Positions 1-64,000 of a stretch of DNA of 64,000 nucleotides are shown piece after piece; within the stretch, counting starts at the first letter, position 1, and the number at the start of each line of letters is the position of its first letter. The stretch covers positions 310,001 to 374,000 of the forward strand of contig NZ_SDPU01000020.1 of assembly GCF_004168035.1 (NCBI RefSeq), in the 5' to 3' direction. Below the pieces are notes generated by a model that had not been told where the DNA came from, did no database searches, and saw only the letters and a list, made by a program, of their open reading frames with translations. Both the position numbers and the translations under genes were made by a program. This DNA is from Nocardioides iriomotensis (lineage in GTDB: Bacteria > Actinomycetota > Actinomycetes > Propionibacteriales > Nocardioidaceae).

Positions 1-1379
1 ATCTGGGCGTCGTCCTCGAGCTTCTGGGCCACCTGGTCCTTCTCCGACGCGCTCAGCACCGTGCTGTCGTTCGCCATCGTGGTGAACGACAGCGAGAGGA
101 CGGCGAGCATGATGGCGCCGGCGAAGGCCAGACCGAACGACAACCCGAAGGAGCCGCCGGCCGAGTTCACGCCCGCCGCCTCGCTCACGCGTTCCTCGGA
201 GATGGGCGACAGCGTGTAGTTGTTCAGCTGGGAGACCAGAAGGCCCAGGCCGCAACCGGCGATGACGAGCGGCACGACCAGCGCCCACCCCGAGGTCGCG
301 CGTGGCACGACCGGGATGAGCAGCGCCAGGCCCACGGTCACGAGGAGGAACCCCAGGTTGATGACGCGGCTCGACCGGAGCTCCTTGGCCTTCTTGCCGG
401 CGTAGAGGGCGACGGCGAACATGCTCAGCGACAGGGGCGCGATGGCGAGTCCGGCCAACATCGCGTTGTACCCGAGCACCAGCTGCGTGTAGATCGGCAG
501 CACGATCATCGCGCCGCCGAGGGCGACCTGCTGCAGCAGCTGCGAGGAGATCCCCAGCCGGAAGTGCGGCAGGGAGAAGAGGTCGGGGTCGATCAGTGTC
601 ACCTGCCCGTGACGCTTGCGACGGCGGAGCCAGGTCACCAGCAGCGCGAGACCCACCAGGCCGAGGAGCATCAGCGCCGCGACGGACTCGCCGCCCTCCT
701 GCCAGACCAGGATGCTGAGCACGACGCCGCCCATGCCGACGACGGAGAGCACCGCTCCGACGAGGTCGATCTCGCGGGGGCCGGTGTACGGCGCGTCCTT
801 GATCCGGCGCACCCCGGACAGCACGACGACGATGATCACGGCCTCGAGCAGGAACCCCACCCGCCAGGACATGTACGTCGTGATGAAGCCGCCGAGCAGC
901 GGGCCGACCGCGGCCGCGATGGCAGCCGCTGCCCCGACCATCGCGTACACCTGCTTCTGGGCCGAGCCCTCGAAGTTCCCGTGGACGAGGGACTGCATCG
1001 CCGGCAGCAGCAGGGAGGCGCCGATGCCGCCGATCACCGCCCAGAAGATGATGACCGCGCGGAGGTCCTGCGCGAGAGTCATCGCGACGGCCCCGGCGCC
1101 GTACCCGAGCAGCCCGAGCACGTAGGCGCGGCGTCGACCGAAGAGGTCGCCGATCTTGCTGCCGATGAGGATGAACGCCGCCGACACGAGGGCCTCGAGA
1201 GCGATGGTTCCCTGCACCCCGCTCACGGTCGCGTCCAGGTCGCGCACGACGGCCGAGATCGAGACGTTCATCAGCGAGGTGTCGACCACCAGGACGAACA
1301 TCGCCATCGACAGCAGCACCGCCAGGAGACGGTCGGGCCGCGCCGCCTGCTCGACGGTGTCTCGCTCGGCGGTCTTCAT
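1..1379 (-). CDS. MFS drug exporter, DHA2 (EmrB/QacA) family, C-terminus outside window
   Basis: Proton-driven efflux permease of the 14-helix DHA2 group in the cytoplasmic membrane. About 459 residues are visible and the 3' end lies beyond the window. The N-terminal helices carry the family signature VVDTSLMNVS (residues 31-40), and GSKIGDLFGRR (73-83) is MFS motif A in the first cytoplasmic loop. At least twelve further hydrophobic segments follow. The ATG shares ATGA with the stop of the upstream DUF2252 gene, so the two are probably translationally coupled. The substrate cannot be read from the sequence; biocides or dyes are usual for the family. Confidence 0.9.
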   Translation of the reverse strand, partial: MKTAERDTVEQAARPDRLLAVLLSMAMFVLVVDTSLMNVSISAVVRDLDATVSGVQGTIALEALVSAAFILIGSKIGDLFGRRRAYVLGLLGYGAGAVAMTLAQDLRAVIIFWAVIGGIGASLLLPAMQSLVHGNFEGSAQKQVYAMVGAAAAIAAAVGPLLGGFITTYMSWRVGFLLEAVIIVVVLSGVRRIKDAPYTGPREIDLVGAVLSVVGMGGVVLSILVWQEGGESVAALMLLGLVGLALLVTWLRRRKRHGQVTLIDPDLFSLPHFRLGISSQLLQQVALGGAMIVLPIYTQLVLGYNAMLAGLAIAPLSLSMFAVALYAGKKAKELRSSRVINLGFLLVTVGLALLIPVVPRATSGWALVVPLVIAGCGLGLLVSQLNNYTLSPISEERVSEAAGVNSAGGSFGLSFGLAFAGAIMLAVLSLSFTTMANDSTVLSASEKDQVAQKLEDDAQ

Positions 1380-2875
1380 GACTTTCGCCGGCCGTCCCCA
1401 CCGGCCGGTGCGGTGAGGGGCCGCTCGGCCGTCGCGAGGCGACCCTTGGCGATCGCCTTCGTGAACGCGGCGTGGTCCCGCTCGTTGACGTCCGCGTAGC
1501 GTTCCGCGAACTCGGCGACGGCCCGGGTGAACGCCTCGCCCTTCCCGAGGTACGACGAGATGGCGATCGAGTCGCCCGACCGTGCGTGAGCGCGGGCCAG
1601 CGTCCAGGCGCAGAGAGCTCCGTAGTGCGCCATGGTGGTGGGATCCATCGTCTCGACGGCGGCCGACCCCTTCATGTCGCGCAGCTGCCGGACGTAGTAG
1701 TGCCGCTCGATCGCGTCCACGTCGTCCAGGTGGTTCCAGCCGAGGAAGATGTCGCCCGCCGTCTGCATGAGCCGCTGTCCCGCGACCACGCGCGCGCCGT
1801 TGTTCGCCGGTGCTCGTCTCAGGCCCGCCGTGCCGGGGACCGCGTCGGCGAGCACCGAGGCCTGGGCCTCCTTGACCTGCAGGAACAGCGGGTCGCCCTC
1901 GTCGCGGCCACGCATCAGCAGGACCCAGCACCTCGTGCCGACGCTGCCCACGCCGACGACCTTGCGTGCGACGTCGAGGAGCTCGAACCGGTCGAGGAGG
2001 AAACGACGGTCCGGGGGCAGGCTGCGCCGGTACCGCTTCAGGAAGTCGGTCAGGAACCCGGCGACCTGCCCGGCCTCCAGGTCGTGGGTGAGCTCGCCGA
2101 GTGGGACCAGAGCAGGAGGCTCCGCCTTGAAGCGCAGCACACCGCCGTCGAGCTCGGTCAGCTTCGCCATCGCCCGGATCTGGTTGCTGGCGCGGGCCTT
2201 CCGCAGCATCCTGTCGACCCGCTTGTTGTCCGCCTTGCCCAGCTGCTTCCGCAGCATCGTCTGCAGCTCGTCGGCGTCGGCCCGGGCGTACCAGACCTCC
2301 AGCTCGCCCATGGCCGCGAACTCGGCCGTGGTCTCGGCGTAGCGCCGCACCACGTGCTGGGTGGTGGCACGGGTCTGCTTGCGCGAGAAGCCGTTCCCCC
2401 GCCCGGCCACGACGATGCTCGTCGCGAGCCGCTTCACGTCCCACTCCCACGGCCCGGGGAAGGTCTCGTCGAAGTCGTTGATGTCGAACAGCAGCCGGCG
2501 CTCGGCGGAGCCGAACAGCCCGAAGTTCGACAGGTGGGCGTCGCCGCAGAGCTGGGTGACCAGGCCGGACGTGGGGGTGGCGGCGAGGTCCTCGGCCATG
2601 CCCAGCGCGTTGCCGCGAAAGTAGGCGAACGGCGAGGCCGCCATCCGGGCGTGCCGCAGCGGCACCAGGTCGGGGATCCGCGTGAGTCCCACCCGCTCGG
2701 CCAGCGCGGCCGGGTGGGCACGGTCCGGTGCGAGGTCGAGCTGCTCGTGACTTCGGGGAGGCACGACCTTGCGGGCGGCGAGGCCGCGCTCGGCCCGCTC
2801 GGCCGACGACAGGTGCACGCCCGTGCGTGCCGCCCGGACGAGGGTGCTTTCGTCGACGTGGCTCGAGAGCGTCAT
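1376..2875 (-). CDS. DUF2252 family protein
   Basis: Cytosolic protein of 499 residues in the DUF2252 family, which has an aminoglycoside-phosphotransferase-like fold but no proven substrate. GDAHLSNFG (residues 111-119) resembles the catalytic-loop HGDxxxxN of these kinases and DINDFDET (131-138) the metal-binding DxD segment; WDVKRL follows at 145-150. The reading frame is open 74 codons further upstream, but ATG 2875 is preceded by GGAGG at 8 nt and starts the conserved region. It is divergent from the phosphatase-like gene at 3074 with an intergenic palindrome between them, and overlaps the exporter downstream. The biochemical function is not known. Confidence 0.88.
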   Translation of the reverse strand: MTLSSHVDESTLVRAARTGVHLSSAERAERGLAARKVVPPRSHEQLDLAPDRAHPAALAERVGLTRIPDLVPLRHARMAASPFAYFRGNALGMAEDLAATPTSGLVTQLCGDAHLSNFGLFGSAERRLLFDINDFDETFPGPWEWDVKRLATSIVVAGRGNGFSRKQTRATTQHVVRRYAETTAEFAAMGELEVWYARADADELQTMLRKQLGKADNKRVDRMLRKARASNQIRAMAKLTELDGGVLRFKAEPPALVPLGELTHDLEAGQVAGFLTDFLKRYRRSLPPDRRFLLDRFELLDVARKVVGVGSVGTRCWVLLMRGRDEGDPLFLQVKEAQASVLADAVPGTAGLRRAPANNGARVVAGQRLMQTAGDIFLGWNHLDDVDAIERHYYVRQLRDMKGSAAVETMDPTTMAHYGALCAWTLARAHARSGDSIAISSYLGKGEAFTRAVAEFAERYADVNERDHAAFTKAIAKGRLATAERPLTAPAGGDGRRKS

Positions 2876-2991
2876 CGGGCAGCCTCCAGGCTCGTCGCCG
2901 CCAGGCCTCGAGGCAGCGGTGAGTCCACCGTCGGCAGCGGGGGTGGGCCGGGCCTCCCCCAGAACGGGCGAGCGCGGTGCGACCGCCCCGC

Positions 2992-3008
2992 TCACCTGTT
3001 TCCGGTGA
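2992..3008. promoter_or_regulatory. Island palindrome copy 1 (TCACC-N7-GGTGA)
   Basis: TCACCTGTTTCCGGTGA, both 5-bp arms intact, in the divergent gap between the DUF2252 and holin-phosphatase genes. Its centre is 74 bp upstream of ATG 3074 and 125 bp upstream of ATG 2875. A proposed operator shared by the island. Confidence 0.75.
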
Positions 3009-3073
3009 TCAGCGTCGCCCCTGCGGACGGGTCCGCTGGCGCCAGGGGGCCGTCCCGGCAGCCAGGAGTGCCC

Positions 3074-5071
3074 ATGACCCGTTCGCGCCGTCTCCACAGC
3101 GCCGACGCGGGTCGGTTGCTGCTCACCTGGGCCGGGTCGGCCTTCGCGCTCGCGTTCTCCGCGTGGCTCCTACCCGACCTGGACGCGAGGACGCCGTGGG
3201 ACTGGGTCCTGGTGTCCGCCGTGTCCGGGGCGGTCGGGTTGCTGCTGCGCCCGGTGCTGACCGAGGTGAGCGCCCGGCTCGGGTGGTTCGCGGTCCTGCT
3301 CCTCGCGCTCGTCGGTCAGGCCGTCATCCTGGCGGGCGCGATGCTGCTGGTCCCGGGCGTCGAGTCCACGTTCGCCGCGGCCTTCATCGCCAGCTGGATC
3401 TCGGCCGGGGTCGCGACGGCGGTGGGCTGGCTGGCGACCGCCGGCACGGACGACGCGCTGGTCATGACCCTGATGCGGGGCAAGCGGCCCGAGGCGGTCG
3501 AGGACCGCTCCGTACCCGGTTTCCTGTTCGTGCAGCTCGACGGTGTGCCGTTCCCCGTCCTGCGGTGGGCGATCCAGTCGGGCGCGGTGCCCACCGTCCG
3601 GCGATGGCTGTCCGAGGGGTACGTCCTCCACGAGTGGACCCCCCAGATGCCGTGCACGACGCCGGCCAGCCAGCTGGGCATCCTGCACGGGACGGTGGCC
3701 GGGGTGCCGGCCTTCCGCTGGTACGACCGCGAGCTCGGCCGGGTCCTCGTGGCCAACCGACCGGCCGACGCCCGGATCATCGAGGCACGGGCCCGGACCG
3801 GCCGGGGCCTGCTGGCGGACGACGGCGTCTCCATCTCGAACCTGTTCACCGGCGACGCCGACCGGTCCTTCCTCACGATGAGCTCGGTGGAGCGGAGCCG
3901 GGGCTCCACGGAGCGGCGACGGATGTTCGCGCGCTTCATGGCCTCGCCCAACGGGCTGGCGCGCAGCATGACAAGGACGCTCGTCGAGGTCACGCGGGAA
4001 CGCTGGCAGGCCCGCCACCAGAGGATCCGGGGGCTGGAGCCGCGCGTGGCCCGTGGCTGGACGTTCGCGCTCCTCCGGGCCGTGACCAACGGGGTGCTCC
4101 GGGACCTCAACACCGCCCTGGTCAGCCAGGAGATGCGGCGTGGCGCCCGGTCGATCTACGTCGACTACGTCGACTACGACGAGGTCGCCCACCACGCCGG
4201 GGTGTCCCGGCCCGAGTCCCTGGCGGCGCTGGATGCGCTGGACCGGGTGCTCGCGTCCCTGGAGCAGCTGGCCACCCGGGGGGCGCGCGAGTACAAGATC
4301 GTCGTGCTGTCCGACCACGGCCAGTCCCAGGGCGAGCCCTTCGCCGAGCGGTACGGGAGCTCGCTGGCGGACGTGTGCGAGTCGCTCATGGCCCAGCAGG
4401 TGACCTCGGTCGACGTCCCGGTCGAGGGCCTGGGCCGCGCCCAGGCGGTCACCGGGGAGGTGAGCAAGTCCCGAGGCGTCGGGCGGCTCGCCGCCCGCGC
4501 CGACGCCGACCTGGAACGACGTCGCGGCGAGCAGGACCTCGACGCCCCGTCGCCCGTCGTCCTCGGCTCCGGCAACCTCGGGCTCCTGTTCCTCCCGGGG
4601 CCGGGCCGCCTGACGCTCCAGGGGTTGGACGAGGCCTGGCCCCGACTGGTCCCGGGACTGGCCGAGCACCCCGGTGTCATGTTCGTCGCGGGGACGGACG
4701 ACGACGGGACCCCGTGGGCGGTCGGCGGCAACGGCCGTCGCAACCTCGCCACCGACGAGGTGCTGGGCGACGACCCGTTGGCGTCGCTCGACCCCGGCGC
4801 CGCGCGGCTGCTGGCCCGGGCCGTCCTCCTGCCGGAGGCGCCGGACCTGTACGTCAACAGCATGTTCGACCCGGAGACCAACGAGGTGGCGCCCTTCGAG
4901 GAGCTGGTCGGCGCCCACGGTGGGCTCGGTGGGTGGCAGGACCGGGCCGTGCTCATGGTCCCGGGCGAGCTCGCCCCGCTGCTCCCGGCGAGGATCGTGG
5001 GGGCGGACGCGCTGCACGACGCGCTCGTCTCGATGCTGATCCAGGCCGGGCACCGGAAGGACATCGCCTGA
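3074..5071 (+). CDS. Holin-like membrane domain fused to alkaline-phosphatase superfamily domain
   Basis: Protein of 665 residues. The first 125 residues hold four hydrophobic helices (about 13-33, 43-63, 69-95, 100-123) resembling the phage holin family 4 / PF04020 membrane domain. From residue 150 on it is an alkaline phosphatase/nucleotide pyrophosphatase-type domain: FLFVQLDG gives the first metal Asp (155), PCTTPASQ (193-200) the nucleophile Thr region, DYDEVAHHAG (about 368-378) and VLSDHGQS (about 410) the remaining metal ligands. It is therefore a membrane-anchored phosphodiester or phosphate hydrolase; the substrate is unknown. ATG 3074 has AGGAG 5 nt upstream. The long frame upstream of it is antisense to the DUF2252 gene and is not coding. 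Confidence 0.85.
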   Translation: MTRSRRLHSADAGRLLLTWAGSAFALAFSAWLLPDLDARTPWDWVLVSAVSGAVGLLLRPVLTEVSARLGWFAVLLLALVGQAVILAGAMLLVPGVESTFAAAFIASWISAGVATAVGWLATAGTDDALVMTLMRGKRPEAVEDRSVPGFLFVQLDGVPFPVLRWAIQSGAVPTVRRWLSEGYVLHEWTPQMPCTTPASQLGILHGTVAGVPAFRWYDRELGRVLVANRPADARIIEARARTGRGLLADDGVSISNLFTGDADRSFLTMSSVERSRGSTERRRMFARFMASPNGLARSMTRTLVEVTRERWQARHQRIRGLEPRVARGWTFALLRAVTNGVLRDLNTALVSQEMRRGARSIYVDYVDYDEVAHHAGVSRPESLAALDALDRVLASLEQLATRGAREYKIVVLSDHGQSQGEPFAERYGSSLADVCESLMAQQVTSVDVPVEGLGRAQAVTGEVSKSRGVGRLAARADADLERRRGEQDLDAPSPVVLGSGNLGLLFLPGPGRLTLQGLDEAWPRLVPGLAEHPGVMFVAGTDDDGTPWAVGGNGRRNLATDEVLGDDPLASLDPGAARLLARAVLLPEAPDLYVNSMFDPETNEVAPFEELVGAHGGLGGWQDRAVLMVPGELAPLLPARIVGADALHDALVSMLIQAGHRKDIA

Positions 5072-5089
5072 GCCGTACGACGCCCGTCG

Positions 5090-6004
5090 TCACGCAGCCA
5101 CGTCGGGGCCGGCCGCCTTGCGCCGGAAGGGGCCCCGGTGCACCCGCGCCTCGCCACTCGGTGAGGTCACGTATGCGTGACCGATGATCGCGCAGACGGT
5201 GACGATGAGCGCGAACCCGATCAGCCAGGAGGCGACCGTGAGGAACAGGCCCAGCGCACCGAACTGGGCGATGCTGCCGACGACGTAGCGGGGCATCCAC
5301 AGGTCGGACGTGAGGCTGTAGACCGCCGTGGTGACGCCGGTCAGCACCGCCGCCGGCGCGGTCATCGCCCAGCGGACGCGCCCCACGAGCAGCATGTGGG
5401 CCGACCACCACCACACCAGGGTGGCCGTCGTGCCCTGGGTCACCAGCTGCAGCAGAGGTGCGCCGAGCACGCGGTCGAGGATCCGCTCCAGCAGCGAGCT
5501 CATCTGAAGGACCGACAACCATCCGGCGAACCACAGCAGGCCGCGCAGGCGCATCAGCAGTCCGCTCTGGTGGGGCAGCCGCCACACGTGCTCGAGCATC
5601 CGTTGGATGGCTCCGGCGAAGCTGGTCACCGACAGGAGCGCGATGACGAGACCGACCCACCCGGTGGCCTCGCGGACCGCGTCCGAGCTCAGGGTTGTCC
5701 GGACGACCGGTGCGGCGTCCATCCCGGTCGCCGCTTCGAAACGGGCGACGATGACGTCGGCCAGCTCGGGCGGGAGGAACGCCACCAGCACGATCAGCAG
5801 CGGGACGAGGCCCAGCAACGCCTGGGCGGCGATGACCACGGAGCGGTCGAAGACCTCGACGGAGGCCAGGTCGGTCAGGAACCTGTGCAGGCCCGGGATC
5901 TTGTCGGCCAGGTGCTCGGTCCACTCCACCAGCCGACGAGTGAGGGACCGCTGCGGTGTGCGGTCCCCGTCCTGTCCGCGCGTTCGACTCGGTGCCTCGG
6001 CCAC
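5090..6004 (-). CDS. YihY/virulence factor BrkB family membrane protein
   Basis: Polytopic inner-membrane protein of the YihY/BrkB family (once mislabelled RNase BN), about 304 residues from the GTG at 6004. The conserved start LADKIPGLHRFLTDLASVEV is followed by about six helices, including SVVIAAQALLGLVPLLIVLV. The frame is open up to a GTG at 6085, but that codon lies inside the island palindrome, so the true start is probably downstream; GTG 6004 is one candidate and GTG 5932 (before EWTEHL) another. It is convergent with the phosphatase-like gene with an 18-bp gap. The transported or bound partner is unknown. Confidence 0.85.
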   Translation of the reverse strand: MAEAPSRTRGQDGDRTPQRSLTRRLVEWTEHLADKIPGLHRFLTDLASVEVFDRSVVIAAQALLGLVPLLIVLVAFLPPELADVIVARFEAATGMDAAPVVRTTLSSDAVREATGWVGLVIALLSVTSFAGAIQRMLEHVWRLPHQSGLLMRLRGLLWFAGWLSVLQMSSLLERILDRVLGAPLLQLVTQGTTATLVWWWSAHMLLVGRVRWAMTAPAAVLTGVTTAVYSLTSDLWMPRYVVGSIAQFGALGLFLTVASWLIGFALIVTVCAIIGHAYVTSPSGEARVHRGPFRRKAAGPDVAA

Positions 6005-6081
6005 CCGCCCTGACCTTTCCGGACGCCTGCCGACCTGGGGTTGGTCGTCCCCGACTCTCGATTCGGCCACTCCCGGGGTCG

Positions 6082-6098
6082 TCACCCTCTACGGGTGA
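6082..6098. promoter_or_regulatory. Island palindrome copy 2
   Basis: TCACCCTCTACGGGTGA in the gap between YihY (minus) and the gene at 6157 (plus). Its centre is 67 bp upstream of GTG 6157 and 86 bp from the proposed YihY start. Confidence 0.75.
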
Positions 6099-6156
6099 TC
6101 CAGCCCCGGCGGGTGCCCCCCACCATGGGCGCGATCAGGCGACTGGAGGCACACCC

Positions 6157-6867
6157 GTGGACGTGACGAGGGCTGGCTACCCGGCTCCACGGGGAGCGCC
6201 ACGGCGCTGGGACCTGTGGTCCCTCGCGGCACGCGCGGCCTGCGCGATCGGGCTGGCGGGGGGCGTCCTCGTCTGGTCCGTGACGGGTGTGGTCGGAACC
6301 GCGCTGTCGCTCGTGGTGCTCTGCTGGTGGCTCCTGCTCATCGTCGGCGTCAAGGGGCGACGCCGGGGCCGGCTCGCGCGACGGGCGGGCCTCGGGATCG
6401 CCGGCTCCGCCGGCCTCGTCGCCTCGGGTGGCGTCGCCGGGTTCGTCCTGCTGCTCCTGGTCGTGGTGTCGTCGCCGTTCGTCAGGTTCCTCGGCCGCAG
6501 CAGCCGCGGGGAGGCGATCGAGAGCGAGACCCTCGACGACCGCCGGCCCGCGCCCCCGGTGAGGCGCAGCGGCGGCCGGACCGATGTGGAGACGCGCTCC
6601 GCGGCCGGTCGGCTCGCGGAGCTGCGCAGCCGGCTGCCCCGGTCGGACCGGCTCGTCGAGCTGGACGACTCGGAGCTCTGTCTCGCGTGGCGGCAGAGCT
6701 TCGTCTCCCTCAGCGCCACCCGGGACGCCCGGAGCGTCCTCGAGCTGGTCGAGCTGAGGGGGCAGTACCTGGACGAGCTGACCCGCAGGCACCCCACCGA
6801 GATCGCCCGGTGGCTGGCCTCGGGTGCGCGGGCCGCGGGTAACCCGATGCGGTTCCTCGCGAGCTGA
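6157..6867 (+). CDS. Hypothetical membrane protein
   Basis: Protein of 236 residues I cannot assign to a named family. Three hydrophobic helices (about 27-45, 47-65, 78-104) are separated by a basic RRRGRLARR loop. A cytosolic, charged C-terminal half follows, rich in Arg, Leu and Ser, with SELCLAWRQSFVSL as a possible conserved core. GTG 6157 is preceded by GGAGG at 8 nt; the next GTG at 6163 is also possible. It is convergent with the LuxR regulator. Its island palindrome and membrane location suggest an envelope stress role, which is inference. Confidence 0.7.
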   Translation: MDVTRAGYPAPRGAPRRWDLWSLAARAACAIGLAGGVLVWSVTGVVGTALSLVVLCWWLLLIVGVKGRRRGRLARRAGLGIAGSAGLVASGGVAGFVLLLLVVVSSPFVRFLGRSSRGEAIESETLDDRRPAPPVRRSGGRTDVETRSAAGRLAELRSRLPRSDRLVELDDSELCLAWRQSFVSLSATRDARSVLELVELRGQYLDELTRRHPTEIARWLASGARAAGNPMRFLAS

Positions 6868-6906
6868 CCACCATCGTCAGCGACCGTCGGGACGCCGTCG
6901 GAGGAG

Positions 6907-9612
6907 TCAGAGCAGCTGCAGCGTCCGGGCCACCGCCAGGGCGTCGCTGCGCCGGCTGACGGCCAGCTTGGCGTAGAGGCTCGAGACGTGGGTCTTGACG
7001 GTGTTCTCGCTGACGTACAGGTGGGCCGCGATGTCGGCATACGTGGCGCCGCGGGCCAGCTGGCGGAGCACGTCTCGCTCCCGGGGGCTCAGTGACGGGC
7101 GGAGGACGCCGTCGGGGACCTGCGCCCGCTCCTGCGGCGTCGGGGTGAGCGGCTCGGCCGCGGCCATGATGCCGCCGGGGTGCCGCGCCGTCTCGGACGC
7201 CAGGTGACGTGCCCAGGGAGTGCCCAGCTGCCGAGCGTGCTGCTGGAACAGTGCCGCGACCGGGGTGCCGTGCGTGCTCCACCCGAGGAACGGCACGGCG
7301 TTCCGGCGTGCCTCGGTGGCGGTCACGGCGGCCATCAGGTGCGTCATAGCCTCGTCGGCCCGGCCCTGGGCGTCCGACAGCTGCGCCAGGCACACCTGGC
7401 CCATGGCGCTGACCGGGGGCTGGGCGTTCTTCGCGTCGGCAGCGACCTCGGCGTAGTGGCTCATCGCCGTCCGGACGTCGTCGGCGCCGTCGGCGCGCAG
7501 GCCGGCGACCAAGGTGGCCTCGGCCGCTGCTCCCAGCCCGGTCAGCACGAGCTCGAGCTCGCCGAGGCGGCGCCAGTCGGAGGCCAGCACGCACTGGAGG
7601 GCCTGCTCGAACGCGACGAGCCGGGCGACGGGTGGGGGGAGCGACTCCAGGGGGGTGCCGCTCAGCAGTGCCTGCTCGGCCTGGGCGACCGCCCCGCGCA
7701 GCAGTCGCGACCTCGCCCTCAGCAGCCGGGCGAGACCGGCGACGACCGGGTCCTCCGGGACGGCGACCTGCGCGGCGGTGTCCTCCTCGGCGGCGGCGCC
7801 CCTCCCCTCCGCCAGGACCCGCTGCACCACGGCCAGGCCCCGTGCCACGTCCACCGCCAGCCGCACCTCGTTGGTTCCGCGTCGGCGGCGGCTCACCCGG
7901 AGCTCGCGCGAGACACCCTCCGCCAGGTCGAGGCAGGCGTGCTCACGCCCGAGCAGGAACTGGGTGAGCGCGAGCTGGGCACCGGCGGCCAGTGACAGCG
8001 CGGACGGCCCCTGCTCGCTCAGGTCGGCAGCGACGGCGGCCAGGTGGCGCTGTGCTCCGCCGACGTGCCCGAGGCGGAGGTGGCCGGCGCCGGTCAGGTA
8101 GACGACCAGGTCCCGGAGGGCCCGGGCGTCGGCCTGGTGCTCGGCGGGGGCGAGCAGCGCGGTCTCCGCGAGGACCACCGCCTCGGCGAGGTCGCCCTCA
8201 CCGGTGCGTGCCAGCAGCAGGCGGGCGCAGGCCACGGGGAGCAAGGACGCGGACCCGGCGCTGCGGGGGGTTCCGGGCTCATCGACGTTCGCGGCCGCCC
8301 AGGAGAGGTAGCGGTGGAGCCATGGTGCCGCCGCCTTGCTGTCACCAGCCCACCATCGTTCCAGGGCGACCGGCAGGAACGCCGGCGGCACCTTGTCCAC
8401 CGTGGCCGCGCGTCTGGTCAGGAAGCCGCGGAGACCGACCAGCGCACCACGCTCGGCGAGGTCGATCCCGTGGGAGGCGAGCAGCCCGACCACGTCGGTC
8501 GTGCAGTCGAGCGCGGACAGCCGGCGGAAGGCATCCGCCACGTCGCCCTGCGCGACGTCGGAGGTGACCGCCCGACGCACCGAGGCGCTCGCGCGGACCA
8601 CGTCGACCCCTCCTGCGCGGATCCGCCGCTGGATCACCTCGCGCAGCAACGCGTGGATGGAGACCGTGCTCTCCGGGTCGCCCCTGCGGGACGGGAAGGG
8701 ACCGTCCCGCTGCTCGTGCCGCGTGACGAGGAGCCCGGTCGACTCGAGTTCGTCGAGGGCCTGGTCGGCGCCGGGGTCCTGGGTCAGGTGCCGTGCGGTG
8801 GCGGCCGACACCTGCGGCTCGCCGGCCACGCACAGGAGCAGGTGCCTCTGGCGCGAGGTCAGCGAGGCGAAGGCCTCGTCGAGGACGCGGTCGCCCACGG
8901 GCAGGGCCTGGTGGAGCATGCGTCGTGCCGCCCCGACGGGGTCCCGGTCGGCCCGGACCGCCTTGGCGGCCAGCACGGCGATCGCGCACCACCCGTCGGC
9001 GAGCTCGCCGACGGCCTCCACCACCTCGGGCGAGTCGGTGCGCGCGTGCTCCCGGACCAGTGCCGCGAGCTCGGGGGGCGTCAGCCGGAGCGCGCCGCCA
9101 CGGAGGACCGCGAGATGACCGAGCAGCTCGGGGACGAGACGGCTCAGGGGCAGGTCCCAGCGCGCCAGGAGGAGCACGTGCAGGCTGCCCGGGTCCGTGG
9201 TCAGCAGGTGGTCGATGAGGCTCACGGCGTCGGGGGACAGGCGGTGGGCGTCGTCGAGGACCAGCAGCCCTTCGGGCCGGCCGGGGCTGCCGGTGGCCAT
9301 CAGGGACGACACGGCCTCGGCATCCAGGTCCGGCGTGACGGTCACCCAGACCGTGGACTCGCCGATACCCCGGCTCTGGATCCAGCCGGCAGTGCCGAGT
9401 GTCTTGCCCGCGCCGGCCGGTGCGACCACCATCGTGAGCGGGCCTGACGTGGCGGCGTCGAGGCGGCTCCAGAGGTCCTCGCGAGGAACCAACGTCCGGG
9501 GGAGGATCGGGAACCGTGCCCGGACCTGTCGTGGCAGGCGAGAGTCACCCGGGCCCGTCCTGCGGAGCCACGGCTCGACCTTCACCTCGTCGTACTCGTC
9601 GATGGCACCCAC
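6907..9612 (-). CDS. LuxR-type regulator with MalT-like ATPase (LAL-like)
   Basis: Large cytosolic regulator of 901 residues. The N-terminal NTPase domain has Walker A APAGAGKT (64-71) and Walker B LLVLDDAHR (about 116-124). A long helical TPR-like middle follows, and a C-terminal LuxR/GerE helix-turn-helix includes LSPRERDVLRQLARG and SENTVKTHVSSLYAKL. MalT-type proteins bind DNA as ATP-dependent oligomers after sensing an inducer. It starts at GTG 9612 with AGGA 5 nt before it. It is the only LuxR regulator inside the palindrome-bearing island but lacks the palindrome itself, and has an ordinary-looking promoter. It is a candidate for the island regulator by position only. Confidence 0.88.
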   Translation of the reverse strand: MGAIDEYDEVKVEPWLRRTGPGDSRLPRQVRARFPILPRTLVPREDLWSRLDAATSGPLTMVVAPAGAGKTLGTAGWIQSRGIGESTVWVTVTPDLDAEAVSSLMATGSPGRPEGLLVLDDAHRLSPDAVSLIDHLLTTDPGSLHVLLLARWDLPLSRLVPELLGHLAVLRGGALRLTPPELAALVREHARTDSPEVVEAVGELADGWCAIAVLAAKAVRADRDPVGAARRMLHQALPVGDRVLDEAFASLTSRQRHLLLCVAGEPQVSAATARHLTQDPGADQALDELESTGLLVTRHEQRDGPFPSRRGDPESTVSIHALLREVIQRRIRAGGVDVVRASASVRRAVTSDVAQGDVADAFRRLSALDCTTDVVGLLASHGIDLAERGALVGLRGFLTRRAATVDKVPPAFLPVALERWWAGDSKAAAPWLHRYLSWAAANVDEPGTPRSAGSASLLPVACARLLLARTGEGDLAEAVVLAETALLAPAEHQADARALRDLVVYLTGAGHLRLGHVGGAQRHLAAVAADLSEQGPSALSLAAGAQLALTQFLLGREHACLDLAEGVSRELRVSRRRRGTNEVRLAVDVARGLAVVQRVLAEGRGAAAEEDTAAQVAVPEDPVVAGLARLLRARSRLLRGAVAQAEQALLSGTPLESLPPPVARLVAFEQALQCVLASDWRRLGELELVLTGLGAAAEATLVAGLRADGADDVRTAMSHYAEVAADAKNAQPPVSAMGQVCLAQLSDAQGRADEAMTHLMAAVTATEARRNAVPFLGWSTHGTPVAALFQQHARQLGTPWARHLASETARHPGGIMAAAEPLTPTPQERAQVPDGVLRPSLSPRERDVLRQLARGATYADIAAHLYVSENTVKTHVSSLYAKLAVSRRSDALAVARTLQLL

Positions 9613-9645
9613 CCGCGTCCTAGATCGGTGCAGCAGCAGTCTTCG

Positions 9646-9673
9646 ACGGTAGATCGGTTGTGAGACTGGTCAA
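9646..9673 (-). promoter_or_regulatory. Sigma70-like promoter of the LuxR regulator
   Basis: On the minus strand, TTGACC (9668-9673) is separated by 16 bp from TACCGT (9646-9651), a TAnnnT-type -10. Transcription would begin about 27 nt before GTG 9612. The plus strand also shows the direct repeat TAGATCGGT at 9621-9629 and 9650-9658, overlapping the -10, a possible autoregulatory site. Confidence 0.45.
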
Positions 9674-9740
9674 GGCCGCAACTGGACATACCGCCCTGGT
9701 TTCTACAAGTTGACCCGAACGGACCATGAGAAAGGGGTCT

Positions 9741-10217
9741 TTACGGGCTGTCGATTCCCAGGCCCAGTCCGTGCTCCAGCCCGATGGTCACCAGGTCGGG
9801 GTGGTCGGGCTGGTCGAGGTCGGTGCGCAACCACTCGAGGGCGTCGTCCTCGCAGAGCACGAGCAGGGCGGACGTGCCGGGCACGAGGCGGTCGCGCATC
9901 TTGTTGGTGAACGTCTCGTCGACGCCGATGCCGGTCAGAGCGGCGGCCTGCTCGTGGTGGCTGTCGCCGACCGCGGCCTGCAGCAGGGGTACGGCGTACG
10001 TCACCCCGACGACGAGGTCGAGCAGCTCCGGCTGGCGCATCTCGCCGGCCGGCGACGCCGCGACCGTGGTCTGCGGCGACCGAGCCGAGGACGTCCAACC
10101 CACCACCAGGGCGTCCACCACCCGCACGCGCCCACGAGCGATCAGGTCGCGCAGCACAGCGGCCGAGTGCGAGGCGCCCTCGTACGTGCTGAACGTCCAG
10201 GCCGACAGGGCGGTCAT
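9741..10217 (-). CDS. DUF1269-related protein without the glycine-zipper helix
   Basis: Protein of 158 residues and the most diverged DUF1269 homologue in the island. It keeps the N-terminal pattern (ALSAWTFSTYEGASHSAAVL against TVWKF...GA.HA..ML in the others), the central strand with VVDALVVGW, and the C-terminal GTSALLVLCEDDALEWL. The Gly-rich hydrophobic hairpin of its relatives is replaced by ELLDLVVGVTYAVPLLQAAV followed by polar GDSHHEQ, so it may be soluble. ATG 10217 lies 70 bp from the centre of an island palindrome. The LuxR gene follows on the same strand after 128 bp with its own promoter. Function unknown. Confidence 0.75.
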   Translation of the reverse strand: MTALSAWTFSTYEGASHSAAVLRDLIARGRVRVVDALVVGWTSSARSPQTTVAASPAGEMRQPELLDLVVGVTYAVPLLQAAVGDSHHEQAAALTGIGVDETFTNKMRDRLVPGTSALLVLCEDDALEWLRTDLDQPDHPDLVTIGLEHGLGLGIDSP

Positions 10218-10278
10218 GTCGGCTCGCGCTCGTGTCCACTCATGAGCCGAGCATGGTCGTCGACATGACCTGCTGCGC

Positions 10279-10295
10279 TCACCTGATGCGGGTGA
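10279..10295. promoter_or_regulatory. Island palindrome copy 3
   Basis: TCACCTGATGCGGGTGA in the 299-bp divergent gap 10218-10516. A weaker copy, TCGCCCGTTTCGCGTGA, lies at 10358-10374. I see nothing else assignable between 10296 and 10516 apart from the ribosome binding site GGAGG at 10501. Confidence 0.75.
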
Positions 10296-10516
10296 CCGCC
10301 GAACACGACGACGTCGTCCGCCGTCGCACGAGGGGCGAGAAAAGGACCGGAACGCCCTCGCCCGTTTCGCGTGACCCGCGTGCGATGCGAGGTTGCCTAC
10401 TCTCGCGGGACAGCAGGACGGAATCGAGACGCCAGCCGAGTGCGCCGTCGAGCAGCCGAAGCCGCTCGCCGGCTGTGCGCCTGACGCACACGGGTTTTCT
10501 GGAGGCGCGGACGAAG

Positions 10517-10717
10517 ATGACCAGGACGATGATCCGGGTGGATGCCGACATGTCGCAGGACATCACCGAGAAGTTTCCGCACCTGCAGCTGCGAAAGCAC
10601 AGCGCTCAGACCACCTTGAGTGGCGACATCGAGGACCAGGAAGAGCTGCAGGGCGTCCTCAACTACCTGAGCCTGATGGGCGTCACCGTCGTGGAGGTCG
10701 TCACCATCCCGGAGTGA
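10517..10717 (+). CDS. Small hypothetical protein (66 aa), possible ACT/ferredoxin-like fold
   Basis: Short cytosolic protein. MIRVDADMSQDI, then TTLSGDIEDQEELQGVLNYL and MGVTVVEVV, read as strand-strand-helix-strand. The DQEELQGVLNYLSLMG segment resembles the DQAALHGLL..LRDLGL segment seen in many small actinobacterial regulatory or hypothetical proteins; this is recall and unchecked. ATG 10517 is preceded by GGAGG at 11 nt, with ATG 10529 as an alternative. The frame is open far upstream but without coding character. It is convergent with the MBL gene after 39 bp. Confidence 0.6.
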   Translation: MTRTMIRVDADMSQDITEKFPHLQLRKHSAQTTLSGDIEDQEELQGVLNYLSLMGVTVVEVVTIPE

Positions 10718-10756
10718 CCGGCCCGTGGGCCGAACCCCGGGGCCGCTGGGCGCCCT

Positions 10757-11530
10757 TCACGGCACGGGACCGTCGGCGAGGGGCACGTGCGCACTCCCGC
10801 CAGGCGCCAGCGTCAGGACCCGGCAGTCGGGGGCGGTGCGGCGCACCGCCTCGCGGAACGCGGGCGCGGCGTCGTCCATCCAGCTGCCGAAGCGTTGCGC
10901 GACGGGGAAGTGCAACGTGCCCCAGTGCACGGGCACTGCACACCGCACTCGCGCCAGGGCACACGCGGTGGCGGCCTCCTCGGGCCCGAGGTGCCCCGCG
11001 GGAAGTCGCGGTCCCCAGCCACCGATGGGCACGAGCGCCAGGTCGATGGACGTGGCGTCGGCCAGGTCGGGCAGGGTCGCCATGCCGGCGTGCAGGCCCG
11101 TGTCGCCGGCGAACCAGATCGTGCCGTGCGGGGTCGTGACCAGGTGCCCGTTCGCGTCGTTCGGCCGGTGCGGCATGGGCCTCGTGTGGTGCACGGCATC
11201 GACGAGCCGCACGCGCACGCCGTCGCCCGCGTCGTACCACTCGTCGTGGAGACCTACGCCGCGCAGGCCCTTGCGGCGCAGCCATCGCGCGTTGGCCGGC
11301 CCGGTGAGCACCGGCACGTCGGGCAGCCGCCGCAGCGACCCGAGCTCGGCGTGGTCGTGGTGGAGGTGGGACAGGAGCACGACGTCCGTGCCGGCCCATG
11401 CTGCTGCGGCCGGGGTCGGACCGCGACGTCGGAGGGGCCCGTTGTGGCGGGCCAGCAGGGGGTCGGTGACCAGACGCCGACCGGCGACGTCGAGCACGAT
11501 CGTGGAGTGGCCCAGCCAGGTCACGGTCAC
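10757..11530 (-). CDS. MBL-fold metal-dependent hydrolase (UlaG/UPF0173-like)
   Basis: Metallo-beta-lactamase-fold enzyme of about 257 residues. It begins TVTWLGHSTIVLD, typical of this subfamily. HLHHDH (residues 55-60) is the HxHxDH dinuclear zinc motif, FAGDTGLHAG supplies the bridging Asp, and VPVHWGTLHFP the last His. No signal peptide is seen, so it is cytosolic. Likely activities are hydrolysis of a lactone, phosphodiester or N-acyl phospholipid; the sequence does not decide. Start chosen at GTG 11530, adjacent to GTG 11533; GTG 11554 is possible. It is divergent from a DUF1269 gene with a variant palindrome between them. Confidence 0.85.
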   Translation of the reverse strand: MTVTWLGHSTIVLDVAGRRLVTDPLLARHNGPLRRRGPTPAAAAWAGTDVVLLSHLHHDHAELGSLRRLPDVPVLTGPANARWLRRKGLRGVGLHDEWYDAGDGVRVRLVDAVHHTRPMPHRPNDANGHLVTTPHGTIWFAGDTGLHAGMATLPDLADATSIDLALVPIGGWGPRLPAGHLGPEEAATACALARVRCAVPVHWGTLHFPVAQRFGSWMDDAAPAFREAVRRTAPDCRVLTLAPGGSAHVPLADGPVP

Positions 11531-11567
11531 CACGTCGACAGCGCAGCGTGCCACCGCCTCCCCGACC

Positions 11568-11584
11568 TCGCCCGCTTCGGGCGA
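11568..11584. promoter_or_regulatory. Island palindrome copy 4, symmetric variant
   Basis: TCGCCCGCTTCGGGCGA: the same 17-bp length and arms, but with the compensating change A-to-G on the left and T-to-C on the right. Its centre is 65 bp upstream of ATG 11641. A change kept symmetric suggests selection on dyad symmetry. Confidence 0.55.
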
Positions 11585-11640
11585 GGGGCTGCCGCTCCGG
11601 CGTTCGTACGGTGAGCGGCACGTCGGCCGAGGAGGCACCC

Positions 11641-12129
11641 ATGACCGCATTCACCGTGTGGAAGTTCGACGACGCCAAGGGCGCGGGCCACGCGGCGGTG
11701 ATGCTCAGGGAGGCGGCGAACGACGGTGTCGTGAAGATCGTCGACCACGCCGTGGTGTCCTGGCCGGTCGGCGCCAAGAAGCCCACCGTGGAGCAGGGGC
11801 ACGAGGAGGCGATCCGCGGAGCCGGCTGGGGTGCGTTCTGGGGCCTCCTGTTCGGCGCCCTGTTCATGGTGCCCCTGCTCGGTGCGGCCGCGGGCGCCGC
11901 CATGGCCGGGCTCGGCCACATGACCCAGGGCGTCGGGATCAGCAAGGAGCAGCTGGAGCAGCTGCGCAGCGAGATCACCGAGGGCACCTCGGCCCTGTTC
12001 GCCGTGACCGAGGAGGGGAACCTCGACCGGCTCGGCGAGCGGTTCCGTGGCGTCCACTCACGGCTGATCGACACCAACCTCACCCCGGCCGAGCGCGAGA
12101 TGCTGCTCGAGGCCATGGGCCAGAGCTGA
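11641..12129 (+). CDS. DUF1269 domain protein
   Basis: Protein of 162 residues in the DUF1269 family. It begins TAFTVWKFDDAKGAGHAAVM. The central EEAIRGAGWGAFWGLLFGAL and VPLLGAAAGAAMAGLG form a glycine-zipper helical hairpin that probably inserts in a membrane, and SEITEGTSALFAVTEEGNL is the conserved C-terminal strand. GGAGG lies 7 nt before ATG. A distant homologue follows at 12198. The family is linked to stress in actinobacteria but has no known biochemical role. Confidence 0.85.
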   Translation: MTAFTVWKFDDAKGAGHAAVMLREAANDGVVKIVDHAVVSWPVGAKKPTVEQGHEEAIRGAGWGAFWGLLFGALFMVPLLGAAAGAAMAGLGHMTQGVGISKEQLEQLRSEITEGTSALFAVTEEGNLDRLGERFRGVHSRLIDTNLTPAEREMLLEAMGQS

Positions 12130-12197
12130 CCGTGCGGCGAACCGCGTCGGGGGGCCGAGGGGCTGCCCGACGCGCGACCAGGAGCCATGGGAGACCG

Positions 12198-12674
12198 ATG
12201 TCGAAGCTGACCGCTCCGGACCACGGCGGGTCGACGTTCGTCGCCTGGGTGTTCCCCACGCCGCTGGCGGTCGATGCGGCCGAGCTGCGGGTCAAGGGCC
12301 TGGAGCAGCAGCACCGGCTGTCGGTCAAGGAGCGGGCGACCGTCATGTGGCTGCAGGGGGAGAAGCAGCCGAAGATCGTGCGCCACTCCTCGGGCGGGCA
12401 TGCCGTCGGCAAGGGCGCGTTGTGGGGCGGGATCCTCGGCACCATCGTCGGCGGCCCCGTCGGCGGTGCCGCCGTCGGGGCGGCCGTGGCCGGCTCGGCT
12501 TCCAGGCTGCGTCGAGCGCACCTGCCCGCCGACGTCCTCGCCAGCGTGCGCGACGAGATGCGGCCCGGGCGGTCGGCGCTCCTGGTGCTGGTGGACAGCC
12601 CCGACGAGGATCTCCTCACCGTCGTGGCCGGTCAGGAGACGGGCGTGACGGTGCTGCGGGCCGAGCTCGCCTGA
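12198..12674 (+). CDS. Diverged DUF1269-like protein
   Basis: Protein of 158 residues with the same layout as its neighbour: an N-terminal VAWVFPTPLAVDAAELRVKG strand-helix, KERATVMWLQGEKQPK, then HAVGKGALWGGILGTIVGGP and a following Gly/Ala hairpin, and DEMRPGRSALLVLVDSPDED matching the GTSAL strand of DUF1269. ATG 12198 has GAGAC 2 nt before it and GGAG at 12181. It lies 68 bp after the previous gene on the same strand, so it is likely co-transcribed, and a strong terminator follows. Confidence 0.75.
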   Translation: MSKLTAPDHGGSTFVAWVFPTPLAVDAAELRVKGLEQQHRLSVKERATVMWLQGEKQPKIVRHSSGGHAVGKGALWGGILGTIVGGPVGGAAVGAAVAGSASRLRRAHLPADVLASVRDEMRPGRSALLVLVDSPDEDLLTVVAGQETGVTVLRAELA

Positions 12675-12686
12675 CGACGACGCCAG

Positions 12687-12716
12687 AGTGCCCCCACCTC
12701 ACGAGGTGGGGGCACT
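12687..12716. terminator. Bidirectional hairpin terminator
   Basis: A perfect 14-bp inverted repeat, AGTGCCCCCACCTC and its complement, around a 2-nt centre (effective 4-nt loop). It sits between the convergent genes ending at 12674 and 12740. No U-tract follows, as is usual at this GC content. Confidence 0.85.
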
Positions 12717-12739
12717 GTCGTCCCGGAGTGTGTGCGTCG

Positions 12740-13153
12740 TCAGCGGTTCTTCAGCTGCGCGGTCAGCGCCCAGATCAGGGCGATGTCGAAGGCGATGATC
12801 ACGATCGCCCACAGGGGGTAGTAGGGGAGGAAGACGAAGTTCGACAGGGCCGAGAGCATCGCCAGGGCGATGCCGGCCACCATCGCCCAGCTCTGCCGGA
12901 GGAACAGCGCGACGCCGATGGCGATCGCGAGGAGCCCGATGATGAGGTACGTCCATCCCCAGGCTGTGATGTCGAACTTGAACGTGTAGTTCGGGGTCGT
13001 CACGAAGAACTCGTCGTCGAACAGAGCGGCCAGTCCGGCCACGCACTGGAACAGGCCGATGGTCACGAGCATGGCTGCCGCAAAGATGGTCATTCCGTAG
13101 GCGAACGCGCCCTTCGTCGAGTCCTCGAAGGCACGTTGCGGGGTGGTCGTCAT
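12740..13153 (-). CDS. DUF7144 family membrane protein
   Basis: Integral membrane protein of 137 residues with four helices. The family-typical LFDDEFFVTTPNYTFKFDI stands after helix 1, followed by TAWGWTYLIIGLLAIAIG, AMVAGIALAMLSAL and YYPLWAIVIIAFDIALIWAL. This matches the DUF7144 pattern common in actinobacteria; function unknown. GAAGGG lies 7 nt before the ATG. It is divergent from the DUF4177-like gene, with a degenerate island palindrome between. Confidence 0.85.
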   Translation of the reverse strand: MTTTPQRAFEDSTKGAFAYGMTIFAAAMLVTIGLFQCVAGLAALFDDEFFVTTPNYTFKFDITAWGWTYLIIGLLAIAIGVALFLRQSWAMVAGIALAMLSALSNFVFLPYYPLWAIVIIAFDIALIWALTAQLKNR

Positions 13154-13229
13154 CGCGGAACCCTTCAGTGTCGGGAGAGGTGGATCCCTCCGGGTGACCC
13201 GACGGTGGCACCGACCGAGACGTCCTCCT

Positions 13230-13246
13230 TCACCCGATCCGGGCCA
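13230..13246. promoter_or_regulatory. Degenerate island palindrome
   Basis: TCACCCGATCCGGGCCA: left arm intact, right arm GGCCA instead of GGTGA. It lies in the divergent gap between 13153 and 13378. Weak alone, but it sits where the other copies sit. Confidence 0.35.
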
Positions 13247-13377
13247 AGAACCTCAGGGGGCGGACGCGTGCGAGACCGGTCCGTTCCCCTGGATCGGGCG
13301 AGGTGCCGGACAGGCCCCGCGTCGGACCGTCCGTACGGCGAGCGTCATCCCGCCAGTCGATCACGAGGAGCGGCGAC

Positions 13378-13581
13378 ATGGGTTATGCGTACAAGGTGGT
13401 CGAGCTTCGCGAGAAGCTCATGGGCGGCAAGCTGTCCGGCGAGAAGCTGGAGCGGGTCCTCAACGAGCACGCCGCCGGGGGATGGCAGCTGCGCGCCATC
13501 ACGGCGGCCGACATCAAGGGTCGGGTCGGGCCCGGTTCGGTCGAGGGCCTGCTGGTCACGTTCGAGCGGCAGACCCCCTGA
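13378..13581 (+). CDS. Small DUF4177-like protein
   Basis: Protein of 67 residues: YAYKVVELREKL, then GEKLERVLNEHAAGGWQLRA and EGLLVTFERQ. The order strand, helix ending in GWxL, strand, strand matches DUF4177, a small soluble fold of unknown role. GAGGAG lies 8 nt before the ATG. It stands alone between a divergent membrane gene and a palindrome-preceded membrane gene. Confidence 0.75.
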   Translation: MGYAYKVVELREKLMGGKLSGEKLERVLNEHAAGGWQLRAITAADIKGRVGPGSVEGLLVTFERQTP

Positions 13582-13650
13582 CTCCTGACCCCTGACTGCC
13601 GGCGGTCGACCCACGCACACCAGGGCCGCGGCCCCGGTTGCTTTCGTGCC

Positions 13651-13667
13651 TCACCCGATGCGGGTGA
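13651..13667. promoter_or_regulatory. Island palindrome copy 5
   Basis: TCACCCGATGCGGGTGA, seven-base arms around ATG, identical to copy 7. Its centre is 74 bp upstream of ATG 13733, the same as copy 1 to its gene. Confidence 0.8.
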
Positions 13668-13732
13668 CGGTCGTTGCCTCGTCACGATCCCAGGCTGGAC
13701 CGGACAGCAGCAGCCGACGGAGGTGTGGGCGG

Positions 13733-15094
13733 ATGACCGTGCCCGATCAGCGTGTCGCTCAGGAAACCGAGCTGGAGAACCTTCGCGCGGAGGTGGCGCG
13801 GCTGCAGACCGCGCTGGACGCGGCGCCCGCTCAGCCCGCCCTACCGCCGCCCCCGCCCGAGAAGGGCGGCACGCTGCGCTGGGTCGGCGTCGGCGTGCTG
13901 CTCGCCCTCGTCGCGCTGCTGGCACCGACGGCCATCGTGGCCACCTGGGTCCATGACGAGATCGCGGACACCGACCGCTACGTCGAGACCGTCACGCCCC
14001 TGGCCGCCGACCCGGCGGTGCAGAACGCCGTGACCACGCGGGTCACCGACGCGATCTTCACGCGCTTGGACGTCCAGGCGGTCACGCAGGACGCCGTCAA
14101 CGCCCTCGCCGACCAGGGGCTGCCGCCCCGCGCGACGGCGAGCCTGTCGGCACTCGTGACGCCCCTGGTCAACGGGATCCACGGGTTCGTCGAGGACGCG
14201 GTCGGGAAGATCATCCGCTCCGACCAGTTCCAGGAGGCCTGGGTCGCGGCCAACCGTGAGGCGCACGCGCAGATGGTCGCCGTCCTGACCGGCAAGACCG
14301 GAGGGGCGATCCAGGTCGAGGGCAACACGGTCAGCGTGAACCTCGCCGCCGTCATCGACGCGGTCAAGACCCGCCTCCAGGACGCAGGCTTCGCGCTCGC
14401 CGACAAGATCCCCGAGGTGAACGCGCAGTTCACCATCATGCAGTCGGCCGACATCACCAAGGCACAGACCGCGTTCCGGACGCTGAGCGCGCTGGCCCGG
14501 GCTCTCCCGATCGTGGCCCTCCTCCTGCTCGCGGCCGCAGTGGCGCTCGCACCCTCCCGCCGCAAGGCGCTGGTCATCGGAGCCTTCGTGGTCGCGGCGT
14601 CGATGGTCCTCCTCGGTGCGGCGCTCAACGCGTTCCGCATCATCTACCTCGACGCCGTACCGCCGGACCGGGTCCCGCCCGCGGCGGCCGCGGCGATCTA
14701 CGACCAGCTCGTGGGGTTCATCCGGCTCAACCTGCGCGCCGTCCTCGTCGTGTTCCTCGCGGTCGCGCTGATCGCGTGGCTGACCGGCCCCTGGGCTCCG
14801 GCACTCGCGGTCCGTCGTGCGACCGGACGTGCCGTCGACACGGTGCGCCACGGCGGGGAGCGGGCCGGCCTGAACACCGGGGCCTTCGGCGTCGCCCTCT
14901 ACAACATGCGCACCCCGCTGCGGGCGGGCGTGCTCGGCATCGCGGTCCTGGTCTACGTGATGGCGGCCCACCCGACGGGCGCCTTCGCCCTCACGGTGCT
15001 CCTCGTGGCCGGGTTGGTGATCCTGCTGATCGAGCTGCTGGCGCGTCCCCCGGCCGCCGACGACGTCACTGGAGCGCAGCCGTCAGGCGCATGA
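13733..15094 (+). CDS. Conserved actinobacterial integral membrane protein
   Basis: Protein of 453 residues. A short coiled coil (ETELENLRAEVARLQTAL) and a Pro-rich linker precede a first helix near residue 50. A roughly 200-residue extracytoplasmic domain follows (TDRYVETVTPLAADPAVQNA, repeated Val/Ala helices), then five or so C-terminal helices. I recognise the layout as a conserved actinobacterial membrane protein without assigned function. GGAGG lies 11 nt before the ATG. Its 3' end overlaps the convergent cardiolipin synthase gene by 29 bp. Confidence 0.75.
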   Translation: MTVPDQRVAQETELENLRAEVARLQTALDAAPAQPALPPPPPEKGGTLRWVGVGVLLALVALLAPTAIVATWVHDEIADTDRYVETVTPLAADPAVQNAVTTRVTDAIFTRLDVQAVTQDAVNALADQGLPPRATASLSALVTPLVNGIHGFVEDAVGKIIRSDQFQEAWVAANREAHAQMVAVLTGKTGGAIQVEGNTVSVNLAAVIDAVKTRLQDAGFALADKIPEVNAQFTIMQSADITKAQTAFRTLSALARALPIVALLLLAAAVALAPSRRKALVIGAFVVAASMVLLGAALNAFRIIYLDAVPPDRVPPAAAAAIYDQLVGFIRLNLRAVLVVFLAVALIAWLTGPWAPALAVRRATGRAVDTVRHGGERAGLNTGAFGVALYNMRTPLRAGVLGIAVLVYVMAAHPTGAFALTVLLVAGLVILLIELLARPPAADDVTGAQPSGA

Positions 15095-16592
15095 CGTTGT
15101 CGACGTAGCGGGCGCCTCGGGTGCGGCCGCTCCACTCCGCGTGGGTCAGCTCGGACGAGACGGCGCGGTAGGCGTCCTCGACGGCGCGCATCCGCTTGAC
15201 CACCTCGGGCCCGAGGAGCATCAGGCTGACCTCGTAGTTGAGCGCGAACGAGCGCATGTCCATGTTGCTCGATCCCACGACCGCCACGTCGTCGTCGATC
15301 GTGAAGTGCTTGGAGTGCAGCACGTACGGCGCCGGGTAGCGGAAGATGCGCACGCCGGCCTCGAGCAGCGCCTCGTAGTAGGAGCGCTGCGCGTGGTAGA
15401 CCATGAACTGGTCGCCGACGGCGCTGACGAACAGCTCGACCGACACGCCCCGTTGCGCCGCGGTCGTCACGGCGTACAGCAGCGACTCGTCGGGCACGAA
15501 GTAGGGACTCGTCAGGGAGATCCGCTGCTGGGCGGAGTAGAGCAGCGTGGTGAACAGCCGCAGGTTGTTCTCCATGGGGAAGCCAGGTCCGCTCGGCACG
15601 ACCTGGCAGACCACGTCGCCCACCGAGCTCCCGGTGCCGTCGAGCACCGGTGTCAGGGTGTCGCCGCTGACCTCGATCACCTCGTCGGTCTCGCTGTACC
15701 AGTCGGTGCGGAAGACGGCGTCCAGAGCCGTCACCGCGGGGCCCTCGACGCGGACCGCGAGGTCCACCCACGCCCGGCCGGCCTTCCGGTTCTTCGGCTT
15801 GTCGTACGTCGCCTCGATCAGGTTCTGCGATCCCGCGAACGCGACGCGCCCGTCGACGACGAGGATCTTGCGGTGGTTGCGCAGGTCGGGCCGCCGCATC
15901 CGCCCGTGCAGGGGGTCGATGGGCATCATCGGCCGCCACTCGATGCGGGTGCTGTCCAGCCGCCGGACGGTCTCCTTGTACGTCGGGATGCCGCGCGAGC
16001 CGAGGTGGTCGAGCAGCAGCCGCACCCGGACGCCGCGCTCCGTCGCCTGGACCAGCGCGTCGAAGAACGGGTCGGTCACCTCGTCCCAAGCGGTGATGTA
16101 GAACTCCACGTGCACGTAGTCGGTCGCTGCGTGCACCGCGTCCGCCATCGTCAGGATGGCGGCCTGGTAGTCGGGGAGGAAGTCGACCGCGTTGCCCCCG
16201 ACGGCCGGGAGCGCGCCCAGGTGGCGGTTGAGCCGCGCCGCCGACGCGACGTACGCCAGCCGGGGGGTGTCCTCGTGGAGCTCGGCCACGGCCGCCGTCC
16301 GCTCCTGGATCCGCTCGTTGACGTGCAGCTGCTTGAGGTGCCGGCGCCGCTCGACATGGGTGCTGCCCAGGAGCAGGAAGAGGAGGAACCCGACATAGGG
16401 GGTGGCGAGGATCAGGAGGAGCCAGGCCATCCCGGTGGACGGCCTGCGCCCGCCCGGGATGACGCAGAGCGCCGCGACGCAGATCGTGACGTGCACGAGC
16501 ACCGCGAGCGTGGAGAGCGCGGCGACCAGCCCGCCGGGCCAGCTGATGGCGAGGACGGCGCCGGGATGGATGGGGACCAAGGCTGCGCGCAC
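15066..16592 (-). CDS. cls: Cardiolipin synthase (phospholipase D superfamily)
   Basis: Membrane enzyme that condenses two phosphatidylglycerols (or CDP-diacylglycerol with phosphatidylglycerol) to cardiolipin. About 508 residues from GTG 16592. Two N-terminal helices (about 12-40 and 47-77) are followed by two HKD motifs: HRKILVVDG with its His near 240 and HSKHFTIDDD near 426, each followed by the expected GSxN. The frame is open to a GTG at 16643, but that is 4 bp from the island palindrome, so a downstream start is more likely. It is divergent from the AI-2E permease operon, linking membrane lipid change with the same control site. Confidence 0.9.
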   Translation of the reverse strand: MRAALVPIHPGAVLAISWPGGLVAALSTLAVLVHVTICVAALCVIPGGRRPSTGMAWLLLILATPYVGFLLFLLLGSTHVERRRHLKQLHVNERIQERTAAVAELHEDTPRLAYVASAARLNRHLGALPAVGGNAVDFLPDYQAAILTMADAVHAATDYVHVEFYITAWDEVTDPFFDALVQATERGVRVRLLLDHLGSRGIPTYKETVRRLDSTRIEWRPMMPIDPLHGRMRRPDLRNHRKILVVDGRVAFAGSQNLIEATYDKPKNRKAGRAWVDLAVRVEGPAVTALDAVFRTDWYSETDEVIEVSGDTLTPVLDGTGSSVGDVVCQVVPSGPGFPMENNLRLFTTLLYSAQQRISLTSPYFVPDESLLYAVTTAAQRGVSVELFVSAVGDQFMVYHAQRSYYEALLEAGVRIFRYPAPYVLHSKHFTIDDDVAVVGSSNMDMRSFALNYEVSLMLLGPEVVKRMRAVEDAYRAVSSELTHAEWSGRTRGARYVDNVMRLTAALQ

Positions 16593-16646
16593 CTCCGACA
16601 GAGCTCGACGAGGGCCCCATCGTCGGGTGGTTCCGGAGCCCACCAG

Positions 16647-16663
16647 TCACCCGCAGCGGGTGA
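16647..16663. promoter_or_regulatory. Island palindrome copy 6
   Basis: TCACCCGCAGCGGGTGA between cls and the AI-2E operon. The centre (16655) is exactly 43 bp upstream of GTG 16698, which has no Shine-Dalgarno sequence. Confidence 0.8.
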
Positions 16664-16697
16664 GCACGCGCCGTGCCCGCCCGTCGACCATCGCATC

Positions 16698-17855
16698 GTG
16701 GTGGCCACCAGCTCCGACGACCTGATCCCGCGTGGCCTGCGCGTCCTCCTCGGCGCCGCGGCGGCGACCGTCGTGCTCGCCGGCCTCCGCTCGATCGGCG
16801 ACATCGTCGGACCCGTCTTCCTGGCCCTCGTCCTCACCGTGCTCGTGCACCCCGCGCGCGCGTGGCTGCAGGGCCGCCGCGTGCCGGGCTGGGCGGCGAG
16901 CACCGCGCTGATCGTCCTGGTGTACCTGCTCGTCCTGGGCCTTGCGGCCACCCTCTTGGGCGCGACCGCACGGTTCGCGACCATCCTGCCGACGTACCAG
17001 GACTCGTTCGACGACCTCCTGGCCGGCGCCACCGCCTGGCTCGAGGGGATCGGTGTGGGTCCGGACCAGCTCGCGGCGCTCCGTGAACCGACCGACTTCT
17101 CCCGTCTGGTCGACCTGTTCTCCGGCCTGCTGGGCGGACTCCTCGGGATCGCCTCGAGCCTCTTGTTCATCTGCACGCTCGTGCTGTTCATGACCTTCGA
17201 CGCGAAGAAGTTCCCGGGCAACCTGGCCGCCGTCGCGCTCGACCGGCCGGGCATCGGGGCGGCGTTCAGCAGCTTCGCGGTGGGCACCCGCACCTACCTG
17301 CTGGTGTCGACGGTGTTCGGGCTGATCGTCGCGGTGCTGGACACGATCGCGCTGGCGCTGCTCGGGATCCCGGTCCCCGTGCTCTGGGGCCTGCTCTCCT
17401 TCATGACCAACTACATCCCCAACATCGGCTTCGTGATCGGGCTGATCCCCCCGGCGGTCCTCGCCCTGCTCGAGGGGGGCCCCGGCCTGATGCTGGCCGT
17501 GATCGCTGTGTACTGCGTCATCAACGTGGTGCTGCAGACCGTCATCCAGCCGAAGTTCGTCGGCGACGCGGTCGGCCTGTCGACCACGATCACGTTCCTG
17601 TCCCTCGTCTTCTGGACGTTCGTGCTCGGCCCGCTCGGGGCGTTGCTGGCCATCCCGCTGACCCTGTTCGTGAAGGCCACCCTGATCGAGGTGGACCCGC
17701 GGGTCGCCTGGATCGACGCACTGACGTCGAACCGGGACCCGCAGCCCCAGGACGCGGCCGCGGCTGCGGTCCCCGAGGTCGACGTCGTCACCGGAAACGG
17801 GGGAGGACGGGCACCCGGTCCGCGCCCCAACGTCTCCGCTGAAGGAGGGTCATGA
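16698..17855 (+). CDS. AI-2E family transporter (PerM-like)
   Basis: Polytopic membrane protein of about 385 residues in the AI-2E/PerM exporter family, some members of which export autoinducer-2 or act as Na+/H+ antiporters. Eight hydrophobic segments are seen; LLSFMTNYIPNIGFVIGLIP is the conserved core of the family and a C-terminal Ala/Pro-rich tail follows. The start is GTG 16698 or the adjacent GTG 16701; neither has a Shine-Dalgarno sequence, suggesting a leaderless transcript. It overlaps the next gene by ATGA. The substrate cannot be inferred. Confidence 0.85.
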   Translation: MVATSSDDLIPRGLRVLLGAAAATVVLAGLRSIGDIVGPVFLALVLTVLVHPARAWLQGRRVPGWAASTALIVLVYLLVLGLAATLLGATARFATILPTYQDSFDDLLAGATAWLEGIGVGPDQLAALREPTDFSRLVDLFSGLLGGLLGIASSLLFICTLVLFMTFDAKKFPGNLAAVALDRPGIGAAFSSFAVGTRTYLLVSTVFGLIVAVLDTIALALLGIPVPVLWGLLSFMTNYIPNIGFVIGLIPPAVLALLEGGPGLMLAVIAVYCVINVVLQTVIQPKFVGDAVGLSTTITFLSLVFWTFVLGPLGALLAIPLTLFVKATLIEVDPRVAWIDALTSNRDPQPQDAAAAAVPEVDVVTGNGGGRAPGPRPNVSAEGGS

Positions 17856-18433
17856 CGGCCGACGTTCGCACCATGGAGGAGCCCACCGGCGCCCTGCGGG
17901 ACAGCACCTGGGCCCTGGTCCTCATCGCGGGCATCGTCACCGCGGCGTGCGGGCTCGCGCTGGCGTTCTGGCCCGAGGAGACGCTGCGGATCGTCGCCGT
18001 GATCGTGGCGGTCCAGCTCCTCCTGACCGGCCTGGTGAGCGTCGTCGGAGCGGTTGCCGCCGGGAGCGTCGACCGTGGCGTGCGCACGCTGGTCGTGCTC
18101 TCCGGCATCCTCAGCATCCTGGTCGGCCTCGTCCTGCTCCGCGCCCCCCAGCAGACGGTGGTCGTCGTGGCGCTCCTCCTGGGTCTGTACTGGGTGCTCA
18201 AGGGGCTCGTGGAGCTGGTGGCGGCGCTGACCACCGACGCCTCGCCCCACCGCTGGTGGTCGGTCGCGATCGCCCTGTTCACGACGGCCGTGGGGACCTT
18301 CCTGGTGCTGAGGCCGGAGGCATCCTTCGCGCTCCTGGTGATCGTCGTGCAGGTGTGGCTCCTCGGGTACGGGTTCATCATGATCGTGTCGGCCCTCAGC
18401 ATGCGGTCGGCGGCGCGACGCGCGGGTTCGTGA
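17852..18433 (+). CDS. HdeD family membrane protein (DUF308)
   Basis: Protein of 193 residues with six short helices in three pairs, typical of HdeD/DUF308 (ALVLIAGIVTAACGLALAFW, SGILSILVGLVLL, YWVLKGLVELVAAL). E. coli HdeD contributes to acid resistance at high cell density; here that is only a family analogy. GGAGGG precedes the ATG. It overlaps both neighbours by 4 bases (ATGA, GTGA), so the three genes form a tightly coupled operon. Confidence 0.85.
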   Translation: MTADVRTMEEPTGALRDSTWALVLIAGIVTAACGLALAFWPEETLRIVAVIVAVQLLLTGLVSVVGAVAAGSVDRGVRTLVVLSGILSILVGLVLLRAPQQTVVVVALLLGLYWVLKGLVELVAALTTDASPHRWWSVAIALFTTAVGTFLVLRPEASFALLVIVVQVWLLGYGFIMIVSALSMRSAARRAGS

Positions 18434-19584
18434 ACCGGGGGCCGTCCCACGCGGGCCGACCGGCCCGGCACTGGCTGCGACGGTGGGGACCGCGCGGTGT
18501 CGCCCTGGCCGTCACCGGGATCGGGCTGTACGTCGTGGCTCCCAGCCTGCTGGCCATGCTCGACGCGTGGCCGCAGCTGGAGGCGGTGCGGCCACGGTGG
18601 TTCGTCCTGCTGGCCGCCCTCGAGGTGGGGAGCTTCGTCGCCCTGTGGGGGCTGACCCGGATCGCCCTGTCGCGGCCGCGGCACGTCCGGCGGGCCGGCC
18701 CGGGCGCGGCCGGAGCGGGTCACGGTGTCCCCGCGCACGCGGGCCACGCCCGGTGGCGCCGGGCGCGGTCCGTGCGCTGGGCCGACGTGGCCCGCGCCCA
18801 GCTCGTCGGCAACGCCGCCAGCCGGGTGCTGCCCGGAGGTGCGGCCACGGGCACCGTCGTCCAGGGCCGGATGCTGCTGCTGCGCGGACACCCCGCGGAC
18901 CGCGTGGCCAGTGCGCTCACGGCGGTCGGTCTGCTCACCACGGGCGTCCTCGCGACCCTCCCCGTGCTGACCGTCCCGGCCGTGCTGATCGGGCCGCCTC
19001 CCGCCCACGAGCTCCAGCTCGGGCTCGTCGTCTCCCTCGTGCTCGCCGTCGTCGTGGTCGGCCTCGGCGTGCTCGCGCTCACCGTCCCTCGCGTGCTCGT
19101 CAGCGTCGGGTTCGCGGTCGGCGGCGTGCTCCACCTCCTGGGCGTGCGCGTGACCGCGGCCGGGGTCGGCCTCGCCCTGGCGCGCCAGCGGGCCCGGGTG
19201 CGGGCGGCGTTCTTCGGCAACTGGTGGCGATCGGTGATGGCGGCGGCCGCCCACCGGATGCTCGACTACGCAGCGCTCGTGGCCGCGCTCGTCGCCGTGG
19301 GAGCCCAGGCGCGACCCTCGCTCGTCCTGCTGGCCTACGTCGTCGCTGCGGTGATGGGCATGGTGCCGCTGACCCCGGGCGGCCTGGGCTTCGTCGAGAC
19401 AGGCCTGACCGGCGCGCTCGTGCTGGCCGGCGTCTCCGCGGACGCGGCCGTGCTGGCGACGCTGCTCTACCGGTTGGTGTCGTTCTGGTTGCCGATCCCG
19501 GCCGGCGCCATCGCCTGGGCGAGCCTGACGGTGCGCCGTCCCGAGGCGGCGCCGTTGCGGCGAGCGGGCTCCCCGGTCGCGTGA
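18430..19584 (+). CDS. YbhN/UPF0104-type flippase-like membrane protein
   Basis: Protein of 384 residues with about eight helices, resembling the lysylphosphatidylglycerol synthase transmembrane domain (UPF0104, YbhN). Conserved family segments include AQLVGNAASRVLPGGAATG and MVPLTPGGLGFVETGL. Such proteins move or modify lipids or lipid-linked intermediates; the partner is unknown. The start GTG overlaps the HdeD stop (GTGA). As third gene of the palindrome-6 operon opposite cls, it supports an envelope-remodelling role, which is inference. Confidence 0.8.
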   Translation: MNRGPSHAGRPARHWLRRWGPRGVALAVTGIGLYVVAPSLLAMLDAWPQLEAVRPRWFVLLAALEVGSFVALWGLTRIALSRPRHVRRAGPGAAGAGHGVPAHAGHARWRRARSVRWADVARAQLVGNAASRVLPGGAATGTVVQGRMLLLRGHPADRVASALTAVGLLTTGVLATLPVLTVPAVLIGPPPAHELQLGLVVSLVLAVVVVGLGVLALTVPRVLVSVGFAVGGVLHLLGVRVTAAGVGLALARQRARVRAAFFGNWWRSVMAAAAHRMLDYAALVAALVAVGAQARPSLVLLAYVVAAVMGMVPLTPGGLGFVETGLTGALVLAGVSADAAVLATLLYRLVSFWLPIPAGAIAWASLTVRRPEAAPLRRAGSPVA

Positions 19585-19590
19585 GACGCC

Positions 19591-20409
19591 CTAGAGAGCG
19601 CCGCCGCTCGCGAGGAGCTGCATGACGGCGCGCCGTACCAGCGTCTCCTTGTCGCCGGTCAGCTCGAGGCCCCGGCTCGCCACGCAGTCCTTGACGGCGC
19701 GCGTGACGTCGAACGCCTCGTCCGGGCTGCACCGCACGGAGAGCTCGACCCGGCGGGAGCCGTCGGGGAAGAACCACTGCTGGGCGCGCAGCGGCCGGTC
19801 GAGCTCCGGCAGCCTGGCCTTGTGCTGCACGACGTGCAGCGGGCCGAGCATCACGAGCCGGTGCAGGGCCGGCCCGTCGGGGTCGTGCGCCGCGTAGAAG
19901 CGTCGCTGCCGCTTGCTGAACAGCCTCGTCACGCGGGTGCGCCCGCACGCGGCCCGTCGCACCAGCGCGTCGTCGACCGGGTGGACGAGGGAGGCGGAGC
20001 AGACGAACCCCTCAGGCACGACGTCGACCGACGCGTCGAAGGACGAGGCGCTCCGTACGGCGGTGGGCACCTGGCTGGGTGGGAGGTGGCGGTGCGTGAC
20101 GGTCGCCTGGCCCCGGCGGTCCTGCACGCGTCGGGCCCGGACGGCGACGCCGCGCGACGTCAGGGCGAGGGCCGGCGTGTCCAGCAGGAACACCTGGCTG
20201 ATCCGGCCCCGGAGCGGGTCGATCCCGAGCGCGTCGTGGACCGGCCGTCGCACCTCGTCGGGCACCACGAACCTGAGGTCGACCCTCGGTGCCCGGATCA
20301 GCACGGGCAGCAGGTCGTGGATCCGGTGGCCCGCCTCGACGCTCGCGCGGTCGGGCCGTCCGGCCGGGACCTGCCCGGCCGGCTGCTCGACGGGCACCGG
20401 CCCGGTCAT
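19591..20409 (-). CDS. CYTH-like (triphosphate tunnel) protein
   Basis: Protein of 272 residues. RVDLRFVVPD, VFLLDTPALALTSRGVAVRARR and later VVQHKARLPEL resemble the CYTH/triphosphate tunnel fold (ExExK-like strand, YFDTPdl.L...G..LR.R). The acidic ExExK is reduced to VDLRF here, so tunnel chemistry may be altered. ATG 20409 has GGGGAG 5 nt upstream; GTG 20415 would overlap the DUF1269 stop as GTGA. It is co-transcribed after DUF1269. Possible polyphosphate or nucleotide binding is speculative. Confidence 0.6.
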   Translation of the reverse strand: MTGPVPVEQPAGQVPAGRPDRASVEAGHRIHDLLPVLIRAPRVDLRFVVPDEVRRPVHDALGIDPLRGRISQVFLLDTPALALTSRGVAVRARRVQDRRGQATVTHRHLPPSQVPTAVRSASSFDASVDVVPEGFVCSASLVHPVDDALVRRAACGRTRVTRLFSKRQRRFYAAHDPDGPALHRLVMLGPLHVVQHKARLPELDRPLRAQQWFFPDGSRRVELSVRCSPDEAFDVTRAVKDCVASRGLELTGDKETLVRRAVMQLLASGGAL

Positions 20410-20411
20410 GG

Positions 20412-20906
20412 TCACTCCCCGAAGGCCTCTTGGAGGGCTCGTTCCTGCTCGTTGGACAGGTTGGTGAACATCAGCTCTGGCCGCTCGTCACCGAAGGCCT
20501 CCGTGACCTTGTCCAGCACCGCGTTCGAGCTGAGCACGAACAGCGCGGAGGTCCCGGGCGTGACCTTGGCCCGGACCTCGTCGATGAACGTGTCGTCGAT
20601 GCCGACGTCGGCGAGGGACCCCGACAGGGCGCCGGTGGCCGCGCCGATCGCGGCGCCGAGGAGCGGTACCAGGAAGATCAGGCCGAAGAGCATGCCCCAG
20701 AACGCGCCGCCCAGGGCTCCGGCGCCGGCGAGGTTGTTGAGCTGCCGCGTCTTGGGCTTCTTCTTGCCTTCCTCCCACTCCACCACGGCGGCGTCGTGGA
20801 TCACGATCAGGTTCTCCCTGGCCAGGTCGTGCAGCGTCTTGGACGCGTGCTCGGCGCCGTGGGAGGTGTTGAACTTCCAGACCGTGAGCGTGGCTGCCGT
20901 CGTCAT
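20412..20906 (-). CDS. DUF1269 domain protein
   Basis: Protein of 164 residues, close to the paralogue at 11641: ATLTVWKFNTSHGAEHASKT, VIHDAAVVEWEEGKKKPKTR, the glycine-zipper hairpin with FLVPLLGAAIGAATGALSGS, and VTPGTSALFVLSSNAVLDKV. GAGGAG lies 7 nt upstream of the ATG. It heads a two-gene operon with the CYTH-like gene and is divergent from the gene at 21080 with a perfect palindrome between, 131 bp from its start. Confidence 0.85.
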   Translation of the reverse strand: MTTAATLTVWKFNTSHGAEHASKTLHDLARENLIVIHDAAVVEWEEGKKKPKTRQLNNLAGAGALGGAFWGMLFGLIFLVPLLGAAIGAATGALSGSLADVGIDDTFIDEVRAKVTPGTSALFVLSSNAVLDKVTEAFGDERPELMFTNLSNEQERALQEAFGE

Positions 20907-21028
20907 CAGGGGTCTCCTCGAGTCGTAGGGGGGCAGGTCGGAGCCGGCGCGGGTGCCTCGTCGTCTCGGACGTCGTGGCGTCGACCGGGTCGAGGCACGA
21001 CCATGACCGACGCCGGGGGGCCGCCTGC

Positions 21029-21045
21029 TCACCCGATGCGGGTGA
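21029..21045. promoter_or_regulatory. Island palindrome copy 7
   Basis: TCACCCGATGCGGGTGA, identical to copy 5. The centre (21037) is 43 bp upstream of ATG 21080, which lacks a Shine-Dalgarno sequence, the same geometry as copy 6. Confidence 0.8.
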
Positions 21046-21079
21046 CGATCGCGGTCGGCCCCGCCCCGATCGTCGAGCG

Positions 21080-21586
21080 ATGAGCGAGACCAGGGACCGC
21101 CGGTCCGCGGGTGGCCTCGCGCACGTCGCCGACCCGGCCGCGCTCCTGTACGGCGCGCTCATCGCGGCCTCCGTGCTGGCGACGGCGAGCGCCCACGCCG
21201 AGGCGTACACGCACGTGGCGGTGGCGACCACCTTCGTCCTCGGCGTGTACTGGCTGGCCCACGTCTACGTCGAGTCACAGAGCCTGCAGCTGTCGGGGGA
21301 CGGGCGCCGGTACCTCCACCGGCTCGGGCACACCGCCCGCGGGGAGCTCAGCATCATCCAGGGCGGGCTGCCGGCCATCGTCGTCTTCGTGGTCGCGGAC
21401 CGGGCCGGCCTGTCGGTCGGCAGCGCCGCGGCGGTCGCCGTCTACTTCTCGGTCGCCGTCCTGGTCGGCGCGGGCTACCTGACCGCCCGAGCGGCCGGAC
21501 GGCAAGGATGGGCCGCGGTCCTGGACAGCGCCGCGGCCGGGCTGTTCGGCGTCCTGGTGATCGTCGCCAAGGCCCTGCTGCACTGA
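21080..21586 (+). CDS. Hypothetical four-helix membrane protein
   Basis: Protein of 168 residues with four helices (about 23-38, 46-63, 92-106, 113-133) and a last C-terminal one with LFGVLVIVAKALL. TTFVLGVYWLAHVYVESQSL and GELSIIQGGLPAIVVF are likely conserved segments. I do not recognise a function. No Shine-Dalgarno sequence lies before the ATG, consistent with leaderless translation from palindrome copy 7. Confidence 0.7.
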   Translation: MSETRDRRSAGGLAHVADPAALLYGALIAASVLATASAHAEAYTHVAVATTFVLGVYWLAHVYVESQSLQLSGDGRRYLHRLGHTARGELSIIQGGLPAIVVFVVADRAGLSVGSAAAVAVYFSVAVLVGAGYLTARAAGRQGWAAVLDSAAAGLFGVLVIVAKALLH

Positions 21587-21601
21587 ACGCACTGGTGCGA
21601 A

Positions 21602-21618
21602 CCGTCCGATTCAGGTGA
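21602..21618. promoter_or_regulatory. Degenerate island palindrome (half-site)
   Basis: CCGTCCGATTCAGGTGA: right arm intact, left arm poor. Its centre is 69 bp from the chosen GTG 21679, within the 65-74 bp range of the genes with Shine-Dalgarno sequences, which is the main reason to list it. Confidence 0.3.
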
Positions 21619-21678
21619 CCCGGGCCCGAGCCGTCCTGCACGAGTCTGAGGGCTCGGTTGCTGAACCCTGGAGGTGCC

Positions 21679-22479
21679 GTGACGCTCTCTCGCCACGAGA
21701 CGCTCCCCGGGGCGGACTCGCTCGTGCCCCGGCTCGGCGCGGTCACCGACACCACGCTCGGCCTCGCGCTCGTCGTCGCGGCGGCGGGCAGCAGGACGGT
21801 TCGCCGGACACGTCCCGTCTGGTCCCCGTTCGTGACCCTCGCGGACCGGGTGGGGGACACCGCGCGGCAGCACACGCCCGTGTCGAGGGCGGTCGGAGCC
21901 CTCGCCGAGCAGGGTGCGCGGCTCCGCGGCCGGGTCGTCTCCGACGCGGGCGACCTGCTGGACCGGCTGCTCCCCACGGTGGTCGTGGAGGTGCTGCGCC
22001 GCCTGGACCTCACCCGGATCGTGATCGACAACGTCGACCTCGACCGGGTGGTCGCCGCGGTGGACCTCGACTCCGCCGTCGGGCGCGTGGACATCGAGCA
22101 GATCCTCGACCGCGTCGACGTCGAGGCAGTGGCGGCGCGGGTGGACGTCGATGCGGTCGCCGCACGCCTCGACATGGACGGCGTGCTCGACCGCATGGAC
22201 CTCACCGAGCTCGCGCTCCGCCGCCTGGACTGGGACGTCCTGGTCGCAGCGGTCCTGGACCACGTCGACCTCGAGGCCATCGCCCTGGAGGTCATCGAGT
22301 CGGTCGACCTCCCCGACATCATCCGGGAGTCGAGCGGCGCGCTGACGTCCGACACCGTGCGCAGTGCCCGGATCCGCGGCGCCGCGGCCGACCAGGCCCT
22401 GGGGCGGATGCGTGACCGGCTGCGCTCGCGTCACAACGGCGCCGGCGTGCCGGCGTCCGACCGCTCGGTCGGGCCGTGA
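21679..22479 (+). CDS. Protein with tandem nonapeptide VD-repeats
   Basis: Protein of 266 residues of unknown function. Residues 119-215 are built from a 9-residue repeat with consensus (V/L)D(L/V/I)(D/E)xVxxR: six consecutive exact 9-mers such as VDLDSAVGR and VDVEAVAAR, then units stretched to 10, 13 and 13 residues. The fixed hydrophobic-Asp phase suggests a solenoid or long amphipathic stalk. The N-terminal part has a weak hydrophobic stretch (TTLGLALVVAAAG). GTG 21679 has GGAGGT just upstream; ATG 21658 is an alternative. It overlaps the RDD gene by GTGA, so the products may act together at the membrane. Confidence 0.7.
   Translation: MTLSRHETLPGADSLVPRLGAVTDTTLGLALVVAAAGSRTVRRTRPVWSPFVTLADRVGDTARQHTPVSRAVGALAEQGARLRGRVVSDAGDLLDRLLPTVVVEVLRRLDLTRIVIDNVDLDRVVAAVDLDSAVGRVDIEQILDRVDVEAVAARVDVDAVAARLDMDGVLDRMDLTELALRRLDWDVLVAAVLDHVDLEAIALEVIESVDLPDIIRESSGALTSDTVRSARIRGAAADQALGRMRDRLRSRHNGAGVPASDRSVGP
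22033..22323 (+). repeat. Coding nonapeptide repeat array
   Basis: In-frame repeats of 27 bp, mostly gtcgacctcgac-type starts, encoding the VD-repeat units at residues 119-215. The DNA copies differ at many synonymous positions, so the repeat is old and kept at the protein level. Confidence 0.75.
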
Positions 22480-22955
22480 CCCAGCATCACGCCTCGTCGA
22501 TCCCGGACGAGGCAGAGGCGCTGCAGGGCAGGACCGCGGGGCTGGTCAGCCGTGCGATCGCCGCGGTCATCGACGCCACGGTCGTCTCGGCCGTCCTGCT
22601 GGGAATCTACGTCTCGATCGCCGGCGCGTTCTTCGTGTGGAACCCCCGCTCGTTCCACTTCCCCGACTGGTCGGGGATCGTCACGCTGACCACGGCCTGG
22701 TTCGTCGCCACGTCCTACCTGACCGTCGGGTGGTGGACCGCCGGACGCACCTGCGGCTGCACCGTCATGGGACTGCGGGTCGTCGGCCACCGTGACCGCG
22801 ACCTCCGCTTCGCCCAGGCCCTCGTGCGCGCCGTCGTGTGCACGCTCTTCCCGCTCGGCCTGGTCTGGTGCGCGCTCGACGTGCGGTCGCGGGCCGTCCA
22901 CGACCTCGTCGTCCGGAGCCGGGTCGTCTACGACTGGCGGCACCGGGAGCCGTGA
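22476..22955 (+). CDS. RDD family membrane protein
   Basis: Protein of 159 residues with the RDD layout: GLVSRAIAAVIDATVVSAVL gives the R...D of helix 1, then WWTAGRTCGCTVMGLRVVG is the G-x-T-x-G-K/M-x-L-R loop, and ALDVRSRAVHDLVVRSRVVY is the C-terminal D...HD motif. RDD proteins are small transporters or channels of uncertain substrate. It starts at GTG overlapping the repeat-protein stop. A hairpin covers its own stop codon. Confidence 0.85.
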   Translation: MTQHHASSIPDEAEALQGRTAGLVSRAIAAVIDATVVSAVLLGIYVSIAGAFFVWNPRSFHFPDWSGIVTLTTAWFVATSYLTVGWWTAGRTCGCTVMGLRVVGHRDRDLRFAQALVRAVVCTLFPLGLVWCALDVRSRAVHDLVVRSRVVYDWRHREP

Positions 22956-22968
22956 CCCGGGGGTCACG
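22951..22968. terminator. Hairpin overlapping a stop codon
   Basis: CGTGACCC-GG-GGGTCACG, a perfect 8-bp inverted repeat spanning the TGA of the RDD gene (22953-22955). It is the likely terminator between convergent genes. It contains GTGAC arms, the inverse order of the island palindrome. Confidence 0.6.
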
Positions 22969-23009
22969 CCGGGCCACGGCCGGTCCCGGCGCGCCACCGG
23001 GTCGGGAGG

Positions 23010-24521
23010 TCAGGAGGTCAGGAGGGCGGTGACGCTCAGCACCACGATCGTCATGCCCGCCAGCATCGCGAGCAGCGGCCACACCCAGCGGAGGTACGTG
23101 CCGTAGGGGACCTTCGCGATCGCGAGCCCACCCATGACGACCGCCGACGTGGGGATGAACAGGTTCATCAGGCCGGACGCGGTCTGGAAGGCGGTCACGG
23201 CGAGGTCCGCCGGCACCCCCACGAAGCCGGCCAGCGGCGCCATGATCGGCATGGCCACCGTGGCGAGGCCGGACGAGGAGGGGATGAGGAACGACAGCGG
23301 CAGGAAGAGCAGGTACATGACGACGGCGAACGCCGCCTGACCGACGTCACCGAGCGCCACCTCGGCCCAGTGCAGCACCGTGTCGGTGATCTGGCCGTTG
23401 TTCATGATGACCGTGATGCCGCGCGCGATCCCGATGATCAGCGCGACGCCCAGGAGGTCACGCGCGCCGGCGACGAACGACTCGGTGAGCTCGCCCTCGC
23501 TCAGGCGCGCCACCAGCCCGATGATCACCGAGAACAGGATGAACGAGGCGGTCATCTCGGGGAACCACCACCACAGTGTCGGCAGGTTCAGGCCGAGGTC
23601 CTCCCACGGGATGACGCCGTACATCATCAGGACGAAGGCGAGGCCGAAGAACACCAGCACCGTCTTCTGGGTGCCGGTCATGGTCGCGGTCTGCTCCTCC
23701 TGGCCCATCTGGAAGCCCGCCTCGGCGTTCCCCCGGAGGTCGTTCACGACGGATCTGGTCGGGTCGGCCTTGATCCGGTCGGCGTACCGCAGCACCCAGA
23801 AGATCCCCAGCGCGAGGCCCACGACGAGGATCACGAGCCGCGAGACGAGACCCTCACTGATCGAGACGCCGGCGAACCCCGACGCGATCCCGGTCGCGAA
23901 GGGGTTGATGGTGGACCCGAGCGTGCCGATGCCGCAGCCCAGCAGCAGGACCGCGGCTCCCGTCAGCGTGTCGTAGCCCGCGGCGACCATCACCGTGATG
24001 ACCAGCGCGTAGAAGGCCAGGCTCTCCTCGGCCATGCCGTACGTCGTACCGCCCAGCGCGAACACCGACATCAGGATCGGGATCATCCAGCGCTCCCGGC
24101 CCTCGAGCCGGCGCACGAGCCGGCCGATGCCCGCCTGGATCGCTCCGGTGCGCATCGTGACGCCGAGGAAGCCGCCGATCACGATGATGAACAGGGCGAC
24201 GTCGATCGCGCCGAAGAGCACGCCTTCGTTGTAGTAGCTGATCGTCCCCTTGGCGTCCTCGATGCCGTAGAGGCCGTTGATCGGAGCGGTCAGGGAGTCG
24301 AGCAGGATCCGCTGGGGGTTCGACTCGACCTCGCTGTACGTCCCCGGGATGGGCGCCCCCTGGTCGTCGAGCTTGTACGTGCCGGCGGGGATGATCCAGG
24401 TGGCGATCGCCATGACGACGATCAGGGCGAACAGGATCGTGTAGGCGGACGGCAGCGAGAACTTCCGCCGCTTGGGCTCGGTGGGAGGCGGTCCTTGCCG
24501 AACCGTCGTGTCCTCGCTCAT
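23010..24521 (-). CDS. yfcC: YfcC family carrier, probable arginine/ornithine (basic amino acid) exchanger
   Basis: Integral membrane carrier of 503 residues with 12 or so helices, in the YfcC family. SAYTILFALIVVMAIATWII then PAGTYKLDDQGAPIPGTY after helix 1 is the family signature, and IPSSSGLATVAMPIMAPLAG, NLFIPTSAVVMGGLAIAKV are the re-entrant-type loops. YfcC genes recur in arginine deiminase operons, where they are annotated as arginine/ornithine carriers. Last gene of the operon, overlapping the NhaC-type gene by ATGA. Confidence 0.85.
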   Translation of the reverse strand: MSEDTTVRQGPPPTEPKRRKFSLPSAYTILFALIVVMAIATWIIPAGTYKLDDQGAPIPGTYSEVESNPQRILLDSLTAPINGLYGIEDAKGTISYYNEGVLFGAIDVALFIIVIGGFLGVTMRTGAIQAGIGRLVRRLEGRERWMIPILMSVFALGGTTYGMAEESLAFYALVITVMVAAGYDTLTGAAVLLLGCGIGTLGSTINPFATGIASGFAGVSISEGLVSRLVILVVGLALGIFWVLRYADRIKADPTRSVVNDLRGNAEAGFQMGQEEQTATMTGTQKTVLVFFGLAFVLMMYGVIPWEDLGLNLPTLWWWFPEMTASFILFSVIIGLVARLSEGELTESFVAGARDLLGVALIIGIARGITVIMNNGQITDTVLHWAEVALGDVGQAAFAVVMYLLFLPLSFLIPSSSGLATVAMPIMAPLAGFVGVPADLAVTAFQTASGLMNLFIPTSAVVMGGLAIAKVPYGTYLRWVWPLLAMLAGMTIVVLSVTALLTS

Positions 24522-26113
24522 GGCGCCTCCTTCTCGGTCGGGATCGAGCCCGGGGCGGGCTGCTGCGTCGCGGTCGCGGTCGCGGGCACGGCGTCCTCGT
24601 GCCAGGGCTGCTCGGCCTTCGGGACCTTGAAGCCGAGGTAGCCGTAGAGCACGTCGAGCAGGGGACTGAGGATGTTGAAGAAGCAGTACGGGAGGTACGC
24701 CGCGGTGGAGACACCGAGGACGCCGGAGATGTAGGCGCCACACGTGTTCCACGGGACCAGGACGGACGTCACCGTCCCGGAGTCCTCGACCGCGCGGGAC
24801 AGCACCTGCGGGGCGAGACCTCGCTTGGAGAACTCCGCCCGGAACATCCGGGCGGGCAGGACGTCGGCGACGTACTGGTCGCCCGCGATGACGTTGAGGC
24901 CGATCCCGCTGCCGTTGACGGCGGCGATCAGCGACCCGCGGCGGCGGGTCCGGGACACGATCGGCGCGAGCAGTCGCTGGAGGAAGCCGGCGTGCTCCAT
25001 CACCGCGGCGAACGACAGCGCGCCGAGCACCAGCCAGATCGTGGTGAGCAGGCTCGCCATGCCACCGCGGGAGAAGAGTTCGTCGACCTGCGGCACGCCC
25101 GAGTGGCTGACGAAGCCCGTCGCCATCGAGGCGTAGATCGCGTGGAGGGAGGTGCTGACCGGTCCGTAGTCCGGGTTGTCGACGAACGCCTTGACGGCCT
25201 CCCACTGCGTGAACGGAGCCATCAGCCCGGCGAGCAGCGACGACCCCAGGATCGACAGGAACGGCGGGTACCTGAGCGCGGCGAACACGACCAGTGCGAC
25301 CAGGGGCAGGATGTTGAGGGCCGAGATGTTGAACGCGTTCCCCAGGGCCTCGCGTGCCACGTCGGTGCTGATCGCGCCCTCGGGCTCGGCGGCGAAGCCG
25401 AGGAACATGAAGATGACGAGGCTGATGCCGAGCGCGGGCCCGGCGGTCCAGAACATGTTCCGGACGTGCTGGCCGACGGTGAGCCCGCCGCCGACCAGCT
25501 TGGGGACCAGGATCGTGGTCTCGGAGAGGGGCGTCATCTTGTCGCCGAAGTACGCGCCGCAGATGACGGCGCCCGCCGCCGTCGCGTCGGAGAGGCCCAT
25601 GACCCGCGCCATCCCGACGAACGCGACGCCGAGCGTGCCGGCGGTGGTCCACGAGCTGCCGGTCACCGCGCCGACCAGGGCGCAGATCACCGCGGTCGCC
25701 AGGTAGAACCAGGCGGGGCTCAGCAGGCGGATCCCGACGTCCACCACCGTCGGGATCGTGCCGGCCATGTTCCAGGTGCCGATCAGCGCGCCGACGGCCA
25801 GCAGGATGAAGATGGCCCCGATCGCCGAGGTCACGCCGCCGACCGCGGCGTCGGCCACGCCGGCCACGGTGAACCCGTTCTTGAACGCCATCAGGCTCGC
25901 GAACGCCGCGCTCAGCAGCAGGGCCACCTGGAGCGGACCGTTGGTGGCGTCGATGCCGAACAGCACGATGGTCGTCGCCAGCAGCACGATCAGCACGACG
26001 ATCGGCAGCAGGGCGTCGACCAGGGTGGGCTCGCGCGGCAGCCGCGGCAGCCGCGGTGGGGGCGGGTTCCCGTGGGGCCCGTTGTCACGGTGGCGTGACG
26101 ATGCCTTGGCCAT
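24518..26113 (-). CDS. nhaC: NhaC-type antiporter in the arginine deiminase operon
   Basis: Membrane carrier of 531 residues with about 12 helices, matching the NhaC Na+/H+ antiporter family (GTWNMAGTIPTVVDVGIRLL, VITGSSWTTAGTLGVAF-type loop near SSWTTAGT, AYFGDKMTPLSETTILV, WNTCGAYISGVLGV). Family members exchange Na+, malate/lactate or amino acids for protons. Location after arcA suggests arginine/ornithine exchange or pH/Na+ balance during arginine fermentation; this is inference. The N-terminus is rich in Pro and Arg. Start at ATG 26113, 6 bp after a tiny membrane gene. Confidence 0.85.
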   Translation of the reverse strand: MAKASSRHRDNGPHGNPPPPRLPRLPREPTLVDALLPIVVLIVLLATTIVLFGIDATNGPLQVALLLSAAFASLMAFKNGFTVAGVADAAVGGVTSAIGAIFILLAVGALIGTWNMAGTIPTVVDVGIRLLSPAWFYLATAVICALVGAVTGSSWTTAGTLGVAFVGMARVMGLSDATAAGAVICGAYFGDKMTPLSETTILVPKLVGGGLTVGQHVRNMFWTAGPALGISLVIFMFLGFAAEPEGAISTDVAREALGNAFNISALNILPLVALVVFAALRYPPFLSILGSSLLAGLMAPFTQWEAVKAFVDNPDYGPVSTSLHAIYASMATGFVSHSGVPQVDELFSRGGMASLLTTIWLVLGALSFAAVMEHAGFLQRLLAPIVSRTRRRGSLIAAVNGSGIGLNVIAGDQYVADVLPARMFRAEFSKRGLAPQVLSRAVEDSGTVTSVLVPWNTCGAYISGVLGVSTAAYLPYCFFNILSPLLDVLYGYLGFKVPKAEQPWHEDAVPATATATQQPAPGSIPTEKEAP

Positions 26114-26119
26114 GGGAGC

Positions 26120-26266
26120 TCACCCCGTCGTGGAGGTGCCGGCGCCGATCACGAGCGCGCCGACCTCGTCCCCGCGGTGGTGATCGGGCCCGCGGGCGTA
26201 CGCGACCAGTCCGACGACGACCAGCGCGGCGACGACGATGATGGTCCATCTGACGAACGCACGCAT
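26120..26266 (-). CDS. 48-residue single-helix membrane protein within the arc operon
   Basis: A previously easy-to-miss gene. It reads MRAFVRWT, then a hydrophobic helix IIVVAALVVVGLVAYA (residues 9-24), then a His/Asp-rich RGPDHHRGDE and a short tail. GGAGGGG lies 4 nt before the ATG, a stronger ribosome site than those of its neighbours. It sits 16 bp after arcA and 6 bp before the NhaC-type gene, so it is co-transcribed. Positive-inside topology would put the DHH segment outside. It may be a small subunit or regulator of one of the two carriers; no homologue is known to me. Confidence 0.65.
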   Translation of the reverse strand: MRAFVRWTIIVVAALVVVGLVAYARGPDHHRGDEVGALVIGAGTSTTG

Positions 26267-26282
26267 GACACCCCTCCGTTCG

Positions 26283-27545
26283 TCAGATCGGGTCGCGGAG
26301 GAGCGGGCACGTCATGCAGTGACCGCCGCCGCGACCCTTGCCCAGCTCGAAGCCCTCGATGGGGAGGACCTCGATCCCGGCCGCGCGCATCTTCGCGATC
26401 GTGAACGTGTTGCGCTCGTAGGCGACCACCACGCCGGGCTCGATGGCGACGACGTTGTTGCCGTCGTCCCACTGCTCCCGCTCCGCCTGGTAGGCGTCAC
26501 CGCCGGTCTCCACCACGCGCAGCTTCTTCACGCCGAGCGCGTCGGCCACCGCCGAGAGGAAGTCCTTCTCCTGCGTGACGTGGAACGTGCCCGGCGCCGA
26601 CCCGGGTCGCAGGCTGATCGCACGGACGTTGTCCATCACCTTGGGGTACAGCGTCACGGCGTCCCGGTCGAGCATCGTGAAGACGGTGTCCAGGTGCATG
26701 TGGGCGCGGTCCTTGGTCATCACCACGGCGATCACGCGCTCGGCGGCACCCTTGGCGAACAGCTGCTTCGCGACGAGCTCGATCATCCGTGCCTGGGTGC
26801 GCTCGCTGAGGCCGATCAGGACGGTGCCGTTGCCGATCGGCTGGACGTCGCCACCCTCCATCGACGCCCGCCCGAAGTCCTGGGCCTCGAATCGACCCTC
26901 GTCACCGAGCTCGGGGTACCAGAACTCGAAGGACGCGTCGGCGAACATCGGGTGGTACCGGTAGATGGCGGCGACGTTGTAGGCCTCCAGCCGTCTCGCC
27001 GGCCAGTACATCGGGTTGATCGAGACGCCCCCGTAGATCCAGCACGACGAGTCGCGCGTGAAGAGCGTGTTGGGCAGCGGGGGAAGGACGAACATGCTCG
27101 GGTCGTCGATCGCGGCGGCGGGCAGCGAGCTCGAGCGCAGCGCGCCGACGTCGAGGCCGGACTCGGCGACGGTGAGGCCGCCGATCAGGTGGGCGGCCAG
27201 GGCGTCCGGCTTCAGGTCGGTCAGGAGCTGTCGCACCTCGTCGACGAGCGACACGCCGACGGTGTACTCGGATGCAGCGACCTCGATCAGGCGCCGCCGG
27301 CCCGGCTCGCTGGCCTCCAGCGCCTCGGCGAGGAGCCGTTCCAGGAGGAAGACCTCGACCCCGCGCTCGCGCATCACCGAGTCGAACTTGTCGTGCTCGT
27401 ACTGCGCACGCTCGACCCACAGGACGTCGTCGAAGAGGAGCTCGTCGTGGTTGGACGGGGTCAGCCGCTGCAGGCTCAGCTCCGGCCGGTGGACCATCAC
27501 CCTGCGCAGTCGGCCCACCTCGGAGTGGACACCGAACTCGGACAT
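26283..27545 (-). CDS. arcA: Arginine deiminase
   Basis: Converts L-arginine to citrulline and ammonia, first step of the arginine deiminase pathway; cytosolic. The 420-residue length is normal. FTRDSS, MEGGDVQPIG (substrate carboxyl/guanidinium ligands), HMHLDTVF (catalytic His and Asp) and GGGHCMTC with nucleophile Cys410 are all present. AAGGAG lies 6 nt before ATG 27545. With arcC and arcB upstream it forms a full pathway making ATP from arginine. Confidence 0.97.
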   Translation of the reverse strand: MSEFGVHSEVGRLRRVMVHRPELSLQRLTPSNHDELLFDDVLWVERAQYEHDKFDSVMRERGVEVFLLERLLAEALEASEPGRRRLIEVAASEYTVGVSLVDEVRQLLTDLKPDALAAHLIGGLTVAESGLDVGALRSSSLPAAAIDDPSMFVLPPLPNTLFTRDSSCWIYGGVSINPMYWPARRLEAYNVAAIYRYHPMFADASFEFWYPELGDEGRFEAQDFGRASMEGGDVQPIGNGTVLIGLSERTQARMIELVAKQLFAKGAAERVIAVVMTKDRAHMHLDTVFTMLDRDAVTLYPKVMDNVRAISLRPGSAPGTFHVTQEKDFLSAVADALGVKKLRVVETGGDAYQAEREQWDDGNNVVAIEPGVVVAYERNTFTIAKMRAAGIEVLPIEGFELGKGRGGGHCMTCPLLRDPI

Positions 27546-27574
27546 CGTGGTCTCCTTCTGTTCGCTTGGTGTGG

Positions 27575-28504
27575 TCAGGCGGGGACGACCTGCGTGCCGG
27601 CGGAGCCGGCGACGACGTGCTCGATCTGCTCGAGGCTGCCGATGGCAGCCCGGTGTCCGGTGGCCTCCACGAAGTGCGCGGCGGCCTCGACCTTGGGCCC
27701 CATGGACCCCGCGGGGAGGTCCAGGTCCCGGAGCTCCGCGGGCGTGACCTTGGCCAGCAGCTTCTGCTGCGGCGTTCCCCAGCCGGTGTAGACGCCGTCG
27801 ACGTCGGTGGCCATCACGAAGAGGTCCGCCTCGACCTCCCGGGCGAGGAGCTCGCTGGCGAGGTCCTTGTCGATGACGGCCTCCACGCCGGACAGCGTGG
27901 GACGGCCGTCCGGGCTTTCCGGGTGCGGCGTCGACATGGTCGGGACACCTCCGCCGCCGGCGCAGATGACGACGACGTCCCGGTCGAGCAGGACCCGGAT
28001 CGGGTCGATCTGGTAGATGTGCCGCGGGAGCGGCGAGGGGACCACCCGGCGCCACGACTCGCCGTCCCGACGGAACGGCCAGCCCTTCTCGGCGGCCAGC
28101 GCGTGGGCCTGACCCTGCGTGTAGACGGGGCCGACGAACTTGGTCGGGTTGGTGAACGCCGGGTCGTCGGGATCGACCTCGACCATCGTCATGATGGTCG
28201 CGAACTCCTCCGTGTCGGGGAGGACGTTGCGCAGCTCCTGCTCGAGGACGTAGCCGATCATCCCCTCCGTCTGGGCTCCGAGGACGTCCAGCGGGTACGG
28301 GTCGACGGCCGTGTACGCCGCGGCCTGGAGCGCCAGGAGCCCCACCTGGGGCCCGTTGCCGTGGGACAGCACCAGCTCGTGGTCCAGCGCGACCCCGGCG
28401 AGGGCCGGCGCGGCCACCCGTACGTTGTCCCGCTGGGCGGCGGCCGTCAGCGGCTCACCGCGCTTGAGGAGCGCGTTGCCGCCCAGGGCGATCACGACTC
28501 GCAC
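27575..28504 (-). CDS. arcC: Carbamate kinase
   Basis: Transfers phosphate from carbamoyl phosphate to ADP, giving ATP, CO2 and ammonia. Protein of 309 residues starting [11 protein letters not shown], the amino acid kinase glycine loop. [15 protein letters not shown] and [11 protein letters not shown] are the substrate and nucleotide sites, and [13 protein letters not shown] is the family-typical C-terminal loop. It starts at GTG with GGGGAG 6 nt before it, 12 bp after arcB. Confidence 0.96.
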
Positions 28505-28516
28505 GTCCGGCTCCCC

Positions 28517-29518
28517 TCAGGACCCCAGCGTCGCGACCATGACGGCCTTGATCGTGTGCAAGCGGTTCTCCGCCTGGTCGAACACGATCGAGGCGGGGGA
28601 CTCGAACACCTCGTCGGTGACCTCGAGCCCGTCGAGGCCGTGCTCCTGGAAGATCTGCTCGCCGACCTTGGTCTCGCGGTTGTGGAACGCCGGCAGGCAG
28701 TGCATGAACTTCACCATCCGGTTGCCGGTGCGGCGCAGGACGTCGGCGTTGACCTGGTAGGGCATCAGGAGCTTGATCCGCTCGGTCCACACCTCGGCCG
28801 GCTCGCCCATGGACACCCAGACGTCGGTGTAGAGGAAGTCGACGCCGGAAACCGCCTGGTCGACGTCGGACGTGAGGTGGAGCCGGGCTCCGGTCTCGCC
28901 GGCGATGTCGTGGCACTCCTTGACGAGGGTCTCGTCCGGCCACAGGTGCTCGGGGGCGCAGATGCGCACGTCCATCCCGAACTTGCACCCACCGACCATC
29001 AGCGAGTTGCCCATGTTGTTGCGGGCGTCGCCCATGTAGCAGAACGCGATGTCGGTCCGGTTCTTGTCGCTGTGCTCGGTCATGGTGAGCACGTCCGCGA
29101 GGATCTGCGTCGGGTGGAACTCGTTGGTCAGCCCGTTCCACACCGGGACGCCGGCGTACCGGGCGAGCGTCTCGACCCCCTGCTGGCTGAAGCCGCGGTA
29201 CTCGATCCCGTCGAACGTCCGGCCGAGCACGCGGGCGGTGTCCTTCATCGACTCCTTGTGACCGATCTGGGAGCCGCCCGGGTCGAGGTAGGTGACGTGC
29301 GCCCCCTGGTCCTTGGCCGCCACCTCGAAGGCCGTGCGGGTCCGGGTCGAGGTCTTCTCGAAGATCAGCGCGATGTTCTTGCCCTGGAGCCGGGGCACCT
29401 CGTAGCCGCCGTACTTCGCGGCCTTCAGCTCGGCCGACAGCCGGAGCAGGTACTCGAGCTCCGCGGGTGTGAAGTCCAGCTCCTTGAGGAAGTGCCGGTT
29501 TCGGAGGTTGAACGCCAT
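28517..29518 (-). CDS. arcB: Ornithine carbamoyltransferase, catabolic
   Basis: Interconverts citrulline plus phosphate and ornithine plus carbamoyl phosphate. Protein of 333 residues with STRTRT (57-62, carbamoyl phosphate loop), [20 protein letters not shown] and MHCLPAF (catalytic Cys loop, SMG ornithine loop near WVSMGEP). The start [16 protein letters not shown] is typical of catabolic ArcB-type enzymes, and the arcC-arcA neighbours support that direction. AAGGA lies 9 nt before the ATG; the gene follows the ATPase after 32 bp. Confidence 0.95.
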
Positions 29519-29550
29519 GGTGGGTGTCCTTCGATGGGAGGTGTGCGGCC

Positions 29551-32331
29551 TCAGGCGGGCGCCGAGACCGTGGCGAGCTCGGGTGCGAGGCGGGTGTGCC
29601 GCAGCCGCATCACGAGCTTGATGACTTCCTCGACGACGACGAGGGTGAGGGCGAGCCCGACGCAGATGGACCACTGCGCGAAGGTGAGGCTCGTCGTGCC
29701 GAAGATCCGCTGGAGGACGTCGAGCGACGTCACGGCGATGATGGCCAGCAGCGCGACACCGTAGCGGCGCAGCTGCGTCGCGCCGGGGACGAACGACCGG
29801 TCGAAGATCGTCTCGTCGGGGGTGCGGGCGAGCAGGCCCGCCGCCAGGTGGAACAGCGACAGCGTGGTCAGCAGGAACGTCGCGCCGAGGACGGCGTCGC
29901 CCTGGCTGTCGCCGATCTGGTAGGCGACCAGCGCACCGATCGTCATGACGGCGCCCTGGATGCACAGGCGCACCCAGTTCGCCGTGGAGAGCACGGGCGC
30001 GCTCACGGGCCGCGGCGGGCGGTCCATGAGGCCGGCGCTGGGCTGGTCGAACCCCAGGGCGATGGCGATCGGGATGTCGATCACCATGTTGAGCCACAGG
30101 ATCTGCAGCGGGTTCATGGGAGCGCCGTCGGCGATGCCGATGATGCCGGCGCCCAGGAAGATCGCGATGTAGGCGACCAGGGTGGACATCTGGAACCGCA
30201 GGTACTTCAGCAGGTTGTCGTAGAGCGCACGACCGTAGGCCACGGCGTTCACGATCGTGGCGAAGTTGTCGTCGGTCAGGATCATCACCGCGGCCTCCTT
30301 GGAGACCTCGGTGCCGGTGATGCCCATGGCCACGCCGATGTCGGCGGCCTTGAGGGCGGGGGCGTCGTTGACGCCGTCGCCGGTCATCGCCGCGATGTTG
30401 CCGCTGCGCTTGAGCAGCTGGACCAGGCGGATCTTGTCCTCCGGGGCGACGCGTGCCACGACGCCGATGTCGGGCAGCTGGGCGAGCAGCTCCTCGTCGC
30501 TCATGGCGGCGAACGCCGTACCGGTGACGGCACGTCCCTCGATGCCGAGCTCCGCGGCGATCGCGGCGGCGGTCGTGGCGTGGTCGCCGGTGATCATCCG
30601 CACCCGGATGCCGGCCGACTTGCACTCGGCGATGGCGGCCCGGGCCTCGGCGCGCGGCGGGTCCACGATGCCGACCATCGCCAGCATGGTGAGGTCGTCG
30701 ACGAGGTCGATGAGGTTCGCGTCGGGGGAGAAGGTCTCCCGCGGGAAGTCACGCTCGGCCACCACCATCACGCGCTCGCCGGACTCCGCCATGCGGTCGT
30801 TCGCGTCGAGCGCCAGGTGCACGTTGTCCTTGGTGACCGGCACGACCGCGCCGTCCGGGCTCCGGTACGACGCCGCGCGGGCGATGAGCACGTCGGGAGC
30901 GCCCTTCACGTAGCAGCGGACGACTGGCTCGCCGCGGGAGCTCGTCATCTCGTGGAAGGTCGCCATGAACTTGTAGTCGGAGTCGAACGGGACCTCGGCG
31001 ATCCGGGGGTAGGTGTGCCGGGTGTCGTCGATGTCGAGCCCACCCTTGGCGCCAAGGACGATGAGGGCGCCCTCGGTCGGGTCGCCGATGAGGCCCTCCC
31101 CGTCGAGGACGGCGTCGGCGCACAGGACCATCGGCAGCAGGTACGGGTCGAGGTCGATGCGCAGGCCGCCGACGTGCTTGATCTCGCCCTGGATCCCGTA
31201 GCCCTCCCCGGACACCGTGAACCGGTTGTGCCCCGGGATGGCGAGCTCGCGGGCGGTCATCTTGTTGAGCGTCAGCGTGCCGGTCTTGTCCGAGCAGATC
31301 ACCGAGGTCGAGCCGAGCGTCTCCACCGCCGGCAGGCGCTTGACGATCGCGTTGCGGCGGGCGATCTCGCGCGTTCCGAGAGACAGCAGGGCCGTCACGA
31401 CGGCGGGGAGACCAGTCGGGATGGCGGCGACCGCGAGGGCCACGCCGGTGATGAAGAGCGTGTCGAACGACTCGCCGCGCAGGAGACCGAGGACCACGAC
31501 CAGGACCAGCGCGATACCGGCGATCGTGGCGATGATCTTGGAGAGTGAGTCGAGCTGCTTCTGCAGCGGGGTCTTGTCGGTCTCGGTCTTCGACAGCAGG
31601 TCGGCGATGTGACCGATCTCGGTGTCCATGCCGGTGGCGGTCACGACGATCTCGCCCCGGCCCCGGGTGACCGAGGTGTTCATGTACGCCATGCAGACGC
31701 GATCACCGAGGGGGACGTCGTCCCCGGGCACGGCGGCCACCGACTTCGAGGACGGCAGGCTCTCGCCGGTGAGCGCGGCCTCCTCGATCTCGAGCGTCGC
31801 GGCCACGCAGATCCGCCCGTCGGCGGGGATGCGGTTGCCGGCCTCGACCAGCACGACGTCCCCCGGCACGACCTGCTCGGCGTCGATCTCGACGGCCTGC
31901 CCGTCGCGCCGTACCCGCGCCACCGTCTTCATCATCTGGGCGAGGGCCTTGACGCTCTCCTCGGCCTTCGACTCCTGGCGGAGGCCGATGACCGCGTTGA
32001 ACACGGTCAGGCCGGCCAGCACCACCGAGGTGCCGACGTCCTGCGTGACCACCAAGTTGATGACGGCCGCGGCCAGCAGGATGATCTGCATGAAGTCCTG
32101 GTACTGGCGGACGAACGCGTGGAACCCGGACTCCTTCTTGGCGCCCGCCAGCTTGTTCGGCCCCATCGAGGCCAGGCGCGTGCGCGCCTCCTCGCTGCTC
32201 AGGCCCTGCTCGACGACGACGCCCTGCTCACGAGCGACGACCGTCGCGTCCGCGCCGTACGCCGTCGGTGCCGTCACCACCGAGGACTGCACGCTGCCGC
32301 TGTCGCTGGTCCTGTCTCGACTGACCGTCAC
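29551..32331 (-). CDS. P2-type cation-transporting ATPase with altered helix-4 motif
   Basis: ATP-driven cation pump of 926 residues, similar to Ca2+-type (P2A) and mycobacterial CtpF-type ATPases. TGES (188-191) is the dephosphorylation loop, DKTGTLT (348-354) holds the phosphorylated Asp348, and MITGDH and [11 protein letters not shown] form the hinge. Ten helices are seen; helix 6 has [14 protein letters not shown] with the usual Asp. The helix-4 motif is PTGLP (305-309) instead of PEGLP, so the cation-binding Glu is missing and the ion may not be Ca2+. The start GTG 32331 is chosen because residues upstream are low in coding character. It heads the arginine deiminase operon, 125 bp from palindrome copy 8. 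Confidence 0.9.
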
Positions 32332-32447
32332 GGTGTACTCCCACGTGTCCCTGAGTGGCGCTGGGCGAAGCCCCGCGCCGTACGACGGCTGCGCTGGGCA
32401 GCCCGGTCGGCACGGGGCAAAGGTCGCCCCGGACCGGGTGGGGGACG

Positions 32448-32464
32448 TCACCCGAATTCGGTGA
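32448..32464. promoter_or_regulatory. Island palindrome copy 8
   Basis: TCACCCGAATTCGGTGA between the ATPase-arc operon and the DUF6325 gene. Its centre is 125 bp from GTG 32331 (the same as copy 1 to DUF2252) and 157 bp from ATG 32613. GGGTG at 32435 and CACCC within the site form a second, overlapping inverted pair. Confidence 0.75.
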
Positions 32465-32612
32465 CTGTGGCGCCCGCCCGTGGCGCGGCCTCGGCCCTGG
32501 TGACTCGCCCGGAACGGGGGATGCCGGACCCGCCGGTGGACCGGAGCGTGGACGGCCTCCGGCGCTCGTGATCGAGTGCCGACGACCGTCGTCAGGACGA
32601 GGAGCCAGCGCG

Positions 32613-33074
32613 ATGACACAGGTAGACGTACACGGCCCCATCGACTTCGTGTTGCTGGAGTTCACCGGCGACAAGCTGACCGGCCGGGCCGCGGAGGAGG
32701 TGCTCCGCCTGGCGGACAACGGCACCATCCGCCTCTTCGACGTCATGTTCGTGGGCAAGAGCCCCGACGGAGAGGTCTACGCCGTCGACCTGGCGGCGGA
32801 GGCACTCGCGGAGGCGTTGGGAGTCGAGCGGCTCGCCGGCGCCCGGTCCGGGCTGCTGGCGGACGACGACATCAACGCGGCCGCGGAGGCGATGATGCCC
32901 GGCACGCTCGCTGTGATGATCGTCTACGAGAACGCTTGGGCCATCCCGTTCATCGCCGCCGCACGCGAGTCCGGCGGGGAGATGGTCGCGACCGCGCGGA
33001 TCCCCGCCGACGAGGTGATGGCCGCACTCGACGCCCTGGAGCGCGCCTCCGAGCCGCTCCAGCCCACGAGCTAG
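32613..33074 (+). CDS. DUF6325 family protein
   Basis: Protein of 153 residues. It begins with HGPIDFVLLEFTGDKLTG and contains GTIRLFDVMFVGKSPDGEV, a Gly/Ala/Glu helical centre, and MPGTLAVMIVYENAWAIPF. The fold plan (N-terminal strand-helix, a strand, a centre, then a PGT.A strand) parallels DUF1269 in this island, but the centre is acidic and not membrane-like. DUF6325 genes commonly precede a SHOCT gene, as here 10 bp downstream. GAGGAG lies at 9 nt. Function unknown. Confidence 0.8.
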   Translation: MTQVDVHGPIDFVLLEFTGDKLTGRAAEEVLRLADNGTIRLFDVMFVGKSPDGEVYAVDLAAEALAEALGVERLAGARSGLLADDDINAAAEAMMPGTLAVMIVYENAWAIPFIAAARESGGEMVATARIPADEVMAALDALERASEPLQPTS

Positions 33075-33084
33075 GAGGATCGTC

Positions 33085-33408
33085 ATGCCAGGACTTCTGC
33101 GAGGAGTGGCCAGGACGGCCGTCGTCGCCGGCACCGCCAGCGCGGTGAACGGCCGGGTGCAGCGCCGGCAGGCAGCGAAGTTCGCGGAACGCGACGCCGA
33201 GACCGCTGCGGTGCGCCAGGAGGCGTACTACCAGCAGACGGTGCCCCAGCAAGCGACGCCGCAGCAGATGGCTCCGGCTGCCCCCCCGGCCGCCATGTCG
33301 GCCGAGGAGCGGCTCGAGAAGCTCGAACGCCTCGGCGGCCTGCTCTCCTCCGGCGTGCTCACGCAGGACGAGTTCGCCGCCGAGAAGGCGCGCATCCTCC
33401 AGTCCTGA
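33085..33408 (+). CDS. SHOCT domain protein
   Basis: Protein of 107 residues. The N-terminal GVARTAVVAGTASAVNGRVQ is a small glycine/alanine helix, then comes a Gln/Ala/Pro-rich linker. A C-terminal SHOCT domain (EERLEKLERLGGLLSSGVLT, then QDEFAAEKARIL) ends it. SHOCT is a short oligomerisation domain at protein ends. AGGAGG precedes the ATG at 6 nt. It is coupled to DUF6325 and probably forms a complex with it or with the second SHOCT protein at 34054. Confidence 0.88.
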   Translation: MPGLLRGVARTAVVAGTASAVNGRVQRRQAAKFAERDAETAAVRQEAYYQQTVPQQATPQQMAPAAPPAAMSAEERLEKLERLGGLLSSGVLTQDEFAAEKARILQS

Positions 33409-33430
33409 CTCGCGGCCGGGTCACGGCGAG

Positions 33431-34027
33431 GTGTGGGGACAACGCGCCGTGACTCGGCACGGGGAGCCACGCAGACCGCGCCACCCGGTGGCGCGGTCGC
33501 TGGTCATGACGAGCGTGGTCTCGGTGGCCGTCGTGGCGGCCTACTTCGCGCTGCCCCTGTCACCGCAGCGCAGCGCCGTCGGCTGGCTGACCGTGATCGG
33601 CGGCCTCGCGGCGGTGGCGGCGCTGCTCGTGTGGCACCTGCGGTCGATCATCGTCTCGCCGTACCCGCGCGTGCGTGCGGTCGCCGCCATGGCGACCACG
33701 ATCCCGCTGTTCGTCGTCGTGTTCGCGTCCTCCCACTTCCTGCTCGACGAGAGCGCGCCCGGCAGCTACTCCGAGGGGCTCTCCCGCCTGGACGCCCTCT
33801 ACTTCAGCGTCACCGTGTTCGCCACGGTCGGGTTCGGCGACATCGTCCCCGTCTCTGACCCCGCGCGGGCCCTGACCACCGTCCAGATGGTGGGGGACCT
33901 GGTCATCCTCGGTCTCGTCGCCCAGGTCATCGTGGGGGCGATGCGACAAGGCCTCCGCCGGCGAGCGGCGGAGGCCGAGGTCGCAGCCGAGGCCGAGCGG
34001 GACGCCGACGCCTCGTCGGGACCGTGA
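33431..34027 (+). CDS. Two-pore-helix type potassium channel
   Basis: Membrane protein of about 198 residues with four helices. The last pair frames a K+ channel pore: SVTVFATVGFGDIVP holds the selectivity filter TVGFGD (132-137), followed by an inner helix GDLVILGLVAQVIVGAM. A charged C-terminal tail is probably cytosolic. The start is unclear: GTG 33431 or GTG 33449. It may set membrane potential in the stress state. A perfect hairpin covers its stop codon. Confidence 0.85.
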   Translation: MWGQRAVTRHGEPRRPRHPVARSLVMTSVVSVAVVAAYFALPLSPQRSAVGWLTVIGGLAAVAALLVWHLRSIIVSPYPRVRAVAAMATTIPLFVVVFASSHFLLDESAPGSYSEGLSRLDALYFSVTVFATVGFGDIVPVSDPARALTTVQMVGDLVILGLVAQVIVGAMRQGLRRRAAEAEVAAEAERDADASSGP

Positions 34028-34043
34028 TCCCGACGAGGCGTCG
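34006..34043. terminator. Strong hairpin terminator overlapping a stop codon
   Basis: CGACGCCTCGTCGGG (34006-34020) and its exact complement (34029-34043) around an 8-nt loop that contains the TGA of the channel gene. It lies between convergent genes and can serve both. Confidence 0.85.
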
Positions 34044-34053
34044 ATCGGTCCGA

Positions 34054-34509
34054 TCAGCTCATCGGTGTCAACGGGCGGTCGTCCGCGACGTTGCTGCGGG
34101 GCTGGGGCGGCGGGGCAGCGGTCGCGGCCGTCATGGTCGCTCCTGCCCCCAGAGTCCGCTGCCGTGCCACCTCGTACTCCTCCGGCGTGATCGTGCCCTG
34201 GTCCCGGAGGTCCTTGAGCTGACCCAGCTGGTCGGCCAGGCTCGGCGGCCCGTACCGCTGGGCCATCGCCCGTCCGTACGCCTCCTGGTCCGCCTGCGCG
34301 CGCTCACCCATCGACCGTCCGCGCACCAGCAGGTACGTCAGGACGCCGATCCAGGGAAGGAAGATGACGAACAGCGACCAGCCCGCCTTCGCGATGCCGG
34401 AGAGGTCGTCGGACCGGAAGATGTCAGCGAAGATCCGGATCAGCAGGGTCAACCAGGCGACCAGCAGCATGAACCAGAAGATGGACACCATCACTTCCCA
34501 GAAATCCAT
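34054..34509 (-). CDS. PLDc_N plus SHOCT membrane protein
   Basis: Protein of 151 residues from ATG 34509 (GAAGGGA lies 9 nt before it; ATG 34518 is possible). Two helices (FWFMLLVAWLTLLIRIF and AGWSLFVIFLPWIGVLTYLL) form the PLDc_N domain, as in cardiolipin synthases, with the usual DIFRSDDLSGIAKAGW between. A C-terminal SHOCT domain (QLKDLRDQGTITPEEYEVAR) follows. Its palindrome (copy 9) is 98 bp upstream. It may tether the SHOCT network to the membrane; function unproven. Confidence 0.85.
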   Translation of the reverse strand: MDFWEVMVSIFWFMLLVAWLTLLIRIFADIFRSDDLSGIAKAGWSLFVIFLPWIGVLTYLLVRGRSMGERAQADQEAYGRAMAQRYGPPSLADQLGQLKDLRDQGTITPEEYEVARQRTLGAGATMTAATAAPPPQPRSNVADDRPLTPMS

Positions 34510-34598
34510 TGTGTGCATTCCCTTCTCGTAGCCGGCCCGGACGGGACGCCGAGCCACGAATGGCATCGAGAGTGTGCGTCTCGGGCGTTCCTCGTCGC

Positions 34599-34615
34599 TC
34601 ACCCAATGAGGGTGA
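34599..34615. promoter_or_regulatory. Island palindrome copy 9
   Basis: TCACCCAATGAGGGTGA between the PLDc_N-SHOCT gene and the gene at 34651. The centre (34607) is 44 bp upstream of ATG 34651, which has no Shine-Dalgarno sequence. It is the last copy I see in the window. Confidence 0.8.
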
Positions 34616-34650
34616 GGTCTGAGGCCCGTCGACCCCACCACCCTGGCGCC

Positions 34651-35073
34651 ATGCCGAGAGCCAAGGCGCGCCCCCGAGCAAGGGCGGGGGCGGCGTCTCT
34701 CCCGCTCCAGCGCACGCCGCGCACCGCGATCCTGGTCCTGGTCGCCGTGACCGAGCCCGTGGCCGCGGTTGTACGGCGGGGGAGCGAGGCGGCCCGCGAG
34801 GCGCGCCTGCCGCTGGAGATCGTCGTGCTCGCCCCGGACGGCACCACGTCCGCCGCGTGCATGTCCACCATGGACGAGGCGCTCCACCTGGCCCGGAGCG
34901 TCGCCCCGGAGCTGGCGATCCGGGCCGAGTCGAGCGGCCTCGGCGGGCATCCGGCACACGCCGGCCGGAGCAGCTCGCACCCGCTCGTGGTGGCGAGCCC
35001 GCAGACCTGGGACACGTTCGCCCACCGCGGTGACCTGCGCTGGCTGCACGCCGGGAGGGTCGAGGTCGTCTGA
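34651..35073 (+). CDS. Hypothetical protein, possible USP-like Rossmann fold
   Basis: Protein of 140 residues. After a basic tail (PRAKARPRARAGA) comes TAILVLVAVTEPVAAVVRRG, an Ala-rich helix, LEIVVLAPDG, a helix, then HPLVVASPQTWDTFAHRG. This alternation could be a degenerate universal-stress-type fold, but the GxxGxxxxG(S/T) nucleotide motif is missing. ATG 34651 without a Shine-Dalgarno sequence fits a leaderless transcript. I do not recognise a family. Confidence 0.55.
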   Translation: MPRAKARPRARAGAASLPLQRTPRTAILVLVAVTEPVAAVVRRGSEAAREARLPLEIVVLAPDGTTSAACMSTMDEALHLARSVAPELAIRAESSGLGGHPAHAGRSSSHPLVVASPQTWDTFAHRGDLRWLHAGRVEVV

Positions 35074-35133
35074 GCCGTCCCGGGCGCCCCCGGACGGTCG
35101 GTCAGCGCGTGCCGGCGGACCTCCGCGCCGAAC

Positions 35134-35150
35134 TTGCGGAAATTTGACAC
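35134..35150 (-). promoter_or_regulatory. GTCAA box A at the XRE-TPR promoter
   Basis: On the minus strand GTCAAATT (35141-35148) with a partial second half towards 35134; on the plus strand it reads TTTGACAC and contains the -35-like TTGACA (35144-35149). It matches the first eight bases of box C at 38337. Probable autoregulation site of the regulator starting at 35173. Confidence 0.45.
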
Positions 35151-35172
35151 CCACCTGGTGCAGACTTGCCTC

Positions 35173-36528
35173 GTGGACCCGCGTCAGGCCGACCTGCTGC
35201 AGGTGATCGACCCTGCCCTGCTGGGCCGTCGCGTGCGCGCGGCCCGGCGCGCCGGTGGGCTCACCCAGAGCCAGCTCGGCGGCGACGACGTGACCGTCAG
35301 CTACATCTCGCGCATCGAGTCCGGCCAGCGCCGGCCCGACGGCCGGGTGCTGGTCAAGCTGGCCGACCGGCTCGGGATCCCGGTCGACTCGCTGCTCGCA
35401 GACCCCGGCGACGACCACGAGGCCGCCCTGAGGATCGAGGTCGACTTCGCCGAGCTGTCGCTGGAGACCGGCGAGCCGCAGGCCGCCCTCGAGCGCCTCG
35501 ACGTGGCCCTCTCCGAGCGCCTCGACGGGGCGCCCCGTGAGCTGTCGCAGCGCGCACGGGTCCTCCGCGCCCGCGCCCTCGAGACTGTCGGGGACATCGA
35601 CACGGCCGTGGCCGCCTGGGAGGGGCTGCTGGCCGAGGACCCGCACGGCACCCACGCGCTGGCCTGCGGCATCGCGCTCAGCCGGTGCCACCGCGAGGCC
35701 GGTGACCTGGGTCGCGCGATCTCCGTCGGCGAGGACCTCCTCCGTGGCCTCGAGGACCGCGACCTGGGCGGCGGCGACGAGGCCGTGCAGCTCACCGTCA
35801 CGGTCGCCGCGGCGTACTTCCAGCGCGGCGACACGCACCACGCAGTGCGACTCTGCAAGCAGGCGATCGTAGCGGCCGAGGTGACTGGGTCCCCGCGTGC
35901 TCGTGCGTCGGCCTACTGGAACGCCAGCATGATGGAGCACGAGCAAGGGATGGTCGCGGCGGCCGTTCCGCTGGCGGAGAAGGCGCTGGCTTTGCTCGGC
36001 GAGAGCCGCGACTCCCGCAACCTCGCCCGGCTCCGCTCGCAGCTCGGCATCATGCAGATGCAGCTCGACCCGCCAGCGCTGGCCGAGGCCTCCCGCAACC
36101 TGCACGACGCCGAGACGGCCATGACCGAGTCGAGCGCGAGCGTCGTCGACGTGGTGCGCAACCGCGTGGCCATCGCTCGCGCGCAGCTGATGGGCGGCGA
36201 AACCCGCGAGGCACGCGAGACCGCGCATCGGAGCTACGAGGAGACCAGGGAGCTCGCGCCTGTGCTGGCCGCCGACGCGCTGACGCTCGAAGGTCAGGCG
36301 GCCGCGGCCGAGGGAGACACAGAGCATGCGCGCACCCTCTACAAGGAGGCCGTGCTCATGCTCACGGGGGTCGGCGCCGACCGCGACGCCGGTCAAATGT
36401 GGCTCGAGCTCGGAGCGCTTCTCGAGTCGGTCGGCGAGGTCGAGGCCTCCCGCGACGCCTACCGCAGCGCGGCGGTCGCCGCCGGGCTGCACGCGCGACA
36501 CACCGTGCGCAGCCACGCTCTGCGCTGA
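35173..36528 (+). CDS. XRE-TPR regulator of RRNPP-like architecture
   Basis: Cytosolic regulator of 451 residues from GTG 35173. The N-terminal XRE helix-turn-helix has LLGRRVRAARRAGGLTQSQL, VSYISRIESGQRRPDGRVL and LADRLGIPVDSLLA within residues 15-75. The remaining 370 residues are TPR-type helical hairpins (ALERLDVALSERL, AVAAWEGLLAEDPHGTHAL, AVRLCKQAIVAAEVTGSPRA, ARTLYKEAVLMLTGVGADRD). This order and length match the RRNPP peptide receptors (Rgg, NprR, PlcR). A secreted small peptide gene lies two genes away and GTCAA boxes are shared, which supports a peptide-sensing role. The frame is open to a TTG at 35134, but those residues precede the HTH and overlap the promoter. Confidence 0.85.
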   Translation: MDPRQADLLQVIDPALLGRRVRAARRAGGLTQSQLGGDDVTVSYISRIESGQRRPDGRVLVKLADRLGIPVDSLLADPGDDHEAALRIEVDFAELSLETGEPQAALERLDVALSERLDGAPRELSQRARVLRARALETVGDIDTAVAAWEGLLAEDPHGTHALACGIALSRCHREAGDLGRAISVGEDLLRGLEDRDLGGGDEAVQLTVTVAAAYFQRGDTHHAVRLCKQAIVAAEVTGSPRARASAYWNASMMEHEQGMVAAAVPLAEKALALLGESRDSRNLARLRSQLGIMQMQLDPPALAEASRNLHDAETAMTESSASVVDVVRNRVAIARAQLMGGETREARETAHRSYEETRELAPVLAADALTLEGQAAAAEGDTEHARTLYKEAVLMLTGVGADRDAGQMWLELGALLESVGEVEASRDAYRSAAVAAGLHARHTVRSHALR

Positions 36529-36588
36529 CTCTCGGCCGCCGCCGTTCACACCCGTACGCCTGGCTGTACGACTTTGCCGCGTTCTCCT

Positions 36589-36623
36589 GTCAAGTACGTC
36601 CGAACTGTGTCAAAATGAGTCAA
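36589..36623. promoter_or_regulatory. GTCAA box B, upstream of the EAL gene
   Basis: Three GTCAA units at 36589, 36609 and 36619, spaced 20 and 10 bp, i.e. on one helix face. The last two form GTCAAAATGAGTCAA, which differs from box C by one base. It lies 114 bp before ATG 36737, in the 208-bp gap following the XRE-TPR gene; I see nothing else in that gap. Confidence 0.55.
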
Positions 36624-36736
36624 CTCCGGTTGGGTTCGCCCTCCCGGAGGGCAGGACGCTCGGGCGGGGGTAGGTCATGCCGGGCGGCAGCGCCCGGACT
36701 GGACGCAGGGCCGGAACGCGTGAGAGGGGGCCACCG

Positions 36737-38098
36737 ATGACGCACCGTGGCTCGCTGCTCGGGCTCGCGCTGGTCGACGCCGGCGTGCTCACCCTCGTCG
36801 CCCTGCCTGTGCTCGCCGGCCTGCTCGTCCGGGACTCCGTCGGCACCGCCTCCTGGGTCGTCATCGCCGCCTGGGCCGCCCTCGCGCTGACGGCCGGGCT
36901 GGCCCTGGTCCGGCGCGAGCACCGGGCGCGAGGCGACCTGGCGGCGCGGGACGCCGCGCTCGCCGCCACCCGGCTCACCGGGCACGACTGGGTCTGGGAG
37001 TGCGACGAGCGGCTGGTCGTCACCGACAGCGGCCACGCCGTGTCACAGCTGCTGGGGTTCGGCCCCGAGCAGTGCGTCGGCCGGCACCTCGACGAGCTCC
37101 TGTACGACGACACCAACCGCACCCATGTCCGCACGCAGCTCGAGGCCGCCGTGTCCCCCGGCGCCCCCTCCGCCCCCCGCGGCCTCGAGCTGGCGTGGCG
37201 GCACGCCGACGGCCAGCCGGTCCGGCTGCGCGGGTCGGCGGCGCCGCTCCACGACCGCCGGGGCAGGGTCGTCGGCTACCGCGGCGCCTGCTGGCGCGCA
37301 TCGGAGCCGACCGAGGCCGCCCTGGTGACCGAAGCGGCCGCGCGACGCGTCACGAGTCTCCTGGGTGGGAGCGTGCGTGTCGACGTGGCCCTGCAGCCGA
37401 TCGTCGAGGTCGGCTCCGGTCGCCTGATCGGGGCGGAGGCCCTGTCCCGGTTCTCGGACGGACGACCGCCGACGGCGTGGTTCGACGACGCGCGCGTCGG
37501 CGGGCTCACCCGCCAGCTCGACGAGATGACCTTCCTCAACGCGCTGTCGGCGTTCGACGACCTGCCCGGTCCGGCGTTCCTCTCCGTCAACGCCAGCCCC
37601 GAGCTCCTGCTCGACGCGGGGTTCCGCAATCGCGTGCTGCGCAGCGGCCGGCCTCTCGACCGGCTCGTCGTCGAGGTGACGGAGCACTCCCAGGTCGTCG
37701 ACTACGACGACCTCGAGGCGGCGCTCACGACGCTGCGCCGGCGCGGCGTCCGGTTCGCCGTCGACGACACCGGCGCTGGGTACTCCTCGCTCAACCACGT
37801 GCTGCGGCTTCGCCCCGACGTGATCAAGCTCGACCGCGACCTGATCGCTGACCTCGGCCACGACGGGGCGCGGCGTGCGCTGGTCACCGCCCTGGTGCTG
37901 CTCGCCCTCGAGGTCGGCGCGTCCGTGACCGGTGAGGGCGTCGAGACGCCCGACCAGCTCGAGGCGCTCGGGGCCCTGGGCGTGCACCACGCCCAGGGCT
38001 ACCTGCTCGCCACGCCCTCGACCGACACCGCGGCCTGGGAAGCGTGGTCGCGTCGCACCTGGCGGCAGGGCACCCACGCCCCGGCCGCCGGACGCTGA
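36737..38098 (+). CDS. Membrane PAS-EAL c-di-GMP phosphodiesterase
   Basis: Protein of 453 residues. Two N-terminal helices (about 5-31 and 38-58), a PAS domain (about 80-190), then an EAL domain that hydrolyses cyclic di-GMP to pGpG. EAL at 234-236, NASPELL near 286, VTEHS near 314, DDTGAG (343-348), Lys364 and GEGVET near 395 are all kept, so it should be active. No GGDEF domain is present. ATG 36737 has GAGAGGGGG at 7 nt; ATG 36677 is in frame but lies before it. Convergent with the small peptide gene. Confidence 0.88.
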   Translation: MTHRGSLLGLALVDAGVLTLVALPVLAGLLVRDSVGTASWVVIAAWAALALTAGLALVRREHRARGDLAARDAALAATRLTGHDWVWECDERLVVTDSGHAVSQLLGFGPEQCVGRHLDELLYDDTNRTHVRTQLEAAVSPGAPSAPRGLELAWRHADGQPVRLRGSAAPLHDRRGRVVGYRGACWRASEPTEAALVTEAAARRVTSLLGGSVRVDVALQPIVEVGSGRLIGAEALSRFSDGRPPTAWFDDARVGGLTRQLDEMTFLNALSAFDDLPGPAFLSVNASPELLLDAGFRNRVLRSGRPLDRLVVEVTEHSQVVDYDDLEAALTTLRRRGVRFAVDDTGAGYSSLNHVLRLRPDVIKLDRDLIADLGHDGARRALVTALVLLALEVGASVTGEGVETPDQLEALGALGVHHAQGYLLATPSTDTAAWEAWSRRTWRQGTHAPAAGR

Positions 38099-38111
38099 CG
38101 GCGACCCACCC

Positions 38112-38136
38112 GGGAGGCGCCCGGCGGACGCCTCCC
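38112..38136. terminator. Hairpin between EAL and peptide genes
   Basis: GGGAGGCG and CGCCTCCC, an 8-bp perfect stem with a 9-nt loop, between convergent stops at 38098 and 38151. Confidence 0.65.
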
Positions 38137-38150
38137 CGTTCCGGTTGGCG

Positions 38151-38288
38151 TCAGCAGCACCAGTGACCGTCGCGAGCCACGACGACGGTGTTCGACGACT
38201 CCCCCGGTGCGGCGGAAGTGGTGCTGGCGGCGCCCAGGGTGACGACGGCGGCGAGGGTGGCGACGAGAGCGGTGATGACGCGGACCAT
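38151..38288 (-). CDS. Small secreted peptide (45 aa) with C-terminal Trp-Cys-Cys
   Basis: A gene too short for usual calling. It starts MVRVITALVATLAAVV, a Sec signal peptide core, with a probable cleavage at TTSA-APGE (about residue 26/27). The remaining 19 residues run to ARDGHWCC at the C-terminus. AGAGG lies 7 nt before the ATG. Its promoter region carries box C. Length, signal and position next to an XRE-TPR receptor and an EAL gene resemble the Phr/PapR-type pro-peptides, whose mature signal is the extreme C-terminus; a short DGHWCC-type signal is therefore plausible. No homologue is known to me. Confidence 0.6.
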   Translation of the reverse strand: MVRVITALVATLAAVVTLGAASTTSAAPGESSNTVVVARDGHWCC

Positions 38289-38336
38289 GACTTGACCTCT
38301 TCGGGGGAGGGCGGCCGGTTGCCGCCGTCAGGAGTA

Positions 38337-38366
38337 GTCAAATTGAGTCAAGTCGGTCGTGGTCAA
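38337..38366. promoter_or_regulatory. GTCAA box C, upstream of the secreted peptide
   Basis: GTCAA units at 38337, 38347 and 38362. The first two form GTCAAATTGAGTCAA, one mismatch from box B. It lies about 50 bp before the peptide ATG at 38288 (minus strand), where it reads as repeated TTGAC. The rest of the gap 38289-38469 shows no gene. Confidence 0.55.
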
Positions 38367-38469
38367 GTATTTCGCGAATCGGTTCGGTGAATGTCTGGCC
38401 CAGCGGGGGGCAGACAGGGGCATATCACCGCGCATCCGGCACGGGCGCGCGGTCGCTCGTCGGCGCGAG

Positions 38470-38937
38470 TCAGCTCGGGGACGGCACCGGCGGCCCGGCC
38501 AGCAGCGCCGCGCCGGTGAGCAGCGCGACCACCGCGAGGCCGATGGCGACCGCCAGTCCGGGCCGGCGCAGCATCCACGCGTGCAGCCGCTCCGGGGCGG
38601 TGCGCGGCGACTCGCCGGCGGGTCCGAGCCGCCAGGTGTCGGCGAGCAGGCCGCGACGTCCCGCGCGACGCTCGAACCACACCGTCATGAAGGGCGGTAC
38701 GGCGGACGCCAGCGCGAGCAGCGTCGTGCGCGCCCGCCAGCGCTGGTCGTGCGCGACCGCGAGCACGCCGACGCAGTAGGCGACGAAGGCGATGCCGTGC
38801 AGCGGCCCGGCGACCTGCACGCCGAGCTCGGTCGCGCCCACGACGTACTTCACGAACATCCCGGTCAGCAGCAGCGCCCACGTCACCGCCTCGGCGACGG
38901 CGAGGCGGCGGAACAGGACATGGGGCGACGGCAGCAC
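38470..38937 (-). CDS. DUF3817 family membrane protein
   Basis: Protein of 155 residues. LAVAEAVTWALLLTGMFVKY and VAGPLHGIAFVAYCVGVLAV are the family-typical paired segments of DUF3817. A third helix, a charged loop and a C-terminal helix follow. Start at GTG 38937, preceded by GGAG at 7 nt; a TTG at 38982 is less likely. Function unknown. Confidence 0.85.
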   Translation of the reverse strand: MLPSPHVLFRRLAVAEAVTWALLLTGMFVKYVVGATELGVQVAGPLHGIAFVAYCVGVLAVAHDQRWRARTTLLALASAVPPFMTVWFERRAGRRGLLADTWRLGPAGESPRTAPERLHAWMLRRPGLAVAIGLAVVALLTGAALLAGPPVPSPS

Positions 38938-39096
38938 GGAGCGGCTCCTCGGGTGCGGGGGAGTGGGCCCCCAGTGTGCCAAGCCCCCGCCAAGCCGCTG
39001 CCGGGCGCCGGTGCGGCGGGCCCATCGCTACCCGCCCGCTCCGCGACCGCCGGATACGCTTGAAGCGGTCCACCGTGGACACCCTCAGGAGGCGTC

Positions 39097-39357
39097 ATGA
39101 TCTTCCAGATTCTCGGTCTGCTCTTCATCGGTCTGGTCATCGGAGCGCTGGCCCGGCTCATCAAGCCCGGTCGCCAGAAGCTGAGCATCTGGATGACCCT
39201 CGTGCTCGGTGTCGTCGGAGCGCTGATCGGCGGCTTCCTCGCGAGCCTCCTCGGCACGGGCAACATCTTCGAGCTCGACTTCCTCGGCTTCGTCTTCGCC
39301 GTGGTCGCCGCCGTCCTGCTGGTCGGCGTCGCCGAAGGAGCCTCCGCTCGCAAGTAG
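39097..39357 (+). CDS. GlsB/YeaQ/YmgE family membrane protein
   Basis: Protein of 86 residues and three helices: LGLLFIGLVIGALARLIKPG, MTLVLGVVGALIGGFLASLL and FVFAVVAAVLLVGVAEG. This is the transglycosylase-associated (GlsB) family, typical of stress-induced membrane proteins. AGGAGG lies at 4 nt. A terminator follows. Confidence 0.92.
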   Translation: MIFQILGLLFIGLVIGALARLIKPGRQKLSIWMTLVLGVVGALIGGFLASLLGTGNIFELDFLGFVFAVVAAVLLVGVAEGASARK

Positions 39358-39373
39358 CTGTGACGCGTCTCGC

Positions 39374-39408
39374 ACGGGGCGTCGCCGGGTCCTCCGGCGG
39401 CGCCCCGT
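39374..39408 (+). terminator. Hairpin terminator after glsB-like gene
   Basis: ACGGGGCGTCGCCGG and CCGGCGGCGCCCCGT, 15 bp with a single G-T pair and a 5-nt loop, followed by TCGT. Confidence 0.75.
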
Positions 39409-39536
39409 TCGTCATCCCTAGGATTGCTTCGCAGATCAGGTCACGGGTCGGCAAGGATGCCAACCAGCTCTCGACAGCACGACGTCGGACCGAAGTCGCA
39501 CCACCCCGGTCCCCACGTCCAGCTAGGTCAACGCCC

Positions 39537-40148
39537 GTGCTCGTCATGCTCGGCGCCGTCGCGTCGTTCTTCTCCCTGTCCTCCGTCGTCCCGCAGGTGC
39601 TGCGGGCCCTGCGCACCCGCGACGTCGCGGGCGTCTCGTGGGCGACAGCCGTGATGTCGCTGGCGACCTACAGCCTGTGGGTCGTCTACGCCTTCGCGGT
39701 CGCCGACGGCGTGCAGGTGGTCAACAACGTGCTGTCCTTCGCGCTGCTCGGCGCGCTGGCGCTGGCCGTCCTCCGCGCCGGCGGCGCCGGGGGTGCCGGC
39801 TGGGCCGCGCCGCGCGCCGTCCTGTACAGCGCGGCCGTCGCGCTGGTCGTCGTCGACATGCTCGGCGCCTTCGCCCTGGCGATGACGGCGACCGCGATCA
39901 GCTCGGTCCGGATGGTGCCCCAGGCCCGGCTCGCCCTCTCGGGCACGTCGCTGTCGGGACTCGACCCCTTGGCCCTCGCGCTCGGTTGGACCGGCATGGT
40001 GCTGTGGTCGGTGTACGGCGCGCTCGCCGGGGACGTCGGCGTGCTGCTGTGCTCGGGCATCGCGCTGGTCATGCAGACCGTCATCCTGCGTGCCCGGGTC
40101 CGTCCGGCCGCGCTGCTCGTCGCCGGCGACTACGAGCTCGCGGCGTAG
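39537..40148 (+). CDS. SWEET-like (PQ-loop) transporter
   Basis: Membrane protein of about 203 residues and six to seven helices. Two PQ-loop repeats: LSSVVPQVLRALRTRDVAGV and SVRMVPQARLALSGTSLSGL, separated by a spanning helix. This duplicated layout is that of a SWEET-type sugar carrier in one chain, unusual in bacteria where single-repeat SemiSWEETs dominate. Start GTG 39537 or ATG 39546. The substrate is not known. Confidence 0.75.
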   Translation: MLVMLGAVASFFSLSSVVPQVLRALRTRDVAGVSWATAVMSLATYSLWVVYAFAVADGVQVVNNVLSFALLGALALAVLRAGGAGGAGWAAPRAVLYSAAVALVVVDMLGAFALAMTATAISSVRMVPQARLALSGTSLSGLDPLALALGWTGMVLWSVYGALAGDVGVLLCSGIALVMQTVILRARVRPAALLVAGDYELAA

Positions 40149-40176
40149 CACCACGGGCACGCCCTAGGCTCGGGCC

Positions 40177-40599
40177 GTGCCCGACTGCCTGTTCTGCAGC
40201 ATCGTCGCCGGCGACGTGCCGGGAGTCCGCGTGCTCGAGACCGACGACCTGGTCGGGTTCCTCGACACCCGGCCGGTGTTCAAGGGTCACACCCTGCTGG
40301 TCCCGCGCGAGCACGTCGTGACGCTGCCGGACCTGCCGGACCGGTTGCGGGACCCGTTCCTCGCCGCCGGCCAGCGGCTCGCCGCCGCGATGGTCGAGGG
40401 TCTCGGCGCGCAAGGGTCGTTCGTCGCGATGAACAACACCGTCAGCCAGAGCGTCCCGCACCTCCACCTGCACGTCGTGCCCCGCACCAAGGGCGACGGG
40501 CTGAGGGGCTTCTTCTGGCCGCGCACGAAGTACGCCGACGGCGAGGCCGAGCAGTACGCCGACCGGCTGCGTGAGGCGCTGGCAGGGCTCTCGGCGTGA
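40177..40599 (+). CDS. HIT family nucleotide hydrolase
   Basis: Protein of 140 residues that hydrolyses or transfers nucleotidyl groups. PHLHLHVVP (H95-x-H97-x-H99) is the histidine triad, and CLFC (4-7) a partial zinc site. GHTLLVPREHV is the conserved strand. Starts at GTG 40177; 28 bp after the SWEET-like gene. Confidence 0.92.
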   Translation: MPDCLFCSIVAGDVPGVRVLETDDLVGFLDTRPVFKGHTLLVPREHVVTLPDLPDRLRDPFLAAGQRLAAAMVEGLGAQGSFVAMNNTVSQSVPHLHLHVVPRTKGDGLRGFFWPRTKYADGEAEQYADRLREALAGLSA

Positions 40600-40648
40600 C
40601 CACCCCACCACGCTGCTCGCTGCGCTCGCACCGCGTCGGGGACCCCGG

Positions 40649-41266
40649 ATGAGCTGGTGGGAGCGGCACGTCGTGCCGCGGCTGGTCGAGCTCACCTGTC
40701 GCGGCGACGAGGTGGACCGCTTCCGCGCCCCCGTCTGCGCCGGGCTGCACGGGGACGTGCTCGAGATCGGCTTCGGGTCCGGGCTCAACGTCGCCCACTA
40801 CCCGCCGTCGGTACGGCGGGTCGGCGCGGTCGAGCCCAGCGAGCTGGCCTGGCGTCTCGCCGCCGACCGGGTCGCGGGCGCGGGCGTCCACGTGGACCGC
40901 GTCGGGCTCGACGCGCAGCGGATCGAGGCCGGTGACGCGACGTACGACTGCGTGCTGGTCACCTTCACCCTCTGCACGATCCCGGACGCGGCCGCGGCGC
41001 TGGCCGAGGCGCGGCGGCTGCTTCGCCCCGGCGGGACGCTGCACTTCGCCGAGCACGGCCTGGCCCCCGACGAGGGCGTTGCGCGCTGGCAGCGCCGGCT
41101 CACCCCGGTCCAGCGGCGGCTGGCCGGCGGCTGCCACCTCGACCGCCCGGTCGTCGCGACACTGGAGCGGGCCGGGTTCGGGATCGACCAGGTCGAGGAG
41201 GGCTACGCGCCGGTCGGCCCGCGGGTCTTCGGCTACGTCTCCCACGGCCGGGCGACGGCCCGCTGA
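40649..41266 (+). CDS. Class I SAM-dependent methyltransferase
   Basis: Protein of 205 residues. VLEIGFGSGLN is motif I binding SAM, VEPSE the acidic ribose ligand, and YDCVLVTFTLCTI motif IV. LLRPGGTLHFAEHG is the post-motif strand. Small-molecule or lipid methylation is likely. The ATG follows the HIT gene by 49 bp. Confidence 0.88.
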   Translation: MSWWERHVVPRLVELTCRGDEVDRFRAPVCAGLHGDVLEIGFGSGLNVAHYPPSVRRVGAVEPSELAWRLAADRVAGAGVHVDRVGLDAQRIEAGDATYDCVLVTFTLCTIPDAAAALAEARRLLRPGGTLHFAEHGLAPDEGVARWQRRLTPVQRRLAGGCHLDRPVVATLERAGFGIDQVEEGYAPVGPRVFGYVSHGRATAR

Positions 41267-41333
41267 ACCCGGCCGGGACGGCGTCCCTACACTCGCAAGG
41301 ATCGCTTCTCACCCAGCAGGAGGACCGCAGCAG

Positions 41334-42098
41334 ATGAGCCGCTACGCCGACCGCGTCGTCGTCGTCACCGGAGCAGCCCGGGGCATCGGGGCCGCCACCG
41401 CCCAACGCTTCGCCGAGGAGGGCGCGAGCGTCGCGGTTCTCGACCTCGACCAGTCCGCGGCCCAGGCCTCCGCCGACGCACTGACTCTCGCCGACGGAGC
41501 CAAGGCGGTCGGCATCGCGTGCGACGTCTCCGACTCCGCCTCGGTCCAGGCGGCCGTCGCGCGTGTCGTCGAGGACCTCGGCAAGATCGACGTCCTGGTC
41601 AACAACGCCGGCGTCATCCGCGACAACCTGCTGTTCAAGATGTCCGACGACGACTGGGACACCGTGATCAACGTGCACCTGCGCGGCGCCTTCCTGATGA
41701 GCCGCGAGGTGCAGAAGCACATGGTCCCGGCGGAGTACGGCAAGATCCTCAACCTCTCGAGCACCTCCGCCCTCGGCAACCGCGGTCAGGCCAACTACTC
41801 CGCGGCCAAGATGGGCCTGCAGGGACTCACCCGCACGCTCGCGCTGGAGCTCGGCCGGTACGGCATCAACGTCAACGCCGTCGCGCCCGGGTTCATCGTC
41901 ACCGACATGACCGACGCCACCGCGCGTCGCGTCGGCGTCGAGCCCGAGGAGTTCCGCAAGGGGGCCGCGCAGCGCTCGCCGCTGCTCAAGGTCGGCTACC
42001 CGCAGGACATCGCGTCCGCGGCGGCGTTCCTCTGCTCCGACGAGGCCGGCTTCATCACCGGCCAGACGCTGTACGTCGACGGCGGCGCCAAGATCTGA
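41334..42098 (+). CDS. fabG: 3-oxoacyl-ACP reductase-like SDR (FabG-like)
   Basis: Short-chain dehydrogenase of 254 residues. VTGAARGIG (NAD(P) loop), NNAG, Ser and YSAAK (catalytic Ser-Tyr-Lys) and NAVAPGFIVTDM are all present. The D after strand 2 (LDLDQ) rather than Arg suggests NAD preference. AGGAGG lies at 9 nt. Could serve fatty acid or another keto-reduction; single gene with no pathway neighbours. Confidence 0.9.
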   Translation: MSRYADRVVVVTGAARGIGAATAQRFAEEGASVAVLDLDQSAAQASADALTLADGAKAVGIACDVSDSASVQAAVARVVEDLGKIDVLVNNAGVIRDNLLFKMSDDDWDTVINVHLRGAFLMSREVQKHMVPAEYGKILNLSSTSALGNRGQANYSAAKMGLQGLTRTLALELGRYGINVNAVAPGFIVTDMTDATARRVGVEPEEFRKGAAQRSPLLKVGYPQDIASAAAFLCSDEAGFITGQTLYVDGGAKI

Positions 42099-42146
42099 CC
42101 GCTCAGGCGGTCCGGAAAGTCTCGGTATTCCCGTCCCCGCGACACG

Positions 42147-42175
42147 AGGGGGGTGCGTCTAAAGACGACCCCCCT
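42147..42175 (+). terminator. Imperfect hairpin after the SDR gene
   Basis: AGGGGGG/CCCCCCT and CGTCT/AGACG stems separated by a small internal loop. It ends 8 bp before the next ATG, so it might also affect translation of that gene. Confidence 0.45.
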
Positions 42176-42183
42176 GGTTAACA

Positions 42184-43233
42184 ATGGAGTTCATGTTGTC
42201 CCGCTTCTCGCACCGTCCCGCCCCTGCTCGTCGCGCGGCCCGAGGGTTCGTCGCCCTTGCCGCCGTCGCCTCGCTCACCCTCGCCGGGTGCAGCAGCGAC
42301 GACTCCGCCACCCCCGCCGGCTCCGACGCCCCCGAGGGCCAGGAGACGGCCGAGGGGGTGGACCTGATGGGGCAGTGGCCGCTCACCGGCCTGCCCGGCG
42401 ACACCGAGGCGCCCAAGCACCCCGTGATGGTCGTCAAGATCGACAACTCCTCGAACAGCAGCCCGCAGATCGGGCTGTCGAAGGCCGACCTGGTCACCGA
42501 GGAGCTCGTCGAAGGCGGGACCACCCGGCTCGCCGTCTTCTACTACTCACAGACCCCGCGGGTGGTCGGCCCGGTGCGCTCGATGCGGGCCACCGACATC
42601 GGCATCGTGCAGCCGGCGCAGGCCGCCCTCATCGCGAGCGGCGGGGCGCCCCCGACTGTCCGGCGCGTTGCCGACGCCGGCATCGACACGTTCACCGAGG
42701 GCGCCCGTGGCTACGTCCGGGCGACCGACCGCTCGGCGCCGTACAACCTGATGATGAAGCTGCCCGTGCTCGCCCGCTCCCTCAAGGCGCCGGAGCCGCC
42801 GTCGGGCTACCTGCCCTGGGGCAACGAGGACGACTTCCCGAAGGGCCAGAAGGCCAAGGGCGTCGCCGCGCAGTTCTCGGGCAGCCACACGACCAACTGG
42901 CGCTACGCCGGCGGCACCTACGACAACCTCAACAGCTACGCCGCCCAGGGCGACCACTTCGCGCCGAACACCCTGCTGGTGCTGCGGGTCGAGGTCGGCG
43001 ATGCCGGCTACCGCGACCCGGCCGGCAACCCGGTCCCGGAGACGAAGTTCACCGGGACGGGTGACGCGATGGTCTTCCACAAGGGCCGCATGGTCCGTGC
43101 GACCTGGGAGAAGCCGGGCCTCGACGCCAAGCTCACCCTCAAGACCAAGGCCGGCGAGCTGCAGCTGCCGCCCGGCAAGGTCTGGATGGAGCTGGTGCCG
43201 AAGAACGGCGGCAACGTGTCGGTGACCCGCTAG
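42184..43233 (+). CDS. DUF3048 lipoprotein (YerB-like)
   Basis: Exported protein of 349 residues. A signal segment with lipobox LTLAGC (C near residue 37) predicts a lipid-anchored exterior protein, followed by a Ser/Asp/Pro-rich linker. The DUF3048 domain follows: HPVMVVKIDNSSNSSPQIGL, ADLVTEELVEGGTTRLAVFY and VGPVRSMRATDI. Role unknown. ATG 42193 is an alternative start. Its TAG overlaps the convergent TetR TAG at CTAG. Confidence 0.88.
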   Translation: MEFMLSRFSHRPAPARRAARGFVALAAVASLTLAGCSSDDSATPAGSDAPEGQETAEGVDLMGQWPLTGLPGDTEAPKHPVMVVKIDNSSNSSPQIGLSKADLVTEELVEGGTTRLAVFYYSQTPRVVGPVRSMRATDIGIVQPAQAALIASGGAPPTVRRVADAGIDTFTEGARGYVRATDRSAPYNLMMKLPVLARSLKAPEPPSGYLPWGNEDDFPKGQKAKGVAAQFSGSHTTNWRYAGGTYDNLNSYAAQGDHFAPNTLLVLRVEVGDAGYRDPAGNPVPETKFTGTGDAMVFHKGRMVRATWEKPGLDAKLTLKTKAGELQLPPGKVWMELVPKNGGNVSVTR

Positions 43234-43913
43234 CCCTCCGCGCCGAGGTCGGCGGGACCCGGCAGGGTCCCGCCGGACTCCGCCTGCTGCCGCAGGCCGG
43301 CGAGGATGAAGGCGATCGCCGCCTCCACCTCGGCGCTGGCCTGCGCGGTGTCCTCCGCGGACGACACCGCGGAGCCGGCGGCCGACATCGCGCCGAAGAA
43401 CACCCGGCTGAACGTCTCCACCATGGACGGCTCGAGGTCGTAGGAGGCCAGGACCGAGGAGACGATGTCCTGCACGATGCCGTACGTCGACCGCTCCTCC
43501 TGCTCGCGGTACTTCTCGTAGCCGAGCACGGCCGGCCCCTCCTGGATCACCAGGCGGCGGTACTCCGGCCGTTGCAGGACGTCGAGGAACGCCCGCAGCC
43601 CGGTCAGCGCCTTCTCCCACGGGTCCTTCTCGTCGCGCACGGCCCGCTTGATCGAGCTCGACGCGTCGTCCTCGACCTGCTCGAACACCGCCTCGAACAG
43701 CGCCTGCTTGCCGCTGAAGTGGTGGTACAGCGCGCCCTTCGTGACGCGGGCGCCCGCGACGATCTCGTCGAGGCTGGTGCCGGCGTACCCCTGCGCGGTG
43801 AACAGCTCCGCGGCCACCTCGACCAGGGCGCGCTTGGTCGAGGCGGAGTACTCCTGCCGGCGGGACGTCCCGGAGACCAGGCGGTGCACCTTCTTCACCA
43901 TGCGCCGAAGCAT
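43230..43913 (-). CDS. TetR family regulator
   Basis: Repressor of 227 residues. AAELFTAQGYAGTSLDEIVA and VTKGALYHHFSGKQALFEAV form the TetR helix-turn-helix; the ligand domain is distinct. ATG 43913 or 43901. Two operator-like palindromes lie 73 bp upstream, between it and the divergent gene at 44088, the usual autoregulated layout. Confidence 0.92.
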   Translation of the reverse strand: MLRRMVKKVHRLVSGTSRRQEYSASTKRALVEVAAELFTAQGYAGTSLDEIVAGARVTKGALYHHFSGKQALFEAVFEQVEDDASSSIKRAVRDEKDPWEKALTGLRAFLDVLQRPEYRRLVIQEGPAVLGYEKYREQEERSTYGIVQDIVSSVLASYDLEPSMVETFSRVFFGAMSAAGSAVSSAEDTAQASAEVEAAIAFILAGLRQQAESGGTLPGPADLGAEG

Positions 43914-43985
43914 AGGTGCGGACCGTCACAGGGCTGCGGCGCCGCGTGGGACAGGTCACGCCTCGCCCGGCTGGAGCCACGTTTG

Positions 43986-44032
43986 CATACCGTCGGTATG
44001 TGGCAATACTCTGAGTACGTACCAACGGTATG
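43986..44032. promoter_or_regulatory. Tandem TetR operators
   Basis: CATACCGTCGGTATG (43986-44000) is a perfect 15-bp palindrome; CGTACCAACGGTATG (44018-44032) repeats it with one base changed. Centres are 32 bp apart, three helical turns. Likely sites of the TetR at 43230 acting on itself and on 44088. Confidence 0.75.
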
Positions 44033-44087
44033 TACCCGGAACACCGACCGGTGAACCGCCGGGTACCTCCCCCGAGAGGAGCAACCA

Positions 44088-44666
44088 GTGACGCGCACCA
44101 ACCGAGCCGCCTGGGCTGCCCACCACCGACGCGGGGACGTCCTGCGGGCGGTCGTCGACCACGCCGACCTGCACCGCGACGGACTCCTGCCCACCCACCT
44201 TCCGGGCGTCGCCGAGACGTTCTGCGACGAGACCGACCTGGTCACCACCCTCCAGCTGCGCTGGCACACCCGACTCGCGGGCCGCATCGAGCGCACGCTG
44301 GCGGAGCTGCCGGCCGACCACGAGGCCGCCGTCGTCTCCGCCTGGCGCGCCACCGCGACCGAGCTCCCCGGCGTGCGGATGATCCTCGACCGCGCCGCCG
44401 CTGAGCCGGCCAGCGACGAGCTCGCCGCCGCGCTGCGCCGGTCCGCCGCCAAGGAGCACACCCTCCTGGCCGCGATGGCCGGGCTCGCCGCGATGGACGA
44501 CGACCGGGCCCCGGCCATCGGCCGGGTCCTGGAGGACGAGGCGCGGGCGGGACTCCCGCCGGCGCCGGCGCCGGCGCCCGCTCCGGCCGCGACGCCGCGC
44601 GCGCACCGCGCGGACGGCGCGGGCCGCTCGCTCGTCGGCCGGCTCAAGGCGGTCCTGGCCGCCTGA
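44088..44666 (+). CDS. Hypothetical protein, TetR-controlled
   Basis: Protein of 192 residues, largely helical and cytosolic, with no family I recognise. Residues about 1-150 are Ala/Leu-rich helices (AWAAHHRRGDVLRAVVDHA), then a (Pro-Ala)n linker and a short basic C-terminal helix (SLVGRLKAVLAA). GAGGAG lies at 6 nt before GTG. Two operators upstream predict induction with the TetR ligand. Confidence 0.65.
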   Translation: MTRTNRAAWAAHHRRGDVLRAVVDHADLHRDGLLPTHLPGVAETFCDETDLVTTLQLRWHTRLAGRIERTLAELPADHEAAVVSAWRATATELPGVRMILDRAAAEPASDELAAALRRSAAKEHTLLAAMAGLAAMDDDRAPAIGRVLEDEARAGLPPAPAPAPAPAATPRAHRADGAGRSLVGRLKAVLAA

Positions 44667-44723
44667 CCCGTCCGGCTCTCACGCCGCCGCACCCGGTCGG
44701 CGGCTCCGGCCGGACGTGACACG

Positions 44724-46157
44724 ATGACGCTCGTGGCTTCCCAACCGAGCATCTCGTACTCCATAACCGTTCGACTGGAGCTGCCGGCCGGCGGCACCGC
44801 GATCAGTGCGCTGACCACGGCCGTCGAGGAGGCCGGTGGCATCGTCACCGCCCTCGACGTCACGGCATCCGGCCACGACCGGATCCGGATCGACGTCACG
44901 TGTGCCGCGAGCGACACCGACCACGCCCAGCAGATCGTCGAGGCGCTGCGCGGCCTCGAGGGCGTGGCCGTGCACAAGGTCTCCGACCGCACGTTCCTGA
45001 TGCACCTCGGCGGCACGATCGAGATGGCCAGCAAGCACCCGATCCGCAACCGTGACGACCTGTCGATGGTCTACACGCCCGGTGTCGCCCGTGTCTGCGA
45101 GGCGATCGCCGCGAACCCCGAGGACGCCCGTCGCCTCACGGTGAAGCGCAACTCGGTGGCCGTGGTCACCGACGGCTCCGCCGTCCTCGGCCTCGGCAAC
45201 ATCGGGCCGGCGGCCGCGCTGCCGGTGATGGAGGGCAAGGCCGCGCTGTTCAAGCGGTTCGCCGGCATCGACGCCTGGCCGCTGTGCCTGGACACCCAGG
45301 ATCCCGACGAGATCGTGCAGATCGTCAAGGCCGTCTCGCCCGGCTTCGGCGGGATCAACCTCGAGGACATCTCGGCCCCGCGCTGCTTCGAGATCGAGGC
45401 CCGGCTCCGCGACGAGCTCGACATCCCGGTCTTCCACGACGACCAGCACGGCACCGCGATCGTCGTGCTCGCCTCGCTCCGCAACGCGCTCCGCGTGGTG
45501 GGCAAGGACATGTCGTCGGTGCGCGTGGTGATGTCCGGAGCCGGCGCCGCCGGTACGGCGATCCTCCGGCTGCTGCTCGCGGCCGGCGTCAAGGACGTCG
45601 TCGTCGCCGACGTCGAGGGCGTTATCCACCGCGAGCGGCCCCACCTGCACGAGTCGCTGGTGTGGCTGGCCGAGGCGACCAACCAGGCCAACCTCACCGG
45701 CAACCTCAAGGACGCGCTCGACGGGGCGGACGTGTTCATCGGCGTCTCCGCGCCGAACCTGCTGACCGGCGAGGACGTCGCCCGGATGAACGACGACTCC
45801 ATCGTCTTCGCGCTCGCCAACCCGGTGCCCGAGATCGACCCCGGGGAGGCGCGCAAGCACGCCGCGGTCGTCGCGACCGGCCGGTCCGACTACCCCAACC
45901 AGATCAACAACGTGCTGGCGTTCCCCGGGATGTTCCGCGGCCTCCTCGACGCGACCGCCACCGCGATCGACGACGCGATGCTGGTCGCCGCGGCCGACGC
46001 GATCGCCTCCGCGGTGACCGACGACGAGCTGAACGCCAACTACATCATCCCGAGCGTCTTCCACGCCGAGGTGCACAGCGCCGTCGCCGGTGCGGTCCGG
46101 CACGCCGCGGAGCGCAGCGGCAGCGTCGTCGACGTCGCGACGGGCGTCACCAGGTGA
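44724..46157 (+). CDS. NAD-dependent malic enzyme with N-terminal ACT domain
   Basis: Decarboxylates malate to pyruvate with NAD(P)H release. Protein of 477 residues: an ACT regulatory domain in about 1-90, then the malic enzyme domains with YTPGVARVCEAI, KRNSVAVVTDGSAVLGLGNI, PVFHDDQHGTAIVVLASL and GAGAAGTAILRL for NAD. The fused ACT domain suggests amino-acid or metabolite control. Short form (no PTA domain). GTG 44733 is a possible start. Confidence 0.92.
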   Translation: MTLVASQPSISYSITVRLELPAGGTAISALTTAVEEAGGIVTALDVTASGHDRIRIDVTCAASDTDHAQQIVEALRGLEGVAVHKVSDRTFLMHLGGTIEMASKHPIRNRDDLSMVYTPGVARVCEAIAANPEDARRLTVKRNSVAVVTDGSAVLGLGNIGPAAALPVMEGKAALFKRFAGIDAWPLCLDTQDPDEIVQIVKAVSPGFGGINLEDISAPRCFEIEARLRDELDIPVFHDDQHGTAIVVLASLRNALRVVGKDMSSVRVVMSGAGAAGTAILRLLLAAGVKDVVVADVEGVIHRERPHLHESLVWLAEATNQANLTGNLKDALDGADVFIGVSAPNLLTGEDVARMNDDSIVFALANPVPEIDPGEARKHAAVVATGRSDYPNQINNVLAFPGMFRGLLDATATAIDDAMLVAAADAIASAVTDDELNANYIIPSVFHAEVHSAVAGAVRHAAERSGSVVDVATGVTR

Positions 46158-46750
46158 GTGCCGGCGGCGGGCCGGCCGGACCGGGAGCCGACTTGGCCCC
46201 CGGTCGGCTGCTCGTCGCCACGCCGATGCTCGTCGACCCCAACTTCGACCACACCGTCGTGCTGGTCCTCGACGTCGACGAGGACGGCGCGCTCGGGGTC
46301 GTGCTCAACCGTCCGTCACCCGTGCCGGTCGACGAGGTGCTGCCCGGGTGGGACGGTGTGCTCTCCGGCCCCGACGTGCTGTTCCAGGGCGGACCGGTCG
46401 GGACCGACTCGGCGCTGGCCGTCGCCGACCTCCGCGGCGCCGGGGCCGACGACGACGAGCCCGTGGGCTTCCGGAGGCTCTTCGGCAGCACCGGGATCGT
46501 CGACCTCGACACGCCGACCGAGATCATGGCGCCGGCTCTGGGCCGGCTCCGGGTCTTCGCCGGGTACGCCGGCTGGGGGAGCGGCCAGCTCGAGGCGGAG
46601 ATCGAGGAGGGGTCCTGGTACGTCCTGCCCGCGGCCCCCGGCGACCTGTACGACGCCGATCCCGAGCGGCTGTGGGCGCGCGTCCTGCGCCGCCAGCCGG
46701 GCGAGCTGGCCTGGGTGTCCACCCGGCCGATGGACCCGACGCAGAACTAG
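46154..46750 (+). CDS. YqgE/AlgH family protein
   Basis: Protein of 198 residues of the UPF0301/AlgH family. LAPGRLLVATPMLVDPNFDH, GALGVVLNRPSPVPVDEVLP, LFQGGPVG and FAGYAGWGSGQLEAEI are the conserved blocks. Function still uncertain. The GTG overlaps the malic enzyme stop (GTGA). Confidence 0.92.
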   Translation: MSAGGGPAGPGADLAPGRLLVATPMLVDPNFDHTVVLVLDVDEDGALGVVLNRPSPVPVDEVLPGWDGVLSGPDVLFQGGPVGTDSALAVADLRGAGADDDEPVGFRRLFGSTGIVDLDTPTEIMAPALGRLRVFAGYAGWGSGQLEAEIEEGSWYVLPAAPGDLYDADPERLWARVLRRQPGELAWVSTRPMDPTQN

Positions 46751-46842
46751 GCCCGCCTCGAACCGGTATCGGCAGTGCGGCGGTCGTTGGATACGCCAGG
46801 GAACCGATACGGGGGAGTCGGCACCGCCTACACTGGCCTGTC

Positions 46843-47106
46843 ATGAGCACCCAGCTGAGTCCCGGTGTGCAGACCATCCAGGACACCCGCACCTCGCCGG
46901 TCGACACGCCCGTCGAGCCCGGGGACCACGAGCGCTTCTCGCACTACGTCGAGAAGGACAAGCTCACCGAGGCGATGGTCATGGGCACGCCGGTCGTCGC
47001 GCTGTGCGGCAAGACCTGGGTCCCGAGCCGCGATCCGGAGAAGTACCCGGTCTGCCCTGAGTGCAAGGACGCCTGGGAGAACCTCCAGAGCGACGACGAC
47101 GAGTGA
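46843..47106 (+). CDS. DUF3039 protein
   Basis: Protein of 87 residues. Ends with ALCGKTWVPSRDPEKYPVCP and ECK, giving a CxxC zinc-like knuckle. Typical of actinobacterial DUF3039, of unknown role. TACACT at 46829-46834 makes a good -10, placing the transcript start 2-3 nt before the ATG, so translation is probably leaderless. Confidence 0.9.
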   Translation: MSTQLSPGVQTIQDTRTSPVDTPVEPGDHERFSHYVEKDKLTEAMVMGTPVVALCGKTWVPSRDPEKYPVCPECKDAWENLQSDDDE

Positions 47107-48074
47107 TCGCCCGACTCCGCCTCGGTGCGGCCGCAGCGGCCGTGACCGGGCTCGCCCTGCTGACGCCTGCCGTCCCGGCGACCGCCGTACCCACCAGTGG
47201 CGGCGGGGCCGCCCACGCCTGCGCTTCGGGTACGTCGCCGGCGGGTGACGCGCGCAGCACCCGCCCCGACGACGGCTTCAGCTACACCGACGCCGAGCGC
47301 CGCCGGATCGACCGCGACCTGCAGCGCGCGCTGGCGAAGCGCGGCCAGGAGGGCCGCTCCGCCGCGCCCCGGGTAGGCGCCACCCTCCACATCCCGGTGC
47401 ACGTGCACGTGCTGGGCAGCAAGGGCTCGAAGGGACCGACCAAGAAGCGGGTCCGCGAGCAGCTGCGGATCCTCGACGCCGCCTACGCCGGCGCACAGTC
47501 GCCGAACAACAGCGTCACCCGGTTCGACTTCTACCTCGCGTCGTTCGACCGCGTCCGCAACAACACCTGGCGCACCTCGGTCATCGGCGGCCGCGACGAC
47601 GTCGCGATGCGCAAGGCGCTGCACCAGGGCGGGGCCGACGCGCTCAACCTCTACATCTCCCGGCCGCAGAGCCCCGGGGCGGGCACCGTCCTCGGCTGGG
47701 CGACCTCGCCCCACGAGGCCCGCAAGACGACCGTCCTCGACGGCGTGGTGATCCACCAGGAGAGCCTGCCCGGGGGAGACTTCCGCGGGTACAACCGTGG
47801 CGACACCGCGGTGCACGAGGTCGGTCACTGGCTCGGCCTGTTCCACACCTTCGAGGGCGGCTGCGAGGGACCGGGCGACCTGGTCGACGACACCCCCGCG
47901 CAGTCCGAGGCCAGCAGTGCGTGCGACGAGGCCAAGGACACCTGCCTCGCCCAGCCGGGCACCGACCCGGTGCACAACTTCATGGACTACTCCGTCGACG
48001 ACTGCATGAACAGCTTCACCCCCGGGCAGGTGGCCCGGATGCAGGACAACTGGCTCGCCTACCGCACCCCCTGA
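47103..48074 (+). CDS. Secreted M43 family zinc metalloprotease
   Basis: Exported protein of 323 residues. A signal peptide (about 1-27, ending ATAVP) precedes a propeptide-like stretch. The catalytic zinc motif HEVGHWLGLFH lies near 238-248 with NFMDYSVDDCMNSFTP as the Met-turn, defining the cytophagalysin/pappalysin (M43) family. Cys pairs suggest disulfides. The GTG overlaps the DUF3039 stop. Confidence 0.9.
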   Translation: MIARLRLGAAAAAVTGLALLTPAVPATAVPTSGGGAAHACASGTSPAGDARSTRPDDGFSYTDAERRRIDRDLQRALAKRGQEGRSAAPRVGATLHIPVHVHVLGSKGSKGPTKKRVREQLRILDAAYAGAQSPNNSVTRFDFYLASFDRVRNNTWRTSVIGGRDDVAMRKALHQGGADALNLYISRPQSPGAGTVLGWATSPHEARKTTVLDGVVIHQESLPGGDFRGYNRGDTAVHEVGHWLGLFHTFEGGCEGPGDLVDDTPAQSEASSACDEAKDTCLAQPGTDPVHNFMDYSVDDCMNSFTPGQVARMQDNWLAYRTP

Positions 48075-48091
48075 GGACGAACCCGAGAGAC

Positions 48092-49927
48092 GTGACAGAC
48101 CCCAACGACCCTGCCGACCTGTTCAGCACGGCCGCTCCCGACCATGCGCCCGTGCTCCCGCCTGCCTACCCGGACCGGGCCGCGTGGGGTACCGCCACCC
48201 CGCTGCGCGCCTGGCAGGCCGCGGCGCTGGACAAGTACTTCGCGGAGCAGCCGCGGGACTTCCTCGCCGTCGCGACCCCCGGCGCCGGCAAGACGACGTT
48301 CGCGCTGACCGCCGCGGCCGAGCTGCTGTCGCGGCGCGTCATCGAGCGGGTCACCGTCGTCGCGCCCACCGAGCACCTCAAGACGCAGTGGGCCGAGGCG
48401 GCCGCCCGTGCGGGCATCCCGATCGACCCGACGTACTCCGGGAAGAAGGGGCCGACCAGCAAGGACTACGTCGGCGTCGCCGTCACCTACGCCGGCGTCG
48501 CGGCCAACCCGCTGGCCCTGCGGATCCGCACCGAGCGGTTCAAGACGCTGGTGATCCTCGACGAGGTGCACCACGCCGGTGACGCCCTGTCGTGGGGCGA
48601 GTCGGTCCGCGAGGCGTTCGAGCCGGCGCACCGTCGGCTGGCGCTGACCGGCACGCCGTTCCGGTCCGACGTCAACCCGATCCCGTTCGTCCGCTACGCC
48701 AACGGCGGCGACGGCATCCCGCGCAGCGAGGCCGACTACACCTACGGCTACGCCCACGCGCTCGCCGACCACGTCGTCCGGCCGGTGCTGTTCATGGCCT
48801 ACAGCGGCGAGATGCAGTGGCGCACCCGCGCCGGCGACGAGATCGCCGCCCGCCTCGGCGAGCCGCTCACCAAGGACCTCACCCAGCAGGCGCTGCGCAC
48901 CGCGCTCGACCCCGGTGGGGCCTGGATGCCGTCGGTGCTCGCCGCCGCCGACAAGCGGCTGACGGAGGTACGGCGCCACGTCCCCGACGCCGGCGGCCTG
49001 GTGATCGCCAGCGACCAGGAGTCCGCACGCGCCTACGCCGGCCTGATGAAGACCATCACCGGCGAGCGGCCCGTCGTCGTGCTCTCCGACGAGAAGCTCG
49101 CATCGAAGCGGATCGCGCAGTTCTCCGAGGGCGACCAGCGCTGGATGGTCGCGGTCCGGATGGTCTCCGAGGGCGTCGACGTGCCCCGGCTCGCGGTCGG
49201 CGTGTGGGCGACCACGACGGCCACGCCGCTGTACTTCGCGCAGGCCGTCGGCCGCTTCGTCCGGGCCCGCAAGCGCGGCGAGACCGCCTCGGTGTTCCTG
49301 CCGTCGGTGCCCAACCTGCTCGGGTTCGCCTCCGAGATGGAGCTGCAGCGCGACCACGTGCTCGGGCGCCGGATCAACGACGACGGCGACATCTTCGCCG
49401 CCGAGGACCAGCTGCTCGCCCAGGCCAACGCCGAGGAGGGCGCCAGCGACGACGAGCTGGGCAGCTTCGAGGCGATGGGCTCCGAGGCCCGCTTCGACCG
49501 GGTGCTCTACGACGGCGGCGAGTTCGGCCACGAGGGCGAGGTGCACGTCGGGTCGGAGGAGGAGATGGACTTCCTCGGCATCCCCGGCCTGCTCGAGGCC
49601 GACCAGGTCCGCGACCTGCTCCGGCTCCGCCAGTCCGAGCGCCGCAAGCAGCAGGACCGGCAGCGCGCCACCTCGTCCACCCCCGAGGACGTCCAGCGGG
49701 ACGTCGAGCGGGACGTGTCCACCCACGAGCAGCTCGCGGTGCTGCGCCGGGAGCTCAACGGCCTCGTCGCGGCCTGGAACCACCGCACCGGCCAGCCGCA
49801 CGGCGTGACCCACTCCGCGCTGCGCAAGGAGTGCGGCGGACCCGCGGCCGCGGCCGCGACGGCCACCCAGCTCCAGCAGCGCATCGACACGATCCGCACC
49901 TGGGCCGCCCAGCGCCGCAGCTCGTGA
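48092..49927 (+). CDS. DEAD/DEAH box helicase
   Basis: Superfamily 2 helicase of 611 residues. Walker A TPGAGKT (about 62-68), DEVH (about 156-159), LTGTPFRSD, and the C-terminal motifs SDEKLASKRI, VRMVSEGVDVPRL and QAVGRFVRAR (motif VI) are all present. A charged C-terminal region (about 500-611) is unassigned. Starts at GTG 48092. DNA repair or remodelling is likely. Confidence 0.9.
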   Translation: MTDPNDPADLFSTAAPDHAPVLPPAYPDRAAWGTATPLRAWQAAALDKYFAEQPRDFLAVATPGAGKTTFALTAAAELLSRRVIERVTVVAPTEHLKTQWAEAAARAGIPIDPTYSGKKGPTSKDYVGVAVTYAGVAANPLALRIRTERFKTLVILDEVHHAGDALSWGESVREAFEPAHRRLALTGTPFRSDVNPIPFVRYANGGDGIPRSEADYTYGYAHALADHVVRPVLFMAYSGEMQWRTRAGDEIAARLGEPLTKDLTQQALRTALDPGGAWMPSVLAAADKRLTEVRRHVPDAGGLVIASDQESARAYAGLMKTITGERPVVVLSDEKLASKRIAQFSEGDQRWMVAVRMVSEGVDVPRLAVGVWATTTATPLYFAQAVGRFVRARKRGETASVFLPSVPNLLGFASEMELQRDHVLGRRINDDGDIFAAEDQLLAQANAEEGASDDELGSFEAMGSEARFDRVLYDGGEFGHEGEVHVGSEEEMDFLGIPGLLEADQVRDLLRLRQSERRKQQDRQRATSSTPEDVQRDVERDVSTHEQLAVLRRELNGLVAAWNHRTGQPHGVTHSALRKECGGPAAAAATATQLQQRIDTIRTWAAQRRSS

Positions 49928-49968
49928 CGACGAACCGTCGTGCACGGGCCGGGCTGTAGATTTCCGGC

Positions 49969-50613
49969 ATGGCCGCCGAGACCTCGCAGACGCTCGACCG
50001 CGGGCTGCGCGTGCTGGAGGTGCTGGCCGGGACGCCCGGCGGGCTCACCATCACCAACCTCGCGGCCGAGGTCGGCGTCAACCGCACCGTCGTCTACCGC
50101 CTCGTCGCGACCCTCGAGGGCCACGGGCTGGCCCGCCGCGACGCCGCCGGCCTCGTGCACGTCGGGCTCGGCGTGCTGTCGCTGGCGCGCGGGCTGCAGC
50201 CGGTGCTGCGCGAGCTGGCCGGACCGGTGCTGCGGAGCCTCGCCGAGGAGCTCGGCATGACCGCCCACCTCACCGTCGCCGACGGGGGAGAGGCGCTGGC
50301 GATCGCGGTGGTCGAGCCGACCTGGACCGACTTCCACGTGGGCTACCGGGTCGGCGCCCGGCACCCGCTCGGCCAGGGCGCGGCCGGTCGGGCGATCCTG
50401 CTCGGGCGGGGTGAGGCGCAGCCCGGCACCGACGGGTACGTCGAGACGGCCGGCGAGCTGCAGGCCGGCGCGCGGGGCGTCGCCGCTCCGGTGACCGGCG
50501 TCGACGGGCTGGAGGCGTCCGTCGGCATCGTGACGCTCGGCGAGCTCGACGCCCGCACGGTGGGGCCGCTGGTCGTCGCCGCGGCCGGTCGGGTCGCCGC
50601 CCGGCTCGCCTGA
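49969..50613 (+). CDS. IclR family regulator
   Basis: Protein of 214 residues, shorter than the usual 250. SQTLDRGLRVLEVLAG, GLTITNLAAEVGVNRTVVYR (winged helix) and GHGLARRD; the effector domain has LGQGAAGRAILL and GVAAPVTGVDG. Target unknown; nearest candidates are its neighbours OsmC and the FAD monooxygenase. Confidence 0.9.
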   Translation: MAAETSQTLDRGLRVLEVLAGTPGGLTITNLAAEVGVNRTVVYRLVATLEGHGLARRDAAGLVHVGLGVLSLARGLQPVLRELAGPVLRSLAEELGMTAHLTVADGGEALAIAVVEPTWTDFHVGYRVGARHPLGQGAAGRAILLGRGEAQPGTDGYVETAGELQAGARGVAAPVTGVDGLEASVGIVTLGELDARTVGPLVVAAAGRVAARLA

Positions 50614-50670
50614 TCCAGGCTGACCGGGGACGACGCCCGACCTCCGCGTCGCACGACCGGGTGAGGCCGT

Positions 50671-51237
50671 TCAGCGACCGGCCACCTCGACGCTGACCGA
50701 GGTGCCGTGCGTGAGCACGTCGTAGACCGCCGACCGCTTGCGGGACTGCTCGACGAGCCTGGCCAGCGCCTCCGACTCGGCCTCGCCGTCGACGCTGAAC
50801 ACCGCGCGGATCGACTCGAACCCGTTGCGCACGCCGGCGTCGATGCCGAGCAGGCCGCGCAGGTCGATGTCGCCCTCGACGTCGCACCGCACGTCGTGCA
50901 GCACGATGCCGCGCGCCGCGGCGATGTTGCCGAGGCCGGCCATCAGGCAGGCGCCGAGGGCGCTGAGCAGCAGCTCGGCCGGAGTCGGCCCGTGGTCGTC
51001 GCCGACCAGCACGGCGGGGTGGTCCGCGTGGACGACGGTGTCCGTGCGGTGGGTGTGCTCCTGGCCGGCCCCGTAGAAGCCCGGGTAGCGGATCTCGCTG
51101 TGCGTGCCGCTGACCCAGTCGTGGGTGGTGCGGAACCGGAACGCGGCCAGCTCCGGCTGCTCCCGGACGGCGCCGATGGTGGCGAACAGGGTGGCGGTGT
51201 CGACACCGTTGGTGCGGTTCTCCTGCGTGATGGACAT
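50671..51237 (-). CDS. OsmC family protein
   Basis: Protein of 188 residues. GPTPAELLLSALGACLMAGL contains the catalytic Cys of the OsmC/Ohr fold, and THDWVSGTHSEIRYPGFYGA is the N-terminal strand. Second conserved Cys at DVRCDVEGDIDLRG. Probably reduces organic hydroperoxides. It follows the FAD monooxygenase on the same strand with a 77-bp gap. Confidence 0.9.
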   Translation of the reverse strand: MSITQENRTNGVDTATLFATIGAVREQPELAAFRFRTTHDWVSGTHSEIRYPGFYGAGQEHTHRTDTVVHADHPAVLVGDDHGPTPAELLLSALGACLMAGLGNIAAARGIVLHDVRCDVEGDIDLRGLLGIDAGVRNGFESIRAVFSVDGEAESEALARLVEQSRKRSAVYDVLTHGTSVSVEVAGR

Positions 51238-51314
51238 GATCGTCCCTTTCCTGGTGGTGGATCCGGTCGGATCCGTGGTGGGTGTGGTGCGGGTGCGTCG
51301 GGGTGGTCGGTGGG

Positions 51315-52550
51315 TCAGGCGAGGGCGTACGGCGCCGGCCGGTCGGCCATCCGCATCGCCTCCGCGTCGAGCGCCCGGCTCAGGCGGGCCTGGAGGTCGA
51401 GGAACTCCGCGGCCGGCGGGAACGCGCCCAGCGCCCGGGTGATCTCGAAGACCGGCGCGAGCGCGGCGTCGCGCTCCTGCTCGTAGCGCCGCATCGCGAC
51501 GCGTTCGGGGCAGATCCCGCGGAGCACGGTGTCGGCCGCCTCGGCCAGCAGCTCGGCGTCGCGGAACGCGTCGGTCATGCCGTGCCCGGTGATCGGGTCG
51601 CGGTGGTAGCCGGCGTCGCCGACGAGCGACCAGCCGGGCCCGGCGGCCCGCCGGACGTGGTTGGGCAGGGCGACGTACCCGCGCAGGGGAGCGGTGACGT
51701 TGCCCGACCGGACCTTCCGGGCCAGCGCGGGTACGGCGCGCTCCAGGGACGCCATCCAGGCGCCGAGACGGTGGGCGCCGGCGGTGATGACCGGTTCCAT
51801 CTGCTCGATCGGCCGGATCAGCCACACGCAGGCCTCGCCGTGGTGGGTGGGGAAGACGCCCGCGAAGGCGCCGTCCTCGACGTACAGCTCGATGCCGTCC
51901 CACGGCACCCCGCTGACGTACGTGTAGAAGCACGAGCCGGTGGGCGCGTAGCGCTGCACGATCGGGGCGCCCACCTCGCGGGCGACCCCGGAGCGGATGC
52001 CGTCCGCGCCGACGACCAGCCGGCCGGTCAGCTCGAGCGGGGTGTCGTCCTGGTCGTGCGCGTGGACGCCGGTGACCCGGCCGTCCGACCACTGCAGCCC
52101 GGACACGGTCGTGTCGGTGACCAGGCGGGCGCCGGCCTCGACGGCGGCGCGCGCGAGCAGGTCGTCGAGCACGTACCGGCGGGGCGCGACGAGGAAGTCG
52201 ACGCCGGCCCGGTCCTTCAGGGTGTGGTGGACGGCCTCGCCGGCGTGGTGGAAGGACACCGAGCGGATCTCCGGGGCGCCGCTGGCGACGACCTCGTCGA
52301 GCAGCCCCCAGCGCTGCAGCTGGACGACGCCGGCTCGCGCGAACGAGTGGGTCGAGCTGGTGTCGCGCGAGGGCCGGGAGCGGTCGACCATGACGACGTC
52401 GTGCCCGGCCCGGGCGAGCAGCAGGGCGGTCGCGGCACCGGCCACGCGGGCGCCGACGACCACGACGTCGTGCTCGCTGCGCCGCCCGCGCCGGTGCGGT
52501 CGCTGGTCCGGACGGGTCGGCCGGGGGTGGGTGTCGATGTACCGTGCCAT
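51315..52550 (-). CDS. FAD-dependent monooxygenase
   Basis: Flavoprotein of 411 residues. VVVVGARVAGAATA is the FAD dinucleotide loop (GxR variant), RLVVGADGIRS the DG motif, and SLVGDAGYHRDPITGHGM the GD motif. It resembles aromatic or polyketide-type hydroxylases and geranylgeranyl reductase-like enzymes. Substrate unknown. Divergent from the large LuxR regulator. Confidence 0.9.
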   Translation of the reverse strand: MARYIDTHPRPTRPDQRPHRRGRRSEHDVVVVGARVAGAATALLLARAGHDVVMVDRSRPSRDTSSTHSFARAGVVQLQRWGLLDEVVASGAPEIRSVSFHHAGEAVHHTLKDRAGVDFLVAPRRYVLDDLLARAAVEAGARLVTDTTVSGLQWSDGRVTGVHAHDQDDTPLELTGRLVVGADGIRSGVAREVGAPIVQRYAPTGSCFYTYVSGVPWDGIELYVEDGAFAGVFPTHHGEACVWLIRPIEQMEPVITAGAHRLGAWMASLERAVPALARKVRSGNVTAPLRGYVALPNHVRRAAGPGWSLVGDAGYHRDPITGHGMTDAFRDAELLAEAADTVLRGICPERVAMRRYEQERDAALAPVFEITRALGAFPPAAEFLDLQARLSRALDAEAMRMADRPAPYALA

Positions 52551-52668
52551 GGAGGCTCCTCGTGTTGCGTTTCCTGCTGGTGCGGAACAGCCTCCGGGAG
52601 CCCGACGGGACGGTCATCGGTCGAACGCCCGACAAGGCGGGCGGGTCTCGGGCGTCGATGTCGGTGGG

Positions 52669-57311
<4,643 letters not shown>

Positions 57312-57324
57312 GCGGCACCGAGCC

Positions 57325-57367
57325 GACGGGCAGGTCTCCGGTCCCTGATGACGGAGACCTGCCCGTC
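57325..57367 (+). terminator. Strong hairpin terminator after hppD
   Basis: GACGGGCAGGTCTCCG (57325-57340) pairs exactly with 57352-57367 over 16 bp, with an 11-nt loop. Confidence 0.85.
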
Positions 57368-57481
57368 ATCGTTCGTCCCGTGCGTCCGGCGCTGTCCGGA
57401 CCGCCCCCCTTGTCCGATATCGCCGGAGCGTTTACCTTCAAGGGAACTGCACCAGTTGTCGAGGCGCTCGGGGGCGTCGAG

Positions 57482-58327
57482 ATGTCCGCACCGAAAGCAC
57501 GCGCGGTGGTCCGCACCGCCACCGGAGGCCTGCTCCTCCGGCTGATCGGGCTGGCCGCGCTCGCGGCACTCTGGCTGGTCCTGTCGGCCACCCGCGCCGA
57601 TGCCGACGTGACGCTCCCGCCGCTGCCGGGCGACACGGTGTCGGACGTGGTCGACGCGGTGCCGGTGCCCGAGCCCGTCACCCCGGTGGTGGACCAGGCG
57701 GCCGCCGCTGTCGACGACACCGTGGAGACCGCGGTCGACGCCACCGTGGAGGCGACCGGCCAGGCGACCGGCCAGGCGGACGAGGCCGTGCGGACCGTCC
57801 GGGACGACGTCAACGACGTCAACGACGCCGTGGGCCGGACCGTCGCCCCCACCCCGACTTCCCCGGGTGCGCGCCCACCCGCGCCCGCACCCACAACACC
57901 GGTGGAGGACGCCGGATCCCCCGTCCTGCCAGGGGATCCGCGCTCCTCGCACGCTGCACGGCACCGGTCGGGCAGGCCCGTCGACCGCGGCGCGACGGGG
58001 GTTGCGCGCGCGGTCGACGGACCGGCTCCGGCCCGGGTCCACAGCACGCCGTGGGTCGCCAGGGGAGGTGTGGACGCCGCGACCGGCCCGGCGGACCGCC
58101 TGCAGGCTCCGCCGCTGCCCCTCCGCCTGCCACTCCCGCTGCAACCTGCGCCTCTCCGCGCGGCGAGCGCTCCGGCCGGGGCCCTCGGTCCGGGGCAGCA
58201 GCCGCTCGTCGTGGCCGCGCTCGCCGCCGCGCTCCTGCTCGTCGTCGGGTCGTCCGGCCGGGTCGCCGTACTTCGGCGGCGACGACCGCACCCGCTCACG
58301 CTCCGGCCCGCGACCTCGCCCGACTAG
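57482..58327 (+). CDS. Hypothetical exported protein, Pro-rich
   Basis: Protein of 281 residues. An N-terminal helix (LLLRLIGLAALAALWLVLSA) serves as signal or anchor, ending at RADA. The next part has Val/Asp repeats (VVDAVPVPEPVTPVV, DDTVETAVDATVEATGQ), then a long Pro/Arg-rich region and a C-terminal helix (PLVVAALAAALLLVVGSSG) with a basic tail, as in a wall-spanning protein. No family recognised. Confidence 0.65.
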   Translation: MSAPKARAVVRTATGGLLLRLIGLAALAALWLVLSATRADADVTLPPLPGDTVSDVVDAVPVPEPVTPVVDQAAAAVDDTVETAVDATVEATGQATGQADEAVRTVRDDVNDVNDAVGRTVAPTPTSPGARPPAPAPTTPVEDAGSPVLPGDPRSSHAARHRSGRPVDRGATGVARAVDGPAPARVHSTPWVARGGVDAATGPADRLQAPPLPLRLPLPLQPAPLRAASAPAGALGPGQQPLVVAALAAALLLVVGSSGRVAVLRRRRPHPLTLRPATSPD

Positions 58328-58504
58328 AGCCGGTCGCCACGCCGCCGCGCTGCTCGCGCACGAAGCCCAAGGGAGGTGCGCCGAGCACGCCGGTGGTGTG
58401 GGCGCGGGTCGCGGCCATCCCTCCGGCCGCGGCCCGGGGCACCGTCGCCGGCTCCTCTCCCTTCCCTTCCCAGGGAGTCGGCAAGCACCCACCGGTGCCC
58501 ACAC

Positions 58505-58546
58505 GACGGGTGGCGGGCCGCGTGCGGACCCGGCTCGCCACCCGTC
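58505..58546 (+). terminator. Hairpin in the gap before the RDD gene
   Basis: GACGGGTGGCGGGCCG pairs with 58531-58546 over 16 bp with one G-T pair and a 10-nt loop. The remainder of the 284-bp gap 58328-58611 shows no gene or motif. Confidence 0.5.
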
Positions 58547-58611
58547 ACCCTCAGTCCCTGGGGCGTGGCGGATGCCACTCCCGGCTGGGCGCGGCATGGA
58601 AGGATCGGGCC

Positions 58612-59370
58612 ATGACGCAGATCCCCGCCGGCTGGTACCCCGACCCCGACCCGGAAGCGCCCGAGCCGAAGGGGCAGCGCTACTGGGACGGCCAGCAGTG
58701 GACCGAGCACCTCCAGCCCGCACCGGGCAGCTACCCGCAGCCCACCCCGGGCGGCGCCACCGTTCCCTCCGGCGCGCCCGCTGGATATGCGTCGTACCCC
58801 GCCGCCGGCGGCTACGGAACCCAGGTGGCGGTGGCGACGACCCCCGACGGGCAGCCGCTCTCGGGCTGGTGGCGCCGAGCCGTCGCCTACGTCATCGACG
58901 TCGTCATCATCAACGTCCTGTCCTGGATCATCGCGTTCCCGGCGGCCCGCGACTACATCGACGCAGTGAACCGGATGACCGACGACATCCTGTCCGGCAA
59001 CCCCGACGGTTCCGGGGTGATGGTGGTGACCGAGGACATGGCCGGCCCGCTGATGACGATCGGCCTCGTCGCCCTCGTGGTGTCGCTGGTGTACACCGTC
59101 GTGTTCCTGCGGTGGAAGGCGGCGACCCCGGGCAAGCTCGCGCTCGGCCTCCGGGTGCGGCTCCGCGAGACGCCGGGTCAGCTGGCCTACGGGACGATCC
59201 TCGCCCGCTGGGCCGTGGAGAGCGTCAACCGCGTGGCCGGCTTCCTGCCCCTGATCGGCTTCCTCGGCTCGCTCTTCTGGCTGCTCGACCACCTGTGGCC
59301 GCTGTGGGACGCGAAGAAGCAGGCCATCCACGACAAGGTCGCGAAGACCAACGTCATCCGGGTGCGCTGA
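58612..59370 (+). CDS. DUF2510-RDD membrane protein
   Basis: Protein of 252 residues. The N-terminal DUF2510 (IPAGWYPDPDPEAPEPKGQR, YWDGQQWTEH) is followed by a Pro/Gly/Tyr linker and an RDD domain of three helices (WWRRAVAYVIDVVIINVLSW; ATPGKLALGLRVR; DAKKQAIHDKVAKT). Probably an ion or osmolyte carrier; unproven. Confidence 0.9.
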   Translation: MTQIPAGWYPDPDPEAPEPKGQRYWDGQQWTEHLQPAPGSYPQPTPGGATVPSGAPAGYASYPAAGGYGTQVAVATTPDGQPLSGWWRRAVAYVIDVVIINVLSWIIAFPAARDYIDAVNRMTDDILSGNPDGSGVMVVTEDMAGPLMTIGLVALVVSLVYTVVFLRWKAATPGKLALGLRVRLRETPGQLAYGTILARWAVESVNRVAGFLPLIGFLGSLFWLLDHLWPLWDAKKQAIHDKVAKTNVIRVR

Positions 59371-59394
59371 CGCCCCGGGCCCCAAGCAGTCCGG

Positions 59395-60153
59395 TCAGAG
59401 CACCTTCGACAGGAACGCCTGGGTGCGCTCGTGCTGCGGGTCGGCGAGCACCTTGCGCGGGTCGCCCTCCTCGACGATCACGCCGCCGTCCATGAAGACG
59501 AGCTTGTGCCCGACCTCGCGGGCGAAGCCCATCTCGTGGGTGACGACCATCATCGTCATGCCCTCGCTGGCCAGGTCGCGCATGACGTCGAGGACGTCGC
59601 CGACCAGCTCGGGGTCGAGCGCGCTGGTCGGCTCGTCGAACAGCATCATGTCCGGGCTCATCGACAGCGCCCGAGCGATCGCGACCCGCTGCTGCTGACC
59701 TCCGGAGAGGTGGGCGGGGTAGGCGTCCTCGCGGTCGGCGAGCCCGACCTTGGCGAGGTTGGTGCGGGCGACCTCGACCGCCTCGTCCTTGCTGCGGCGG
59801 CGGACCCGCTGCTGGGCGATCGTCAGGTTGCGCAGCACGGTCAGGTGCGGGAACAGGTTGAACTGCTGGAACACCATGCCGATCCGGCTGCGCACCTTGT
59901 CGACGTCGACGTCGGGGTCGGTGATCTCGACACCCTCCACGACGATCCGGCCAGAGGTCGGCTCCTCGAGCCGGTTGACGCAGCGCAGCAGCGTCGACTT
60001 GCCGGAGCCGGACGGTCCGACGACGCAGACGACCTGGCCCTGGTCGACGTGGAAGTCGATGCCCTTGAGCACCTCGTTGTCGCCGAAGTACTTGTGCAGG
60101 TCCTGCACGTCGATGGCGGCCGCGCTGCGGTCGATCGCGGGTTCGGTCATCAT
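59395..60153 (-). CDS. Polar amino-acid ABC transporter ATPase (GlnQ-like)
   Basis: ATPase of 252 residues: GPSGSGKST (Walker A), [15 protein letters not shown] (signature), [15 protein letters not shown] (Walker B), VVTHEMGF (H-loop). Matches GlnQ/GltL-type importers. The ATG overlaps the permease stop as ATGA. Downstream gene of a three-gene operon with 60150 and 60993. Confidence 0.94.
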
Positions 60154-60944
60154 CGGGCCCTCTCCGCGCGTGCTTCCATGCGTCGTACGACGATCGCCAG
60201 CGGCACCGTGATCACCAGGTACAGCAGGCCCACGACGACGAGGCCGGTCATGTTGTTCGTGGAGTTCATCGTCTCGCGGCCGAACTTCGTCAGCTCCTGT
60301 GCGCCCGCGGCGAGACCGACGACGTAGATCAGCGAGGAGTCCTTGGTCAGCAGGATGAGCTCGTTGGTCAGCGGCGGCAGGATGATCCGGAACGCCTGCG
60401 GGATCACGATCGACACCATCGCGCGGGTGTGCGACATGCCCAGCGAGCGCGCGGCCTCCATCTGGCCCTTCGGCACGGCCTGGATGCCGGCCCGGATCGT
60501 CTCGGCCATGTAGGCGCCGCCGACGAGGCCGAGAGCCAACGTGACCACGCCCAGCGTGCCGCCCGGCACCAGCCGGCCCGGGAAGGCCAGCGGGATGCCG
60601 AACGTCAGTGCGATGAAGACGACCAGGGCGGGCAGCCCGCGGAAGAGCTCGATGAAGCCGGTCGCCACCCACCGGTAGGGGCCGACCGACGACAGTCGCA
60701 TCAGCGCCAGCACGAGGCCCAGGACGAGGCCGAACGAGAAGCCGCACGCCGTGTAGATGATCGTGTTCTTCAGTGCCACCGTGAGGACGTCCGGGAACAT
60801 CTCCGCGATGACCTCGGTGTTCCAGAACGCGCGCTTCAGCTCCCCGAAGTCGACCGCGAGCAGGATCGCCACGACGAGGACGGCGAGGACGGCGTACTGG
60901 ATGCCCCGCGAGATCCGGGCACGCTTGCGTGGGCTCAGCGCCAC
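60150..60944 (-). CDS. Polar amino-acid ABC transporter permease
   Basis: Membrane protein of 264 residues in the HisM/GlnP family. [40 protein letters not shown] (EAA loop contacting the ATPase) and [18 protein letters not shown] are typical. GTG start. Follows the binding-protein gene by 48 bp. Confidence 0.93.
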
Positions 60945-60992
60945 GGGCTCAGGCCTCTCTGGAGATCGGTCGGGTCACGGTGGAGCGGTCGG

Positions 60993-61790
60993 TCAGCTCG
61001 CCGGGGCGTCGCCGAACCACTTCTTGTAGATCTCGTCGTAGGTCCCGTCGGACTTCGCGTCGGCGATGACCTTGTTGGTGACCTCGAGCAGGCCGTCGTT
61101 GCCGTCCTTCTTCACCGCGAAGCCGTACTGCTCGCCGGTGTCGAACTCGGTCGCCACCGCGGTGTCCGGGTTCTCCTTGACGTAGTCGTAGAGCACGCCG
61201 TTGTCGTTGATGCCGGCGTCGATCTGGCCGGTCTTCACGGCGGCGCACAGCAGCGCGAGGTCTTCGAACGACCGGACCTCGACGTCGTCGGGGGCGTTGT
61301 CCTTGGCGTACTGCTCGCCGGTGGTGCCCTCCTGGACGCCGATCGTCTTGCCGGAGAGGTCCTCGAGCGAGCTGTAGCTGGCGTCGCTCTTGACCAGCAG
61401 CGCCTGGGTGGCGTCGAAGTAGGGGTCGGAGAAGTCGATGACGCGCTTGCGCTCGTCGGTGATCGTCATGCCGGCGGCGGCGATGTCGCACTTGCCGGTG
61501 TTGAGGGACTCGCCGGACTGGATGCCCTCGAACGGGGTGTCGAAGATCTCCTGCTCGAGGTCGAGCTTCTTGGCGACCAGGTCCATCATGTCGACGTCGA
61601 AGCCGACGGTCTCGCCGCCCTGCGGGAACTGGAAGGGCTTGTAGGGCAGGTGCGTGCAGACGGTGAGCGTGCCCTCCTTGATCACCTTGGCGCCACCCTC
61701 CACCTCGGTGGTCTCCGTGTCGGCGGCGCAAGAGGTGGCGGCGAGGGCGAGCGTGCAAGCGGCGGCGATGGCCCCGAGGCGTCGGTTCAT
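60993..61790 (-). CDS. Amino-acid ABC transporter substrate-binding lipoprotein
   Basis: Exported lipoprotein of 265 residues; lipobox LAATSC (Cys near 21). GTLTVCTHLPYKPFQFPQ, GFDVDMMDLVAKKLDLEQEI, DIAAAGMTITDERKRVIDFS and SGKTIGVQEGTTGEQYAKD are the conserved SBP family 3 blocks. Heads the operon; glutamine or glutamate-like ligand likely. Confidence 0.93.
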   Translation of the reverse strand: MNRRLGAIAAACTLALAATSCAADTETTEVEGGAKVIKEGTLTVCTHLPYKPFQFPQGGETVGFDVDMMDLVAKKLDLEQEIFDTPFEGIQSGESLNTGKCDIAAAGMTITDERKRVIDFSDPYFDATQALLVKSDASYSSLEDLSGKTIGVQEGTTGEQYAKDNAPDDVEVRSFEDLALLCAAVKTGQIDAGINDNGVLYDYVKENPDTAVATEFDTGEQYGFAVKKDGNDGLLEVTNKVIADAKSDGTYDEIYKKWFGDAPAS

Positions 61791-61843
61791 GTGCTGCACC
61801 CTGCCGCCACCCGGCCGTCGTGGCAAATCTCCACGGCGGCGGG

Positions 61844-62167
61844 TCAGCGAGGATCGTCGCCGTCAGTGCAGGGGTACGGCGGGCGGCCGACGCCGGCGAT
61901 CCGGTAGCGGCCCCAGGGGTCGACGTCGGAGAGCCGGCCCTCGGCCTCGCCACCCGGCGTGCGCAGCACGACCGTGGCGCCGGCCTGGCCCAGCGGGTCG
62001 ACCCGTTCGTCGTGCGCGATCCGGCCGTGCCAGTGGTAGTGCCCGTCGATCGGCTGGAACAGCCCGCGGACGGTCACCTGCACCGGGACGTCGCCGCCCT
62101 CGGTGACCAGGTGGGCGGGGCCGTCGTAGCCGCCGTCGGCATGGCCGGGGTGCTCGTGCTCGCTCAT
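61844..62167 (-). CDS. DUF4873 protein
   Basis: Protein of 107 residues. YDGPAHLVTEGGDVPVQVTV, FQPIDGHYHWHGRI and LSDVDPWGRYRIAGVGRPPY match DUF4873, which elsewhere occurs at the C-terminus of monooxygenases. Here it stands alone and is coupled to the TetR stop (ATGA), opposite a diiron oxygenase, so it may be an auxiliary of that enzyme. Confidence 0.8.
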   Translation of the reverse strand: MSEHEHPGHADGGYDGPAHLVTEGGDVPVQVTVRGLFQPIDGHYHWHGRIAHDERVDPLGQAGATVVLRTPGGEAEGRLSDVDPWGRYRIAGVGRPPYPCTDGDDPR

Positions 62168-62880
62168 GGCGTGCCTCCTCGCTCGTCGGCGCGGTCGGGG
62201 TCGTCGGGGTCGTCGGGGGCGGAGTCGGTGAGGTCGACGCCGTACTCCCGCGCCAGACCCTCGAACGCGTGCCACACGAACGCAGCGAGGTATCCGCGCA
62301 CGGCGGCGCGCGACATCGTGCGGCGGGTCAGCCACCACTCGCCGGTGCTGAGGCCGAGGCCGACCAGGCCGTGCGCCCACGGCTCGGCGCCGGCGGCGTC
62401 GACGCCGAGCTCGCGCAGGGTGTCGCCGAGCACCCGCGCCATCGCGGCGGCGATCGCGGCCTTGCCGTCGGCGAGCGGGTCGGCATCGCTCTCGACGCGG
62501 TGCGCGACGAGCAGCAGGAAGACGTTGGGGTGCTCCTCGATCGCGGCGAGGTAGGCCTCGCAGCCGAGGTCGACCCGCTCCCTCACCGTGCCCTCGGACA
62601 GCAGGGCGGGGAGCAGCCGCTCCATCACGACACCGGCGCCCCAGGTCCCGACGGCCGCGTGGAGGTCGGCCTTGTCGGCGAAGTAGCGGTAGAGGACCGG
62701 CTTGCTCACGCCCGCAGCTGCGGCGATCTCGCCGACACCCGCCTGCGGCCCGTGCGCGTCGATGGCGGCCACCGCGGCCAGCACCAGCTCGTCGCGGCGG
62801 GCCTCCCGGTGGGCGCTCCACCGGGTGCTGCGGCCGTCCCGGGGGTCGGAACCCTTGACCTTGCGCGTCACGAGGGGCAC
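62164..62880 (-). CDS. TetR family regulator
   Basis: Repressor of 238 residues. VGEIAAAAGVSKPVLYRYFA is the HTH recognition region. Acidic C-terminal tail (DSAPDDPDDPDRADERG). GTG start. A perfect palindrome lies upstream, 15 bp before its start, shared with the divergent diiron oxygenase. Confidence 0.92.
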   Translation of the reverse strand: MPLVTRKVKGSDPRDGRSTRWSAHREARRDELVLAAVAAIDAHGPQAGVGEIAAAAGVSKPVLYRYFADKADLHAAVGTWGAGVVMERLLPALLSEGTVRERVDLGCEAYLAAIEEHPNVFLLLVAHRVESDADPLADGKAAIAAAMARVLGDTLRELGVDAAGAEPWAHGLVGLGLSTGEWWLTRRTMSRAAVRGYLAAFVWHAFEGLAREYGVDLTDSAPDDPDDPDRADERGGTP

Positions 62881-62894
62881 CCTAGCCGATAACC

Positions 62895-62909
62895 GTTACT
62901 TCAAGTAAC
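62895..62909. promoter_or_regulatory. TetR operator upstream of diiron oxygenase
   Basis: GTTACTTCAAGTAAC, perfect 7-bp arms around one C, in a 48-bp divergent gap. AT-rich against a 70% GC background. Confidence 0.75.
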
Positions 62910-62928
62910 AGATAACTCGGGAGGTTCC

Positions 62929-63810
62929 ATGACCGACGTCGCGACCCGCTTGCTGGGCTCCTCCGCCCGCATGTCCTACGACCCCGAGATCGAGATCGAC
63001 TGGGACGCGCCGCTGGTCGACGGGCTGTGGTTCATGCAGCCGGAGCGGATGTCGCTCTACGGCACGCCCCTGTGGGACGCGCTGACCGAGGAGCAGCGGA
63101 TCGAGCTCTCCAAGCACGAGGTGTCGAGCATCGCCAGCGTCGGGCTGTGGTTCGAGCTGATCCTCATGCAGATGATGGCCCGCGAGCTCTACGACGCGGA
63201 CCACACCTCGGCCCGGACCCACTACGCGCTGACCGAGCTCGGCGACGAGTGCCGGCACTCGATCATGTTCGGGCGCGCGATCGCCGCCTGCGGCGTCCCG
63301 GCCTACGGCGCGACGCGGCACGTCCACCGGCTCGGACGCGGCTTCAAGGCGGTCGCGTCGGGCGTCTCGGCGTACGCCTCGATCCTCGTCGCGGAGGAGA
63401 TCCTCGACCGCTGGCAGCGCGAGCTGATGAAGGACGAGCGGGTCCAGCCGCTGATCAGGATGGTGTCGCGGGTGCACGTGCTCGAGGAGGCCCGGCACAT
63501 GACGTTCGCCCGCGAGGAGGTCGAGCGGGCGGTGCCGACCCTGTCGCGTCCGGCGCTGGCGCTGCACCGGACCCTCACGGCGCAGACGGGGTTCATGGTG
63601 GCGCGCACCCTGGTCAACCCGCGCGTGTACGCCGCCGTGGGGCTCGACCCGCGCGAGGCCCGGCGGCAGGCGCTGGGCAACCCCCACTACCAGGCCACGT
63701 TGGCGTGGATGGGCGAGCGGGTGCTGGCGTTCCTCGACGAGCAGGGGCTCGTCGGTCCGGCGCAGAAGCCGGTGTGGAAGCGTTCGCTGCTGATGCCGGC
63801 TGCCGCCTAG
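62929..63810 (+). CDS. AurF-like diiron oxygenase
   Basis: Protein of 293 residues. ELGDECRHSIMFGRA and HVLEEARHMTFAREE are the paired ExxH metal motifs and VAEEILDRWQ supplies another Glu: a non-heme diiron site as in AurF N-oxygenase. GGGAGG lies at 4 nt. It shares its operator with TetR; a substrate-inducible oxygenase is likely. Confidence 0.88.
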   Translation: MTDVATRLLGSSARMSYDPEIEIDWDAPLVDGLWFMQPERMSLYGTPLWDALTEEQRIELSKHEVSSIASVGLWFELILMQMMARELYDADHTSARTHYALTELGDECRHSIMFGRAIAACGVPAYGATRHVHRLGRGFKAVASGVSAYASILVAEEILDRWQRELMKDERVQPLIRMVSRVHVLEEARHMTFAREEVERAVPTLSRPALALHRTLTAQTGFMVARTLVNPRVYAAVGLDPREARRQALGNPHYQATLAWMGERVLAFLDEQGLVGPAQKPVWKRSLLMPAAA

Positions 63811-64000
63811 CGCCGCAGGTGGAAGGCCGGTCGACGCGTCACAGGGTCGAGCCGGACCTGCCAGGGTGTCGCGTGCAGCAGGGTGTGGTGGCCGCGGCAC
63901 AGGAGCACGAGGTTGTCGAGCGACGTGGAGCCGCCGTCGACCCAGTGCACGAGGTGGTGGGCGTCGCAGGCGAGCGGCAACCGGCGGCAGCCCGGGAACC
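63807..64000 (-). CDS. HNH endonuclease, 5' part outside window
   Basis: Only the last 63 codons are visible. FPGCRRLPLACDAHHLVHWV and DNLVLLCRGHHTLLH form the HNH core, as in the DUF222/13E12 repeat family of actinobacteria. Its TAG overlaps that of the diiron oxygenase. Confidence 0.85.
   Translation of the reverse strand, partial: FPGCRRLPLACDAHHLVHWVDGGSTSLDNLVLLCRGHHTLLHATPWQVRLDPVTRRPAFHLRR

Follow-up and report, generated by a model that had tools for sequence, protein, structure and literature searches.

A candidate RRNPP-like regulator-peptide cassette in Nocardioides iriomotensis and its relatives

Does the actinomycete Nocardioides iriomotensis (Nocardioidaceae) have a peptide signal that is encoded by a gene and sensed by an intracellular receptor of its own? 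The question is raised by a locus within a window of 64,000 nucleotides (the whole stretch of DNA that was analysed; GCF_004168035.1, contig NZ_SDPU01000020.1, positions 310,001 to 374,000), for which a sequence-only reading had proposed a three-gene unit with shared boxes. The unit and its boxes are confirmed: it consists of an XRE-TPR regulator, a PAS-EAL phosphodiesterase and a 45-aa signal-peptide ORF ending in WCC, the EAL gene sits between the other two genes, and boxes of the form TTGMSKMAWTTTGAC are found 5' of all three genes. The features, in window coordinates, are:

35134..35148, + strand: box TTGCGGAAATTTGAC, 24 bp 5' of the regulator start (genome-wide pattern scan)
35173..36528, + strand: XRE HTH plus TPR regulator of 451 aa, proposed intracellular peptide receptor (Pfam, AlphaFold2 model, homologues with adjoining CC peptides)
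35809..35976, + strand: middle part of the TPR domain (residues 213-268), which may determine peptide specificity (co-variation with peptide residues -6 to -3)
36609..36623, - strand: box TTGACTCATTTTGAC, 5' of the EAL gene (genome and window pattern scans)
36737..38098, + strand: gene for a protein with PAS and EAL domains, predicted to be a c-di-GMP phosphodiesterase, and proposed as a target of the regulator (Pfam EAL, PAS)
38151..38288, - strand: 45-aa pro-peptide gene with signal peptide and C-terminus HWCC (ORF reading, conservation)
38337..38351, - strand: box TTGACTCAATTTGAC, 48 bp 5' of the peptide start (pattern scans; in other loci, about half of the peptides have the same architecture 5' of them)

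The regulator gene has a GTG start at 35173 and its stop at 36528; the start is supported by the MDxRQA N-terminus seen in the orthologue alignment. The regulator has the N-terminal HTH and C-terminal TPR domains expected of RRNPP(A) receptors, both in Pfam searches (HTH_3 at residues 21-73; TPR_12 and other TPR families between about 128 and 394) and in an AlphaFold2 model (pLDDT 90.3). The predicted fold is an HTH plus a TPR superhelix and its structure matches include PlcR, Rap proteins and NprR, but this is a generic TPR fold: TPR proteins without any link to signalling peptides score higher against the model (LGN, Z 27.5) than RapI (Z 24.2) or NprR (Z 23.1). The structure alignment has 43 rows and leaves out L183, L185, L200, L202, L203, L204, L206, L207 and L209. 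At the sequence level, similarity to ComR (5fd4) is weak (E=0.0032) and restricted to residues 16-142. Assignment to AimR (NF038310), the sole RRNPP subfamily model tried, was not supported (15.1 bits, cut-off 70), nor was assignment to the TPR proteins of FxSxx-COOH systems (NF040586; 25.9 bits, cut-off 300) or to the NsdA-family TPR regulators (NF053720; 17.8 bits, cut-off 75). Of the earlier proposal, the core idea of a receptor and pro-peptide in RRNPP layout is well supported by conservation, gene order, boxes and co-variation.

The pairing of regulator and peptide is conserved. In 123 Nocardioidaceae loci (1106 kb), taken from matches listed at E values up to 1e-30 and in several cases sharing one region, there are 119 short ORFs for signal peptides with a CC motif, compared with 5 in reversed DNA, and 116 of these 119 overlap a regulator homologue or are at most 800 bp away from one; with the pair of the window itself, which is not among them, the number is 117. 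The count omitted 16 loci, namely superseded smaller copies, parts of the window, and L002, L003 and L040, which are not orthologues of the regulator. Seen from the regulator side, 104 of 141 homologues have a CC peptide and 37 have none, including L042, L043 and the same-genus L041 with 55% identity; some of the 37 are partial genes, are at contig ends or are members of tandem arrays. Among the 101 distinct nearest peptides, 84 are encoded 3' of the regulator and convergently, as in the window, 7 are divergent, 5 are upstream on the same strand and 5 overlap the regulator. A pro-peptide gene beside the receptor gene that is kept in orthologues is a further feature of RRNPP(A) systems; the sequence-only reading would have been abandoned had orthologous regulators had no conserved peptide next to them, and it has withstood this comparison.

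Only 100 of 294 Nocardioidaceae genomes have a homologue of the regulator at E 1e-30. In a search across the class, 66 of 393 genomes matched; among the loci taken from the best hits only, 22 are outside the Nocardioidaceae, in other actinomycete families, and 18 of these have the pair. Twenty further regions were picked by hand from the remaining hits; with L299 omitted as a repeat of L268, the pair is present in 7 of 19, where a doubtful ORF in L308 and, in L293 and L295, two ORFs at a distance of 632-643 bp do not count as peptides. Of 17 named loci that do not belong to the Nocardioidaceae, nine have no peptide within 800 bp; these loci overlap with the class-level set, as L190 and L251, and likewise L187 and L252, show identical peptides. 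Homologues with 30-34% identity are also present in 15 plasmid records (14 from Streptomyces, one from Nonomuraea) and another is on one unannotated phage scaffold; of three plasmid loci inspected, one (L242) has a CC peptide and two have none.

The peptide of the window is probably secreted; judged from the likely cleavage point, its mature part would have about 19 aa and end in HWCC. Of 110 peptides, 108 have a small-x-Ala site after their hydrophobic stretch, and dN/dS across 97 pairs is lower in the last eight residues (0.34) than in the signal (0.53) or the linker (0.55), corresponding to the export signal and conserved C-terminal part of RRNPP(A) pro-peptides. The constancy of the CC itself is true by construction, as the scan required a hydrophobic stretch and CC in or near the C-terminus; Trp was no requirement, and it directly precedes CC in 59 of 101 peptides, 57 of which end in WCC. 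Searches of the window peptide against Pfam (with six others) and NCBIfam (with seven others) returned weak chance matches only and no family. A small hydrophobic ORF near an XRE regulator could also be a toxin held by its repressor, or part of a bacteriocin-immunity pair, and the regulator does resemble an antitoxin model, in the HTH only and under the cut-off. We regard this as very improbable: the hydrophobic stretch ends in a signal peptidase-like site, a long TPR domain forms part of the regulator, and the C-terminus is the most constrained part of the peptide. The peptide could alternatively be an effector, such as a secreted antimicrobial or a metal-binding or redox-active Cys-Cys peptide, with the regulator sensing something else and its control over the peptide keeping the pair together. 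Adjacent cysteines are suited to metal or disulphide chemistry, and the tandem peptide copies found in several loci fit a need for product dosage; against this, the mature parts are estimated to be very short (median about 13 residues, quantiles 5 to 27).

Within the whole 4.7-Mb genome, TTGMSKMAWTTTGAC at up to one mismatch occurs at exactly the three cassette sites (control: 0), of which only the uniqueness carries weight, as the pattern was derived from these sites. A scan of the window at up to two mismatches gave three matches, with 0.15 expected, and an earlier, differently written pattern found the EAL and peptide boxes plus one further place (one control match). A reading of the boxes as sigma-70 elements was weighed by eye only and set aside. 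In the relatives, TTGMC-N5-TTGMC scores 9-10 of 10 in 57 of 116 peptide upstream regions, compared with 2 of 116 reversed ones. The strict 15-base form has 15 places in 14 of 20 genomes (controls: 2), 14 of the 15 being at a peptide promoter; as it marks little else and has no match in 6 of the 20 genomes, a wider regulon is not visible. This near-confinement to the peptide promoter would also fit an effector. The layout of the boxes is autoregulatory, and a genome search found a single regulator of the HTH-TPR kind and a single peptide (the next match to the peptide has an E value of 0.35); both facts would fit a peptide that binds the regulator in or at the producing cell and reports on export or processing or acts as a timer, with no transfer between cells, comparable to roles that have been argued for Rap-Phr. 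We consider such self-sensing unlikely, given that the signal-like N-terminus with its small-x-Ala site points to export and that import proteins of a suitable kind are encoded in the genome, although proteins of this kind are common (seven oligopeptide-binding proteins, PF00496).

Receptor and peptide appear to co-vary, and the alignments suggest that the residues before CC do so more with the TPR than with the HTH domain. In partial Mantel tests with 103 of 104 pairs, peptide residues -6 to -3 correlate with the TPR domain given the HTH (0.49) and not with the HTH given the TPR domain (-0.06); at equal column numbers the values are 0.42 and 0.06, with a peak at receptor residues 214-268. Column 213, chosen after looking at the data, is the top one among 411 columns for Gly at -3: the receptor has a larger residue at this position in 17 of 18 pairs with Gly at -3, and Ala or Ser in every one of the 61 pairs whose peptide has Trp at -3. 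The tree has 7 independent pairs, of which 4-6 (mean 5.5) combine a larger residue at 213 with Gly and none goes the opposite way. For Trp at -3, HTH columns were picked as readily as TPR columns on the tree, and Trp was rejected as a TPR-specific signal. Co-variation with the TPR domain would be needless for a pure effector, and we regard that explanation as possible but rather unlikely.

The EAL gene starts with ATG at 36737 and stops at 38098, within a longer ORF from 36677. Its product matches EAL (E=6.7e-49) and PAS above the Pfam cut-offs, carries what we take to be the EAL signature residues, and is predicted from its hydrophobic N-terminus to be in the membrane; a tRNA-Val called by ARAGORN inside the gene was rejected, having no Rfam support. 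Homologues of the EAL protein are present in four rows of regulator loci, namely L103, L190, and L041 with L144, the last two being the same contig: a divergent PAS-GGDEF-EAL gene adjoins the regulator in L103, in L041 the gene is beyond one other gene and in L190 it is more than 2 kb away. Neither the L103 nor the L041 gene has a TTGMC-N5-TTGMC box at up to one mismatch close to its 5' end. These few proteins are larger than the one in the window, and we rejected EAL as a conserved partner of the regulator; informally, we take such neighbours as chance-like because EAL proteins are common. Identity to the EAL protein of the window is highest for two proteins of its own genome (49% and 38%) and one of another genome, G172 (43%), and the EAL-relative loci L321 and L312 have neither an exact box nor a signal-peptide-like CC ORF. 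The c-di-GMP output looks special to this genome; the earlier idea that cell density would control c-di-GMP rests on this one genome, as the search found no close orthologue of the EAL protein beside another regulator.

On balance, we favour the reading of the cassette as an RRNPP-like, autoregulated receptor/pro-peptide signalling system. The pairing, its conservation, the signal-peptide architecture and the boxes with their uniqueness in this genome can be read directly from the sequences; beyond them, we infer export, import, binding, a response to cell density and an effect on c-di-GMP. The pro-peptide would leave the cell through the Sec system and be processed by signal peptidase to a short peptide ending in Trp-Cys-Cys-COOH, and an oligopeptide permease would bring this peptide, or a C-terminal fragment, back into the cell. 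There its binding site would be the regulator's central TPR groove, and binding would alter how the regulator acts at the TTGMC-N5-TTGMC direct-repeat boxes 5' of its own gene, of the gene for the peptide and, in this genome, of the c-di-GMP phosphodiesterase gene; the peptide's own gene would probably be activated. The more far-reaching reading, to which we give even weight for and against, is of an undescribed actinomycete peptide class: Cys-Cys pheromones that coevolve with their receptors in the manner of lock and key, Trp at -3 going with Ala or Ser at receptor 213 and Gly with a larger residue there, and whose output here is directly a c-di-GMP phosphodiesterase. Through its adjacent cysteines, the signal may depend on redox state or on metals. 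As short peptides can be synthesised, such signalling is directly testable. If true, the phylum gains a peptide language of its own, with a gene-encoded signal and receptor in Nocardioides, Frankiaceae, some Streptomyces and other families, in this organism tied to c-di-GMP.

Since the regulator-peptide pair recurs in many relatives, it probably represents an undescribed peptide signalling system, as in Bacillus and Streptococcus; the literature covered, which excluded preprints and most subscription journals, yielded no description of such a pair in actinobacteria. Other actinobacterial TPR proteins, those of FxSxx-COOH systems, which are tied to a small peptide, and of the NsdA family, match the regulator weakly and partially. 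The TetR-family receptor ArpA of Streptomyces is likewise intracellular, but its ligand is not a gene-encoded peptide. ArpA controls transcription, and its ligand is a diffusible gamma-butyrolactone (PMC4748050). The quorum signalling known from Actinomycetota typically uses small molecules of enzymatic origin, and two RRNPP surveys covered Firmicutes (PMC10075063 for both statements; PMC9765709). With the RRNPP(A) systems of Firmicutes (PlcR-PapR, NprR-NprX, ComR-ComS, Rgg-SHP, AimR-AimP, Rap-Phr), the cassette has in common boxes shared between its genes and an HTH plus TPR receptor whose gene neighbours a small one for a pro-peptide that carries an export signal and is constrained towards its C-terminus. 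The receptor model resembles PlcR, NprR and Rap in overall fold, to the extent that a generic TPR fold allows. Rap, unlike the other RRNPP receptors, has no HTH. The cassette differs from all of these systems in belonging to Actinomycetota, in a peptide that ends in Cys-Cys, in its usually convergent gene order, in its direct-repeat box and in the distance of its receptor sequence from solved members and from the AimR model.

A regulator with an XRE-type HTH and a TPR domain, an EAL gene and a gene for a 45-aa signal-type peptide had been read as one unit with shared boxes, and the sequence confirms this arrangement:

35173-36528, + strand: XRE-TPR regulator, first gene of the unit
36737-38098, + strand: PAS-EAL protein with hydrophobic N-terminus, second gene of the unit
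38151-38288, - strand: 45-aa peptide gene, convergent to the PAS-EAL gene

The boxes are direct repeats: TTGCGGAAATTTGAC precedes the regulator gene, TTGACTCATTTTGAC the EAL gene and TTGACTCAATTTGAC the peptide gene, and their consensus (at most one mismatch) is found at only these three places in the whole genome (4.71 Mb in 47 contigs, with the window on contig C13; control 0). The peptide has a basic start, then a hydrophobic stretch and a Ser-Ala / Ala-Pro junction suited to signal peptidase I; the mature form is predicted to have about 19 residues and to end with His-Trp-Cys-Cys. Judged by eye, the PAS-EAL protein carries the residues of the EAL signature, so it is probably an active enzyme. 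The tRNA-Val predicted by ARAGORN within the EAL coding sequence (37694-37771) has no Rfam match and is probably false.

The regulator is present in 100 of 294 Nocardioidaceae genomes (E 1e-30), and a regulator model identified 141 homologues in 123 loci. These loci were scanned for short ORFs (28-75 codons) that encode both a basic N-terminus and a hydrophobic stretch and have Cys-Cys (CC) within the last six residues; the scan returned 119 ORFs, against 5 from the same DNA reversed. All but three overlap a regulator homologue or lie within 800 bp of one (116/119); two are unrelated and one is the window's own peptide, 1623 bp from its regulator because the EAL gene sits in between. The sequence-only reading would have been refuted by the lack of a conserved peptide next to orthologous regulators, but such a peptide is found, namely for 104 of the 141 homologues; the scan found none for the other 37, close homologues (L041, L042, L043) among them. 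Of 101 distinct nearest peptides, 57 end in WCC, 15 in GCC and 5 in YCC, and the others vary. Most nearest peptides (84/101) are 3' and convergent to the regulator, 77 of these at no more than 100 bp; seven are divergent, and five, ending in CCR, CCRR or CCK, are upstream on the same strand in a divergent regulator clade (L134-L138, ~33% identity). In eight loci (L026, L031, L033, L036, L061, L069, L077, L105) one regulator is accompanied by two or three peptide genes in tandem, some copies being identical and some unlike in the mature part. In four loci the regulator gene itself is repeated, as two to four paralogues in tandem; a CC peptide lies at one end of the array in three of them (L051, L053, L047), and none was found in L124. 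A small-x-Ala site is present at residues 20-35 in 108 of 110 distinct peptides, and dN/dS (97 pairs) is 0.53 for the signal, 0.55 for the linker and 0.34 for the last eight residues, the last value being helped by the CC search criterion.

Across 20 genomes, the window's included, TTGMCYNARYTTKMC matches 15 places in 14 genomes (controls 2) and has no match in six; by comparison of positions, 14 of these places are upstream of a peptide gene. The remaining one (G241 C11:264928-264942, L287) is away from the regulator and is a possible further target. When regions upstream of 116 peptides were compared with TTGMC-N5-TTGMC, 31 fitted all ten fixed positions (reversed control 0) and 26 fitted nine (reversed control 2), thus about half; non-matching regions include proximal copies of tandem peptides. 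The peptide gene therefore looks like the main target of the strict box where it is seen, together with the regulator and EAL genes in the window; in the 20 genomes the strict box reveals no wider regulon.

The EAL gene was not found to be a general partner, as other regulator loci hold just a few, larger EAL proteins; for this reason the c-di-GMP part looks like local wiring of the window's genome. At L103, where the regulator has a CC peptide of its own, a PAS-GGDEF-EAL gene (1631-3925, - strand) lies divergent beside that regulator; this second link to c-di-GMP genes may be accidental. The window's genome has PAS-EAL paralogues at C47:53765-55105 (L321, 49%) and C28:15820-17106 (38%); the L321 locus has no good box and no CC peptide.

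At order level (E 1e-50) 44 of 293 genomes match, and among the matches listed all are in Nocardioidaceae; across the class, the regulator has matches in 66 of 393 genomes. Outside the family, a CC-ended peptide is present in 18 of 22 loci from the best class-level matches, where in one large family the peptides are divergent to the regulator and end in MCC, YCC or TCC, and in 7 of another 19 loci selected from the match list. Among 17 named outside records, which overlap these loci, the peptide ends in CC in five (two Frankiaceae/Frankiales MAGs and Propionibacteriales, Streptosporangiaceae-labelled and Actinomycetota MAGs); in three, all Streptomyces, a tail of 6 to 10 residues comes after the CC; and in nine no peptide lies within 800 bp of the regulator (Nonomuraea, Bailinhaonella, Kitasatospora, Actinorhabdospora, another Streptosporangiaceae MAG). 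On a Streptomyces plasmid (L242), an annotated 71-aa hypothetical protein with the end PLCC (5476-5691) is encoded downstream of a regulator homologue and precedes a BTAD-domain regulator gene. Judged from these loci, the regulator-peptide pair is recurrent in many actinomycetes. A regulator homologue of 49.7% identity also sits at the end of a human faecal phage scaffold (L245, MT836207.1), an unverified record without annotation that may be a bacterial contig.

For the four residues before CC, distances between peptides correlate more strongly with those of the TPR domain (r 0.64) than with those of the HTH (0.47), with partial correlations of 0.49 and -0.06; the values are 0.15 and 0.03 for the linker, and the signal part follows both domains (0.24 and 0.14). 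With equal column numbers (66 random TPR versus 66 HTH), the peptide end gives 0.42 versus 0.06. The correlation peaks at regulator residues 214-268, around the conserved Tyr-Trp-Asn 248-250. Where Trp directly precedes CC (position -3), receptor column 213 is Ala (52) or Ser (9) in all 61 pairs; with Gly at -3 it is Leu, Trp, Met, Asp, Gln or Asn in 17 of 18 pairs and Gly in one. On a tree that leaves out regulator residues 205-260, a larger residue 213 and Gly at -3 change together in 4-6 of the 7 independent pairs (mean 5.5), and no pair changes in the opposite sense (median p 0.031). Column 213, picked after looking, ranks first of 411 for Gly at -3; for Trp at -3, the HTH holds three of the top four columns. 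These data are suggestive of a fit between the peptide end and the TPR domain of the receptor.

In the AlphaFold2 model of the regulator (pLDDT 90.3, pTM 0.73) a TPR superhelix comes after the HTH, a predicted fold that fits an RRNPP-like receptor. Foldseek places PlcR with PapR and DNA at rank six (E 3.5e-7), and structure comparison gives Z of 23-24 for RapI, Rap with competence and sporulation factor, and NprR, with LGN higher at 27.5. Two RRNPP surveys were confined to Firmicutes (PMC9765709, PMC10075063), which may be why the actinomycete pair was missed. Because the regulator does not match the model of AimR, the only RRNPP subfamily model searched, we place the pair not as a proven member of the group but by its probable way of working, and by this measure it is rather probably an RRNPP-like system.
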